From the NCBI RefSeq assembly GCF_013166655.1, contig NZ_JABKCA010000047.1:1-44371 (forward strand): DNA of 44,371 nucleotides, written 5' to 3'. Below, piece by piece: positions 1 to 44,371 of this stretch. The notes under the pieces were generated by a model, which was not told where the DNA came from, did no database searches, and saw nothing but the letters and a program-made list of their open reading frames with translations. The first letter of the stretch is position 1. The number at the start of each line of letters is the position of its first letter. Made by a program: the position numbers and the translations under genes. Source of the stretch: Lentimicrobium sp. L6. GTDB lineage: Bacteria; Bacteroidota; Bacteroidia; Bacteroidales; UBA12170.

Positions 1-52
1 AGGACGCCAGGTTTTCATCCTGGTAACAGGGGTTCGATTCCCCTACGGACTA
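1..52 (+). tRNA. tRNA-Glu (UUC), 5' truncated by the window edge
   Basis: The 52 bases are identical to the last 52 bases of the complete tRNA-Glu that follows. They include the anticodon arm with loop TTTTCAT (anticodon TTC), the T arm with GGTTCGATTCC and the 3' acceptor strand ACGGACT plus discriminator A. The first 20 bases (acceptor 5' strand and most of the D arm) lie outside the window. A small hairpin (AGCGAT, loop TCAT, ATCGCT) at 55-70 sits between the two copies. Confidence 0.93.
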
Positions 53-86
53 CTAGCGATTCATATCGCTTTGTTCATTTAAATAT

Positions 87-158
87 GGTCCGTTCGTCTA
101 GGGGTTAGGACGCCAGGTTTTCATCCTGGTAACAGGGGTTCGATTCCCCTACGGACTA
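87..158 (+). tRNA. tRNA-Glu (UUC)
   Basis: A complete 72-nt cloverleaf. The acceptor stem GGTCCGT pairs with ACGGACT, the anticodon stem CCAGG/CCTGG encloses TTTTCAT (anticodon TTC), and the T arm CAGGG-GTTCGAT-TCCCCT is canonical. CCA is not encoded. It is an exact tandem duplicate of the preceding partial copy, 34 bp downstream, and probably shares a transcript with it and with tRNA-Cys. Confidence 0.97.
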
Positions 159-168
159 CTATCAGTCA

Positions 169-239
169 GGTTCCATGGCCGAGCGGCTAGGCAGCGGTCT
201 GCAAAACCGCCCACACCAGTTCGAATCTGGTTGGAACCT
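169..239 (+). tRNA. tRNA-Cys (GCA)
   Basis: A 71-nt tRNA. The acceptor stem GGTTCCA pairs with TGGAACC, the anticodon stem GCGGT/ACCGC encloses CTGCAAA (anticodon GCA), and the discriminator base is U, the usual identity element for tRNA-Cys. It begins 10 bp after the second tRNA-Glu and is followed at once by a terminator, so it is likely the last gene of a tRNA operon that starts left of the window. Confidence 0.96.
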
Positions 240-245
240 CTTAAT

Positions 246-281
246 AAAGCTTTACAACATCATAGTTGTAAAGCTTTTTTT
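246..281 (+). terminator. Intrinsic terminator of the tRNA operon
   Basis: A perfect 13-bp inverted repeat (AAAGCTTTACAAC / GTTGTAAAGCTTT) with the 6-nt loop ATCATA runs into a T tract at 275-281. It starts 7 bp after tRNA-Cys and fits a Rho-independent terminator. Confidence 0.88.
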
Positions 282-377
282 GTGTCCCTTAAAATCCTTA
301 CAAGATCACCAAAAAAAAAAAATCAAACCCCAAATCTTTATTTTTTTCTAATACACCCCACTTTTCATACAAAAGTC

Positions 378-385
378 TAAATTTG
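378..385 (+). promoter_or_regulatory. Putative -7 element (TAAATTTG) for the lipoate ligase gene
   Basis: Matches the Bacteroidota -7 consensus TAnnTTTG. It ends only 4 nt before the ATG, so transcription would begin at or next to the start codon. No clear -33 TTG was found. Confidence 0.4.
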
Positions 386-389
386 TAAA

Positions 390-1349
390 ATGCTCATCAT
401 TCAAAGAGAATCAACAGATCCGTTTTTTAATATCGCTACTGAAGAGTTTTTAGTAAAAACCCTTGAGGAACCTTGCTTTATGCTTTGGCAGAATACTCCT
501 TCTGTTATTATGGGAAAGCATCAAAACCCTTTGAAGGAGGTAAACATAGCTTTTCTCAACCAAAAACAAATCCCAATTATCAGAAGAATTAGTGGTGGTG
601 GCACTGTGTATCACGATTTAGGGAATTTGAATTATAGCTTTATAGATATGGGCAAAGCAGACTCCTTAGTGAATTTTGCCAAATACAGTCAACCAATATT
701 GGATTTACTACAAAGTCTTGAAGTGGATGCAAAATTGGTTGGAAAAAGTGATTTGAAAATTAATGATAGGAAGTTTTCCGGGAATGCATCCCATGTTTAT
801 CGTAATAAGGTCTTGCACCATGGAACGCTCCTATTCAATTCTAATCTAAAAGTTTTAAACGAAAGCATTAAAATAAATAAAAACAACATAACTGATAAAG
901 CTGTCAATTCTAATCGGTCAGTAGTCGGAAATATTTCTGATTATCTATCAACTCCAATGACCATAAGCGATTTCAAATCTAAGTTGTTTCAACACATTCA
1001 AAATATATTTCCAGAAGCTAAAGTCACAAACTTAAATAAAACCCAAATTTCTGAAATACAAAGACTCGCTGACGAAAAGTACAAAACTTGGGAATGGAAT
1101 TTTGGCTATGGCCCCAAATATACCATTAAGTCAAATTACAAAATTCAAGATAAGGACAGCGATTTCCAAATTGTTATAGCCAAAGGCTTTATAAAATCCA
1201 TTACCTGTTCCTCTCCTCTTAATTCTATTTGGGAAGAAGCTATAAATTCAATGATAGGCTTGCAGCACCAAGAGGAAATTATCAAACAACATTTGTATGA
1301 TAATGGCTTGGGTCATGTAAAAAACTCAATACTAGAGGTTCTTTTTTAA
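390..1349 (+). CDS. lplA: Lipoate-protein ligase A family protein
   Basis: Predicted to activate lipoate with ATP and attach it to lysines of E2 and GcvH proteins in the cytoplasm. The BPL/LplA core is plain: RRISGGGTVYHD at residues 65-76 is the lipoate-binding loop, and K128 in NDRKFSGNASH is the conserved lysine that contacts lipoyl-AMP. The last ~80 residues match the LplA accessory C-terminal domain (YGPKYTIKSN onward), so at 319 aa this is a full-length two-domain enzyme rather than a LipB or LplJ fragment. It stands alone after the tRNA terminator. The ATG at 390 is supported by the -7 element ending 4 nt earlier. An octanoyltransferase of the LipM type shares the fold, but the accessory domain argues for LplA. 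Confidence 0.88.
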   Translation: MLIIQRESTDPFFNIATEEFLVKTLEEPCFMLWQNTPSVIMGKHQNPLKEVNIAFLNQKQIPIIRRISGGGTVYHDLGNLNYSFIDMGKADSLVNFAKYSQPILDLLQSLEVDAKLVGKSDLKINDRKFSGNASHVYRNKVLHHGTLLFNSNLKVLNESIKINKNNITDKAVNSNRSVVGNISDYLSTPMTISDFKSKLFQHIQNIFPEAKVTNLNKTQISEIQRLADEKYKTWEWNFGYGPKYTIKSNYKIQDKDSDFQIVIAKGFIKSITCSSPLNSIWEEAINSMIGLQHQEEIIKQHLYDNGLGHVKNSILEVLF

Positions 1350-1423
1350 AAAACCATAACCTTATTTATTGAATTTAATAGGATAATTTCGTATATTTAT
1401 ACAAATTATTTAAAACTAGCCCT

Positions 1424-1663
1424 ATGAAAGAAAATGATTTAGTAAGTGTATTTGTTGGTACAGCTTTAAATGCAAGATATTTAGAAGCTGCTTTGGCGCA
1501 AGCTAATATCCCTTGTTTGGTTCGTAACAGTTTAAGTGAAGCAAGTCACGCTGGTTTTGGTGGCCCAGGAACTGATGACTCCTGTCAGATTTTTGTGGAA
1601 TTACAGGATTATCAGGCTGCTGAAAAATTAATTTTTAATTACGAAAAATCAAGAGAAGAATAG
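1424..1663 (+). CDS. DUF2007 domain protein (putative signal-transducing protein)
   Basis: A 79-residue protein that fits the DUF2007 family: an N-terminal strand (LVSVFVGTAL), a helix carrying LEAALAQANIPCLVRN and a C-terminal helix (DYQAAEKLIF). Proteins of this family have a ferredoxin-like fold related to PII-type folds, but no defined function, so none is claimed. It has no signal peptide or membrane segment. It starts 74 bp after lplA; the upstream TATATTTA at about 1392 may be a weak -7 element. No catalytic motif is visible. Confidence 0.75.
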   Translation: MKENDLVSVFVGTALNARYLEAALAQANIPCLVRNSLSEASHAGFGGPGTDDSCQIFVELQDYQAAEKLIFNYEKSREE

Positions 1664-1807
1664 CCATACCCGTTTCTACTAGAACAATATAAATCTAGCG
1701 AAATAGGTTTTAATCAACTATTTTGGCTAGCATATCAATAGGAATTATCCTTTTGATTCATCTTAATATTTCTTTAGTTTTTTTGTATTATTCTTCAAAA
1801 ATCACAA

Positions 1808-3109
1808 ATGACCAGCAAAAAAAAAGCAGAACTGCCCTACCATATATTTTGGTTTAGGAGAGATTTGAGACTAAATGATAATATTGGGTTACAGAAAGCA
1901 CTCCTTTCTGGAAAACCTGTCCTCCCCATTTTCATTTTCGATAGCGAGATACTCTCAGAGCTTCCAAAAGACGATTCGCGAGTTCATTTCATATTCCAAA
2001 CACTCGAATATATAAACCTGAGCCTTCAAGAAAAAGGGAGTGGGTTAATGGTTTATCAGGGAAAGCCGATAGAAATCTGGAAAAGCATCATTAAAGAACA
2101 CAATATTGCTCAAGTATCTTACAATAAAGATTATGAACCATATGCCAGAAAAAGGGATCTTACGATAGAGAAGCTCCTAAATGACAATAGAATAGAATTC
2201 ATCAGCTATAAAGATCAAGTTATTTTTGAGGAGGGTGAAATACTAAAAAAAGACCTGAAGCCTTATACTGTTTTTACTCCATATTCAAAAAAATGGTTTA
2301 TAAAACTTGAGGAAGGTGAGTATTTAAAAGTCCACAAGAATAATTGGGAAAATCTGGCTAAGATAAACAGCAATATTACTACGCTAGAATCCTATGGCTT
2401 CGAGGCTTCAGGTATAAAAGTAAAGGAAATCAACTTTAAACATGTAGATCATTATCATGATATAAGAGACTTTCCAGCAATGGATGCCACTACCTACCTT
2501 TCACCACACCTCCGATTTGGAACCATCAGTATTCGTAAATTGGTAAAACAGTTATTAAAAACCTCCCCTAGTCTACTCAACGAAATCATCTGGAGAGAAT
2601 TCTTCATGCAGATATTATTTCATTTTCCTAAGGTCGTTAGCCATAATTTTAAAGCAAAATACGATGCGGTCAACTGGAGGAATCATGAAGGAGAATTTGA
2701 GAAATGGTGCCAAGGAAAAACGGGATATCCTATGGTAGATGCGGGTATGCGTCAACTCAATGAAACCGGCTATATGCATAACAGAGTAAGAATGATTTGT
2801 GCAGGTTTTCTTTGCAAACATCTCCTCATCGATTGGCGCTGGGGAGAAAGCTATTTTGCCAAGAAACTACTAGATTACGAACTCTCTTCCAATAATGGAA
2901 ACTGGCAATGGGCCGCAGGCACAGGCTGTGATGCTGCACCCTACTTCAGGATTTTCAATCCATCAGAACAATTAAAAAAATTTGATAAAAACTTAGAATA
3001 TGTAAGAAAATGGATTCCAGAGTATGACGACTTCTCCTATCCTGAGCCCATGGTAGAACATAAAATTGCTCGTGAACGTGCTTTGGCCGCTTATAAATTA
3101 ATTCTGTAA
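1808..3109 (+). CDS. phr: Deoxyribodipyrimidine photolyase (cryptochrome/photolyase family)
   Basis: Predicted light-driven repair of cyclobutane pyrimidine dimers using FADH-. The N-terminal alpha/beta antenna domain (~12-140) begins with FWFRRDLRLNDN. The FAD-binding helical domain (~195-425) contains IIWREFFMQIL, HNRVRMICAGFLCKHLLIDWRWG and NNGNWQWAAGTGCDAAPYFR around residues 362-381, which is the class I photolyase signature including the tryptophans of the electron-transfer and substrate pocket. At 433 aa the length is normal (E. coli PhrB has 472). The lack of the DASH-type insert and the intact active-site region favour a CPD photolyase over a blue-light sensor, but (6-4) or sensor activity cannot be excluded. 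Monocistronic, followed by a convergent intergenic region. Confidence 0.9.
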   Translation: MTSKKKAELPYHIFWFRRDLRLNDNIGLQKALLSGKPVLPIFIFDSEILSELPKDDSRVHFIFQTLEYINLSLQEKGSGLMVYQGKPIEIWKSIIKEHNIAQVSYNKDYEPYARKRDLTIEKLLNDNRIEFISYKDQVIFEEGEILKKDLKPYTVFTPYSKKWFIKLEEGEYLKVHKNNWENLAKINSNITTLESYGFEASGIKVKEINFKHVDHYHDIRDFPAMDATTYLSPHLRFGTISIRKLVKQLLKTSPSLLNEIIWREFFMQILFHFPKVVSHNFKAKYDAVNWRNHEGEFEKWCQGKTGYPMVDAGMRQLNETGYMHNRVRMICAGFLCKHLLIDWRWGESYFAKKLLDYELSSNNGNWQWAAGTGCDAAPYFRIFNPSEQLKKFDKNLEYVRKWIPEYDDFSYPEPMVEHKIARERALAAYKLIL

Positions 3110-3414
3110 AAGGAAGGGATTTGGCTCTTGGTTTATTATTAGCTGCCACTAATCTATCTGGTTAAGCAACTAGACAGGTGTACTAATGCTGCTCTCTAGC
3201 TCGCTTTAAGATGGAACGCGAATTTACACGAATAAGAATGAATTTTCGCGGATAGAATATTTGAAAAATAGTCCTTCGCCAATTCACCAATCTCTCTTTA
3301 GGGTTTAAGGCAAGCTAGTTTTCTGAGACAAAATCCTTTAACTATCTCTAGAATATCTGAACTTCCTTTAATCATCACAGGGCTCCAATCCTTTCGTCCC
3401 TCAAGGCTTTGATC

Positions 3415-3491
3415 CCTTCTTCCTTCTTCATTCTTCCTTCTTCCTTCTTCCTTCTTCCTTCTTCCTTCTTCCTTCTTCCTTCTTCCTTCTT
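3415..3491. repeat. Tandem heptamer array, 11 copies of CCTTCTT
   Basis: Exactly 77 bp, made of 11 contiguous 7-bp units. Ten are CCTTCTT and the third is CATTCTT. The strand is fully pyrimidine apart from that one A, so the other strand is a purine tract (AAGAAGG). It lies between two convergent transcription units. See the findings on the other two 7-bp-period arrays. Confidence 0.95.
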
Positions 3492-3618
3492 CCATTTCAC
3501 AAAACCAAACGCCAATTAGAGCTGTCAAAATTGATTAACATTCTTGAAGCCAAGCCAAACTGTTAACTATTAGTTTTTACTTGTTCACTTCTTTATCTTC
3601 CCTAAAGCAACTGTAAGA

Positions 3619-3729
3619 AATCTCTAGTATTTCGCAAAAAACGTCAAGGTCGAAGTTTTTTGCAGATTTGAAATTCAGGAATTTACTTTGGTAAATGACT
3701 GGATTCCAAATCAAAAAAGTGAAGAGATT
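3619..3729. repeat. 111-nt element with three nested inverted repeats
   Basis: The outer 7-bp stem AATCTCT (3619-3625) / AGAGATT (3723-3729) encloses two hairpins. The first is a perfect 9-bp stem GCAAAAAAC (3634-3642) / GTTTTTTGC (3655-3663). The second is a 22-nt stem (3665-3686 / 3691-3712, 18 of 22 paired, more with G-U) closed by the tetraloop TTTG. It sits 18 bp past the stop of the minus-strand permease gene, so it may act as that operon's terminator, a structured RNA or a small non-autonomous repeat. I do not recognise it as a named family. Confidence 0.6.
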
Positions 3730-3747
3730 GATGTTTTCCTGCAAATA

Positions 3748-4860
3748 CTAACTGTGTTTACGATAGCGCAACGTAGCCAAAGCAATCATCACCACGGCAT
3801 AAACAGAAATTGAGACAATATTTTTCCAAACATCCATAAAGCTAGAGCCTTTGAGAAGCACAAGACGCATAAACTCAATAAAGTAGGCAATTGGATTAAT
3901 GATATTTAGTTTTTGAGCCCAAATAGGCATGTTTTCAACGGGTGTGAACAATCCGCTTAGCAAAATAAATATCATAACAAAAAACCAAGAGATAAACATG
4001 GATTGTTGTTGTGTATCAGATAAGGTACTGATAAGCAACCCTATACCCAAAACCAGAATTAAATAGACTCCTGCCACTCCTATCACCAATGGAACACTAC
4101 CTAGCATAGGGACTGCAAATACAAATTTTGCAATCAATAAGCCTAATCCTAAATCAAACATTGCGATAAACCAGAAGGGCATCAATTTCCCAATGATGAA
4201 TTGATACTTTTTAATTGGCGTGACATTCAGCTGTTCTATGGTTCCAATTTCTTTTTCTTTAACGATATTCATGGCAGATAGAAAAAGGCCAATAATAGTA
4301 ACCAATAAAACCAAAATACCCGGAACCATAAAGGTTTTATAATCCAGTTCAGGATTATACCAATAAGCCACCTCATTATTGATTTGACGATAAGCCACCG
4401 GAATCATCATTTCTTCGATTAAAAACTCCATATTAAAGCCTCCAAGAATCTGAGCACTATAAGCACTCATCAAACTAGCAGCACTGCCATTAATCGCATC
4501 AGTGATGATTTGTACGGTGGTATTGTTTTTATTCAATAAATCCTCCTCAAAATGCTGGGGGATATAAATAATCTGTTCCAAGTCTCCTTTTTGCATCATC
4601 TCATCCAAATCTTGATAGCTTGGTTCTACTAGTTTCAGAACATAAAAAGGACTGGCCTCAAATTTAGAAATGAAATTAGCAGAAGTAACAGAACGATCTA
4701 AATCTACAATCCCCAAATCAATTTTCTTGATCTCGTAGGTCGCAGTATAAGAAAGCACCAATAGCTGAATCACTGGAATGGCAAAGATGATGGGAAGCAT
4801 CATTTTATCACGAAAAATCTGCAGAAATTCTTTTTGTATAAAGTATAATATTGTTTTCAT
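3748..4860 (-). CDS. ABC-2 type permease, YbhR-like
   Basis: Inner-membrane subunit of an ABC efflux pump. One membrane segment near the N terminus (IIFAIPVIQLLVLSYTA, ~24-40) is followed by a large extracytoplasmic domain (~45-170) and about five C-terminal segments, the ABC2_membrane_3 layout. The motif VKEKEIGTIEQLNVTPIKKYQFIIGK (shown here as the family's cytosolic coupling helix region) lies around 200-225. At 370 aa it equals YbhR/YbhS. It is the last gene of the efflux operon, but 245 bp separate it from the other permease, unlike the tight spacing elsewhere. The two permeases most likely form a heterodimer. Confidence 0.87.
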   Translation of the reverse strand: MKTILYFIQKEFLQIFRDKMMLPIIFAIPVIQLLVLSYTATYEIKKIDLGIVDLDRSVTSANFISKFEASPFYVLKLVEPSYQDLDEMMQKGDLEQIIYIPQHFEEDLLNKNNTTVQIITDAINGSAASLMSAYSAQILGGFNMEFLIEEMMIPVAYRQINNEVAYWYNPELDYKTFMVPGILVLLVTIIGLFLSAMNIVKEKEIGTIEQLNVTPIKKYQFIIGKLMPFWFIAMFDLGLGLLIAKFVFAVPMLGSVPLVIGVAGVYLILVLGIGLLISTLSDTQQQSMFISWFFVMIFILLSGLFTPVENMPIWAQKLNIINPIAYFIEFMRLVLLKGSSFMDVWKNIVSISVYAVVMIALATLRYRKHS

Positions 4861-4940
4861 CTGTCAATATTCATTATTAATTTAAATCTAAGGTTAAAAA
4901 TTGTATGGCCACAAATGCTCTATTTTAATTGAATTTAAAT

Positions 4941-4986
4941 AATCAACCGGCTTTAGCTTTGTGCCTTCGAGTTCTATTGGTTGATT
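4941..4986. repeat. Inverted repeat between the two permease genes
   Basis: AATCAACC (4941-4948) is complementary to GGTTGATT (4979-4986) with 30 nt between. It lies in the 245-bp gap inside the efflux operon (4861-5105), which otherwise shows no gene. It could be an RNA processing or attenuation hairpin; there is no T tract for a standard terminator. Confidence 0.4.
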
Positions 4987-5105
4987 TTATAATTTTAAAA
5001 ACACCCATGATTTATATTCTTGTATTAAAACTTTAATTAATCTTTATAAACATCTCTATATCAATTTAATTACACTATATAATTACAAAGAAATGAAACT
5101 AAATA

Positions 5106-6203
5106 TTACTCCAGTCGGATCTTAAATTTCTTGATACTTAGGACTATGAAGAATATGGTCATACCAAGTAGAATGAGTAATTCTTTCCATATCATTTCTA
5201 TCCCATTTCCCTTAATCATTATATTTTTAATGACGATAACAAACCATTTCGGCGGCATTAAATGACTAAAATATTGAAGTGCCAAAGGCATATTTTTAAT
5301 GGGAAAAATAAAACCACTCAGCAAAATCGTAGGAAGCAATAGAGCAAACATACTCAACAACATGGCTACTTGTTGAGTTTTCGACACTGTAGAAATAAAT
5401 AAACCCAATGCTAAAGCCAGTATGATAAATAGTAATGAAGAGGATAATAATAGCGTCAAACTACCACTGAAAGGCATGTGGAATACAAAATAGCTCATCA
5501 AAAGAATGAGGATGGCACTAATAAAGGATAAGAAAACATACGGTAAGACTTTTCCTAAGATGATTTGCCAGGGCTTGACCGGCGAAACCAATAATACCTC
5601 CATGGTTCCCAATTCCTTTTCTCTTGTAATGGAAATAGAAGTCATCATAGCAGAAACCAACATTAAAACGATGGTTATCAGACCGGGAACAAACAAAAAG
5701 ACGGACTCTAATTCAGGGTTATAACGCATCTCGGTTTCTGGAATAATCATGACAGGCTGTTCGTTTCGGGTATTTATTTCTGCAACATAATCGCTTATGA
5801 TGGCTTGGGTATAACTATACACCATATTGGCTGTATTGGGGTCGGATGCATCTGTAATAATTTGAACAGTGGCTCTACCTTCTTTAATCAGGTTCTCACC
5901 AAATTGAGGCTCAAAGACAATGACTTCCCTTACTTTCCCCTTTTTAAAAACGCCTTCTATTTCATCTGCATCTTTTAAATTACTATTGAGGATAAAATAA
6001 CCTGAGGAGACTAGTTTGTTAGTTAACTCTTGAGTATACAAGTCTTTACTCTGATCTAAAATAGAGATTTGTACATTTTTGATATCATTTTTTAGGGCAA
6101 AACCGAAAAGTAAAATTTGAACAATGGGAATACCAAATAGAATAACCATGGTTCTGGTATCACGAAAAATCTGCAAAAACTCTTTTATAATGAATATTTT
6201 CAT
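5106..6203 (-). CDS. ABC-2 type permease, YbhS-like
   Basis: Second permease subunit of the pump, 365 aa, homologous in layout to the downstream one: an N-terminal membrane segment (~22-40), a periplasmic domain with QIITDASDPNTANMVYSY (~117-134) and five or so C-terminal membrane segments. The cytosolic motif ITREKELGTMEVLLVSPVKP precedes the second segment group. The stop is 2 bp from the start side of the preceding ATPase gene, so the genes are co-transcribed and probably translationally coupled. The substrate is unknown; YbhFSR-type pumps have been linked to drugs and cations in E. coli. Confidence 0.88.
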   Translation of the reverse strand: MKIFIIKEFLQIFRDTRTMVILFGIPIVQILLFGFALKNDIKNVQISILDQSKDLYTQELTNKLVSSGYFILNSNLKDADEIEGVFKKGKVREVIVFEPQFGENLIKEGRATVQIITDASDPNTANMVYSYTQAIISDYVAEINTRNEQPVMIIPETEMRYNPELESVFLFVPGLITIVLMLVSAMMTSISITREKELGTMEVLLVSPVKPWQIILGKVLPYVFLSFISAILILLMSYFVFHMPFSGSLTLLLSSSLLFIILALALGLFISTVSKTQQVAMLLSMFALLLPTILLSGFIFPIKNMPLALQYFSHLMPPKWFVIVIKNIMIKGNGIEMIWKELLILLGMTIFFIVLSIKKFKIRLE

Positions 6204-6205
6204 GG

Positions 6206-6937
6206 CTATCCTCTGGCTAGTTTAACAAATACTTTTTCCACGCTATCCACACCAAATTCTTTCTTTAATCCAGCTGGAGTATCTAATGCTTCTATCTTTC
6301 CATCCACCATAATACTAACTCGATGGCAATATTCAGCTTCATCCATATAGTGGGTTGTTACAAAGATGGTTTTTCCGTTTTTGGCTTCCTGATAAATCAT
6401 TTCCCAAAATTGACGACGGGTTAGAGGGTCTACTCCTCCTGTGGGTTCATCTAAAAATACAATAGGCGGTTCGTGCAAAATGGCCACCATAAAAGAAAGC
6501 TTTTGCTTTATTCCCAAAGGTAGTTCCACCACTCGTGAACTCGCATACTCATGCAAACTCAAGGAATCCATATAATCAGCAGTTTTCGATTTTATTTGCT
6601 TACGGCTCAATCCATAGATTCCTCCGTAAAAACGAATGTTTTCAGCAATGGTCAAATCATCATATAAAGAGAATTTCTGGCTCATATAACCAATACTTTT
6701 CTTTATCTGCTCTCTCTGCTTATAGATATCGAATCCAGCTACAGAGACCTCCCCAGAAGTAGGAGCCGAAAGTCCACAAAGGATTTTAATTGCAGTGGTT
6801 TTACCAGCTCCATTTGCACCTAAGAAACCGAATATTTCACCACTATTTACTTCAAAAGAAAGATGATCGTTGGCCACGAAGTTGCCAAATTTCTTCACTA
6901 AATCTTTTACTATGACTTGTTTTTGAGTGTCTTTCAT
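6206..6937 (-). CDS. ABC transporter ATP-binding protein (matches the C-terminal half of YbhF)
   Basis: Cytoplasmic ATPase, 243 aa. Walker A is GANGAGKTT (~40-48), Walker B is IVFLDEPTGGVDP, and the H-loop is FVTTHYMDEAEYC. The signature motif is degenerate, LPLGIKQKL in place of LSGGQ, as also expected for the second ATPase half of YbhF-type proteins. Its start overlaps the stop of the preceding ATPase gene by 4 bp (ATGA), implying coupled translation and equal dosage. The non-canonical signature suggests that one of the two composite ATP sites is weakened or non-catalytic in the heterodimer (inference). Confidence 0.92.
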   Translation of the reverse strand: MKDTQKQVIVKDLVKKFGNFVANDHLSFEVNSGEIFGFLGANGAGKTTAIKILCGLSAPTSGEVSVAGFDIYKQREQIKKSIGYMSQKFSLYDDLTIAENIRFYGGIYGLSRKQIKSKTADYMDSLSLHEYASSRVVELPLGIKQKLSFMVAILHEPPIVFLDEPTGGVDPLTRRQFWEMIYQEAKNGKTIFVTTHYMDEAEYCHRVSIMVDGKIEALDTPAGLKKEFGVDSVEKVFVKLARG

Positions 6938-7863
6938 GATGCTTCTGTTTTTTCTCTATCACTCATTAAATCCATAAAACTATCCTCAATCTCGGCTTTC
7001 AAAGTGGAAATTTCTATCTCTTCCATCTGATGCTTCTCCAAGAATGCTATTAATTCCTTTTCATTTATTTTATTAGAGGAGGACAAGTGAATACATTCCC
7101 CAAAAAGATAGGCGGAATGACAAGCAGGATGAGTTCTAAGGAGTTTTACGAGTGCGTACATGTCTTTTGCTTTCACACCATACAAATGATGCCTAAAGGT
7201 ATCTACCACATTTTCCGGCTTATCAATTTGCATAATCTCCCCTTTTTGTATCAATGCTATTCTATCGCAGCGAGCAGCCTCATCCATATAGGGTGTACTC
7301 ACCAAAATAGTGATTCCTTGGGCTTTTAGCTTGTCTAACATATCCCAAAACTCAATCCTCGAAACCGCATCAACACCAGTAGTGGGCTCATCTAATAATA
7401 ATACAGTGGGTTTATGAATGAGTGCACAAGAAAGGGCTAGTTTCTGTTTCATTCCTCCGGATAAATCACCAGCTTTTCTTTTCTTAAATGGCTCAATTTG
7501 CTCGTAGATATCTTTTATTAAATGATAATTCTCTTTAATGGTGGTATTGAAAATTCCAGCAAAGAAATTCAGGTTCTCTTCCACACTTAAATCCTGATAC
7601 AAAGAAAATTTACCTGGCATATATCCTAATATAGTTCTGAGCTCTTTATAGTCCTTCTCCACATCTAAGCCTGCCAATTCAATCTGACCCGAATCTGCCA
7701 ATAACAAACTCGCCAAAATCCGAAATAATGTACTCTTCCCTGCCCCATCTGGTCCGATAAAACCAAATAACTCAGCTTCTCCAATTTCCAAATTGATATC
7801 CTTCAAAGCCGCTATATTCTCATAGGACTTATTGATTTGTTGTATGCTTATGATTGGTTTCAA
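6934..7863 (-). CDS. ABC transporter ATP-binding protein (matches the N-terminal half of YbhF)
   Basis: Cytoplasmic ATPase, 309 aa, with Walker A GPDGAGKST (~38-46), canonical signature LSGGMKQKL (~137-145) and Walker B VLLLDEPTTGVDA, followed by a ~75-residue C-terminal regulatory extension (YGVKAKDMYALVKLLRTHP onward). Together with the next gene it corresponds to one YbhF polypeptide cut at the domain junction. It is separated from the HlyD-family gene upstream by 103 bp, which contain a 5-copy heptamer array. Confidence 0.92.
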   Translation of the reverse strand: MKPIISIQQINKSYENIAALKDINLEIGEAELFGFIGPDGAGKSTLFRILASLLLADSGQIELAGLDVEKDYKELRTILGYMPGKFSLYQDLSVEENLNFFAGIFNTTIKENYHLIKDIYEQIEPFKKRKAGDLSGGMKQKLALSCALIHKPTVLLLDEPTTGVDAVSRIEFWDMLDKLKAQGITILVSTPYMDEAARCDRIALIQKGEIMQIDKPENVVDTFRHHLYGVKAKDMYALVKLLRTHPACHSAYLFGECIHLSSSNKINEKELIAFLEKHQMEEIEISTLKAEIEDSFMDLMSDREKTEAS

Positions 7864-7934
7864 TAGTTTAGATTTTATTTGTGTTCAAATAGCCTATTTA
7901 AATTATTTCAATTGTTATAAGCACGAAGTTCGAA

Positions 7935-7969
7935 GCACCCAGCACCCAGCACCCAGTACCCAGTACCTA
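7935..7969. repeat. Tandem heptamer array, 5 copies, overlapping a stop codon
   Basis: Five contiguous 7-bp units on the plus strand: GCACCCA three times, GTACCCA, then GTACCTA. The CTA of the last unit is the TAG stop codon (7967-7969) of the minus-strand membrane-fusion protein gene, so the array forms the start of the intercistronic spacer inside the efflux operon. Confidence 0.9.
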
Positions 7970-8872
7970 GAAATTAACTTCCGCAGGCATCCCCGCTTTT
8001 AAGCTCCCATCGTTCTTACATTTTATCTTCAAGGCATAAACCAGATTCACTCTTTCTTTCTTGGTTTGAACGGTTTTTGGCGTAAACTCCGCTTGCTCTG
8101 CAATCCATGTTATTTCACCAACGAGACTAGTATTTGTAGTTTGATCATTATCAATGAGCACCTCTACTTTCTGACCTATCTTTAAATGTGGTAACTGATC
8201 ACCACTGACATAAACCTTTAAGCGAATATCGTTTAGTGCAGCAATGGTAAATAAGGGTTTTCCGGGAGCGGTGGTTTCTCCAGTCCTACTCAATTGAGTC
8301 AATACTTTTCCATCCACAGGGCAGGTGATGATACATTTAGAAATCTGGTATTCAATAGTGGCAATCTGACTATCAATAGCTTTTACTTGTGCAAACACAT
8401 TGGATTTTTTGACTTCCGTAGCTGATAGTTGAGCATTTATCAAATCTAGACTTCCCTGAACATCGTCTACTTGTTTTTGGGTTGCTGCTTTTTTAGCGAA
8501 CAATTGGTCTAGCCTTTTCTTGTTGACTAGAATATTTTCTTTTTGCTGTTTTTGCACTTTTATTTGCGCATCAATATCAGGTAGATTGGCCAATATCATA
8601 GTCTGTTGCGCTTTTAACTGCTCTTTTTGACAATGCAAATTCATGCTATCGATTTGTCCAATAATTTGCTCCGCTTTTAAGGTTTTACCCTCCTCAATAT
8701 CTAACCATAATATTCGCCCTTGACTTTCAGCAGATACAAAGGTTTTATCGAGTTCGAAGTTGCCATAAGCATCGGACTTCTTATTATTGTTTTGGCAAGA
8801 GGAAAGTAATGCCAAAGAAAGCATCAAAATCATCATAAAAGCACTGTCAAATTCGTAATTTATCTTTTTCAT
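7967..8872 (-). CDS. HlyD/YbhG-family periplasmic adaptor lipoprotein
   Basis: Membrane-fusion subunit that should bridge the inner-membrane ABC pump and the TolC-like channel. The signal sequence ends in a lipobox LLSSC with the acylated Cys at residue 26. A split biotinyl/lipoyl domain follows (QGRILWLDIEEGKTLKAEQ ~51-69, and CPVDGKVLTQLSRTGETTAPG further on), flanking a long coiled-coil hairpin (~75-185), then a beta-barrel domain (IRLKVYVSGDQLPHLKIGQ). At 301 aa it is near the family's usual ~330. It lies 3 bp after the TolC-family gene. Its stop codon lies within a heptamer repeat. Confidence 0.9.
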   Translation of the reverse strand: MKKINYEFDSAFMMILMLSLALLSSCQNNNKKSDAYGNFELDKTFVSAESQGRILWLDIEEGKTLKAEQIIGQIDSMNLHCQKEQLKAQQTMILANLPDIDAQIKVQKQQKENILVNKKRLDQLFAKKAATQKQVDDVQGSLDLINAQLSATEVKKSNVFAQVKAIDSQIATIEYQISKCIITCPVDGKVLTQLSRTGETTAPGKPLFTIAALNDIRLKVYVSGDQLPHLKIGQKVEVLIDNDQTTNTSLVGEITWIAEQAEFTPKTVQTKKERVNLVYALKIKCKNDGSLKAGMPAEVNF

Positions 8873-8875
8873 ATC

Positions 8876-10135
8876 TTATAATTTTCCGAGGATGTTCAAA
8901 TAATCTAATTTACTATTAATCAATTGTATTTCATGTATCTTCCTGTCGATTTCCGCCTGACTTAAGGTTTGTAATTCTTCAATATATGCTGAGGTAGTAA
9001 TCACCCCTTGATTCATCTGATGGCTGGCATTTTCTGCCACATTGGTTCTTAAGCGAATCACTTCTGGATCGGATTGTAAAACCACTTCCCATTTCTCAAT
9101 TTCAGCTCTCATCTGATTTAGCGCCATCTCTATATTTCTCTCAAAATCTTGCTTCTGACTTTCAATCACTTGAATATTTAAATCCATTATATGTTTCTGA
9201 TTATTATGCTTATTCCAGTTGAGTATCTTCCACTGGAAATTTAATCCCACCATCCAAAACTCAGAGAAATTATCAGAAAGATAATTGAATCCAGGGCGAC
9301 CATAACCACCTTGAGCAAATGCTGAAATTTTGGGTAGTTTTTGAGCATCAATCAAATTTTTAGAATACTCTAATTTATTTTGAGTTTCTAGCATATATTG
9401 GAATTCCAATCGACTTTGTTGCTGATCTTCAATTTGAGGCTGACTCAAGCTTAACTCTATCACACCATTGAGCTCTTGCCCCGTCAAGGTTTCTAAATTC
9501 TCGATTAAAGCTGCTCTTTTAATGGCAATCTCGTCCTTCTGTTGCTTGGCTTTAATGAGTTCGACTAGTATTCTATCAGCAGAAGTTTCTAAAATAGCAC
9601 CCTCCTCTATTAAGGCTTGCATTTCCTTCTGTTTTGCCTTAAGCCTTTTCTCATAGGAGTCGATGATTTTATTCTGCTCATCCAAAAGAACAACGGTAAC
9701 GAAGAGGTTTTTTACCTCATTTTTAATGTGATATAGATTCTGGTCCACCTCTAATTGTTCTAGAATCTGTTGCAATTCTTCTAGATTCTTTTGCTTCTGA
9801 TAAATTCCGCCTCTATAAATAACTTGATTTACGTCTAAAGTCATTTTATATTGGTCTTTACTCAATTCGGGAACATCCATATTAGGAATATCGAATGGAA
9901 GACTAATGACCTCATTCTGATAAGTCGCTCTTCCATTGAGTATGATCTGAGGAAGCAAATCCTTTTTATAATTCTCGACTTCAATTTGAGAATTTTCAGC
10001 TTTCAAAGCTTTCTGAGCATATACAGGATGATGAATCACCGCAAAGTCAAAACATTCTTGTAAACTTATCTGTTTTTGGGCAGACAAGTTAGAAACCACC
10101 ATGAAAGCTATAATTAGACTTAAAATTCGTTTCAT
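8876..10135 (-). CDS. TolC-family outer membrane efflux channel
   Basis: Outer-membrane exit duct of the tripartite pump, 419 aa. A signal peptide (MKRILSLIIAFMVVSNLSAQ) is followed by ISLQECFDFAVIHHP, the typical first helix of the OEP repeat, and by two long coiled-coil regions with short beta segments (INGLNFQWKILNW-type strand near 290-300). It is a normal length for the family. Second gene of the operon, 2 bp after the TetR gene and 3 bp before the adaptor gene, so the whole pump and its regulator are one transcript. Confidence 0.9.
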   Translation of the reverse strand: MKRILSLIIAFMVVSNLSAQKQISLQECFDFAVIHHPVYAQKALKAENSQIEVENYKKDLLPQIILNGRATYQNEVISLPFDIPNMDVPELSKDQYKMTLDVNQVIYRGGIYQKQKNLEELQQILEQLEVDQNLYHIKNEVKNLFVTVVLLDEQNKIIDSYEKRLKAKQKEMQALIEEGAILETSADRILVELIKAKQQKDEIAIKRAALIENLETLTGQELNGVIELSLSQPQIEDQQQSRLEFQYMLETQNKLEYSKNLIDAQKLPKISAFAQGGYGRPGFNYLSDNFSEFWMVGLNFQWKILNWNKHNNQKHIMDLNIQVIESQKQDFERNIEMALNQMRAEIEKWEVVLQSDPEVIRLRTNVAENASHQMNQGVITTSAYIEELQTLSQAEIDRKIHEIQLINSKLDYLNILGKL

Positions 10136-10137
10136 AT

Positions 10138-10752
10138 TTATTTGGTTTTTATACTATTAATGACAAAATCAGCAACATTTGTTCTCCTTTCCTTAAGGAA
10201 AGTTTTATACTCTTCCTTATTTCCCTTAAACAATACTCCTGTCACCATAGGTCTAGCCACCACAGGAAAAATACATAAAGAAATCACATTGACTATTAAA
10301 TGCTTTGGTGAAATATTGATTATCCTCCCTTTTTCAATTTCGGCATCAATATCATCCAGTATAAATTGAATATCAATATCCAAATCTGCAATGGTTTGTA
10401 TTAATTGCTCAGGACGATGATTGAGTTCATGGATGACAAAACCAGGGAGATGAGGATTCTTTTCAATAATATTTAAATAACTTTCCACAAAAACGTGAAG
10501 CCTATCGAAAAAATCGCCTTCAGTTTTAAATGACTTAATGAGATTAGGTAGTAGGGCTTTAATTGCAGTTCTAAATACAATGGAAAACAGTTTCTCTTTG
10601 CTGCGATAATAATAATGAAGTAAGGCTTTATTAATTCCAGCCTCATCGGCAATTTGTTGCATTCTTGCTCCTGCCATTCCATTTTCTATGAAAACTTTTT
10701 CTGCAGCCTCCACTATTTTGCATTCTGTATTGATGTCTTTTTTGCTCACCAT
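10138..10752 (-). CDS. TetR/AcrR-family transcriptional regulator of the efflux operon
   Basis: A 204-aa regulator. The N-terminal HTH (~11-57) is textbook: KIVEAAEKVFIENG, then MQQIADEAGINKALLHYYY, then RSKEKLF. The C-terminal ligand domain is helical and divergent. It is the first gene of the efflux operon, the same partnership as CecR (YbiH) with YbhGFSR in E. coli. A palindrome at 10782-10799, placed just after the predicted transcription start, is the likely operator, so self-repression of the entire operon is expected. Ligand unknown. Confidence 0.9.
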   Translation of the reverse strand: MVSKKDINTECKIVEAAEKVFIENGMAGARMQQIADEAGINKALLHYYYRSKEKLFSIVFRTAIKALLPNLIKSFKTEGDFFDRLHVFVESYLNIIEKNPHLPGFVIHELNHRPEQLIQTIADLDIDIQFILDDIDAEIEKGRIINISPKHLIVNVISLCIFPVVARPMVTGVLFKGNKEEYKTFLKERRTNVADFVINSIKTK

Positions 10753-10781
10753 CTTGATTCAAATTATATTTTACCATTTGA

Positions 10782-10799
10782 TTTAACCATTTGGTTAAA
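10782..10799. promoter_or_regulatory. Palindromic operator of the TetR-controlled efflux operon
   Basis: Perfect 8-bp inverted repeat TTTAACCA / TGGTTAAA with the 2-bp spacer TT. It lies about 30 bp before the TetR start codon and immediately downstream of the predicted transcription start. ACCATTTG also occurs as a direct repeat (10773-10780 and 10787-10794). Size and position are typical for TetR-family operators; binding is inferred. Confidence 0.65.
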
Positions 10800-10807
10800 C
10801 TAGTTGG

Positions 10808-10839
10808 CAAATATATGCAAATTGATATTAGGAAGTCAA
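10808..10839 (-). promoter_or_regulatory. Promoter of the efflux operon
   Basis: On the minus strand the -7 element TATATTTG (10815-10808) is preceded, after 21 nt, by a -33 TTG (10839-10837). Both elements and the spacing match the Bacteroidota sigma-A consensus. Transcription would start near 10802, directly in front of the palindrome. Confidence 0.65.
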
Positions 10840-11004
10840 GTTTTTATTGAATATTTTTCTATCCGACTGATTTAATGCATATTAAAACCAACCTAATGAA
10901 TATTAGTATTTCCTATTTATCCTAAGATTTGAAGCAATCCCTCATAATTAAGGAAATAGCAAAGTATTTTTTATATGGTAGAAAGAATGGCTAAGAAAAT
11001 GGCA

Positions 11005-14000
11005 TTAGACCTTTCGCCCAATAATCACCACATTAGAATTCATTTTGGTATGGTCGATGAGTTCAACTTGTAGACCAAGTGATTCGAGTAAGGAAATCCT
11101 ATCGCTAGCAGTACCAAAGTATAATTGTTTGTTATCGTCTTTGGTTTTATTAAAGCCAAAGAATTTGGTAGATTGCCATTCACTGAACTTGGTTCCTCTG
11201 TGTTTCTTCTCAAGACTGGTATCTGCATCACGAATGATAATCATTCCTCCTTGATTTAAATGGGCAACAGATTCCTTAATCACATATTCTTGCTCATCTT
11301 CAGGAATATAATGAAGCACATCGGCTAAAACATAGACATCAGCATTCTGGAATTTCCAATGGTTTAAATCTGCTGACTCAAACTCCACTTGTCCATCTAA
11401 AAATTGCTTTCTCGCACTATTATTTTGAGCCACTTGAATTTTATCTTCATCATAATCTACTCCCAGCACACTCCTCTTATTGGAAAGCATCATGAGCATA
11501 TAATCCAACATGCCGTTACCACAACCCAAATCGATGATATGTGCCTCTTGAGGAATCACTTCATTAAAGAACTCGTAATTCTTTTCAAAATTCATCTTAA
11601 TCTTCACATACCATTCTAGAACCGGTCCTTTATAGATATAATTCATATCCACACGTTTGCGCATATAATTTGGTGTGATTACTTCATTTGCAATCTCCTC
11701 TAATTGATCTTGATACCAAGACCTGAATTTCTTAGAACGCTGCACATACCCTTCTCCAAATCGCTTATCATCAAGAGCTATCCTATCTCCCACTTTCACA
11801 TCTATTCTACCACTCTTCAGAAAAGGTTCTCCTTTGGTGATACAATGCCCAGGCCCGTGCAGAATAATAGGTAATACATCCAAATTTAATTGCTCAGCTA
11901 GGTAAAAAGCTCCTTTATGAAAACGGCCTATTTTTCCTGTAGCAGAGCGAGTTCCTTCTGGGAAAATCATGATAGAATAACCTTCGTCTGTCTTTTTCTT
12001 CAATAAATCTACATGGGCATGGAGATGGTCGAGAATGGGATAAAAATCAGCCATTTTCACAATGAATCCATAGAAGAAATTCCTTTGTACCCAGTCATTG
12101 GTCAGCAATATCATTTTAGGATGCAACATGAGCATCAACATGATATCGATATGGCTTTGATGGTTGCTTATAATAACTGCAGGCTCCTCAAACTTTTTCT
12201 TATCGAAGCCCATCACATTTTTCTTCACATTAAACATGATATAAATCATGATTCTACTCGTAATGACCAATAGCTTATGAAACCACAACCTTGTACGCTT
12301 ACTCTTGCCTCCTGTTAGAATGATCAAAAAGAAACCAGCAATGGTATTAAACAAACTCCCTATGGTAAAAACCAAAAGAGCAATAATAGAGCCCAATAGA
12401 TTCAATGCAGTAACCGGAACCAATCTTCGCTGTCCTTTTTTCACATTGATCAGCCAATAGAATAGCAAAGGCTGCAAACTGAAACTCAATATAAATACAC
12501 TCGACAAACCGATGATAGTCACAAAAGCCATGGATTGTAACGCAGGATGCTTAGCAAAAAGCAGAACTCCAATTCCAACCATACTAGTCACTGTCGAAAA
12601 TAGAATACTGGTTTTAAAAGAGTCTAATTTCTCTTCTCCATATTTATATTCCTGCATTAAACCACGTGTGATAAAAATGCAATAATCTATCCCTAAACCA
12701 AAAACGAAGGTGCTGATAATAATATTTACGATATTGAATTCTAACCCTAAAAGAGCCATGAGTCCAGTAGTCCAAATCCAACTCAAAGCCAAAGGTAAAT
12801 AGGTAATGACTGCTAATTCAATTCTCCCAAAACTCATCCAGATAATTAAGAAAACCAGTAATAAAGTTAAATTGACCAACCACTGAAAATCATCTTGTAA
12901 TTGCTTGACGAATTGAGTAGTAAGATATTCTTTATCAATAATATAAATGCCTTCGTGAGATTGCTGATCTAAAACGTCATGCAATTTATGTTTATTCTCT
13001 GAACTTGTTTTTATTTGAGTGATGGCCATAGGCATTTCGGCTGTCCCCTGAAGAAACTCACTTAAAAATGCTTCTTTAATCAAATGGGTATCTGACTCTG
13101 AAATACTGACAAAATCAGAATGAAACCAATTCTTAAATCGATCAAAACTTCCAGCCCTAAAGCCATAGTTGTTTTCTATATCCTCTAATTGGCTGAGCAG
13201 AATCTTCTGTTTATCAAATGTCCAATAGGCTTTCCATTTTTCTATTTTCTCATTCTGCAGCTTTTTAGAAGGTAATATGGATGAAACCGAAGTAAAGTTC
13301 ATCACCAAGTCTTTATCTATATTCGACAAACGATTTTCGAAAGCTTCGTTTTTCTGAAGAACGGATTCTAAATCATCTCCTAAGGCCACCACATATATAT
13401 TCCTCTGACTCAGTTTTGTGATCTCATTCAGATGTCGCTCGGCATTTCTGGTCATGGCCTCCATGAAATTGATTTCATTCATATCGCCCTGAAATTTAAC
13501 TTCTTTAGAGAAATAGTAAAAAACAGGAGATAAAATGAGGATGGCTAGGATCAAAAAAGTCTTCTGGTGAAAAGGGTAAATAGAAATATAGTTGACGAGT
13601 CTTTGAACAAGGTTGAGCTTCACTTCTTTTTTCTCTTCTCCCTTCTTCTTCTCTTTCAAAATTAAAGGAATAAAAACGAGGGAAAACAAAGCTGAAAAAA
13701 TTATACTAAGCCCTGCAAACCAACCCATATCTTGCAATGCTGGAGCGGAGACTACTAGTAATCCAAGAAATGCTGTTGCTGTAGTAGCTGCACTTATCAA
13801 AATGGGTTCACTTACATCTTCCAATACTTTCTTAATGGAATTGGTTTTCTGAAAGTGAGTAAAAATATGTAAAACATAGTCGATACTAATCCCCACCAAT
13901 ACAGAACCCAGACCTAATGCAATGGCTGATATTTCCCCTTTTAGTAAATACAATACCGCCATACTTGTAATGACTGCTAAAGCAGCTGGTAAAAAGATAA

Positions 14001-14886
14001 TGAGATACAGTCGTTTGCTTTTATAGAAAAAGGCAATCAACAAAACCACCATCACCAAAGCCATACTCACGGTTAAAATGATGTCTTTTTTAATTTGCTC
14101 TGCATTTCCAGCTGCTACCACAGGTGCACCAAAATACTCAGCTATTATCCTCCCCTCAAACTGCTCTTCAAGCTCTTGAATATAGCTTTCTATTTCTAGA
14201 ACCATTTTTGCATTCTGTGCTGTTTCTGAAGAACTAGCTATTGGAGTAAGAAAGAATAATAAATGCTTTTTGTCCTGAGTGAACAGATATCCTTTATCAA
14301 TACTAATTTCTTGATCTATTTGAAAACCTTTTAAACGCTCTAGCGCTTTTAAACTCAAACCTGCTGGATCTTCAATAACCAACTTTTTAAGAAATACGGA
14401 AGCAGGGCTCAATAAACTCTTATACTTTTTTTTGAATGAGGATTGAAAGCGACCTTGCGTTATCAAAGTGTCAAAATAAGCATAATCAGAATCCTCTAAA
14501 AGAAAAGGTAAATTTCTTAATACATAGCTACTCACTTGGTCTATAGACTGATTCTCAATATTCAGTCTGATTTCTTTAATACGCGCTGAGGAGGCTAATG
14601 AATCGGATAATTGCTTGGCAAACTTAATCAGCTCGTTTTGTTGAATTTCTGAAGTATCACTTAAATAAATATTGAAAAACAGTCTATCGCTGAGGTTAAT
14701 ATGCGCTAAGATATCATTCAGTTGATCAGCATTTTCTGACTTGGGTAAAATAGCCCGTGCATCTTCTGATAATTTCAATTGAAATGCCCCAAAACCAAGA
14801 GCTAGAAAAAACAAAATAGTTATCAAACCATATAATACTGGGCGACGGCGAAAAGCTTTTTGAAAACCAAAGAAAAATCTATTCAT
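11005..14886 (-). CDS. Trifunctional fusion: MMPL/RND exporter - PlsC acyltransferase - SAM methyltransferase
   Basis: A 1293-residue inner-membrane protein. Residues 1-~810 form an MMPL/RND exporter: a first TM (~17-37), an extracytoplasmic loop to ~265, then TM groups, repeated once. Each half has the conserved glycine/aspartate segment (GISIDYVLHI and GLGIDYCIFI). Residues ~890-1050 are a PlsC-type acyltransferase with NHQSHID (HX4D, ~908) and FPEGTRS (~975). Residues ~1100-1290 are a class I methyltransferase with DLGCGNG (~1117) and VLADVLHYIPEDEQ. Export of an acylated, methylated lipid or polyene-like product is plausible: exporter, acyltransferase and methyltransferase genes occur together in aryl-polyene/flexirubin clusters. 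No other pathway gene is adjacent, however, so the product is unknown. No frameshift is visible. Confidence 0.85.
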   Translation of the reverse strand: MNRFFFGFQKAFRRRPVLYGLITILFFLALGFGAFQLKLSEDARAILPKSENADQLNDILAHINLSDRLFFNIYLSDTSEIQQNELIKFAKQLSDSLASSARIKEIRLNIENQSIDQVSSYVLRNLPFLLEDSDYAYFDTLITQGRFQSSFKKKYKSLLSPASVFLKKLVIEDPAGLSLKALERLKGFQIDQEISIDKGYLFTQDKKHLLFFLTPIASSSETAQNAKMVLEIESYIQELEEQFEGRIIAEYFGAPVVAAGNAEQIKKDIILTVSMALVMVVLLIAFFYKSKRLYLIIFLPAALAVITSMAVLYLLKGEISAIALGLGSVLVGISIDYVLHIFTHFQKTNSIKKVLEDVSEPILISAATTATAFLGLLVVSAPALQDMGWFAGLSIIFSALFSLVFIPLILKEKKKGEEKKEVKLNLVQRLVNYISIYPFHQKTFLILAILILSPVFYYFSKEVKFQGDMNEINFMEAMTRNAERHLNEITKLSQRNIYVVALGDDLESVLQKNEAFENRLSNIDKDLVMNFTSVSSILPSKKLQNEKIEKWKAYWTFDKQKILLSQLEDIENNYGFRAGSFDRFKNWFHSDFVSISESDTHLIKEAFLSEFLQGTAEMPMAITQIKTSSENKHKLHDVLDQQSHEGIYIIDKEYLTTQFVKQLQDDFQWLVNLTLLLVFLIIWMSFGRIELAVITYLPLALSWIWTTGLMALLGLEFNIVNIIISTFVFGLGIDYCIFITRGLMQEYKYGEEKLDSFKTSILFSTVTSMVGIGVLLFAKHPALQSMAFVTIIGLSSVFILSFSLQPLLFYWLINVKKGQRRLVPVTALNLLGSIIALLVFTIGSLFNTIAGFFLIILTGGKSKRTRLWFHKLLVITSRIMIYIMFNVKKNVMGFDKKKFEEPAVIISNHQSHIDIMLMLMLHPKMILLTNDWVQRNFFYGFIVKMADFYPILDHLHAHVDLLKKKTDEGYSIMIFPEGTRSATGKIGRFHKGAFYLAEQLNLDVLPIILHGPGHCITKGEPFLKSGRIDVKVGDRIALDDKRFGEGYVQRSKKFRSWYQDQLEEIANEVITPNYMRKRVDMNYIYKGPVLEWYVKIKMNFEKNYEFFNEVIPQEAHIIDLGCGNGMLDYMLMMLSNKRSVLGVDYDEDKIQVAQNNSARKQFLDGQVEFESADLNHWKFQNADVYVLADVLHYIPEDEQEYVIKESVAHLNQGGMIIIRDADTSLEKKHRGTKFSEWQSTKFFGFNKTKDDNKQLYFGTASDRISLLESLGLQVELIDHTKMNSNVVIIGRKV

Positions 14887-14908
14887 TCTACCTTTTTAGT
14901 GGAAAGAG

Positions 14909-14916
14909 CAAAGATA
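14909..14916 (-). promoter_or_regulatory. Putative -7 element (TATCTTTG) for the exporter fusion gene
   Basis: Consensus TAnnTTTG on the minus strand, 22 nt before the ATG at 14886. No clear -33 TTG. The remaining upstream DNA (14917-15127) shows no gene. Confidence 0.45.
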
Positions 14917-15127
14917 AAAACTTAGGAGACTTTCTAAACCTTTAAAATTAAAAAAAGTGTAGCATCTAAGAATGGATGGGACCCATAAAAGACATTTAAG
15001 AATATATAAGAAAAAACAAAGACTTATATGACCTTATATACCATAATATGGTCAAAAGCCACAGAAACAAATTAATAGATAAAAAGAGAGTATGAATAAG
15101 AAGATACACTACGTTTGTTCAGAAAAA

Positions 15128-15400
15128 CTAATCAATAGCCACAGTTAAATCACGATCTGACATTTCTCTAAACGAAGGCTTTAACTCATTATAGCTACCC
15201 GATTTCACTTGGCATTTACCTTTATGATGAACGATTAAGGCACATTGCTCAGCTTGCAAAGGATCATGTTCACAAACATCTATTAATGTTTCTATTACAA
15301 AATCGAAGGTATTATGATCGTCATTAAAAAGAATTAAGGATTTATTCTCTTCTAATAACTCACTGGATTCATAATCAAATTGATGTTGTTCTTGACTCAT
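15128..15400 (-). CDS. clpS: ATP-dependent Clp protease adaptor ClpS
   Basis: Adaptor that hands N-degron substrates to the ClpAP/ClpCP protease. The core LILFNDDHNTFDFVIETLI is the ClpS signature (NDD plus the helix that forms the N-degron pocket), followed by AEQCALIVHHKGKCQVKSG and a final strand LTVAID. Frames open further upstream, to 15439, but a -7 element covers 15437-15444, so that start lies inside the promoter. The Met at 15400 gives a 90-residue protein of standard length; Met at 15424 is also possible. Monocistronic and divergent from the Nudix gene. Confidence 0.88.
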   Translation of the reverse strand: MSQEQHQFDYESSELLEENKSLILFNDDHNTFDFVIETLIDVCEHDPLQAEQCALIVHHKGKCQVKSGSYNELKPSFREMSDRDLTVAID

Positions 15401-15436
15401 AAAAATACAATTATTATTTCTCATATTATAATGGCG

Positions 15437-15444
15437 CAAAGATA
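15437..15444 (-). promoter_or_regulatory. Putative -7 element (TATCTTTG) for clpS
   Basis: Consensus TAnnTTTG on the minus strand. It overlaps the most upstream possible start codon and therefore decides for a downstream start. Confidence 0.5.
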
Positions 15445-15517
15445 AGCATAAGATGTTTCTGTCTAAACTATTTTAAATTTTTTACGAAATAATAATCTTA
15501 TGAGTTTCCTCTTTTTC

Positions 15518-15525
15518 TATTTTTG
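15518..15525 (+). promoter_or_regulatory. Putative -7 element (TATTTTTG) for the Nudix gene
   Basis: Consensus TAnnTTTG ending 4 nt before the ATG at 15530, the same distance as at lplA. It lies inside the longer open frame that begins at 15500 and argues against that start. Confidence 0.45.
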
Positions 15526-15529
15526 CCAA

Positions 15530-16201
15530 ATGAATAGAAATGCAGATAGCTGGACTCTAGAATTAAAGAAGCTACTTGAAAATCCACTTCCTGGATCCAA
15601 GGCACATACACGTGTGGCTCCTATCGACAGAATCGAAGGTTTGGAAAATAGAGATTGGCCCTTAGATGCCAAGCGCAGCGCCGTTACTTTTCTATTATTT
15701 CCAAAGGACGGAAAGATTCATACATTATTCATGAAGAGACCCGAGTATCCTGGTGTTCACAGCGGACAAGTATCCTTACCTGGTGGTCAAAAAGAAAAAA
15801 CCGACAAAAACCTACTAGAAACAGCCCTCAGAGAATATGGCGAAGAAACTGGAGTCATTTTAGAGGAGAGCAATTATATGGCTCCCCTCTCCGAACTCTA
15901 TATTCCTCCTTCCAACTTTTTGGTTCAGCCTTTTGTTGCTTTTGTAAACGAGCTGGATGAGTTATTTCCTGATAAGACCGAAGTAGAGTCTTTACATCTA
16001 GTGGCATTGGAGGATTTATTTAAAAAAGAAAAATTCACCACCGAGGAAATCCTAATTCGTAATAGAGAGAAAAAAAACATGAGCATAAAAGCCCCATGTT
16101 ATATGATTAATGGACTCAAAATTTGGGGAGCCACTGCCATGATGATTAGTGAACTTCAAATGATTTTTGAGGAAGGTAACATTGACTTAACTATTTCCTA
16201 A
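15530..16201 (+). CDS. Nudix hydrolase, CoA pyrophosphatase (NudL)-like
   Basis: Predicted Mg2+-dependent pyrophosphatase, probably cleaving CoA or acyl-CoA to 4'-phosphopantetheine and 3',5'-ADP. The Nudix box is intact: LPGG, then ETALREYGEETGV at ~100-112. The upstream VTFLLFPKDG and GVHSGQVSLPGG segments are typical of the NudL group (UPF0035). With the ATG at 15530 it has 223 aa, close to NudL relatives; the frame opens 10 codons earlier, but those codons overlap a promoter element. It is convergent with the OsmC gene, with a shared hairpin terminator between them. Substrate assignment is by family only. Confidence 0.82.
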   Translation: MNRNADSWTLELKKLLENPLPGSKAHTRVAPIDRIEGLENRDWPLDAKRSAVTFLLFPKDGKIHTLFMKRPEYPGVHSGQVSLPGGQKEKTDKNLLETALREYGEETGVILEESNYMAPLSELYIPPSNFLVQPFVAFVNELDELFPDKTEVESLHLVALEDLFKKEKFTTEEILIRNREKKNMSIKAPCYMINGLKIWGATAMMISELQMIFEEGNIDLTIS

Positions 16202-16211
16202 AAACAAAAAA

Positions 16212-16252
16212 AGAGACAACATTTATTAATGTTATCTCTTCATTTTTTGTTT
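16212..16252. terminator. Bidirectional terminator between the Nudix and OsmC genes
   Basis: A 12-bp stem AGAGACAACATT (16212-16223) / AATGTTATCTCT (16228-16239), one mismatch, loop TATT. A T-rich tract follows on the plus strand, and an A-rich tract precedes it, which serves the minus strand. Confidence 0.8.
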
Positions 16253-16261
16253 TATGTTCTA

Positions 16262-16678
16262 TTACTCCACTACCACAATCTTGTGATCAATAGAAGCAAA
16301 CTTACGATACATATCACTTACACCACAATATCTTTCTTGTGAAAGATTAACTGCTTTTTCCAATTTTGCCATAGGTAGGTCTTTTCCTTTGAAGGTATAA
16401 ACGATAGTAAACGCGTCAAAATATTTAGGATGTTCTGTGGTTAAATTTGCTTCCACATCAATGCTAAAGTCCTCTAATTCTACTCTCATTTTTGTTAGCA
16501 TGGAAACTACATCCATACCGGTACAACCTGCTAGTGCAACTAGCATCAATGGTTTTGGCTTAGGGCCTTTATTCTCTCCTCCCACTGATGGGTCGGCATC
16601 TATTATGATCTTATGTCCATCTAAATCCGCTTCGAAAGACATTCTTTTAGTCCATTTTACAGTTGTTTTTGCGCTCAT
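16262..16678 (-). CDS. OsmC-family thiol peroxidase-like protein
   Basis: 138 aa, OsmC/YhfA type. Family members reduce organic hydroperoxides through two cysteines: here C52 in ALAGCTGMDV and C118 in QERYCGV, the expected pair. GENKGPKPKPLMLVALAGC is the conserved helix entry. The form with CTGMDVV belongs to the YhfA-like branch, for which physiological substrates are not settled. Cytoplasmic, no signal peptide. It has its own good promoter at 16722-16754 and is separated from the ThiS-like gene by 119 bp, so it need not belong to that operon. Confidence 0.88.
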   Translation of the reverse strand: MSAKTTVKWTKRMSFEADLDGHKIIIDADPSVGGENKGPKPKPLMLVALAGCTGMDVVSMLTKMRVELEDFSIDVEANLTTEHPKYFDAFTIVYTFKGKDLPMAKLEKAVNLSQERYCGVSDMYRKFASIDHKIVVVE

Positions 16679-16721
16679 TATAATGTGTTTTTATGTTTAC
16701 TTTATATTTAGTTTCTAGTGG

Positions 16722-16754
16722 CAAATATAATACATATAGATAAATCATCACAAA
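16722..16754 (-). promoter_or_regulatory. Promoter of the OsmC gene
   Basis: On the minus strand the -33 TTTG (16754-16751), a 21-nt spacer and the -7 TATATTTG (16729-16722) give a full Bacteroidota-type promoter, with the start codon 43 nt further on. Confidence 0.65.
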
Positions 16755-16797
16755 TTTAACAGCTTATTCATATTTAGCGTATTCTCGCAAAGAACAA

Positions 16798-17001
16798 TTA
16801 TCCTCCACTAATCATATGTATAATTTGCAAATCATCCCCATCCTTTACAAAACTAGACTCATATTCAGGTTTTCTAATCAATTTTCCATTGATTTTAATC
16901 ACCAAGAGTTTAAAAGTAAAACGCTTGACTTTCAGCACTTCCGAAACACTTAAACTATCTTGTTCGAAGGATTCTGGCTTATTATTTAGTGTTATATTCA
17001 T
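16798..17001 (-). CDS. ThiS/MoaD-like sulfur carrier protein
   Basis: A 67-residue beta-grasp protein ending in HMISGG, the C-terminal Gly-Gly that is adenylated and thiocarboxylated in ThiS and MoaD. Motifs SVSEVLKVKRF and VKDGDDLQIIHMISGG match the family. It starts directly after the stop of the ThiF-like gene (no gap), so the two are coupled and surely act together. Sequence alone reads closest to ThiS, but no thiazole genes (thiG, thiH) are nearby, while a tungsten/molybdenum-type oxidoreductase is divergent. A role in pterin cofactor sulfuration is therefore a fair alternative to thiamine synthesis. Confidence 0.8.
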   Translation of the reverse strand: MNITLNNKPESFEQDSLSVSEVLKVKRFTFKLLVIKINGKLIRKPEYESSFVKDGDDLQIIHMISGG

Positions 17002-17586
17002 TTATTTCTCTTTTAAAAGTAATTCTAATACTGTGTCGGCTTGCATATTCGCAACTATGCCAACTCGCGGAGCTAATGGAGGGAATTCCTCCGAGACTTC
17101 ACTTTTTTCATCGCCACAAATATACAGATTGTCAGAATTACGCAAATGAATCGATTCAATATCTCCCCAACCCGCCATTCCTAGTCCAATAACTAAAGGA
17201 GTCGCAGATAGTTTTTCACAAATGGTTTCAATAATTATTTGTTTCATTTCAGCATTATCGAAAGCTTCCACTATAACATCACAATTCTTATATAGGTCGT
17301 AAATATCTTGAGCTTCAAGCTTAATCTGATGAGCTGAGATTTGAACATCTGGATTAATAAGATGGATATTCTCCTTTAAACTATAAACTTTCTGTTTTCC
17401 TATTTGATGATGAAAATAATACTGTCTATTCAAATTACTCTCTTCAATAACATCAAAATCAGCAATAATGAGCTTTCCAACCCCCACTCTCGCCAATGCT
17501 ACAGCACAATTGGAACCCAATCCACCACATCCGGCAATTCCTACGGTTTTATTTAAAAGTATCTCCTTTATCTTTTCAAATTTCAT
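17002..17586 (-). CDS. ThiF/MoeB-family adenylyltransferase, short form
   Basis: A 194-aa E1-like enzyme expected to adenylate the C terminus of the adjacent carrier protein. The nucleotide loop GIAGCGGLGSN (~16-26) is followed by IADFDVIEESNLNRQYYF with the conserved D, N and R, GKQK, and DVIVEAFDNAEMK with the catalytic-loop Asp. The paired CXXC zinc motifs of full-length MoeB/ThiF are absent, as in the ~200-aa ThiF family 2 common in anaerobes. The context, together with the ThiS-like gene and divergent from the AOR-family gene, resembles loci where MoaD/ThiF pairs accompany tungsten oxidoreductases. That functional link is inference. Confidence 0.82.
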   Translation of the reverse strand: MKFEKIKEILLNKTVGIAGCGGLGSNCAVALARVGVGKLIIADFDVIEESNLNRQYYFHHQIGKQKVYSLKENIHLINPDVQISAHQIKLEAQDIYDLYKNCDVIVEAFDNAEMKQIIIETICEKLSATPLVIGLGMAGWGDIESIHLRNSDNLYICGDEKSEVSEEFPPLAPRVGIVANMQADTVLELLLKEK

Positions 17587-17881
17587 AAAATTCAGTCATT
17601 AATTTAAAACACGACAAAAAACAAAAAATTACATCATAAATACTAAGAATTTCACTTATCATTTAGCCTGAAATGAAGCATCCTGACTCCAAAAACTTTA
17701 TATTTATAAGATTCTAAATACCGTTGAACATCCTGAATTCCTTATTTTTTTTTCAGCCTATATAATTATTTTACAAAGTTAAATATATTCCAACATATCT
17801 CATATTCAGAATTTTTAAATACTTGCATATATTAAACCCAAGATATTTTTCTAATCTTCATAATTAAGACTGAATATAAAT

Positions 17882-17910
17882 ATCGATATGCGTTAGTTTG
17901 CATATCTGAT
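17882..17910. promoter_or_regulatory. ModE-box-like inverted repeat upstream of aor
   Basis: Left half ATCGATATGC (17882-17891), 8-nt spacer, right half GCATATCTGAT (17900-17910); the halves are complementary except for one extra base. The same 11-mer TATCGATATGC and GTTTGCATA occur in the pruA promoter. The half-site resembles the E. coli ModE half-site (ATCGnTATATA, from established knowledge). It ends about 40 bp before the -7 element, a position suited to an activator. Confidence 0.6.
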
Positions 17911-17948
17911 TATTAGGCTCTTTGGTGATTTTAGTAGATTAATTTTTA

Positions 17949-17956
17949 TAAATTTG
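17949..17956 (+). promoter_or_regulatory. Putative -7 element (TAAATTTG) for aor
   Basis: Consensus TAnnTTTG, 47 nt before the ATG. The nearest upstream TTTG is at 17921-17924, 24 nt away, slightly too far for an ideal promoter, which fits a promoter that needs an activator. Confidence 0.45.
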
Positions 17957-18003
17957 TCCAACGCAATTAAAATGGAATTATACATATAATAAATCCTTAG
18001 GAT

Positions 18004-20160
18004 ATGAATATTGAAGAAATAAAAAAACAACACAAATTATTAGCCGATTGGAAATACGACATCACTCCAGTTGACAAGGGATATACAGATAAAACTCTCT
18101 ATATCAATGTTTCTGATCTTACGATAAAATCAAAGGACGTTCCTGCTGAAATGAAAGAGAAATTCATCGGTGGAAAAGGATATGGTTTAAAATACCTTTG
18201 GGATGCAACAAAGCCTGACACAAAATGGAATGATCCTGAGAATGAAATCGTGATTTCTGGAGGCCCTATTTGTGGTATTACACAGTATTCTGGTACTGGT
18301 AAATCATTAGTTGTTAGTATATCTCCACAAACTAATTCAGTGATGGATAGTAATGTAGGTGGATACTTTGGACCATTTTTAAAATTTTCTGGATTTGATT
18401 CACTAGAACTTCAAGGAAAATCTGACAAAGAAGTGATTATCTTCATTGATGGAACAACTGGTAAAATTGAGATTATTGAAGCTCCTGCTGAAGCTATTGA
18501 CAGTCATGTATTGGCTGAGCAGCTTACAGAAATGTATGCTGACAATGATAAAGACAGAAAAAATGTAGCGGTCGTATCTGCTGGTGAAGCTGCCGATCAT
18601 TCATTAATAGGAATGCTCAACTTTAGTTTCTTCGATGCTAAACGTAAAGTAGTAAGATTGAAACAAGCAGGCCGTGGAGGTATCGGTACTGTTTTTAGAG
18701 ATAAAAAGATTAAAGCTCTTGTTTGTAAAGTTCCTGGTGTAACAGGAAACCTAAACAATGTGGTTGATCTTAAAGCCATCATGGAACGCGGTAGGACTTT
18801 CAACAAAGAGATGCGCGATTTAGATGATGACCAATGTGAAATGAAAACTAAAGGTACTGCTCACCTTATGGAAATCATGAATGATTATGATTTACTTCCT
18901 ACAAACAATTATAAGTATGGTAGTCATCATGATATCAAAAACATTGACTCTGAAGAGTGGAAAAGAAGATTTACTCAAGGTGTACCTGATGGATGTTGGT
19001 TAGGTTGTAATATGTCTTGTGCTAAAGGTATTGATAATTATGAATTAAGAACAGGTCCTTACGCTGGACAAAAAGTAATAGTTGATGGTCCTGAATATGA
19101 AAATGCTGGTGGACTTGGTTCTAACTGTGGTATTTTTAACCCTGATTATATTATTGAAGCGAACTTCTATTGCGATACTTATGGTATTTGCACTATTTCT
19201 TGGGGTACTTTAATGGCCTTTGCTATGGAGTGTTATGAGAATGGCATTCTAAACGAAGAAAGAACTGGTGGCTTAAAACTTAACTTCGGTAATTCTGATT
19301 CTGCTATGGAAGCCATGCACCAATTGGCTCGTGGAGAAGGATTTGGTCTTATTGCCGGAATGGGCGTTCGTAAGATGAAAGAGCTTTTCATTAAGAATGG
19401 TTGGGGTGATGCTGATTTCTTACAAGATATCGGAATGGAAAATAAAGGATTAGAATATTCTGAGTATATCTCTAAAGAATCTCTAGCTCAACAAGGTGGT
19501 TTTGCCATGACAAATAAAGGACCTCAGCACGATGAAGCTTGGTTAATCTTTATGGACGCAGTAAACAACCAAATTCCTTCTTTCGAAGACAAAGCAGAAG
19601 CCTTACATTATTTCCCAATGTTTAGAACTTGGTTCGGATTAATGGGATTATGTAAACTTCCGTGGAATGATGTAGAGCCTATTACTAATGCAGATTCTGA
19701 CGAGCCTGCAAAAGTTCCAGAACACGTTGACAATTATGTAACTATATTCAATGCTGTAACTGGTCAGAATATTGACAAACACGATATCATCCGTCAATCT
19801 GAAAGAGTTTATAATTACCAAAGAGCCTTTAACCTAAGAAGAGGTTACGGCACTAGAGAATTTGATGCTCAACCATACAGAGCTGCTGGCCCTGTTACTA
19901 TTGAGGAATACGAATCTAGAGCAGAACGTTACGATAAGCAACTAAAAGAAATTTTAAATATTGAACCAGAAGGTAAAACTACTGAAGAAAAACGTGATAT
20001 TCTTAGAGAATTCCGTGAGTCTCAATATGAAAAATTATTAGATGCTGTATATTTAAGAAGAGGATGGACCAAGAATGGTGTCCCTAAAATCTCTCACATG
20101 AAAGATTTAGGAATGGATTTACCAGAAATTCTTGAAACAATAACTCCTCATCAAAACTAA
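18004..20160 (+). CDS. aor: Aldehyde:ferredoxin oxidoreductase family enzyme (tungsten or molybdenum bis-pterin)
   Basis: Predicted cytoplasmic enzyme that oxidises aldehydes to acids with ferredoxin (or the reverse). Family motifs in order: GGKGYG (56-61), SGGPICGITQYSGTGKS, GGYFGPFLKFSGFD, GRGGIGTVF (223-231), and GPEYENAGGLGSNCGI from ~362, which together form the pterin-binding and substrate regions. Iron-sulfur ligands appear as C331, C335, C339 and C550 (GLCKLPW). The first three are spaced CX3CX3C, not the CX2CX3C of the Pyrococcus enzyme. At 718 aa it is ~110 longer than that enzyme, with about 20 extra N-terminal residues and extra C-terminal sequence. There is no adjacent ferredoxin or electron-transfer subunit. 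Monocistronic, with a terminator at 20183-20214. Metal and substrate cannot be told from sequence. Confidence 0.88.
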   Translation: MNIEEIKKQHKLLADWKYDITPVDKGYTDKTLYINVSDLTIKSKDVPAEMKEKFIGGKGYGLKYLWDATKPDTKWNDPENEIVISGGPICGITQYSGTGKSLVVSISPQTNSVMDSNVGGYFGPFLKFSGFDSLELQGKSDKEVIIFIDGTTGKIEIIEAPAEAIDSHVLAEQLTEMYADNDKDRKNVAVVSAGEAADHSLIGMLNFSFFDAKRKVVRLKQAGRGGIGTVFRDKKIKALVCKVPGVTGNLNNVVDLKAIMERGRTFNKEMRDLDDDQCEMKTKGTAHLMEIMNDYDLLPTNNYKYGSHHDIKNIDSEEWKRRFTQGVPDGCWLGCNMSCAKGIDNYELRTGPYAGQKVIVDGPEYENAGGLGSNCGIFNPDYIIEANFYCDTYGICTISWGTLMAFAMECYENGILNEERTGGLKLNFGNSDSAMEAMHQLARGEGFGLIAGMGVRKMKELFIKNGWGDADFLQDIGMENKGLEYSEYISKESLAQQGGFAMTNKGPQHDEAWLIFMDAVNNQIPSFEDKAEALHYFPMFRTWFGLMGLCKLPWNDVEPITNADSDEPAKVPEHVDNYVTIFNAVTGQNIDKHDIIRQSERVYNYQRAFNLRRGYGTREFDAQPYRAAGPVTIEEYESRAERYDKQLKEILNIEPEGKTTEEKRDILREFRESQYEKLLDAVYLRRGWTKNGVPKISHMKDLGMDLPEILETITPHQN

Positions 20161-20182
20161 TGATTCTGATGATAATATAGAT

Positions 20183-20214
20183 AAAAAGTCCTCTATAAAA
20201 TGAGGGCTTTTTTT
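20183..20214 (+). terminator. Intrinsic terminator after aor
   Basis: Stem AAAAAGTCCTC (20183-20193) / GAGGGCTTTTT with one G-U pair, 8-nt loop, then a T run to 20214. Confidence 0.85.
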
Positions 20215-20376
20215 AATGCTTTTTTTCTCAAATCAAACTTTATTCTGACTAATTATTAATAGCAGAAATAACTACATCAAAGAGCACTGCATAAAAAATA
20301 GTTTTATTTTAGCTGCTCCTTCAGTAGGATATAGAGAGATTACAAATCAAATAATAAATTATAAAAACAATACGCA

Positions 20377-20658
20377 ATGTTTAATGTAAACGAATATTTC
20401 GACGGAACGGTAAAATCATTAGGTTTTGATAATAAAGCAGGCAAAGTAACCATTGGCGTAATGGCTAAAGGTGAATATGAATTTGGTACTTCTATGGTTG
20501 AGCACATGACCGTAACATCAGGAGAAATGAAAGTTTTAATTGATGGTGAAACAGAATGGAAAGTTTATGGAGAATACGAAACTTTTAGAGTAGAAAAAGA
20601 TTCTAGTTTTAAAGTCATCTTAGAAGATCAAACTTCATATAAATGCGTTTATAGCTAG
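20377..20658 (+). CDS. ppnP: Pyrimidine/purine nucleoside phosphorylase PpnP (YaiE family)
   Basis: A 93-residue single-domain cupin. NEYFDGTVKSLGFD, GVMAKGEYEFGT and EHMTVTSGEMKVLIDGETEW align with E. coli PpnP (NEYF, GKVKSIGF, GVMVEGEYTF). The family phosphorolyses many nucleosides to base and pentose-1-phosphate. The length is standard. It stands between the aor terminator and the ModE-type regulator gene, with ~110 bp on its right side. No shared pathway with its neighbours is evident, and no consensus promoter was found. Confidence 0.92.
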   Translation: MFNVNEYFDGTVKSLGFDNKAGKVTIGVMAKGEYEFGTSMVEHMTVTSGEMKVLIDGETEWKVYGEYETFRVEKDSSFKVILEDQTSYKCVYS

Positions 20659-20719
20659 GAAGTTCATTTTTTTAGCTATTTATTTAACAATTTATATTTC
20701 CCAGCGGTAAATTTCGTTT

Positions 20720-20739
20720 TATATTTGCCATTGGTAAAT
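20720..20739 (+). promoter_or_regulatory. Putative promoter/operator of the ModE-type regulator gene
   Basis: A -7 element TATATTTG (20720-20727) overlaps the inverted repeat ATTTGCC (20723-20729) / GGTAAAT (20733-20739), 6 of 7 complementary. GGTAAAT also occurs at 20706-20712. Autoregulation is possible. Confidence 0.4.
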
Positions 20740-20770
20740 AAAAGCATGCGGTCCAAAAAAAAACTAATAT

Positions 20771-21142
20771 ATGAAACCACCAAGAAGCTCAAGAAATGAT
20801 GTATTCCTAAGATACAAATTATGGTTATCAGCTGTATCTGGCGAAGGTATTATTGAAGAAAACACATATGCTATTTTAAAAGCAATTGATGAAATGGGTT
20901 CGCTAAAATCTGCAGCAGAGCATTTAGGAGTGAGCTATAGAAAAGCTTGGGGTGATATAAAAAATTCAGAAGAATTATTGGGCTACAATCTCACAGAAAA
21001 GTACAGAGGAGGAGTTGGTGGAGGAGCCTCCACCCTCACCCCTAAAGCTAAAAACCTATTGGAAGCCTACGACACCTTACATAAGAAAATGGATAATGCC
21101 ATTGAAGATGCTTATGAAGACTTTAAGGATAAAATATTATAA
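20771..21142 (+). CDS. ModE-type winged-helix transcriptional regulator without a ligand domain
   Basis: A 123-aa protein consisting only of a ModE N-terminal domain. FLRYKLWLSAVSGEGIIEENTYAILKAIDEMGSL leads into the helix-turn-helix SAAEHLGVSYRKAWGDI, followed by the wing region with GGVGGGASTLTPKAKNLLEAY. E. coli ModE has an additional tandem TOBE/MOP molybdate-binding region; it is absent here and no stop or frameshift suggests its loss. Metal sensing, if any, must therefore occur differently or through a partner. It lies between aor and pruA, both of which carry a ModE-like box, so it is the natural candidate for binding them (inference). Confidence 0.87.
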   Translation: MKPPRSSRNDVFLRYKLWLSAVSGEGIIEENTYAILKAIDEMGSLKSAAEHLGVSYRKAWGDIKNSEELLGYNLTEKYRGGVGGGASTLTPKAKNLLEAYDTLHKKMDNAIEDAYEDFKDKIL

Positions 21143-21196
21143 TTCATAATAATTACATATCTTAAGTATTAAAACTCTTCAAAACTTCCAAATCAT

Positions 21197-21236
21197 AAAA
21201 AAACGCCCTAAAGCAGATATTTTCAGGGCATTTTTT
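21197..21236 (+). terminator. Intrinsic terminator after the ModE-type gene
   Basis: GCCCT (21205-21209) pairs with AGGGC (21225-21229), flanked by an A run on the left and six T on the right. Additional A/T pairs extend the stem past one mismatch. Confidence 0.7.
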
Positions 21237-21296
21237 ATTCCCAATATTTAACAAATTAAAAACTTTTCTTTCCCTTCGAATTTTAAGAGGAAATAT

Positions 21297-21304
21297 TACT
21301 TTTG
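21297..21304 (+). promoter_or_regulatory. Putative -7 element (TACTTTTG) for pruA
   Basis: Consensus TAnnTTTG, 64 nt before the ATG. The predicted transcription start (~21311) lies inside the adjacent ModE-like inverted repeat. Confidence 0.5.
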
Positions 21305-21306
21305 CA

Positions 21307-21335
21307 ATCGTTATGCAAACCCAATGCATATCGAT
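21307..21335. promoter_or_regulatory. ModE-box-like inverted repeat at the pruA promoter
   Basis: Left half ATCGTTATGC (21307-21316) and right half GCATATCGAT (21326-21335) are complementary at 9 of 10 positions, with a 9-nt spacer. On the opposite strand it shares TATCGATATGC and GTTTGCATA with the aor site. It begins 3 bp after the -7 element and covers the transcription start, a classic repressor position. Confidence 0.62.
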
Positions 21336-21368
21336 AAAATGAACATTTAACATTAATATTTCAGTCAT

Positions 21369-22997
21369 ATGCAAAACAGTTTATATTTTGTTCCTCCAGC
21401 TAAAAACGAGCCCGTTTTGTCCTACAAAAGTGGTTCCCCTGAGAGAGAAAAAATCCTTAAAGCTCTTGAATGCGCTAGATCATACGAAGTTGATATTCCA
21501 ATGATCATCAATGGAAAAGAAGTATTTACAGACAATAAAATAAAAATGAGTCCTCCTCATGATCATCAAAAAGTTTTAGGGCACTATAGCCGTGGAAACG
21601 AAGGTCATGTTAAGGATGCTATCAATGCCGCTTTAGCAGCAAGAAAAGGTTGGGCTTCCATGTCATGGAAACAAAGAGCCTCTATTTTCCTTAAAGCTGC
21701 AGGTATGATTTCTGGTCCATATAGAGCCAGAATTAATGCAGCAACTATGCTGGCTCAATCTAAATCTGTGCACCAAGCAGAGATTGATGCCGCTTGTGAA
21801 TTAGCAGATTTCTTAAGATTTAATGTACAGTACATGACCGAAATCTATAATGAACAACCTGAATCTGACGAATCGATCTGGAACAGAATTGAGCAAAGAG
21901 GTTTAGAAGGTTTCGTTTTTGCTCTCACTCCTTTCAACTTTACTGCCATTGCTGGTAATTTACCTTCTGCTCCTGCCCTCATGGGAAATACAGTTGTTTG
22001 GAAACCATCAAATACTCAAATATATTCAGCTACTATTATCATGGAGATTTTCATGGAAGCTGGCTTACCTGATGGTGTCATTAATTTGGTATATGTTTCA
22101 GGTCCTGTTGCCGGGAAAGTCATTTTCTCACATAGAGATTTTGCTGGAATCCACTTTACAGGTTCTACTTCAGTATTTCAAAATATTTGGAAAGAAATTG
22201 GTAAGAATATTCAAAACTTCAGATCCTATCCTAGAATAGTTGGAGAAACTGGTGGTAAAAACTTTGTATTAGCTCATAAATCGGCAAATGCTAGGCAAGT
22301 AGCTACAGCCTTAACTCGTGGTGCATTCGAATATCAAGGCCAAAAGTGTTCTGCTGCCTCTCGTGCCTATCTTCCACAAAGTCTTTGGGAAGATATTTTA
22401 CATGAAATTAAATGCGATATGGTATCCATGAAAATGGGGCCCGTTGAAGACTTTTCAAACTTTGTAAATGCTGTAATCGATGAAGGGTCTTTTGACAAGC
22501 TTTCTTCTTTTATTGATGGAGCCAAAAATGCTGATGATGCTGAAATCATCTATGGAGGTAATTATGATAAATCGATAGGTTACTTTATAGAACCCACCAT
22601 CATTCTGACTACTAATCCACATTATGTTACCATGGAAGAAGAGCTTTTCGGACCTATTTTAACCATTTATATTTATGAAGAAGACAAGTTTGAAGAGACT
22701 ATCGAATTGGTAGATAATACATCCATTTATGCGCTTACAGGATCTATTTTCTCTAAAGATAGATTTGTAATTGAGGATGTGATGAAGAAACTTAATCATG
22801 CTGCTGGTAATTTCTATATCAATGATAAACCAACCGGTGCTGTGGTCAACCAACAACCATTTGGAGGAGCTAGAGGATCGGGAACCAATGATAAAGCAGG
22901 TTCTAAACTAAACCTATTAAGATGGGTGAGTCCACGAACTATTAAAGAATGCTTTGTTCCAGCTGAAAGCTATAAATATCCATTCTTAGAAGAGTAG
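21369..22997 (+). CDS. pruA: L-glutamate gamma-semialdehyde (P5C) dehydrogenase
   Basis: NAD+-dependent second step of proline degradation, P5C/glutamate semialdehyde to glutamate. ALDH-fold markers: LTPFNFTAIAGNLPSAPAL and GNTVVWKPS (NAD site), FTGSTSVF, the catalytic base E293 in VGETGGKN, and nucleophile C327 in GQKCSAASRAY. NQQPFGGARGSGTNDKAGS near the C terminus is typical of PruA. At 542 aa it has the length of the mitochondrial-type enzyme, without a fused proline dehydrogenase. No putA-type proline dehydrogenase gene is in the window. Expression is probably controlled by the inverted repeat over its promoter. Confidence 0.93.
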   Translation: MQNSLYFVPPAKNEPVLSYKSGSPEREKILKALECARSYEVDIPMIINGKEVFTDNKIKMSPPHDHQKVLGHYSRGNEGHVKDAINAALAARKGWASMSWKQRASIFLKAAGMISGPYRARINAATMLAQSKSVHQAEIDAACELADFLRFNVQYMTEIYNEQPESDESIWNRIEQRGLEGFVFALTPFNFTAIAGNLPSAPALMGNTVVWKPSNTQIYSATIIMEIFMEAGLPDGVINLVYVSGPVAGKVIFSHRDFAGIHFTGSTSVFQNIWKEIGKNIQNFRSYPRIVGETGGKNFVLAHKSANARQVATALTRGAFEYQGQKCSAASRAYLPQSLWEDILHEIKCDMVSMKMGPVEDFSNFVNAVIDEGSFDKLSSFIDGAKNADDAEIIYGGNYDKSIGYFIEPTIILTTNPHYVTMEEELFGPILTIYIYEEDKFEETIELVDNTSIYALTGSIFSKDRFVIEDVMKKLNHAAGNFYINDKPTGAVVNQQPFGGARGSGTNDKAGSKLNLLRWVSPRTIKECFVPAESYKYPFLEE

Positions 22998-23014
22998 GTT
23001 ATAAATTCAATGCC

Positions 23015-23056
23015 ATTAAAAAAACCAGAAGACATATGTCTTCTGGTTTTTTTAAT
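23015..23056. terminator. Bidirectional terminator between pruA and the DegP-like gene
   Basis: A perfect 42-bp palindrome. The centre GACATATGTC is flanked by CCAGAA / TTCTGG and by A7 / T7 tracts, so it terminates in both directions. It is 18 bp from each convergent stop codon. Confidence 0.93.
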
Positions 23057-23072
23057 TTTATTTGGAAATATA

Positions 23073-24503
23073 CTATAATCCTATTCCATAATATACCTGC
23101 TGCCCATTTGGATAGATACCTTCAATAAGCAATCCTCCTTTTACATTGGAAATCACATCTCTTATATCTGAAATGCTATTAATTTCTTGTTTATTCATTT
23201 GCTTAATAATAAATCCTTTCTTGATTCCCTTTGAGCTTAATATCCCTGAACGAATGGCTGTGATTTGCATTCCATGATTAATATTTAGATCCTTCATTAA
23301 ATCAGTATCGGGCTTATCAAAAGCAGCGCCTAGCCTTTTCACATAGAAATCATCGCTTTCTGAAACAATCTTAGTATTTCCGTAGACATTACGAAGTGTT
23401 AAATTATAATCCTTCTTTCTTCCATTCTCAAATACTGATAATTGAACAATTTCACCAGGACGGTGCTGAGCTATCTTACTCATCAACTCGGCAGCACTAT
23501 TTACTTCTTGTCCTTCCACCTGCAAGACTACGGCTCCATCTTCTATTCCTGCTTTTCCAGCAGCACCATCCTCCATTACTCTAGCAAGGTAAACACCTTT
23601 GATTTGGTCAAGTCCAACTTCCTCTGCTAATTCACTATCCATTTCAGCAATACTCACTCCTAAATATCCTCTTTGGGGTTCTCCAAACTGAATTAAATCA
23701 CCCACTACTTTTTGTGCCAAATTACTTGGAATAGCAAAAGCATATCCAGTATAAGAACCGGTATTACTTGCAATAGCAGCATTAATCCCTATTAATTTCC
23801 CTTCTGTATCTACAAGAGCACCACCGCTATTTCCTTTATTCACAGCAGCATCGGTTTGAATAAAACTTTCAATAGCAGAACTATTTCCACGTCCTAAAAT
23901 ATTTATATTTCTGGCTTTGGCACTAACAATTCCAGCAGTTACTGTTGAGGTTAAATTAAAGGGATTTCCCACTGCCAAAACCCATTCTCCTACTTTTACT
24001 TCTTCAGAATTACCAAACTGAAGATAGGGTAAATCATCTTCTTCAATTTTAATCACAGCCAAATCTGAAGACGGATCGGTACCTATTAATGAAGCTTGAT
24101 AAGACCTTTTGTCATTTAGGATGACTTCAATTTCATGTGCACCTTCCACCACATGATTATTAGTTACAATATATCCATCTTTACTAATAATGACTCCACT
24201 TCCTGTAGCCATATACATAGGTTGTTGATAACTATGAGGTTGCTGATGACCAAAGAAATCGTAGAAAAAGTCATAAACACTGCTTTTCTTCAGCATTTTT
24301 GTTTTAATATGAACCACCCCATTTACCGTACTTTCTGCTGCATCTACAAAATTAGGAACATTTTTCGGCACAGCATAACTTGCAGGTTCCAGAACTATAT
24401 TTGATTTGAAATCTTTAGGAGTCTCTGATTTATCGAATGCTAGAAATGCTAAAACACCAATAATCACTCCTAATGTCACGAATAAAAAGCTATTTTTTTG
24501 CAT
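23073..24503 (-). CDS. degP: DegP/HtrA-type periplasmic serine protease
   Basis: Envelope quality-control protease/chaperone, 476 aa. An N-terminal membrane anchor or signal (SFLFVTLGVIIGVLAFLAF) is followed by a trypsin-like domain with the complete triad H117 (TNNHVV), D147 (SSDLAVIKI) and S226 (GNSGGAL). The Q-linker region at ~76-98 is rich in aromatic, His and Gln residues. A first PDZ domain (~275-370, RGYLGVSI onward) and a second, more divergent one (~385-476) complete the DegP/DegQ layout. Monocistronic and convergent with pruA. A -7 element lies 33 nt before the start. Confidence 0.92.
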   Translation of the reverse strand: MQKNSFLFVTLGVIIGVLAFLAFDKSETPKDFKSNIVLEPASYAVPKNVPNFVDAAESTVNGVVHIKTKMLKKSSVYDFFYDFFGHQQPHSYQQPMYMATGSGVIISKDGYIVTNNHVVEGAHEIEVILNDKRSYQASLIGTDPSSDLAVIKIEEDDLPYLQFGNSEEVKVGEWVLAVGNPFNLTSTVTAGIVSAKARNINILGRGNSSAIESFIQTDAAVNKGNSGGALVDTEGKLIGINAAIASNTGSYTGYAFAIPSNLAQKVVGDLIQFGEPQRGYLGVSIAEMDSELAEEVGLDQIKGVYLARVMEDGAAGKAGIEDGAVVLQVEGQEVNSAAELMSKIAQHRPGEIVQLSVFENGRKKDYNLTLRNVYGNTKIVSESDDFYVKRLGAAFDKPDTDLMKDLNINHGMQITAIRSGILSSKGIKKGFIIKQMNKQEINSISDIRDVISNVKGGLLIEGIYPNGQQVYYGIGL

Positions 24504-24807
24504 AATCTTATGTATTAAATTTAAATCAGACTCTTACAAAAATAATGCATTTATAGCTTATGACAGGTTAAAAGTTGTTAAACCAACTAGGCAAAGAAGA
24601 CTATCATTAAAAACATTTCTGCGTTAATTAGATGGTACATGATAAAATAAAAATGTCCGATTTCGTACAAGACAGTCACCATGTGAACACTTATTTTTAA
24701 TAGAAAATAGAGCTTTAAATGTAACATTTTCATTTACAAAGCTTCCTATTTATTGGCATATTAATTGATAATAGGATGCTGCAAAATAGGCGAAAATTGC
24801 AATTCAT
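24504..24807. other. 304-bp divergent intergenic region
   Basis: No gene. Besides the DegP promoter element it contains a nested inverted repeat, AGCTTT (24711-24716) / AAAGCT (24738-24743), which encloses AAATGT-A-ACATTT (24717-24729). This could be an operator for the DUF5916 gene; no consensus promoter was found for that gene. Confidence 0.5.
24537..24544 (-). promoter_or_regulatory. Putative -7 element (TATTTTTG) for the DegP-like gene
   Basis: Consensus TAnnTTTG on the minus strand, 33 nt before the ATG at 24503. No convincing -33 element. Confidence 0.4.
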
Positions 24808-27405
24808 ATGAGAAAACCAATATTACTGCTATTACTACTATCAACCATTTTTGTTTTTGGGCAGAAAAGAACCTATCAAACTAATAGATTCGCGGGGGAA
24901 GCTCCCAAAATTGACGGATACTTAACGGAAGAAGCTTGGCAATCTGCTAATTGGGCTGGCGACTTTACTCAGTGGATGCCTTCCAATGGAGCTTCACCAA
25001 GCCAAGCTACCGAATTCAAGATTATTTACGATGATAATTATCTATATGTGGCGATAAAAGCTTTGGATAGTGTACCTGAGGAAATCGTTAAAAGAATGTC
25101 TCGCAGAGATGGATTTCAAGGTGATTTTGTGGAAATCAATATAGATTCCTATCATGATTATTTAACAGCCTATTCTTTTAGCGCCACTGCTGCTGGAGTT
25201 AAAGGAGATGAAAAAATCACACAGGATGGTGAGAATTGGGATGATACTTGGGATCCTATTTGGTATTTAAAAACTTCCACTAATGATGAGGGCTGGATAG
25301 CTGAATTCAAAATTCCTTTAACTCAATTGCGCTTTTCTTCTGATAGTGTGCAAGTATGGGGCTTAGAAGTAAAAAGAAGGCTTTACAGAAAAGATGAAAG
25401 AAGTGTTTGGCAAGCCATACCCAATGAGCAAAGTGGATATGTAAGTAGATTTGGGGAATTACATGGGTTAACCAATTTACAGCCCAAGAGACAAATTGAC
25501 GTTACACCATATTTGGTGGGTAGTTATGAGCATTATAAAGAAGAAGAAGGTTCTCCTTTTTATGATGGTGACGATTGGAAAGCCAGAGCTGGTATAGATG
25601 CTAAAATTGGTTTGACCAATAACCTAACCATGGACCTTACCATCAACCCTGATTTTGGTCAGGTAGAAGCAGATCCATCTGAAGTAAATCTTTCTGCATT
25701 TGAATCCTACTTCGAAGAAAAGCGTCCTTTTTTTATTGAAGGAAGAAATATATATCAATATCCCATTGAAGAAGGTGATGGTGATGATTCCTATAATGGT
25801 TTATTTTATAGTCGTAGAATAGGGCGAACTCCTCAATATTTTCCAGATTATGACCATGTTAAAATACCAGACAATACCACCATTCTTGGTGCAGCAAAGA
25901 TCACTGGAAAAACAAGTAAAGGTCTGAGCATTGGAATACTGGAAAGCATAACCAACACCGAAACTGCTGAAGTAATGAACGAAGGCGGAAGCATCGAAAA
26001 GATAAATGTGGAACCCATGACCAATTATTTCGCTGGACGCTTGGAACAAGAACTCAATAAAGGAAATACAATCATTGGCGGAATGTTTACTTCAACCAAT
26101 AGATTTATAAAAGATAATCATTTAAAAGAGCTTCCCAATAGTGCTCAAACTGGTGGATTAAACTTTAAACACAGCTGGAAAGACAAAAAGTACTCTTTCT
26201 CCGCTAGATTACTCGGCAGTAGAGTAAGTGGGGATTCAACAGCCATGATGAACATGCAGACCTCTTCGAGAAGATATTATCAAAGACCAGATACCAAGAA
26301 AAAAAGACTTGATTCCACAGCAAAATCATTAAGTGGACACGCTGGTAACTTAGGATTTGGAACAAACATCAATAGTGGATGGAATTATTATATGTGGTTA
26401 AGCTGGAGTTCTCCTGGTTTAGATTTTAACGATATGGGATATTTGAGAAATACAGATAATATCAACCAAGGTTTTTGGGTAGGATATAGTAGCCCACAAC
26501 CAAAAGGAATATTCAGAAGAGTTAATGTAAATATGGCTTTTTGGAATGGATGGAACTTTGATGGAGTGCATAAATATTATGGTATTAATACCAATACTAG
26601 CTTTAGCTTTACCAATTATTGGTCCTATTCCTTAGGAGGTAATTTTAGTGGTCAATCCAACTCTCCTACTCACCTTAGAGGAGGGCCAATTTTCATACTT
26701 CCAAATGGTGTAAACTTTTGGACTAGATTGGGTACAGATAACAGAAAAAAATTGAGTTTTAGTTTCCGCTATTCTCAATATAGCGGAGCATATAATCATA
26801 GAACTAGAAATAACTTTTCTGTGGACATGACTTACCGACCTACAGATAGGCTAAAACTATCTTTAGAACCTTGGTACGGAGTCAACCAGAACAGGTTGCA
26901 ATATGTAAGTACTGAAGAATTTGAAGGGAAAGACGAGTACTTCTTAGCAGAAATCAACCAGAAGACTTTAATGATTGAATTCAGAATAGATTTTAGTTTT
27001 ACTCCTGATCTAAGCCTTCAATATTATGGTCAACCCTTTGTTTCAAATGGGACTTACGATAATTATAAAAGAGTGACAGATTCTAAAGCTTCAAATTTTT
27101 ACAATAGATTTGAACCTATATTGAGAGATGAGGATGGTGGAATTGATTTGAATGGAAACCAAGAAGCAGATGTATATTTGGAAGACAGTGATTTCAAATT
27201 TATATACTTTCAATCGAATATGGTATTGCGCTGGGAATACATGCCCGGAAGTACGGTATACTTAGTTTGGAGCCAATCCAGAGATGATAGCAATTTTGAC
27301 CGAGACCAACTCCCCTTTGAGTTTGATGAAGATATGAATCATATGTTTAGGGTTTTCCCGCATGATGTGTTCTTAGTTAAATTGAGTTATAGAATTCCAA
27401 TATAG
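24808..27405 (+). CDS. CBM9-like/DUF5916 outer-membrane beta-barrel protein
   Basis: An 865-aa exported protein. The signal peptide MRKPILLLLLLSTIFVFGQ is followed by a CBM9-like beta-sandwich (APKIDGYLTEEAWQSANW at ~31-48, to ~210) as in carbohydrate-binding family 9. Then comes DUF5916 (TMDLTINPDFGQVEADPSEV and SYFEEKRPFFIEG), continuing as a C-terminal beta-barrel with alternating aromatic strands up to the terminal LVKLSYRIPI. Such proteins are widespread in Bacteroidota and lack a defined role; binding or passage of a glycan or another surface function is a guess. Monocistronic. Confidence 0.85.
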   Translation: MRKPILLLLLLSTIFVFGQKRTYQTNRFAGEAPKIDGYLTEEAWQSANWAGDFTQWMPSNGASPSQATEFKIIYDDNYLYVAIKALDSVPEEIVKRMSRRDGFQGDFVEINIDSYHDYLTAYSFSATAAGVKGDEKITQDGENWDDTWDPIWYLKTSTNDEGWIAEFKIPLTQLRFSSDSVQVWGLEVKRRLYRKDERSVWQAIPNEQSGYVSRFGELHGLTNLQPKRQIDVTPYLVGSYEHYKEEEGSPFYDGDDWKARAGIDAKIGLTNNLTMDLTINPDFGQVEADPSEVNLSAFESYFEEKRPFFIEGRNIYQYPIEEGDGDDSYNGLFYSRRIGRTPQYFPDYDHVKIPDNTTILGAAKITGKTSKGLSIGILESITNTETAEVMNEGGSIEKINVEPMTNYFAGRLEQELNKGNTIIGGMFTSTNRFIKDNHLKELPNSAQTGGLNFKHSWKDKKYSFSARLLGSRVSGDSTAMMNMQTSSRRYYQRPDTKKKRLDSTAKSLSGHAGNLGFGTNINSGWNYYMWLSWSSPGLDFNDMGYLRNTDNINQGFWVGYSSPQPKGIFRRVNVNMAFWNGWNFDGVHKYYGINTNTSFSFTNYWSYSLGGNFSGQSNSPTHLRGGPIFILPNGVNFWTRLGTDNRKKLSFSFRYSQYSGAYNHRTRNNFSVDMTYRPTDRLKLSLEPWYGVNQNRLQYVSTEEFEGKDEYFLAEINQKTLMIEFRIDFSFTPDLSLQYYGQPFVSNGTYDNYKRVTDSKASNFYNRFEPILRDEDGGIDLNGNQEADVYLEDSDFKFIYFQSNMVLRWEYMPGSTVYLVWSQSRDDSNFDRDQLPFEFDEDMNHMFRVFPHDVFLVKLSYRIPI

Positions 27406-27411
27406 CATTAT

Positions 27412-27453
27412 TATGGAATTATTTTTTTGCTCCATATCTTTTTTTATTTTTTT
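27412..27453. terminator. Probable terminator after the DUF5916 gene
   Basis: A short stem TATGGA (27412-27417) / TCCATA (27431-27436) is followed by a long T-rich tract. The short stem makes this less certain than the others. Confidence 0.5.
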
Positions 27454-27559
27454 CAAAACACTCATTTACAAAGAGATATCAGAGCACTAAAAAATGGCAC
27501 AAAGAGTCTGGATTTAAATACAATAATCCTATTCTCTTATTCTTGCGAACATCCTCCAA

Positions 27560-28654
27560 TTAGCAATTCTTGGAAATCCACTCTTGATTTTGCGCCCTAT
27601 TAATTTTTTGGTTAGGTGTTTTAAAAAGCAGAGTAATGAATAGTATTTCTTTAGGTAACTTATTTTTGCTTAAAAAAAGTTGGAGCTGAGCGAGTATTTT
27701 TTGCTTGTCAAACTTTTCTGCTTGTCCTTCAATTAATAAAACCACTTTTTGCCCTAGAACGTCATCCTCTTTATAACCAATCATGATTTCTAGCCCTAGA
27801 TTTTCTTTGATAAGCTCCTCTAATTCTTCTGTTTGAATCTTTAATCCACCGGAATTTATTACAGCATCGGCCCTTCCTAATAGTATAAATTCCTTTTCAT
27901 TAATGAGCTCTACTCTATCGTTGGTAACAGTAATATCTTGAGGAAGTCGCTGTGAATATATTCTCAAGCAACCTCTGCTATCTTGGTCTATCGATATTCC
28001 GGGTAGGCAATGGTATGATTGAGAAGTACGAGAATCATTAAGAGGTTTCATGGCGATATGAGTGATGGTTTCAGTCATTCCATAAGTAGCGTGAAAATGA
28101 GTTTTAAAGTCTTTTAATTTAGCTATATCCTTATTTGCTAATGCAGCTCCTCCAATAATCACTTCAGATAATAAGTCAAGTTTTTCCGGAACATTTGAGT
28201 TTAATACTTTTTGGACTTGAAGTGGAATAGCTGCACAGAAATCATATCCTCTATCTATGTGCATTAGAATATCAACCTTTGGTTCCAAATAATAGAAATC
28301 TAATCCTAAAACCAAAGCTCTGACTATCATCATTTTTCCTGCAATAAACTGAGCTGGTAATATTAATAAAGAAGATTGTCCTTCTTTAAGGTTAAGGTAG
28401 TCCGCTGTGGCTAAAGCACTCTCTATCATTTGACTTCTAGAGATGGAAATAATTTTGGGTTTACCTGTGGAACCTGAACTAGAAACTAAAAAAAACTCGT
28501 TTCTCTCATCCAACCATTCTTCCACGAATTTTAAGATATCCAGTTCCCACTCCTCTAACTTCCTCAATTTTTCTTTTTTAAAATATGATAAAAACTCGGA
28601 TTTAGAATAAATATCCCCGAACCACTTAATTTCATATGTGCTTTTTTGATTCAT
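27560..28654 (-). CDS. menE: o-Succinylbenzoate-CoA ligase
   Basis: Adenylate-forming enzyme of menaquinone synthesis, converting o-succinylbenzoate, ATP and CoA to OSB-CoA. The P-loop SSSGSTGKPK (58-67), the adenylation motif HATYGMTETITHIA and the hinge region LLGRADAVINSGGLKIQTEELE are intact, with PNQKINRAQ near the C-terminal catalytic region. At 364 aa it is ~90-120 residues shorter than E. coli MenE, as is usual for Bacteroidota; the N-terminal subdomain is reduced. It starts 1 bp after the START-domain gene and is in the same operon. menC is 3.4 kb away on the same strand, not adjacent. Confidence 0.87.
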   Translation of the reverse strand: MNQKSTYEIKWFGDIYSKSEFLSYFKKEKLRKLEEWELDILKFVEEWLDERNEFFLVSSSGSTGKPKIISISRSQMIESALATADYLNLKEGQSSLLILPAQFIAGKMMIVRALVLGLDFYYLEPKVDILMHIDRGYDFCAAIPLQVQKVLNSNVPEKLDLLSEVIIGGAALANKDIAKLKDFKTHFHATYGMTETITHIAMKPLNDSRTSQSYHCLPGISIDQDSRGCLRIYSQRLPQDITVTNDRVELINEKEFILLGRADAVINSGGLKIQTEELEELIKENLGLEIMIGYKEDDVLGQKVVLLIEGQAEKFDKQKILAQLQLFLSKNKLPKEILFITLLFKTPNQKINRAQNQEWISKNC

Positions 28655-28655
28655 A

Positions 28656-29327
28656 CTAGTTCAATAATTCTTTATATCCACAATCACAATCTTGCCTATT
28701 TGGCTTCTTAAGCTCTTTCTTTAAATTTTTAAAAGTGCCCATGGGACCATTAGAACTAAAAAGATTCACCAACCAATGTGGAACGGCACCTCCTACATCT
28801 ATTAATATATCCATCACAACCACAGTACTATTTTCACCTATCTTAGTGATTTTCCACTTTGAATCCATCATTTGTATCCGCACCAATTCGTCAGAAGGAG
28901 GAATAAGGTCTGGTTTGGCTACGGAATGAACAGTAATTCTTTTTTGGGTTTCATCTATCATCAATTCCACTTCAGCTACCACATCTCTATCCAATATAGG
29001 CCAAGGAGTTTCTGATACGCCATAATAAATCCACCTATATGGGCCAATGCTGTCTAGTACAAATGCATCATGATTAGAATAAATCCAATCTTTCTGATGA
29101 CCAAAGTCCTTAATTAAACAAAGGACATCCATATAATTTGAGGAAACTTGAGTTCTGGCAATAATACGGTTTAGAGTTTCATGTGCATTTTTAACTTTAT
29201 ACACAGAAATGCCATCCGATTGTTTGACGATTTTCATATTTTCATCTTGTGAAAATACTCGAGGACTTATAACAGATTGAAGGAGAACAAAAAATACAAG
29301 GATGCAAGAGTATTTCTTATTTCCCAT
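28656..29327 (-). CDS. Exported START-domain (lipid-transfer fold) protein
   Basis: 223 aa: a signal peptide (CILVFFVLLQSVISPRVFSQ) and then a complete START/Bet v1-like domain. YKVKNAHETLNRIIARTQV, VLCLIKDFGHQKDWIY, GVSETPWPILDRDVV and MDILIDVGGAVPHWLVNLF are the characteristic segments (the WP.LDRD motif and the C-terminal helix). START domains bind lipids or other hydrophobic ligands; the ligand here is unknown. It is directly coupled to menE (1-bp gap), which invites a link to quinone or lipid handling in the periplasm, but the association may be fortuitous. Confidence 0.82.
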   Translation of the reverse strand: MGNKKYSCILVFFVLLQSVISPRVFSQDENMKIVKQSDGISVYKVKNAHETLNRIIARTQVSSNYMDVLCLIKDFGHQKDWIYSNHDAFVLDSIGPYRWIYYGVSETPWPILDRDVVAEVELMIDETQKRITVHSVAKPDLIPPSDELVRIQMMDSKWKITKIGENSTVVVMDILIDVGGAVPHWLVNLFSSNGPMGTFKNLKKELKKPNRQDCDCGYKELLN

Positions 29328-29495
29328 TCAAAAACAATTTCTTAATAATATTTCTGCTACTGAAGGATTTAAAGTTTTACCTGTCATATTTAATAAGTAT
29401 TTTGTTTTGATTCTACAAAAGAAAGTCTAAAAATTGTTGATTTTTAGATTCCTAATTAATACGTGTGAATACAAAATAGGTTTTGAGTAATTGGA

Positions 29496-29942
29496 CTATT
29501 TAAATTTGTAGTAAATCTTATTTACCATCTTCCATCCACTTTCAAACTTATAGAGTGAAATATAATCGACATAAGTTAGTTTTTCACCTACATAGAATTC
29601 AATTTTCACAACAGCAGCAGTACCTGTAACATCAATATCAAGGAACTTAATTGAAATTAAGTTTTCTTTTCGAGGTAATTCACCTGCATCTAATCGTTTC
29701 ACCGTTTTATCTTTCCACTCACTAATGGAGAGCTTCCACATTTCATCGCCTTTATCAATACCGAGCAGGTTAAATTCTGGATGAATGCCGGCGTCTATTT
29801 TTCTGATGTTTCCCTCGTTCTGTAAGCCTTCTACATAAGCGGTTTGAATAATATCTTTAATAGCTTCTTGTTCCTTCTCAACACTTTGAGCAAAAATACC
29901 AATACTTAAAAATAGGCAAAAAGCAATAAATAACTTTTTCAT
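29496..29942 (-). CDS. Exported NTF2-like protein (putative lumazine-binding family)
   Basis: 148 aa. The signal peptide MKKLFIAFCLFLSIGIFAQ precedes a single NTF2/SnoaL-like cone fold: EAIKDIIQTAYVEGLQ (helix), IHPEFNLLGIDKGDEM, then the strands AAVVKIEFYVGEKLTYVDYI and ESGWKMVNKIYYKF. This pattern matches the Bacteroidota family often labelled putative lumazine-binding, whose name is not evidence of lumazine binding. No catalytic residues can be assigned. It is a single gene, 168 bp upstream of the START gene. Confidence 0.75.
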   Translation of the reverse strand: MKKLFIAFCLFLSIGIFAQSVEKEQEAIKDIIQTAYVEGLQNEGNIRKIDAGIHPEFNLLGIDKGDEMWKLSISEWKDKTVKRLDAGELPRKENLISIKFLDIDVTGTAAVVKIEFYVGEKLTYVDYISLYKFESGWKMVNKIYYKFK

Positions 29943-29976
29943 AGGTTTAGGTTTTATTTGCGGTAAAAATACAAAA

Positions 29977-30186
29977 CTAATCTGCTAAAAACCAATGAAC
30001 ATAGCCACAATTATTACAAACAAAGTTAGTTGCACTTTTATTGGCCCATTCTAAGTTAAAAAAGGTCATGCCTTTTGTGTTCATTAGTGTTTCTCTAGTC
30101 CAGAACAATGTTTCTTTACAAATCACACATTCTAGTTTTAATCCTGTTTTTATAAAATACTCTTTTACTACTTTCTCTTTACTCAT
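29977..30186 (-). CDS. Small zinc-ribbon protein of unknown function
   Basis: 69 aa with two CXXC pairs: ECVICKE (C19, C22) and FVCNNCGYVHW (C57, C60), spaced as in rubredoxin-like zinc ribbons. Between them lies WTRETLMNTKGMTFFNLEWANKSA. No signal peptide. The function is not recognised; nucleic-acid or protein binding is possible. It is 34 bp upstream of the NTF2-like gene on the same strand and could be co-transcribed with it. Confidence 0.7.
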   Translation of the reverse strand: MSKEKVVKEYFIKTGLKLECVICKETLFWTRETLMNTKGMTFFNLEWANKSATNFVCNNCGYVHWFLAD

Positions 30187-30248
30187 GGTTTTTTATTTTT
30201 CTGGTTAGTACTTATTAAAAGATATATACCAAACAATATGATATGAAA

Positions 30249-30289
30249 CTTTTTTTCGTTTTCCCCAACCCCAAGGGGAGCGAAAAAAG
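30249..30289. repeat. GC-clamped inverted repeat
   Basis: TTTTTTCG (30251-30258) pairs with CGAAAAAA (30281-30288), enclosing TCCCC (30262-30266) / GGGGA (30275-30279). The A/T tract is part of the stem rather than beyond it, so this is not a standard terminator. It lies in the 207-bp gap between the zinc-ribbon and XRE genes. Confidence 0.5.
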
Positions 30290-30393
30290 TACGCTCTAAA
30301 ATAATTAGTTCTCAGCGTATTAGAAATAAGCTTTTATAATCCTGAAATAGAGACTATTAAACTACGAAATAATTAAACACCTCAAACTCATCA

Positions 30394-30606
30394 TTATTGG
30401 TTTTCTGGTTGATATTCTAATATATCACCGGGTTGACAATCTAATACTTCACATATGGTATCTAAGGTTGAAAATCTAATGGCCTTAGCTTTTGCGGTTT
30501 TCAATATGGACAAATTGGCCATGGTTATTCCTACTCTTTGTGAAAGTTCGGTGAGGCTCATCTTTCGTTTTGCCAACATCACATCTAAATTTACTATTAT
30601 GGCCAT
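30394..30606 (-). CDS. XRE-family (YozG-like) regulator
   Basis: A 70-aa helix-turn-helix protein: MLAKRKMSLTELSQRVGITMANLSILKTAKAKAIRFSTLDTICEVLDCQPGDILEY. This is the minimal Cro/CI domain of the YozG type, which is typically encoded beside DUF2975 membrane proteins. That is the case here, 5 bp downstream of one. The residue run is shown only to name the motif: the recognition helix is around LSQRVGITMANLS. The likely regulatory target is its own operon, where a 21-bp-spaced direct repeat is found. Confidence 0.9.
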   Translation of the reverse strand: MAIIVNLDVMLAKRKMSLTELSQRVGITMANLSILKTAKAKAIRFSTLDTICEVLDCQPGDILEYQPENQ

Positions 30607-30611
30607 GATTT

Positions 30612-31232
30612 TTATATGGTTAGTTCATTTTCTCTTTCTAACTCTACTCCTTTTTGAAAGATATGCGACAAAACCCAAAGGATTAGTGCCACCACCAATA
30701 CTCCATTGAAGGTTTGATAATCTCCAGAAACACTCACTGTTTCAAAAGTGATATGCTTTAACATATAGAATTTCTGAAAGGCTGCATAAAAGATGGCAAA
30801 TAACCACATGGCTATTAATGCATAAGAAATTCGTTTTAACAATAATATATTTCCACGGTCGAAATAATCTCCATGATAAACATTGGTAATGAAGGTTTTA
30901 AAAGTCATGAAAATATATAGGCCAAGACTTAATGCTACCAACATAAAATACCCAAATACTCTGGTTACTTTACTTGTGGCATCCACAAAGTGTAGCTTTC
31001 CATACATTTCCACCAATTCCACATTTACACTTTCTCCATTATAATGCATCAGACCCATCTCATTTAAATCCATTGCTATGGGCATTCCCACGTGAAGTTG
31101 GGTTTTGTTTAATAATCCTAAAATAATACCGCCAGCAAAAAAGATGGCAAATAGAGAAGCTGCGGCATATATCCAAAATAAAATATTGGTCATCCAATAT
31201 ATAATTTTCACACTTGTTGGTTTTGCTTTCAT
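30612..31232 (-). CDS. DUF2975 integral membrane protein
   Basis: 206 aa with four predicted membrane segments: IIYWMTNILFWIYAAASLF, FGYFMLVALSLGLYIFM, ISYALIAMWLFAIFYAAF and FNGVLVVALILWVLSHIF. A conserved cytosolic motif YHGDYFDRGNILLLKRI lies before the third. The family is defined by its pairing with a small XRE regulator, as seen here, and may act as a membrane sensor or anchor controlling that regulator (inference). First gene of a two-gene operon; a direct repeat and a near-consensus promoter lie upstream. Confidence 0.85.
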   Translation of the reverse strand: MKAKPTSVKIIYWMTNILFWIYAAASLFAIFFAGGIILGLLNKTQLHVGMPIAMDLNEMGLMHYNGESVNVELVEMYGKLHFVDATSKVTRVFGYFMLVALSLGLYIFMTFKTFITNVYHGDYFDRGNILLLKRISYALIAMWLFAIFYAAFQKFYMLKHITFETVSVSGDYQTFNGVLVVALILWVLSHIFQKGVELERENELTI

Positions 31233-31300
31233 AGTTCTTAGTTTTAATTTCTATGCAAAGAAAACACATTTATCATCAATAATCAAGTATTATTTATTGT

Positions 31301-31329
31301 TTTTCGATGTATTATATTTGATTTTCGAT
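31301..31329. promoter_or_regulatory. Direct repeat (TTTTCGAT twice, 21 bp apart) upstream of the DUF2975/XRE operon
   Basis: TTTTCGAT occurs at 31301-31308 and 31322-31329, exactly two helical turns apart. It lies upstream of a minus-strand promoter candidate (TTG, 20 nt, TTTCTTTG), at about 31260-31290. A plausible binding site for the XRE regulator. Confidence 0.45.
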
Positions 31330-31484
31330 ATTTATATATTTGTGATATTACAAGGTTTTTCTCTTGAACGATAGAGTTAATGGAGTGAAACAAGTATTAA
31401 AATAAGATGTAGCAAATCAAAATATTGTATAATAAGGAAGCCACATATTAATTCTTTTATGAAATAGCAGAACCATACATTCCC

Positions 31485-31515
31485 TAGAATTCACAATGCT
31501 GCTGAACCAGAAACT
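31485..31515. repeat. Dispersed ~31-bp repeat, copy 1
   Basis: The segment containing TTCACAATGCTGCTGAACC matches copy 2 (TTCACAATGCCGCTGAACC) with only a few substitutions over about 31 bp. A short upstream match (TTATGAAAT) is also shared. Both copies end in AAACTA. Confidence 0.7.
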
Positions 31516-32034
31516 ACCGCTCTACACCTAGCTGGCAGCAAGAAGATAAGGTGTTATTATTTAACCGGACGCTTGCATCGGCTATAAATATTGTACAGCG
31601 CCGCAGCTTTAGCTCTCAAATATCATTATACTATTAATATAGATGAGAGATTCAAATCAATTTAGGAATCAAGTATAGACCCAAGCAAAGTTTATAAAAA
31701 CTTCCAAAGGAAGTTTCCATCTGCCTTATCAAAAAGCTGTTTAGCGGAGTAAATGGATTGAAGGATAAAAAAACAATACTGTTTGAGCTCGTTAGTGAGT
31801 ATTCGTAGAATCTCACTATAAGGAGGAGTTTATTGTTTTTCCGGAAAGCAATTTATGGAGTAAACTTTTTGATACAGCGGCTATTTTTGTTACCCTTTTT
31901 TGAAAAAGGGTATTCATTGAAATTTATATATTGACATCTTAAAGGAAACAAAATGAGATTACTATAATGTATTTTAGTTTGACCTAACAAAACCACTTAT
32001 GAAATCTTCATAGATAATGCTGAACTATTTACGC

Positions 32035-32068
32035 CTTAGACTTCACAATGCCGCTGAACCAAAAACTA
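32035..32068. repeat. Dispersed ~31-bp repeat, copy 2, ending on the menC stop codon
   Basis: Imperfect copy of the repeat at 31485-31515. Its last bases CTA (32066-32068) are the TAG stop codon of menC on the minus strand. Confidence 0.7.
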
Positions 32069-33142
32069 TTTCTTAAGACCTTTCTGTCGGAATGAAGAAA
32101 AATTAGGCTCTTCCCAATTTTCATTATCACGATAAAACAACCTTTCACCATCTATCTCAAGAGGAGAAGATATATTATTGGTAAACAACTGGCCTGTTCC
32201 TAAACCTTGATAGTTATTAGTTTTCAAAGAATAAGTCCATTGTGCAATGGCATTTAAGCCCACATTGCTTTCCAAGGCAGAGGTAATCCACCAACCAATA
32301 TTATGGTGTTCTGCTTCATTAATCCATTCTTTCGAGGATTTAAAACCTCCAATTAAGGCTGGCTTTAGAATAATATATTGAGGTTGAATAAACTCAATTA
32401 ATTCTTTTTTCTGAGCCAGATGATTTACACCAATCAGTTCTTCATCGAGGGCAATGGCTAGAGGAGTCTTTTCACATAAACTCTTCATTTCTTTTAACTG
32501 ACCTTGCTTTATAGGCTGCTCTATACTGTGAAGCTTGAGTTGAGATAGCAAATGGAGTTTTTTGAGCGCATTGTCTGCTGAGAAAGCTCCATTGGCATCA
32601 ACTCGTAATTCTAAATCTTTCTCGTTAAACTCTTTTCTAATAGACTTTAAAATCTCCAACTCCTGCTGAAAATCGATGGCTCCAATTTTCAACTTCAAAC
32701 ACCGGAATCCACTATCTAATTTGGTTCTGATTTGGCTTTTCATGGCCTCCTCAGTCCCCATCCATATTAATCCATTAATAGGGATTCCCATTTTTCCTTG
32801 TGTGAAATCTGAAGGAAAAAGAATTCGGTCTTGAGATTGAGAAAAATCCTTCAAAGCCATCTCTAATCCAAATCTAATAGAAGGAAAATCCAATAAAGAG
32901 CCATGAATATCATTTAAATAACATGAAGTATCACCCTGAGTATCAGTGATTATATCATGAAACCCAGAATAGTCATCGGAGCTCAAGCCTTCGAACATAT
33001 TGATTTCACCCAAACCATAATGATTTGGATTAGCCTCCTCAAAAACTTTCACAAACCAGGTATTTTTAGTTCTTAAAACTCCTCTGGATGTCCCCGCAGG
33101 ATTTTTAAATATCAATGGATATTTCTCAATTTTCACTTTCAT
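32066..33142 (-). CDS. menC: o-Succinylbenzoate synthase (enolase superfamily)
   Basis: Dehydrates SHCHC to o-succinylbenzoate in menaquinone synthesis. Superfamily catalytic groups are visible: KLKIG (KxK), RVDANGAF (metal Asp), IEQPI (metal Glu), ALDEELIG (metal Asp) and IILKPALIGG (Lys), giving a complete active site. The presence of menE in the window supports OSB synthase over the related dipeptide epimerases, which share these residues. The frame opens at 33166, but the Met at 33142 (MKVKIEKYPLIF) is preferred: a TATCTTTA element ends 4 nt upstream and the first 8 codons add no homology. This gives 358 aa. The last codons touch a dispersed repeat. Confidence 0.83.
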   Translation of the reverse strand: MKVKIEKYPLIFKNPAGTSRGVLRTKNTWFVKVFEEANPNHYGLGEINMFEGLSSDDYSGFHDIITDTQGDTSCYLNDIHGSLLDFPSIRFGLEMALKDFSQSQDRILFPSDFTQGKMGIPINGLIWMGTEEAMKSQIRTKLDSGFRCLKLKIGAIDFQQELEILKSIRKEFNEKDLELRVDANGAFSADNALKKLHLLSQLKLHSIEQPIKQGQLKEMKSLCEKTPLAIALDEELIGVNHLAQKKELIEFIQPQYIILKPALIGGFKSSKEWINEAEHHNIGWWITSALESNVGLNAIAQWTYSLKTNNYQGLGTGQLFTNNISSPLEIDGERLFYRDNENWEEPNFSSFRQKGLKK

Positions 33143-33146
33143 GTGG

Positions 33147-33154
33147 TAAAGATA
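33147..33154 (-). promoter_or_regulatory. Putative -7 element (TATCTTTA) for menC
   Basis: One mismatch to TAnnTTTG on the minus strand; it ends 4 nt before the preferred ATG. Confidence 0.35.
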
Positions 33155-33197
33155 ATTTAATATCAAAAATTGCTGCTTATAAATCGTTCAAAATATT

Positions 33198-33205
33198 TAA
33201 TTTTG
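33198..33205 (+). promoter_or_regulatory. Putative -7 element (TAATTTTG) for the aldo/keto reductase gene
   Basis: Consensus TAnnTTTG, 18 nt before the ATG at 33224. Divergent from menC, with an 81-bp spacer. Confidence 0.4.
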
Positions 33206-33223
33206 ACCATCTAAAATATTAGT

Positions 33224-34114
33224 ATGACTAAAGAACAACTCAAACTCTCTCCTATTGTTCATGGACATTGGAGATTAGCCGACTGGAAACTCAGTCCGCA
33301 AGAACTCTTAACACTCACCGAGCAATGCATAGAATTAGGCATCACCAGCTTTGACCATGCTGATATCTATGGTAATTATAGTTGTGAAGCCCTTTTTGGT
33401 GATGCGCTTAAATTAAAACCAGAATTAAGAGAGAATATACAAATCATCAGTAAATGCGGTATTAAACTGAATTCTGATAAATTCCCCGAAAGAAAACTGA
33501 AAGTCTATGATTATTCCTATGACTATATCATGGATTCAGTTCATCAATCACTAAAGAACTTAAATACTAAACATCTCGATTTACTCCTTTTACATCGTCC
33601 GGCTCCCTTTTTCCAACCTGAAGAAGCTGCGAAAGCCTTTTCTGAACTTAAAGCACAAGGAAAAGTGAGACAATTTGGAGTAAGTAATTTTAGCATCCTC
33701 CAATTCGAAATGTTGCAAAAGTATTGTGATATGGATTTAGTAAGCAATCAAGTTGAAATCTCTCCCTATTGTTTAGAGCATTTTGAGAATGGGAATATGG
33801 ACTTCTTTGTGAAAGAAAAAATTCAGCCTATGGCATGGTCACCCCTAGCTGGAGGAATGCTATTCAACCCTAGTAATCCCAAAAGCGTTAATGTAAGACA
33901 GGCTTTAATACAAGTGGCCATGGAATTGCAAATTGCCTCCATTGATGTGATAGCCTATGCGTGGTTAATGAAGCATCCTGCTCAGGTGATTCCTATAGTA
34001 GGTTCAGGAAAGCTGAGAAGAATAAAAACCGCTGTTGAAGCTCAAAGCATAGAAATGAATATGGAACAATGGTATCGTATTTATATTGCTGCTTATGGCG
34101 AGGAATTACCATAA
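33224..34114 (+). CDS. Aldo/keto reductase (YdhF-like)
   Basis: 296-aa NADPH-dependent carbonyl reductase fold. Catalytic tetrad: D44 and Y49 in FDHADIYGNY, K77 in IISKCG and H124 in LLLHRP. GVSNFS and the C-terminal PIVGSGKLRR (phosphate binding) complete the AKR pattern. QPMAWSPLAGG and the overall layout resemble E. coli YdhF. The substrate is unknown. It starts 81 bp from menC on the opposite strand and is monocistronic. Confidence 0.9.
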   Translation: MTKEQLKLSPIVHGHWRLADWKLSPQELLTLTEQCIELGITSFDHADIYGNYSCEALFGDALKLKPELRENIQIISKCGIKLNSDKFPERKLKVYDYSYDYIMDSVHQSLKNLNTKHLDLLLLHRPAPFFQPEEAAKAFSELKAQGKVRQFGVSNFSILQFEMLQKYCDMDLVSNQVEISPYCLEHFENGNMDFFVKEKIQPMAWSPLAGGMLFNPSNPKSVNVRQALIQVAMELQIASIDVIAYAWLMKHPAQVIPIVGSGKLRRIKTAVEAQSIEMNMEQWYRIYIAAYGEELP

Positions 34115-34210
34115 CAACCATTTTTTTTTGGGCACCTGTGCTTTTAGTCTATCAAGAATAACCTGTGGATAAAAAAGAAAATACAATCAAATACAAACCC
34201 TACACAATGA

Positions 34211-34218
34211 TATCTTTG
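34211..34218 (+). promoter_or_regulatory. Putative -7 element (TATCTTTG) for the orphan exported protein gene
   Basis: Consensus TAnnTTTG, 24 nt before the TTG start codon at 34243. It supports this start, as no upstream in-frame start exists before a stop codon. Confidence 0.45.
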
Positions 34219-34242
34219 CAGCCAACTGACTGATACAAAACC

Positions 34243-35721
34243 TTGAATTTTTCTTTAAATAAAAACTGCCACACTTGCCTTCTCATCATATTTCTGATGA
34301 TAAGTGAGAATTCGTATAACCAAGAGTTATTAAAGAATGGAAGACTAGCAGAAATAAGCTATCAATTTAATGCACCTGAGCATAATAAAGAAAAGACCAG
34401 ACTTACCCATGCCCTCTCTTATGCTTATTCTAAAGATATTTCCGATATTAAATCTAGTATAACCTATCAGGTCAACTATAAAGTATTAAAAAACCAAGGC
34501 AAAGGCTTTGAGACCATTATTAGCTTTAGGCCTCCCATTATTCAAGGTCATACTAAACTATATGACTTTGATTTTAGAAAGGAAATATTACCACTGCTTT
34601 CAAGTCTTAAAATTTTCTACTCCAATGGTTCCGAATTAATTTATGTAAAACCAATTTCAGATATCGACACCATTAGTTCTTCCCTCTATTTTCATTTCAA
34701 ACATCAGCGGTATTCTGACGATTGGGAACTGAGCTTAGAACAAGTTCATTGGAAGTTCCTTTATAATGAAAAAGAGTTTGTACATCGGTGGAGTTTAGTC
34801 AACGATTATCAAATGGCTTGTGAGTGGGTTTCAAAAATAGAAAATCTAGAGGAGGCTAATGATGAAACACTGCAGTATATTGAAAAAACCCGTTGGCTAC
34901 AAGTATTAAAAGAGATGAAGCAATTAGAGTTCTATCAAGAGCTCATTATCACTCACCATAGCGATCCACAAAATTTACAAGAGAAAATAAGTATCCGACA
35001 GTTTATTCTCGAAAGGGAACTTGAAGATTTGAAATTAAAACTTCCTCAAGAATTTTCGGACTCCGATTTGGAATCACTTAGTCAGGCATATATTCAAGTG
35101 GAAAGAGATTTATTGAGATTTTCATCTGAATCTACCAATTTATATGGCGATTTATATTTTGAGTTTGAAATCAAAAACACAAGTCATTTTTGTAAAAAGG
35201 AGATGAAGGAATTGCTTTTTCAATTAAATATTCAAAATGAATGGGAAAATTTTGAATATGGCATTCAAAAAAACAGCTTAGCACTCATCAAAGAATTAAT
35301 GGCCGATAAAAGAGCCAATGAAGCTTTGTTTCAAATTGACCGCTTTAATTATTTTTATAAAAATGCGGACTACCTTGGTTCTTCCAGCACTTTTAATCAT
35401 TTTAAAGCCAAGGCTGTTTATGACATCTACCTTTCGTATATACAAGTCTCTAAGCAGGCCATAGAACATCAAAGAATTGATATGGCCATAGGTTACCTCA
35501 ATAAAGCCAGCGACATTCAAAAACAATATCCCATAGAAATCATCAATGATTTACAAGTCGAAAATGAACTTCAAAAACTGATCAAAAGTGCTCTAGACCG
35601 ATATCAACATCTTTTAAAAACTGGAAATTTCAAAACTGCCGAACGAGTAAAGGAAGGCATTATAGGTTTAATGAAAAAATTGGGTATTGACCATGAAGAA
35701 TTATTATTGGAAGATGGCTAG
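34243..35721 (+). CDS. Exported helical protein of unknown function
   Basis: 492 aa from a TTG start. The N terminus NFSLNKNCHTCLLIIFLMISENSYNQ reads as a signal peptide, with the end of the hydrophobic stretch near residue 20. Residues ~30-180 contain beta-rich sequence (ISYQFNAPE, ITYQVNYKVLKN, LELSLEQVHWKF). The remainder is almost all alpha-helical, with helix pairs such as KELMADKRANEALFQIDRF and IEHQRIDMAIGYLNKASDIQ that look TPR-like. I do not recognise a family. The alternative start ATG at residue 19 would remove the signal. Monocistronic. Confidence 0.7.
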   Translation: MNFSLNKNCHTCLLIIFLMISENSYNQELLKNGRLAEISYQFNAPEHNKEKTRLTHALSYAYSKDISDIKSSITYQVNYKVLKNQGKGFETIISFRPPIIQGHTKLYDFDFRKEILPLLSSLKIFYSNGSELIYVKPISDIDTISSSLYFHFKHQRYSDDWELSLEQVHWKFLYNEKEFVHRWSLVNDYQMACEWVSKIENLEEANDETLQYIEKTRWLQVLKEMKQLEFYQELIITHHSDPQNLQEKISIRQFILERELEDLKLKLPQEFSDSDLESLSQAYIQVERDLLRFSSESTNLYGDLYFEFEIKNTSHFCKKEMKELLFQLNIQNEWENFEYGIQKNSLALIKELMADKRANEALFQIDRFNYFYKNADYLGSSSTFNHFKAKAVYDIYLSYIQVSKQAIEHQRIDMAIGYLNKASDIQKQYPIEIINDLQVENELQKLIKSALDRYQHLLKTGNFKTAERVKEGIIGLMKKLGIDHEELLLEDG

Positions 35722-35970
35722 CGGTTCTTTGTTCACAGTTCGGGAGATTCTATACTACTCTTGTTCAGCATCCATATATTAAGAGATCTCATTAAACTTG
35801 AGACTTAAAAACAAAAAGTTCTGTGGCATTTCTATCATCTAACATTCTATTCAAAAATCAAAAAGACCAAGAATATGGCTGTTAAATATTCAACACCAAG
35901 ACCTTACACGCACTAACAAACTGCAGCACAATAAATTACACAAAAGCTACTGATATAATTAGATAGCAGA

Positions 35971-35986
35971 TATTTTTGTACTTTTG
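35971..35986 (+). promoter_or_regulatory. Two tandem -7 elements upstream of prfA
   Basis: TATTTTTG (35971-35978) is followed directly by TACTTTTG (35979-35986). Both fit TAnnTTTG. The TTG at 35984, an in-frame potential start, is part of the second element, so translation should begin at 36002. Confidence 0.5.
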
Positions 35987-36001
35987 CACAAATTTTCCAA
36001 G

Positions 36002-37078
36002 ATGTTAGATAAATTAGGTGCCTTAAGGACCAGATACGATGAAATAGGTGAACAAATGACCGACCCTGATGTGATATCAGACATGAAGCGTTTTGTTCAG
36101 CTCAATAAAGATTATAAAGAATTACAGCCCATTGTTGTGGCTTACGAAGAATATAAAAATATAGTCGAGAATATAGAGTCTTCAAAAGAGATAATAAAAA
36201 CGGAGTCTGATGAGGATTTTTTGGCCATGGCCAAAGAAGAATTATCTGAACTCAATAGCAGAAAAGAAGAATTAGAAGAAGAAATTAGAGTTCTTCTCAT
36301 CCCTAAAGATCCAACCGATGAAAAGAATGCCATTCTTGAAATTCGTGCTGGAGCTGGTGGAGATGAAGCTAGTATATTTGCAGGCGATTTATTCCGTATG
36401 TATCAGAAATACTGTGATACCAAAGGATGGAAATTCGAGACTGTAGATGTTACGGAAGGTACTGTTGGAGGATTCAAGGAAATCATCATCAATGTGAGTG
36501 GGAAAGATGTTTATGGTACCTTAAAATATGAATCAGGAGTACATCGAGTTCAACGAATACCTCAAACCGAAACTCAAGGTCGCGTTCATACTTCTGCTGC
36601 TACTGTTGCTATTTTACCAGAGGCTGAAGAGTTTGATATTGATTTGAAAAAAGAAGATATTAAGAGAGACGAGTATTGTTCTTCTGGTCCTGGTGGCCAA
36701 TCGGTAAATACCACATACTCTGCTATCCGATTAACTCACATCCCTACCGGAATCGTGGTGACTTGTCAGGATCAGAAATCAAAACTGAAAAACCTTGACA
36801 AAGCCATGGCCGTGCTTCGTTCTAGAATTTATGAGCGTGAACACCAAAAATATATGGATGAGATTTCTGCTCAACGAAAAACCATGGTAAGTACTGGTGA
36901 CCGTTCTGCTAAAATTAGAACATATAATTATCCGCAAGGTAGAGTAACGGACCATAGAATTGGCCTTACTTTATATAACTTGAGTAATATTGTTGATGGT
37001 GACATTCAAGAAATCATTGACAAATTACAAATGGCTGAAAATGCTGAAAGACTAAAAGAACAAGAAAACTCTTTATAA
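36002..37078 (+). CDS. prfA: Peptide chain release factor 1
   Basis: 358-aa class I release factor for UAA/UAG. The GGQ motif is at 231-233 ([10 protein letters not shown]), the codon-recognition PxT-type loop is in the [24 protein letters not shown] region, and the N-terminal helical domain (1-~100) is complete. The start is set at the ATG at 36002: the frame opens at a TTG six codons earlier, but that TTG lies in a -7 element. Operon with pyrF, 9 bp downstream. Confidence 0.95.
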
Positions 37079-37087
37079 GCCCTAATC

Positions 37088-37915
37088 ATGAATCGAAAAG
37101 AATTATATCAACTCATACTCAAGAAGAAATCATTTTTATGTATTGGTTTGGATACCGATATGAGCCGAATTCCAGAGCATCTGCTCAAAACAGCAGATCC
37201 TATTTTCGAATTCAATAAACAAATCATTGATGCTACTCATGATTTAGCAGTGGCCTACAAGCCCAATATTGCTTTCTACGAAGCCATGGGATCTAAAGGT
37301 TGGATCAGCTTAGAAAAGACCATTAAATACTTAAATACTTTTGGTGATCAATTATTCACTATTGCTGATGCAAAAAGAGGCGACATTGGAAATACCAGCA
37401 AAAAATATGCAGAGGCCTTTTTTGTAGAATTGGGTTTCGATTCTATAACTGTAGCTCCCTATATGGGCGAAGACAGCATCTCCCCCTTCTTGAACTATCC
37501 TGACAAGTGGGCCATTGTCTTGGCCTTAACTTCTAATCAGGGTGCTTTTGACTTTCAATTCACAGAATCCGTTTATGAAAAGAACAGACTTTTCGAAGGT
37601 GTATTAAAAGCAGTGAGAAAATGGGGAACAGAAGATAATTTGATGTTTGTGGTTGGCGCTACTAAAGCTGAAATGCTGAAGCAAATTAGGGATATTGTTC
37701 CGCATCACTTTCTATTAGTGCCTGGGGTTGGCGCACAAGGCGGAAGTTTGCATGAAGTTGCTGAGCATGGATTTAATAGTCATGTAGGCTTATTGGTTAA
37801 CTCCTCTCGAGGAATTATTTATGCTGGCCATGGAAAAGATTTTGCTAATAAAGCTAGAACAGAAGCCAAGAAATTACAACGTGAAATGGAAGAGATTTTA
37901 GCTCGTAAATTATAA
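37088..37915 (+). CDS. pyrF: Orotidine 5'-phosphate decarboxylase (type 2)
   Basis: Final step of UMP synthesis. The active-site motif DAKRGD is at 94-99 ([12 protein letters not shown]), with the N-terminal substrate motif [21 protein letters not shown] near residue 218 binds phosphate. The 275-aa size and the DAKRGD form place it in the type 2 group typical of Bacteroidota and actinobacteria. Second gene of the prfA operon; a strong terminator follows 22 bp after the stop. Confidence 0.95.
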
Positions 37916-37937
37916 GAAAATTCAATTAAGATATTAC

Positions 37938-37976
37938 AGAAAGACCATCAAATAATTGATGGTCTTTCTTCTTTTT
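37938..37976 (+). terminator. Intrinsic terminator of prfA-pyrF
   Basis: A perfect 14-bp stem AGAAAGACCATCAA (37938-37951) / TTGATGGTCTTTCT (37956-37969), loop ATAA, followed by a T-rich tract. Confidence 0.92.
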
Positions 37977-38153
37977 AACAACAATATTTTGCTTATTTTG
38001 AAACAATTGATACCCCTTACTTTTAGCCTCAAATTTCAAAAGCAATTCAGTCTCGTATTAAGAGATTATCATTCTAACAAATTGACATCAGAAAAATTTA
38101 ACTTAACATGAATTTAAGTATTTCCCCCACCTATTTATATCCCTTATTTTTCG

Positions 38154-38161
38154 TATCTTTG
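38154..38161 (+). promoter_or_regulatory. Putative -7 element (TATCTTTG) for the suf operon
   Basis: Consensus TAnnTTTG, 36 nt before the sufB ATG. No -33 TTG at the expected distance. Confidence 0.5.
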
Positions 38162-38197
38162 CGGCTCTATTTTAATTTATTCTAAATAAGAATAATT

Positions 38198-39646
38198 ATG
38201 GCAAAAGATGAACAAAAAATACTTGATGATGTAACGTCGAGTGACTATAAATATGGATTTGTAACAGAGATAGAAACAGAGTTTGCTCCCATAGGATTGA
38301 GCGAAGATACTGTCCGTTATATTTCAGCAAAAAAAGATGAACCAGAATGGCTTTTAGCATACCGTTTGAAGGCTTATAAGAAATGGTTAACGATGGAAAA
38401 CCCAGACTGGGCTCACCTCAAAATTCCAGAAATCGATTTGCAAAAAATTTATTTCTATGCTGCTCCTAAGGAGAAAAAGGAATTAGCAAGCATGGATGAA
38501 GTGGATCCTGAATTGGTGGATACCTTCAATAAATTGGGAATTTCATTAGAAGAACAAAAACGTCTTTCTGGTGTAGCTGTAGATGCAGTTATTGATAGTG
38601 TTTCCGTAAAAACTACTTTCTCCGAAACCTTAGGGGAATTGGGAATTGTATTTATGTCCTTTAGTGAGGCGGTTCACAAACATCCTGAATTGGTCAGAAA
38701 ATACGTTGGAAAAGCAGTTCCGCAAGGAGATAATTATTTCTCTACCTTAAACGATGCTGTTTTTAGTGATGGTAGCTTCTGCTATATTCCGAAAGGTGTA
38801 AGATGCCCCGTGGAATTGTCTACCTATTTCCGTATCAATGCTCAGAATACTGGGCAGTTTGAACGTACCCTTATTGTGGCTGACGAAGGTTCTTATGTGA
38901 GTTATTTGGAAGGTTGTACTGCTCCACAAAGAGACGAAAACCAATTGCATGCTGCTGTGGTAGAGATTATCGCCATGAAAGATGCAGAAGTAAAGTACTC
39001 TACCGTACAAAACTGGTATCCAGGCAATAAAGAAGGTAAAGGTGGTATTTATAATTTCGTTACCAAAAGAGGAATTTGTAAAGGCGACCATTCTAAGATT
39101 TCATGGACTCAAGTAGAAACTGGTTCAGCCATCACATGGAAATATCCAAGTTGTGTACTTCAGGGTGACAACTCTATTGGTGAGTTTTATTCTGTGGCAG
39201 TGACTAATAATTACCAACAAGCCGATACTGGGAGTAAGATGATTCACTTGGGTAAAAATACCAAGAGCACCATTATATCCAAAGGTATTTCTGCTGGAAG
39301 AAGTCATAATAGTTATAGAGGATTGGTAAAAGTGGCTAAAAACGCTACAAACAGCAGAAACTTCTCTCAATGTGACTCTCTCCTACTTGGCGATAAATGT
39401 GGAGCTCATACCTTTCCATATATCGAAGGACAGAATTCGAGCAGTGTGGTGGAACATGAAGCCACGACTTCTAAAATTTCGGAAGACCAGCTGTTCTACT
39501 GCCAACAAAGAGGTATTAGTCAGGATAGCGCTGTTGGACTTATCGTTAATGGTTATGCTAAAGAAGTATTGAATCAGCTTCCTATGGAATTTGCAGTGGA
39601 AGCACAGAAATTATTAAGTATTAGTTTAGAAGGTAGTGTAGGTTAA
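38198..39646 (+). CDS. sufB: Fe-S cluster assembly scaffold SufB
   Basis: 482-aa scaffold subunit of the SufBC2D complex that builds Fe-S clusters in the cytosol. [19 protein letters not shown], the long beta-helix core and the C-terminal [22 protein letters not shown] with the conserved cysteines are present, then [27 protein letters not shown], which contacts SufC. Full length compared with ~480-495 in relatives. First gene of sufBCDSE; 41 bp separate it from sufC. Confidence 0.97.
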
Positions 39647-39687
39647 ACCCTCCTCAAAAAAATATAGAATTTAAAAACATAAACATC

Positions 39688-40443
39688 ATGTTACTAAATA
39701 TAAAAGACCTCCATGTCGAGATAAATGGAAAAGAGATTTTAAAGGGAGTTAACCTCGAAATAAACAAAGGCGAAGTTCATGCCATTATGGGTCCGAACGG
39801 AACTGGTAAAAGTACTTTAGCAGATGTAGTAGCTGGGAAAGACGGATATGAAGTTACTCAAGGCGAAATTCTTTTTAATGGCAAAGACATTTCAGATATG
39901 GCACCAGAGGTGAGAGCACAAGAAGGTATTTTCTTGGGTTTTCAATATCCTGTGGAAATCCCTGGAGTAAGTATCACCAACTTTATGCGTACTTCTTTAA
40001 ATGAAATTCGCAAATACCACGGTCAAGAACCCATGGCAGCAGGTGAGTTTTTAAAGAAGATGGCTGAGAAGCAAAAACTTGTGGAGATTCATTCAAAACT
40101 TAAAAATCGTTCGGTAAACGAAGGATTCTCTGGTGGAGAAAAAAAGAAAAACGAAATCTTCCAAATGGCTATGCTAGAGCCTCAATTGGCAATTCTAGAT
40201 GAAACAGATTCTGGATTGGATATTGATGCTTTAAGAATTGTGGCTAATGGCGTGAATAAACTAAAAACTCCTGACAATGCAACAGTAGTTATTACTCACT
40301 ACCAGAGGCTTTTAGACTATATTGTTCCTGATGTGGTTCACATTCTTTTCGATGGTAAAATCGTGATGAGTGGTGGAAAAGAACTAGCCATGGAATTGGA
40401 AGAAAAAGGCTACGAGTGGATTAAGCAAAAAGTTAACGGATAA
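39688..40443 (+). CDS. sufC: Fe-S assembly ATPase SufC
   Basis: 251-aa ABC-type ATPase that drives SufB-SufD conformational change. Walker A GPNGTGKS at 35-42, signature FSGGEKKK at 147-154, Walker B LAILDETDSGLD at about 168-178, H-loop VITHYQRLL. The signature with EKKKNE is diagnostic of SufC. 9 bp before sufD. Confidence 0.97.
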   Translation: MLLNIKDLHVEINGKEILKGVNLEINKGEVHAIMGPNGTGKSTLADVVAGKDGYEVTQGEILFNGKDISDMAPEVRAQEGIFLGFQYPVEIPGVSITNFMRTSLNEIRKYHGQEPMAAGEFLKKMAEKQKLVEIHSKLKNRSVNEGFSGGEKKKNEIFQMAMLEPQLAILDETDSGLDIDALRIVANGVNKLKTPDNATVVITHYQRLLDYIVPDVVHILFDGKIVMSGGKELAMELEEKGYEWIKQKVNG

Positions 40444-40452
40444 TCTAATTTT

Positions 40453-41850
40453 ATGAGACAGCAAAAAAAGCCTGTGATTTTAGATAAACTAGATACTTGG
40501 TTGGCAGAAGCGAACCAGACTTTTAGTCCTGAGATGCAGAAAGTCAGACAAGAAGCTCTAGAGAGCTTTAAGGAGATTGGATTTCCACACCATAAAATGG
40601 AGAAATGGAGAGATACTAATTTAACCGAAGCCTTAAGCTTTGATTATGCTCTATGGACCAAAGAATTCAATACTTCTATTAAAGAAGAAGAAATATTTAA
40701 ATGTGATGTTCACGAACTCGATGCTTTCACTGTAAATTTGTATAGAGGAAGATATGTTTATAAGGACGAGCCCATTTTTGAGATGTCCAATGGTGCCATT
40801 GTTGGTTCCATTGCTGCAGCTTTTGAGAAATATCCAGAATTGGTAGCTAAGCATTTCGGGAAATATCATAAAGAAGGCGAAGTGAAAGCTTTCGACCTAT
40901 TAAACACTGCCCTTTTCTTGGATGGATTGTTTGTTTATGTTCCTAAGAATGTAAAAATAGAACAAGCCATACAATTGATTAATGCAGTAGGTAGAGAGGA
41001 AAATGCTTTTGTTCAAAATAGAAATTTAATCATTTTGGAGGATGGTGCTGAATTAACACTAATCCACTGTGACGATTCTTATGACTATAAAAGAAGCTTT
41101 ACGAATACAGTAAGTGAGTATTATGTAGGTGAGAATGCTCGTTTAGACCATTATAAAATTCAAAACCTGAACGATAATTCTTATATCGTGAACTCCGATT
41201 ATTTTCATCAAGAAAGATACGCTTTTGTTTCTACCAATAAGATGATGCTGAATGGTGGAATCATCAGAAATGAAGTTTATAATAAGTTGAATGGTGAAGG
41301 ATGCGAATCAAATATATTAGGTTTATATTTATCTGATAAAAGTCAGCATGTGGACAATCAAGTATTTGTAGACCATGCCTTTCCAAATTGTGTAAGTACA
41401 GAATTATTCAAAGGAATAGTAGATGATTATGCACATGCGGTATTTAACGGTCACATACTCGTTAGACCCGATGCACAGCAAACCAATGCTTACCAGAATA
41501 ATAACAACATTATCCTTTCTGATAAGGCTAAGATCAACTCGAAACCCTTCCTCGAAATTTATGCTGATGATGTGAAATGCAGTCATGGTTCCACTATGGG
41601 ACAGCTTGACGAAACTTCATTATTCTATATCAGACAAAGAGGTATTGGAATTGATAATGCCAGACTTTTATTGATGTATGCTTTTGCTGCTGAAGTCATC
41701 AATGCAATTAAAATTGAAACCTTACTCAATCGTATTGACGATATGGTAAAAAAACGCCTCAGAGGCGAATTATCCATTTGCGATCAATGTGTACTACAAT
41801 GTAGTAGTCCAGAATATAGTTTCGAAATAGACTTGGATAAAATCAACTAA
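40453..41850 (+). CDS. sufD: Fe-S cluster assembly protein SufD
   Basis: 465-aa paralogue of SufB that partners with it on SufC. The beta-helix core and the C-terminal motif FLEIYADDVKCSHGSTMGQLD, with the conserved His and Cys, then YIRQRGIGIDNARLLLMYAFA, match SufD. Its C terminus CDQCVLQCSS adds a CX2CX4C-like cysteine cluster beyond the core, which may be worth noting. 2 bp before sufS. Confidence 0.95.
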   Translation: MRQQKKPVILDKLDTWLAEANQTFSPEMQKVRQEALESFKEIGFPHHKMEKWRDTNLTEALSFDYALWTKEFNTSIKEEEIFKCDVHELDAFTVNLYRGRYVYKDEPIFEMSNGAIVGSIAAAFEKYPELVAKHFGKYHKEGEVKAFDLLNTALFLDGLFVYVPKNVKIEQAIQLINAVGREENAFVQNRNLIILEDGAELTLIHCDDSYDYKRSFTNTVSEYYVGENARLDHYKIQNLNDNSYIVNSDYFHQERYAFVSTNKMMLNGGIIRNEVYNKLNGEGCESNILGLYLSDKSQHVDNQVFVDHAFPNCVSTELFKGIVDDYAHAVFNGHILVRPDAQQTNAYQNNNNIILSDKAKINSKPFLEIYADDVKCSHGSTMGQLDETSLFYIRQRGIGIDNARLLLMYAFAAEVINAIKIETLLNRIDDMVKKRLRGELSICDQCVLQCSSPEYSFEIDLDKIN

Positions 41851-41852
41851 TC

Positions 41853-43067
41853 ATGGATATAAATAGTATTCGTTCACAATTTCCGATTCTAAGCCGTGAG
41901 GTTCATAAAAAGCCTTTGGTTTATTTAGATAATGGAGCCACCACACAAAAGCCGCAGATGGTTATTGATGCCATTTCAAATTATTATGAAACCATCAATA
42001 GTAATGTGCATCGTGGAGTTCATCATTTATCGCAATTGGCAACGGATGCTTTTGAAAAATCAAGGATTACCGTACAGGAATTTATTGGAGCCAATAGCAT
42101 AAAAGAAGTCATTATTACCAAAGGAACTACCGAAAGCATTAATCTTTTGGCTTATTCTTTTGGGGATGCTTTTATTCATGAAGGCGACGAAATTATTGTT
42201 AGTGAGTTAGAGCATCATGCAAATATTGTCCCTTGGCAGCTTTTGTGCCAAAGAAAAAAGGCCGTATTAAAAGTAATACCTGTTAACGAGAAAGGGGACT
42301 TGGAGATGGATGTTTTTGAAAGCCTCCTCTCTGAGAAAACCAAATTGGTTTCGGTGGCTCATGTTTCAAATGCATTAGGTACGATTAATCCAATAGCAAC
42401 TATTATTGAGAAAGCCCATCAAGCAGGTGCTAAAGTTCATATTGATGGGGCGCAAGCAGTGGCCCACACTCCTCTTAATCTTAAAGAATTGGATGTGGAC
42501 TTTTATAGTTTCTCAGCTCATAAGATGTACGGCCCCATGGGAATCGGCATCTTTTTTGGGAAGGAGGAGCTTCTCGATCAAATGCCACCCTGGCAAAGTG
42601 GTGGAGAGATGATTGACAAGGTCACTTTTGAAAAAACTACCTTCAACGAATTGCCATATAAATTTGAACCCGGTACTCCCAATGTAGATGGAATGATAGG
42701 CTTAGAATCCTCCATCCATTTTTTGCAAACTTTGGGCATTGAGAATATTAAAAAGGCAGAGGATGAATTATTGGCTTATGGTACTGAGAAATTATCCGCT
42801 ATAAAGGGTTTAAAGATAATTGGAACTGCAGATAAAAAAGCTTCTGTGATTTCATTTCTTTTGGATAATATACATCCTTTTGATGCTGGAACCATTATCG
42901 ACCATATGGGTGTAGCTGTTAGAACTGGAAACCATTGTGCCCAACCTATTATGGACAAAATTGGAATTCCTGGAACCATTCGAGCATCTATCTCTATTTA
43001 TAATACTAAAGAAGACATCAATCGCCTGGTGGAGGCTATTGAAAAAACACAAGAAATGTTTGCATAA
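41853..43067 (+). CDS. sufS: Cysteine desulfurase SufS
   Basis: 404-aa PLP enzyme supplying persulfide sulfur. PLP lysine K224 (SAHKMYGP), ELEHHANIVPWQ at 118-129, catalytic C362 in RTGNHCAQP, and the type II (SufS/CsdA) length and loop. Spaced 12 bp before sufE, its activator, as usual. Confidence 0.96.
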   Translation: MDINSIRSQFPILSREVHKKPLVYLDNGATTQKPQMVIDAISNYYETINSNVHRGVHHLSQLATDAFEKSRITVQEFIGANSIKEVIITKGTTESINLLAYSFGDAFIHEGDEIIVSELEHHANIVPWQLLCQRKKAVLKVIPVNEKGDLEMDVFESLLSEKTKLVSVAHVSNALGTINPIATIIEKAHQAGAKVHIDGAQAVAHTPLNLKELDVDFYSFSAHKMYGPMGIGIFFGKEELLDQMPPWQSGGEMIDKVTFEKTTFNELPYKFEPGTPNVDGMIGLESSIHFLQTLGIENIKKAEDELLAYGTEKLSAIKGLKIIGTADKKASVISFLLDNIHPFDAGTIIDHMGVAVRTGNHCAQPIMDKIGIPGTIRASISIYNTKEDINRLVEAIEKTQEMFA

Positions 43068-43079
43068 AAATACGGAACA

Positions 43080-43505
43080 ATGACTATTAAAGAAAGAGGA
43101 ATAGAGATTATTGAGGAGTTTGCCATGTTCGACGACTGGATGGATAAATATAATTATCTAATAGAACTGGGTCGTGATTTGGAAATCATTGAGGATTCGC
43201 ATCGCGATCCACAGCATTTGATTTCTGGTTGCCAAAGCAGAGTATGGCTTTCTGCCGATTATAAAGATGGTTTGATCTATTTTAAAGCCGATAGTGACGC
43301 TGTGATTACCAAAGGTATTGTAAATTTATTAATTAGAGCCATGTCGGGTCAAAGTCCAGAAGAAATCATTAACGATCCTCTAGACTTCCTAGCAGAGATA
43401 GGATTAAAAGAACACCTCTCTCCTACTAGAGCAAATGGATTAACCAGTATGGTGAAACAGATGAAGCTTTATGCTTTCGCCTTTAAAGCTAAACACGAAT
43501 CATAA
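43080..43505 (+). CDS. sufE: Sulfur acceptor protein SufE
   Basis: 141 aa; accepts persulfide from SufS on C51, in the motif SGCQSRVW. FAMFDDWMDKYNYLIELGR and LDFLAEIGLKEHLSPTRANGL are standard SufE helices. Its stop codon is followed at once by a 70-bp heptad-periodic array, before the next gene of the operon. Confidence 0.95.
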   Translation: MTIKERGIEIIEEFAMFDDWMDKYNYLIELGRDLEIIEDSHRDPQHLISGCQSRVWLSADYKDGLIYFKADSDAVITKGIVNLLIRAMSGQSPEEIINDPLDFLAEIGLKEHLSPTRANGLTSMVKQMKLYAFAFKAKHES

Positions 43506-43574
43506 GACTTTGAAACTTTGAAATCGAATTTTGAACATTAAACTTTAAACTTCGAACATTAAACTTTAAACCTT
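43505..43574. repeat. Degenerate heptamer array, 10 units, between sufE and the SufT-like gene
   Basis: Ten 7-bp units read: AGACTTT, GAAACTT, TGAAATC, GAATTTT, GAACATT, AAACTTT, AAACTTC, GAACATT, AAACTTT, AAACCTT. The last six are a near-perfect duplication of a 21-bp block. It begins on the last base of the sufE stop codon and ends 5 bp before the next ATG. Confidence 0.8.
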
Positions 43575-43579
43575 CTACT

Positions 43580-43966
43580 ATGTTTGGATTTGGCAAGAAA
43601 AAAGATAAAAACGACAAGAAACAAGAAAAGCAAGAAATGGCAACACCAGAAATCACAGATAAAATGAAAGTGGAAAAGAATGTCATTTCCGCCTTAAAAG
43701 AGATTTTCGATCCGGAAATCCCTGTTAATGTATTTGACTTGGGATTAATCTACGAGGTAGATGTACAAGAAGACATGCACGTAAACATTGTAATGACGCT
43801 AACGGCACCCAATTGCCCAGTAGCTGAATCGCTACCAAACGAGATTAAAGAGAAGGTAGCAGCCACCGAAGGCGTTAAAGACGCTTCCATAGAACTCACC
43901 TTTGAACCACCATGGGATAAAGACCTAATGAGTGATGAAGCCAAATTAGATTTGGGTTTCTTGTAA
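43580..43966 (+). CDS. sufT: SufT-like DUF59 (MIP18 family) Fe-S assembly factor
   Basis: 128 aa. DUF59 motifs DPEIPVNVFDLGLIYEV at 44-60 and MTLTAPNCPVAESLP with the conserved C79, then PPWDKDLMSDEAKLDLG. SufT proteins help maturation of Fe-S proteins in SUF-based bacteria, and the position after sufE supports this. The first 20 residues are a charged Lys/Glu-rich extension (FGKKKDKNDKK). The Met at 43637 (residue 20, MATPEITDK) is an alternative start with a purine-rich stretch in front. 74 bp of repeat DNA separate it from sufE. Confidence 0.88.
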   Translation: MFGFGKKKDKNDKKQEKQEMATPEITDKMKVEKNVISALKEIFDPEIPVNVFDLGLIYEVDVQEDMHVNIVMTLTAPNCPVAESLPNEIKEKVAATEGVKDASIELTFEPPWDKDLMSDEAKLDLGFL

Positions 43967-44183
43967 GACCAAAAACAAATCAAAATTCTCTGACTTAACC
44001 TTTCTAAGGTCAATGCCGATAGATATTCAATATGACTTTAAGTCCTAAAGGAATTAAAGGACCAATAGCTTAATTGTCGGGATAAGACTTAGCATTCGTG
44101 AAATATACAGGCTCATCAATGAGTATAGTCATGTGTCTATTTGTTTGTTTATCATTTGGAAGTCGAAGTATTTTTCGCAAAAA

Positions 44184-44318
44184 ATGATAATTAATGAGGA
44201 TGTAAATACGAAACATCCTTCTTTAACACCTAAAGGCGCTCTCACTATTGCAATGATAATAATTATGTATTTTCTAATTTCTGGCCTATTCCTTATAATT
44301 GCAATATTCTTATTTTAA
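44184..44318 (+). CDS. Small single-helix membrane protein, probable cytochrome c oxidase subunit IIa (ba3 type)
   Basis: 44 aa from the ATG at 44184 (the frame opens 17 codons earlier with no homology-like sequence). A short charged N terminus is followed by LTPKGALTIAMIIIMYFLISG and a single hydrophobic helix to the C terminus. The PKG(A/T)L entry followed by one helix is the pattern of ba3 oxidase subunit IIa (established for Thermus, 34 aa), whose gene precedes subunits II and I. Those genes would begin at or beyond the right edge of the window. Short length makes this tentative; another single-helix peptide is possible. Confidence 0.5.
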   Translation: MIINEDVNTKHPSLTPKGALTIAMIIIMYFLISGLFLIIAIFLF

Positions 44319-44371
44319 TAACTGAAGTTTCGCACCAAATCAGACTGCCTTATCAAGCTGAATTAGAATAG

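Follow-up and report, generated by a model that had tools for sequence, protein, structure and literature searches.

The window, which is the whole 44,371-nt stretch of Lentimicrobium sp. L6 DNA that was analysed, carries aor, a ppnP-like gene, a modE-like regulator gene and pruA on the forward strand, with a ThiF-family adenylyltransferase gene divergent from aor (Table 1). A ThiF relative was present at 45 of 80 aor loci. The aor product matched PDB 1aor with an E value of 3.4e-46. It contained the AFOR N and C domains and the 4Fe-4S cysteines of the AOR family, and C331, C335, C339 and C550 were invariant in eight aligned sequences. The initial annotation had called the pruA product an aldehyde dehydrogenase. 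More exactly, it is a P5C/glutamate-semialdehyde dehydrogenase, with 774.9 bits against TIGR01236, above the cut-off of 613.6. pruA lay no more than 6 kb from aor in at least 16 genomes, this one included. ppnP was the most frequent modE neighbour among four genes counted, being found within 1.5 kb of modE in 20/48 loci and upstream on the same strand in 19/48. The promoter -7 consensus of Bacteroidota is TAnnTTTG, and -7 boxes were predicted before aor, modE and pruA.

Table 1. Features of the aor-pruA region (window positions).
Feature	Coordinates	Strand	Remarks
ThiF-family adenylyltransferase gene, divergent from aor	17002..17586	-	NF006395, 256.1 bits (cut-off 159)
S1, predicted ModE-type operator upstream of aor	17882..17909	+	ATCGATATGC-GTTAGTTT-GCATATCTGA
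Predicted -7 box of aor	17949..17956	+	TAAATTTG; TAnnTTTG-type
aor, AOR-family (tungsten/molybdenum) oxidoreductase, 718 aa	18004..20160	+	Pfam AFOR_N/AFOR_C; CX3CX3C...C
ppnP-like gene, 93 aa, upstream of modE	20377..20658	+	Pfam Ppnp
Predicted -7 box of modE	20720..20727	+	TATATTTG; without operator, unlike several near relatives
modE-like regulator gene, 123 aa, DNA-binding domain only	20771..21142	+	TIGR00637, E 2e-22
Predicted -7 box of pruA	21297..21304	+	TACTTTTG; just upstream of S2
S2, predicted ModE-type operator over the predicted pruA transcription start	21307..21335	+	ATCGTTATGC-AAACCCAAT-GCATATCGAT
pruA, L-glutamate gamma-semialdehyde (P5C) dehydrogenase, 542 aa	21369..22997	+	TIGR01236

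The 123-aa protein aligned with residues 24-104 of E. coli ModE (1b9m) with an E value of 3.6e-9, and it has the N-terminal winged-helix domain of ModE. Its score against TIGR00637 was 79.1 bits, under the curated 98.5 despite the E value in Table 1. It matched only HTH_1 in Pfam and ModE/LysR-type models in NCBIfam, and neither collection gave a C-terminal Mop/TOBE domain. Judged by these matches, the protein is a relative of the ModE DNA-binding domain and not a full ModE. This meant that metal sensing in the manner of E. coli ModE was not possible. Among the matches listed, its relatives were nearly all short open frames of about 80-170 aa, with one of 323. It had been described as the only ModE-like protein in the window, located between aor and pruA. 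This held among the proteins checked, but the genome encodes a second one (L018:5757-6230), which comes with a modABC-type operon, has modA, Mop, modB and modC genes as neighbours and is a ModE match at 1e-8.

The paired inverted repeats reported at aor and pruA were both present as described. S1 had a spacer of 8 nt, perfect inner arms (GATATGC/GCATATC) and imperfect outer bases. S2 had a spacer of 9 nt and was first reported in its minus-strand reading, TATCGATATGC...GTTTGCATA. An exact 11-mer occurred in two copies in the window, one per site. With the final matrix, which was built from the sites of relatives and had neither S1 nor S2 in training, S1 scored 23.2 and S2 33.8, and the rest of the window gave at most 7.1. 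No operator was found before modE, ppnP or thiF of the window (best scores -8.4, -10.7 and -10.4). The -7 boxes agreed with the placement of S1 upstream of the aor promoter and of S2 over the pruA start. The centre of the aor box was 57 nt downstream of that of S1, and both this geometry and the position of S1 relative to aor were the same in relatives. In a close relative (G002), the S1 arms were unchanged and the spacer was altered. S2 was kept there too; its two arms shared an outer-base change, and one of them was altered once more.

The 5.14-Mb genome was scanned for both sites. With 0-2 mismatches, only S1, S2 and one further site before an fnr/tpx pair (G000:C71:81-105) were found, and G002 retained all three. 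With up to three mismatches, there was no excess over the reversed control in this genome (4 vs 5 for N6; 2 vs 2 for N7, where both matches were the exact sites), so only close matches were counted. The corresponding counts for G002 were 5 vs 2 (N6) and 6 vs 1 (N7). A weak three-mismatch match at G000:C92:12688, common to G002, overlapped the called start of a lipoprotein gene of the type that bears sites in relatives.

When 393 Bacteroidales genomes were scanned strictly, 53 sites were found in 43 of them, and the reversed pattern was found in 2 genomes. The conditions first named as refuting the proposal, a motif random in the genome or not conserved in relatives, were not borne out by the scans. 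A relative of the 123-aa protein was encoded in 43/43 site-bearing genomes compared to 140/393 overall (Fisher 4e-22, kinship among genomes ignored). AOR was found in 101/114 genomes with a strong ModE match and in 36/279 without. Of the strict sites, 15/53 lay at aor and 17/53 at pruA-type genes. Fifteen of the latter were clear; at L148 and L162 the gene lies far from the site and is perhaps another aldehyde dehydrogenase. Further site-bearing genes in relatives were modE itself, a lipoprotein gene usually followed by a TonB-receptor-like gene, and wtpA-type genes for tungstate binding and transport. The strict sites at L130, L135, L138, L144 (first) and L160 had no clear target. A chance repeat was ruled out by the 11-mer and matrix counts in the window, by the close matches in the genome and by the strict scan against its control, and the two palindromes were confirmed as real.

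The sites at aor were scored with a matrix trained without aor sites. A score of at least 8 was reached upstream of 50/79 aor genes, where 0.14 were expected from a permuted palindromic matrix (0.0018 per region); the other 29 regions scored below 8. In 48/50 cases the site ended 61-105 nt before the start codon. Under a first null, the 99th percentile of random windows from the same loci, 18/79 regions passed, 16 of them at the usual distance. It was replaced because such windows can contain real sites. Among 74 -7 boxes at 67 aor genes, 64 lay 40-69 nt downstream of the site centre, typically at 50-59 nt. This geometry supported an activator position of the site at aor. The aor genes of 20 of the 35 genomes without a ModE match were sampled, and 4/20 had at least 16/22 matches at the usual distance, compared to 9/20 with ModE. 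This suggested that the link between ModE and site is modest at the level of the single gene, or that the search overlooked some ModE genes. Loci chosen earlier, in part for the motif, were not among the 20 aor genes from genomes with ModE. This sampling and that of the 20 pruA genes below were biased, and both site rates may be low.

At modE, the site was found before 36/74 genes encoding relatives of the 123-aa protein. Of 36 -7 boxes at 37 genes, 24 lay 1-30 nt upstream of the site centre, so that the site would cover the start. A repressor position was supported by this arrangement. The modE site was absent in the window and in G002, and it was present before modE of seven other near relatives. 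Among the eight nearest named aor loci (L258-L265) it preceded modE in seven, and the exception, L258, was the nearest.

The result for pruA was less clear. The site covers the start in the window, but in relatives the -7 box was upstream of the site in only 13/28 cases at 26 genes, which points to a repressor position less clearly than at modE. In strong-ModE genomes, 6/9 closer pruA genes had a site within 150 nt. After these nine were set aside, 20 pruA genes of ModE-bearing genomes were taken, and 3/20 reached 16 matches (shuffles 5/200) and 2/20 reached 17 (shuffles 0/200). The pruA sites fell in two deep PruA clades and required at least six changes. As far as the sites tell, control of pruA is lineage-restricted. 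The initial proposal of aor activation and aldehyde dehydrogenase repression was in line with the geometry at aor. Its second half agreed with the position of S2, but was weakened by the pruA boxes of relatives and by the many pruA genes of ModE-bearing genomes without a site. Proline dehydrogenase gave no score of 8 or more at eight loci, which suggested that control acts on the aldehyde step. At the L374 proline dehydrogenase locus, three scores of 5.4-6.7 were seen, two intragenic and one about 1.2 kb upstream.

The half-site had been likened to that of E. coli ModE. The E. coli consensus is ATCGNTATATA-N6-TATATANCGAT (PMC545781). The length, spacing and outer arms were alike, but two positions per arm differed, with GC for AT, and the GC steps here were 8 or 9 nt apart, unlike in E. 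coli. E. coli ModE is a repressor at modABCD and an activator at moa (PMC11980592), a dual role like that proposed here. The winged-helix domain is common to both proteins, whereas the 123-aa protein has no Mop domains and has aor and pruA as predicted targets. TaoR of Desulfovibrio vulgaris (Rajeev 2019, doi 10.1111/1462-2920.14500, as cited in PMC11980592) reportedly activates aor and represses tungstate transport. Like the regulator proposed here, it is a regulator of a tungsten aldehyde oxidoreductase. Its operator differs from the sites here, and to our knowledge pruA is not a TaoR target. TaoR reportedly has an HTH of another type and a PBP-like part (PMC11980592), a combination that was not found in the 123-aa protein. 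Single-domain ModE proteins of Desulfovibrio share the lone DNA-binding domain, but their predicted operator, CGGTCACG-N14-CGTGACCG, and their molybdate transport targets (PMC545781) differ from those here.

Based on these comparisons, we consider S1 and S2 to be operators of one Bacteroidales-wide ModE-type regulon in which aor is activated and pruA repressed, with a metal-sparing switch as the likely purpose (probability roughly three in four). The regulon itself is well supported by the comparison of genomes. The regulator would most likely be the single-domain protein encoded between the two sites. Bound at S1, it would turn aor on, and bound over the pruA start at S2, it would turn pruA off; in relatives it would also act near the starts of modE, of lipoprotein genes and of genes of the wtpA type. 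The examples of E. coli ModE and TaoR suggest that the protein is probably active when metal is replete, with uptake and pruA off and the metal-dependent AOR on. The likely purpose would be to exchange a tungsten or molybdenum enzyme for a metal-free NAD-linked dehydrogenase, and the substrate common to both may be glutamate semialdehyde. Known cofactor-sparing switches, which include B12-independent ribonucleotide reductase and nickel-repressed [Fe] hydrogenase (PMC545781), likewise repress the cofactor-free enzyme when the cofactor is present. The switch proposed here would differ from them in its metal, tungsten or molybdenum, and in its AOR/PruA pair.

Other readings were weighed against this regulon. 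That the palindromes are hairpins, repeats or chance fits their form as inverted repeats, but is extremely improbable. The arms were kept between relatives while the spacers were free, the distance from the site to the aor -7 box was fixed, the geometry resembled that of the ModE consensus, and the real pattern occurred in 43 genomes against 2 for the reversed one. In addition, the position of the aor site, upstream of the predicted promoter, makes its transcription improbable. The sites might instead belong to the second ModE-like protein, whose gene adjoins those of a transporter and of a free-standing Mop protein; metal sensing would then be easier to explain. We regard this as improbable, since the motif was found in 42/114 genomes with a strong ModE match and in only 1/26 with a weak best match (E above 1e-12), the class of strength to which the second protein belongs. 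The site also precedes relatives of the 123-aa protein, as given above, and the L018 stretch around the second ModE had no match of at least 16/20 positions.

A regulon that is real but does not respond to molybdenum or tungsten is possible, though rather unlikely. The single-domain protein would then bind DNA whenever present, controlled by its own synthesis or by another signal such as redox or nucleosides via PpnP, and something other than metal sparing would explain why aor and pruA are opposed. The missing Mop domain, the frequent ppnP neighbour and fnr/tpx among the targets favour this, whereas the sites that relatives have at wtpA-type genes and at AOR speak against it.

The search of the literature, with subscription journals mostly outside it, gave no description of a ModE/aor/pruA regulon. 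In its most specific form, the metal-sparing regulon would be a tungsten-sparing switch found throughout Bacteroidales. A one-domain ModE would work with a separate oxyanion sensor, for which the neighbouring PpnP-like protein is a candidate, and together they would exchange a tungsten AOR for the NAD-linked PruA in the step from glutamate semialdehyde. This form is speculative and on balance unlikely. If it were true, this AOR clade would oxidise glutamate semialdehyde and pass the electrons to ferredoxin. Only 5/92 clades of tungsten oxidoreductases have a known role (PMC13328260), and the joint regulation of aor and pruA offers a concrete guess at the substrate of one AOR clade, which is common among MAGs of Bacteroidales. 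The regulon may also serve as a testable system for the signal input of ModE proteins without Mop domains, and it points to wtpA and to the lipoprotein and TonB receptor genes as candidates for uptake.

Both palindromes that the initial annotation had placed at aor and pruA were present in the sequence, and each putative operator (S1 at aor, S2 at pruA) contained one of the two copies of the exact 11-mer TATCGATATGC in the window. The arms matched the E. coli ModE consensus, ATCGNTATATA-N6-TATATANCGAT, in that the distance between ATCGNTAT and ATANCGAT was equal, with one base more in S2 (PMC545781). Each S1/S2 arm had GC inside where that E. coli operator has AT (PMC545781). The aor product was an AOR-family enzyme, the pruA product was a P5C dehydrogenase, and the 123-aa regulator encoded between them consisted of a single ModE DNA-binding domain. 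The same genome, G000, encoded a second ModE protein outside the window, and no palindrome of this type was found at its operon. A ThiF-type gene was divergent from aor in the window, with a relative in 45 of 80 aor loci, and it may have a role in cofactor maturation. The window also encoded a 1293-aa multidomain protein.

Features of the loci and their coordinates
Feature	Location	Context
S1, putative operator	17882-17909	upstream of aor
S2, putative operator	21307-21335	at pruA
ThiF-type gene	17002-17586	divergent from aor
1293-aa protein	11005-14886	MMPL transporter, acyltransferase and methyltransferase domains
Third close site	G000:C71:81-105 (= L017:81-105)	~40 nt before fnr-type gene, then thiol peroxidase gene
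Second ModE-like gene	L018:5757-9130 (G000:C2)	operon with modA, stand-alone Mop-domain protein, modB, modC
Lipoprotein/TonB-receptor cluster	L367:2780-6997 (G000:C92)	unnamed-family lipoprotein
Second AOR-type gene of G002	L346:1583-3022 (G002:C113)	3-mismatch site ~58 nt upstream of start

With 0-2 mismatches, only S1, S2 and the third close site matched in the whole G000 genome. Matches with up to 3 mismatches showed no excess over the reversed control and so were not used on their own. Conservation in relatives had been named beforehand as a test, and the aor, pruA and fnr sites were all retained in the close relative G002. The arms of S1 were identical there and the spacer was changed. 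S2 showed the same outer-base change in both arms, one further change in one arm and a changed spacer. The fnr site had 2 mismatches to the pattern and preceded a protein 87% identical; this third site ties the regulon to redox control. When the 123-aa protein was used as a query against 10 further genomes from the genus, only G002 had a near copy (91%), and the rest had 44-46% or none.

An unbiased scan of 393 genomes of the order was performed with the pattern CGWTATGCANNNNNNTGCATAWCG and at most 1 mismatch. It gave 53 sites in 43 genomes, and the reversed pattern was found in 2 genomes. A ModE relative was detected in 140 of the 393 genomes, including 43/43 motif genomes (Fisher 4e-22, a p-value that still contains relatedness), 42 of them at E 1e-12 or better. 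Counted by genus, the motif was present in 33/206 and ModE in 91/206. The sites lay at 15 aor genes, 17 pruA-type genes (15 clear) and 21 others. These others comprised 4 modE and 5 wtpA-type genes (one scanned as WtpA, 381.9 bits against a cut-off of 355, the remaining ones assigned by clustering), together with 6 genes for one lipoprotein family; the last 6 were isolated or ambiguous cases, among them a TonB receptor. The lipoprotein family had no Pfam or NCBIfam name, and its scanned members matched nothing or one weak entry. A gene of TonB-receptor size lay directly downstream, or one gene further, in 5/6 lipoprotein loci; Pfam confirmed the receptor in 2 of those 5 and in a third locus in G000. 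Clusters of the lipoprotein and a TonB receptor lay near weak or strict sites in G000 (L367), L139 and L132, and the first two also encoded a membrane-type protein and another similar to methanogenesis marker 11/TiaS. Such a cluster is a candidate for outer-membrane Mo/W uptake.

For aor, a matrix trained without aor sites was applied to 79 usable upstream regions from 80 named loci, with a permuted matrix as the null. A score of at least 8 was reached in 50/79 regions, and the permuted matrix gave 0.18% (0.14 expected). Almost all of these sites (48/50) ended 61-105 nt before the start; the other two were at 123 and 184 nt, and the one at 184 nt belongs to a pruA gene in divergent orientation. 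In a second set, at least 16/22 matches were found in 9/20 aor genes from ModE-bearing genomes (shuffled controls 2/200) and in 4/20 from genomes without a ModE match (0/200). The single-gene link to ModE was therefore not absolute. Two of these four exceptions (G032, G145) belonged to a genus whose other members have ModE.

At pruA, a site within 150 nt was found for 23/57 distinct PruA proteins, a set enriched by some loci fetched for the motif. At least one gene labelled as lacking the site (G353) had one farther upstream. The sites fell in two deep clades of the PruA tree, with at least 6 changes needed. In genomes with two pruA copies, the site could be present at just one of them (G224, G154, G372). 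Among 20 further pruA genes from ModE-bearing genomes, only 3 reached 16 matches and 2 reached 17 (shuffles 5/200 and 0/200), so the predicted control of pruA through the motif is lineage-restricted. The pruA-aor distance was below 6 kb in at least 16 genomes, including that of the window. Proline dehydrogenase was encoded in 8/8 genomes tested and had no such site.

Promoter geometry was measured between the centres of the sites and of predicted -7 boxes (TAnnTTTG) in sets that included loci fetched for the motif; boxes at 0 distance may belong to the site itself. Among the boxes listed for the 67 site-bearing aor genes, 64/74 lay 40-69 nt downstream, 45 of them at 50-59 nt (57 in the window). 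For the 37 site-bearing modE genes, 24/36 boxes lay 1-30 nt upstream, with modE sites included in matrix training. For the 26 site-bearing pruA genes, 13/28 boxes lay 11-40 nt upstream. We read this as predicted activation at aor and repression at modE and, less firmly, at pruA. The site was present at 36/74 modE genes. Of the 8 named aor loci nearest to that of the window, 7 had it before their modE gene, the exception being L258, which corresponds to G002. The modE of the window was without it.

By analogy with E. coli ModE and TaoR, the regulator would be active in the metal-replete state, since the site lies near the starts of wtpA-type genes and of modE. In 19/48 loci the ppnP gene shared the strand of modE and lay upstream of it by no more than 1.5 kb, and we would only guess that its product is the route of the signal to the Mop-less regulator. 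A literature search found no description of the ModE/aor/pruA regulon. Under metal-replete conditions, with the regulator active, cells would produce AOR and no PruA. We hypothesize that AOR takes the place of PruA at glutamate semialdehyde.
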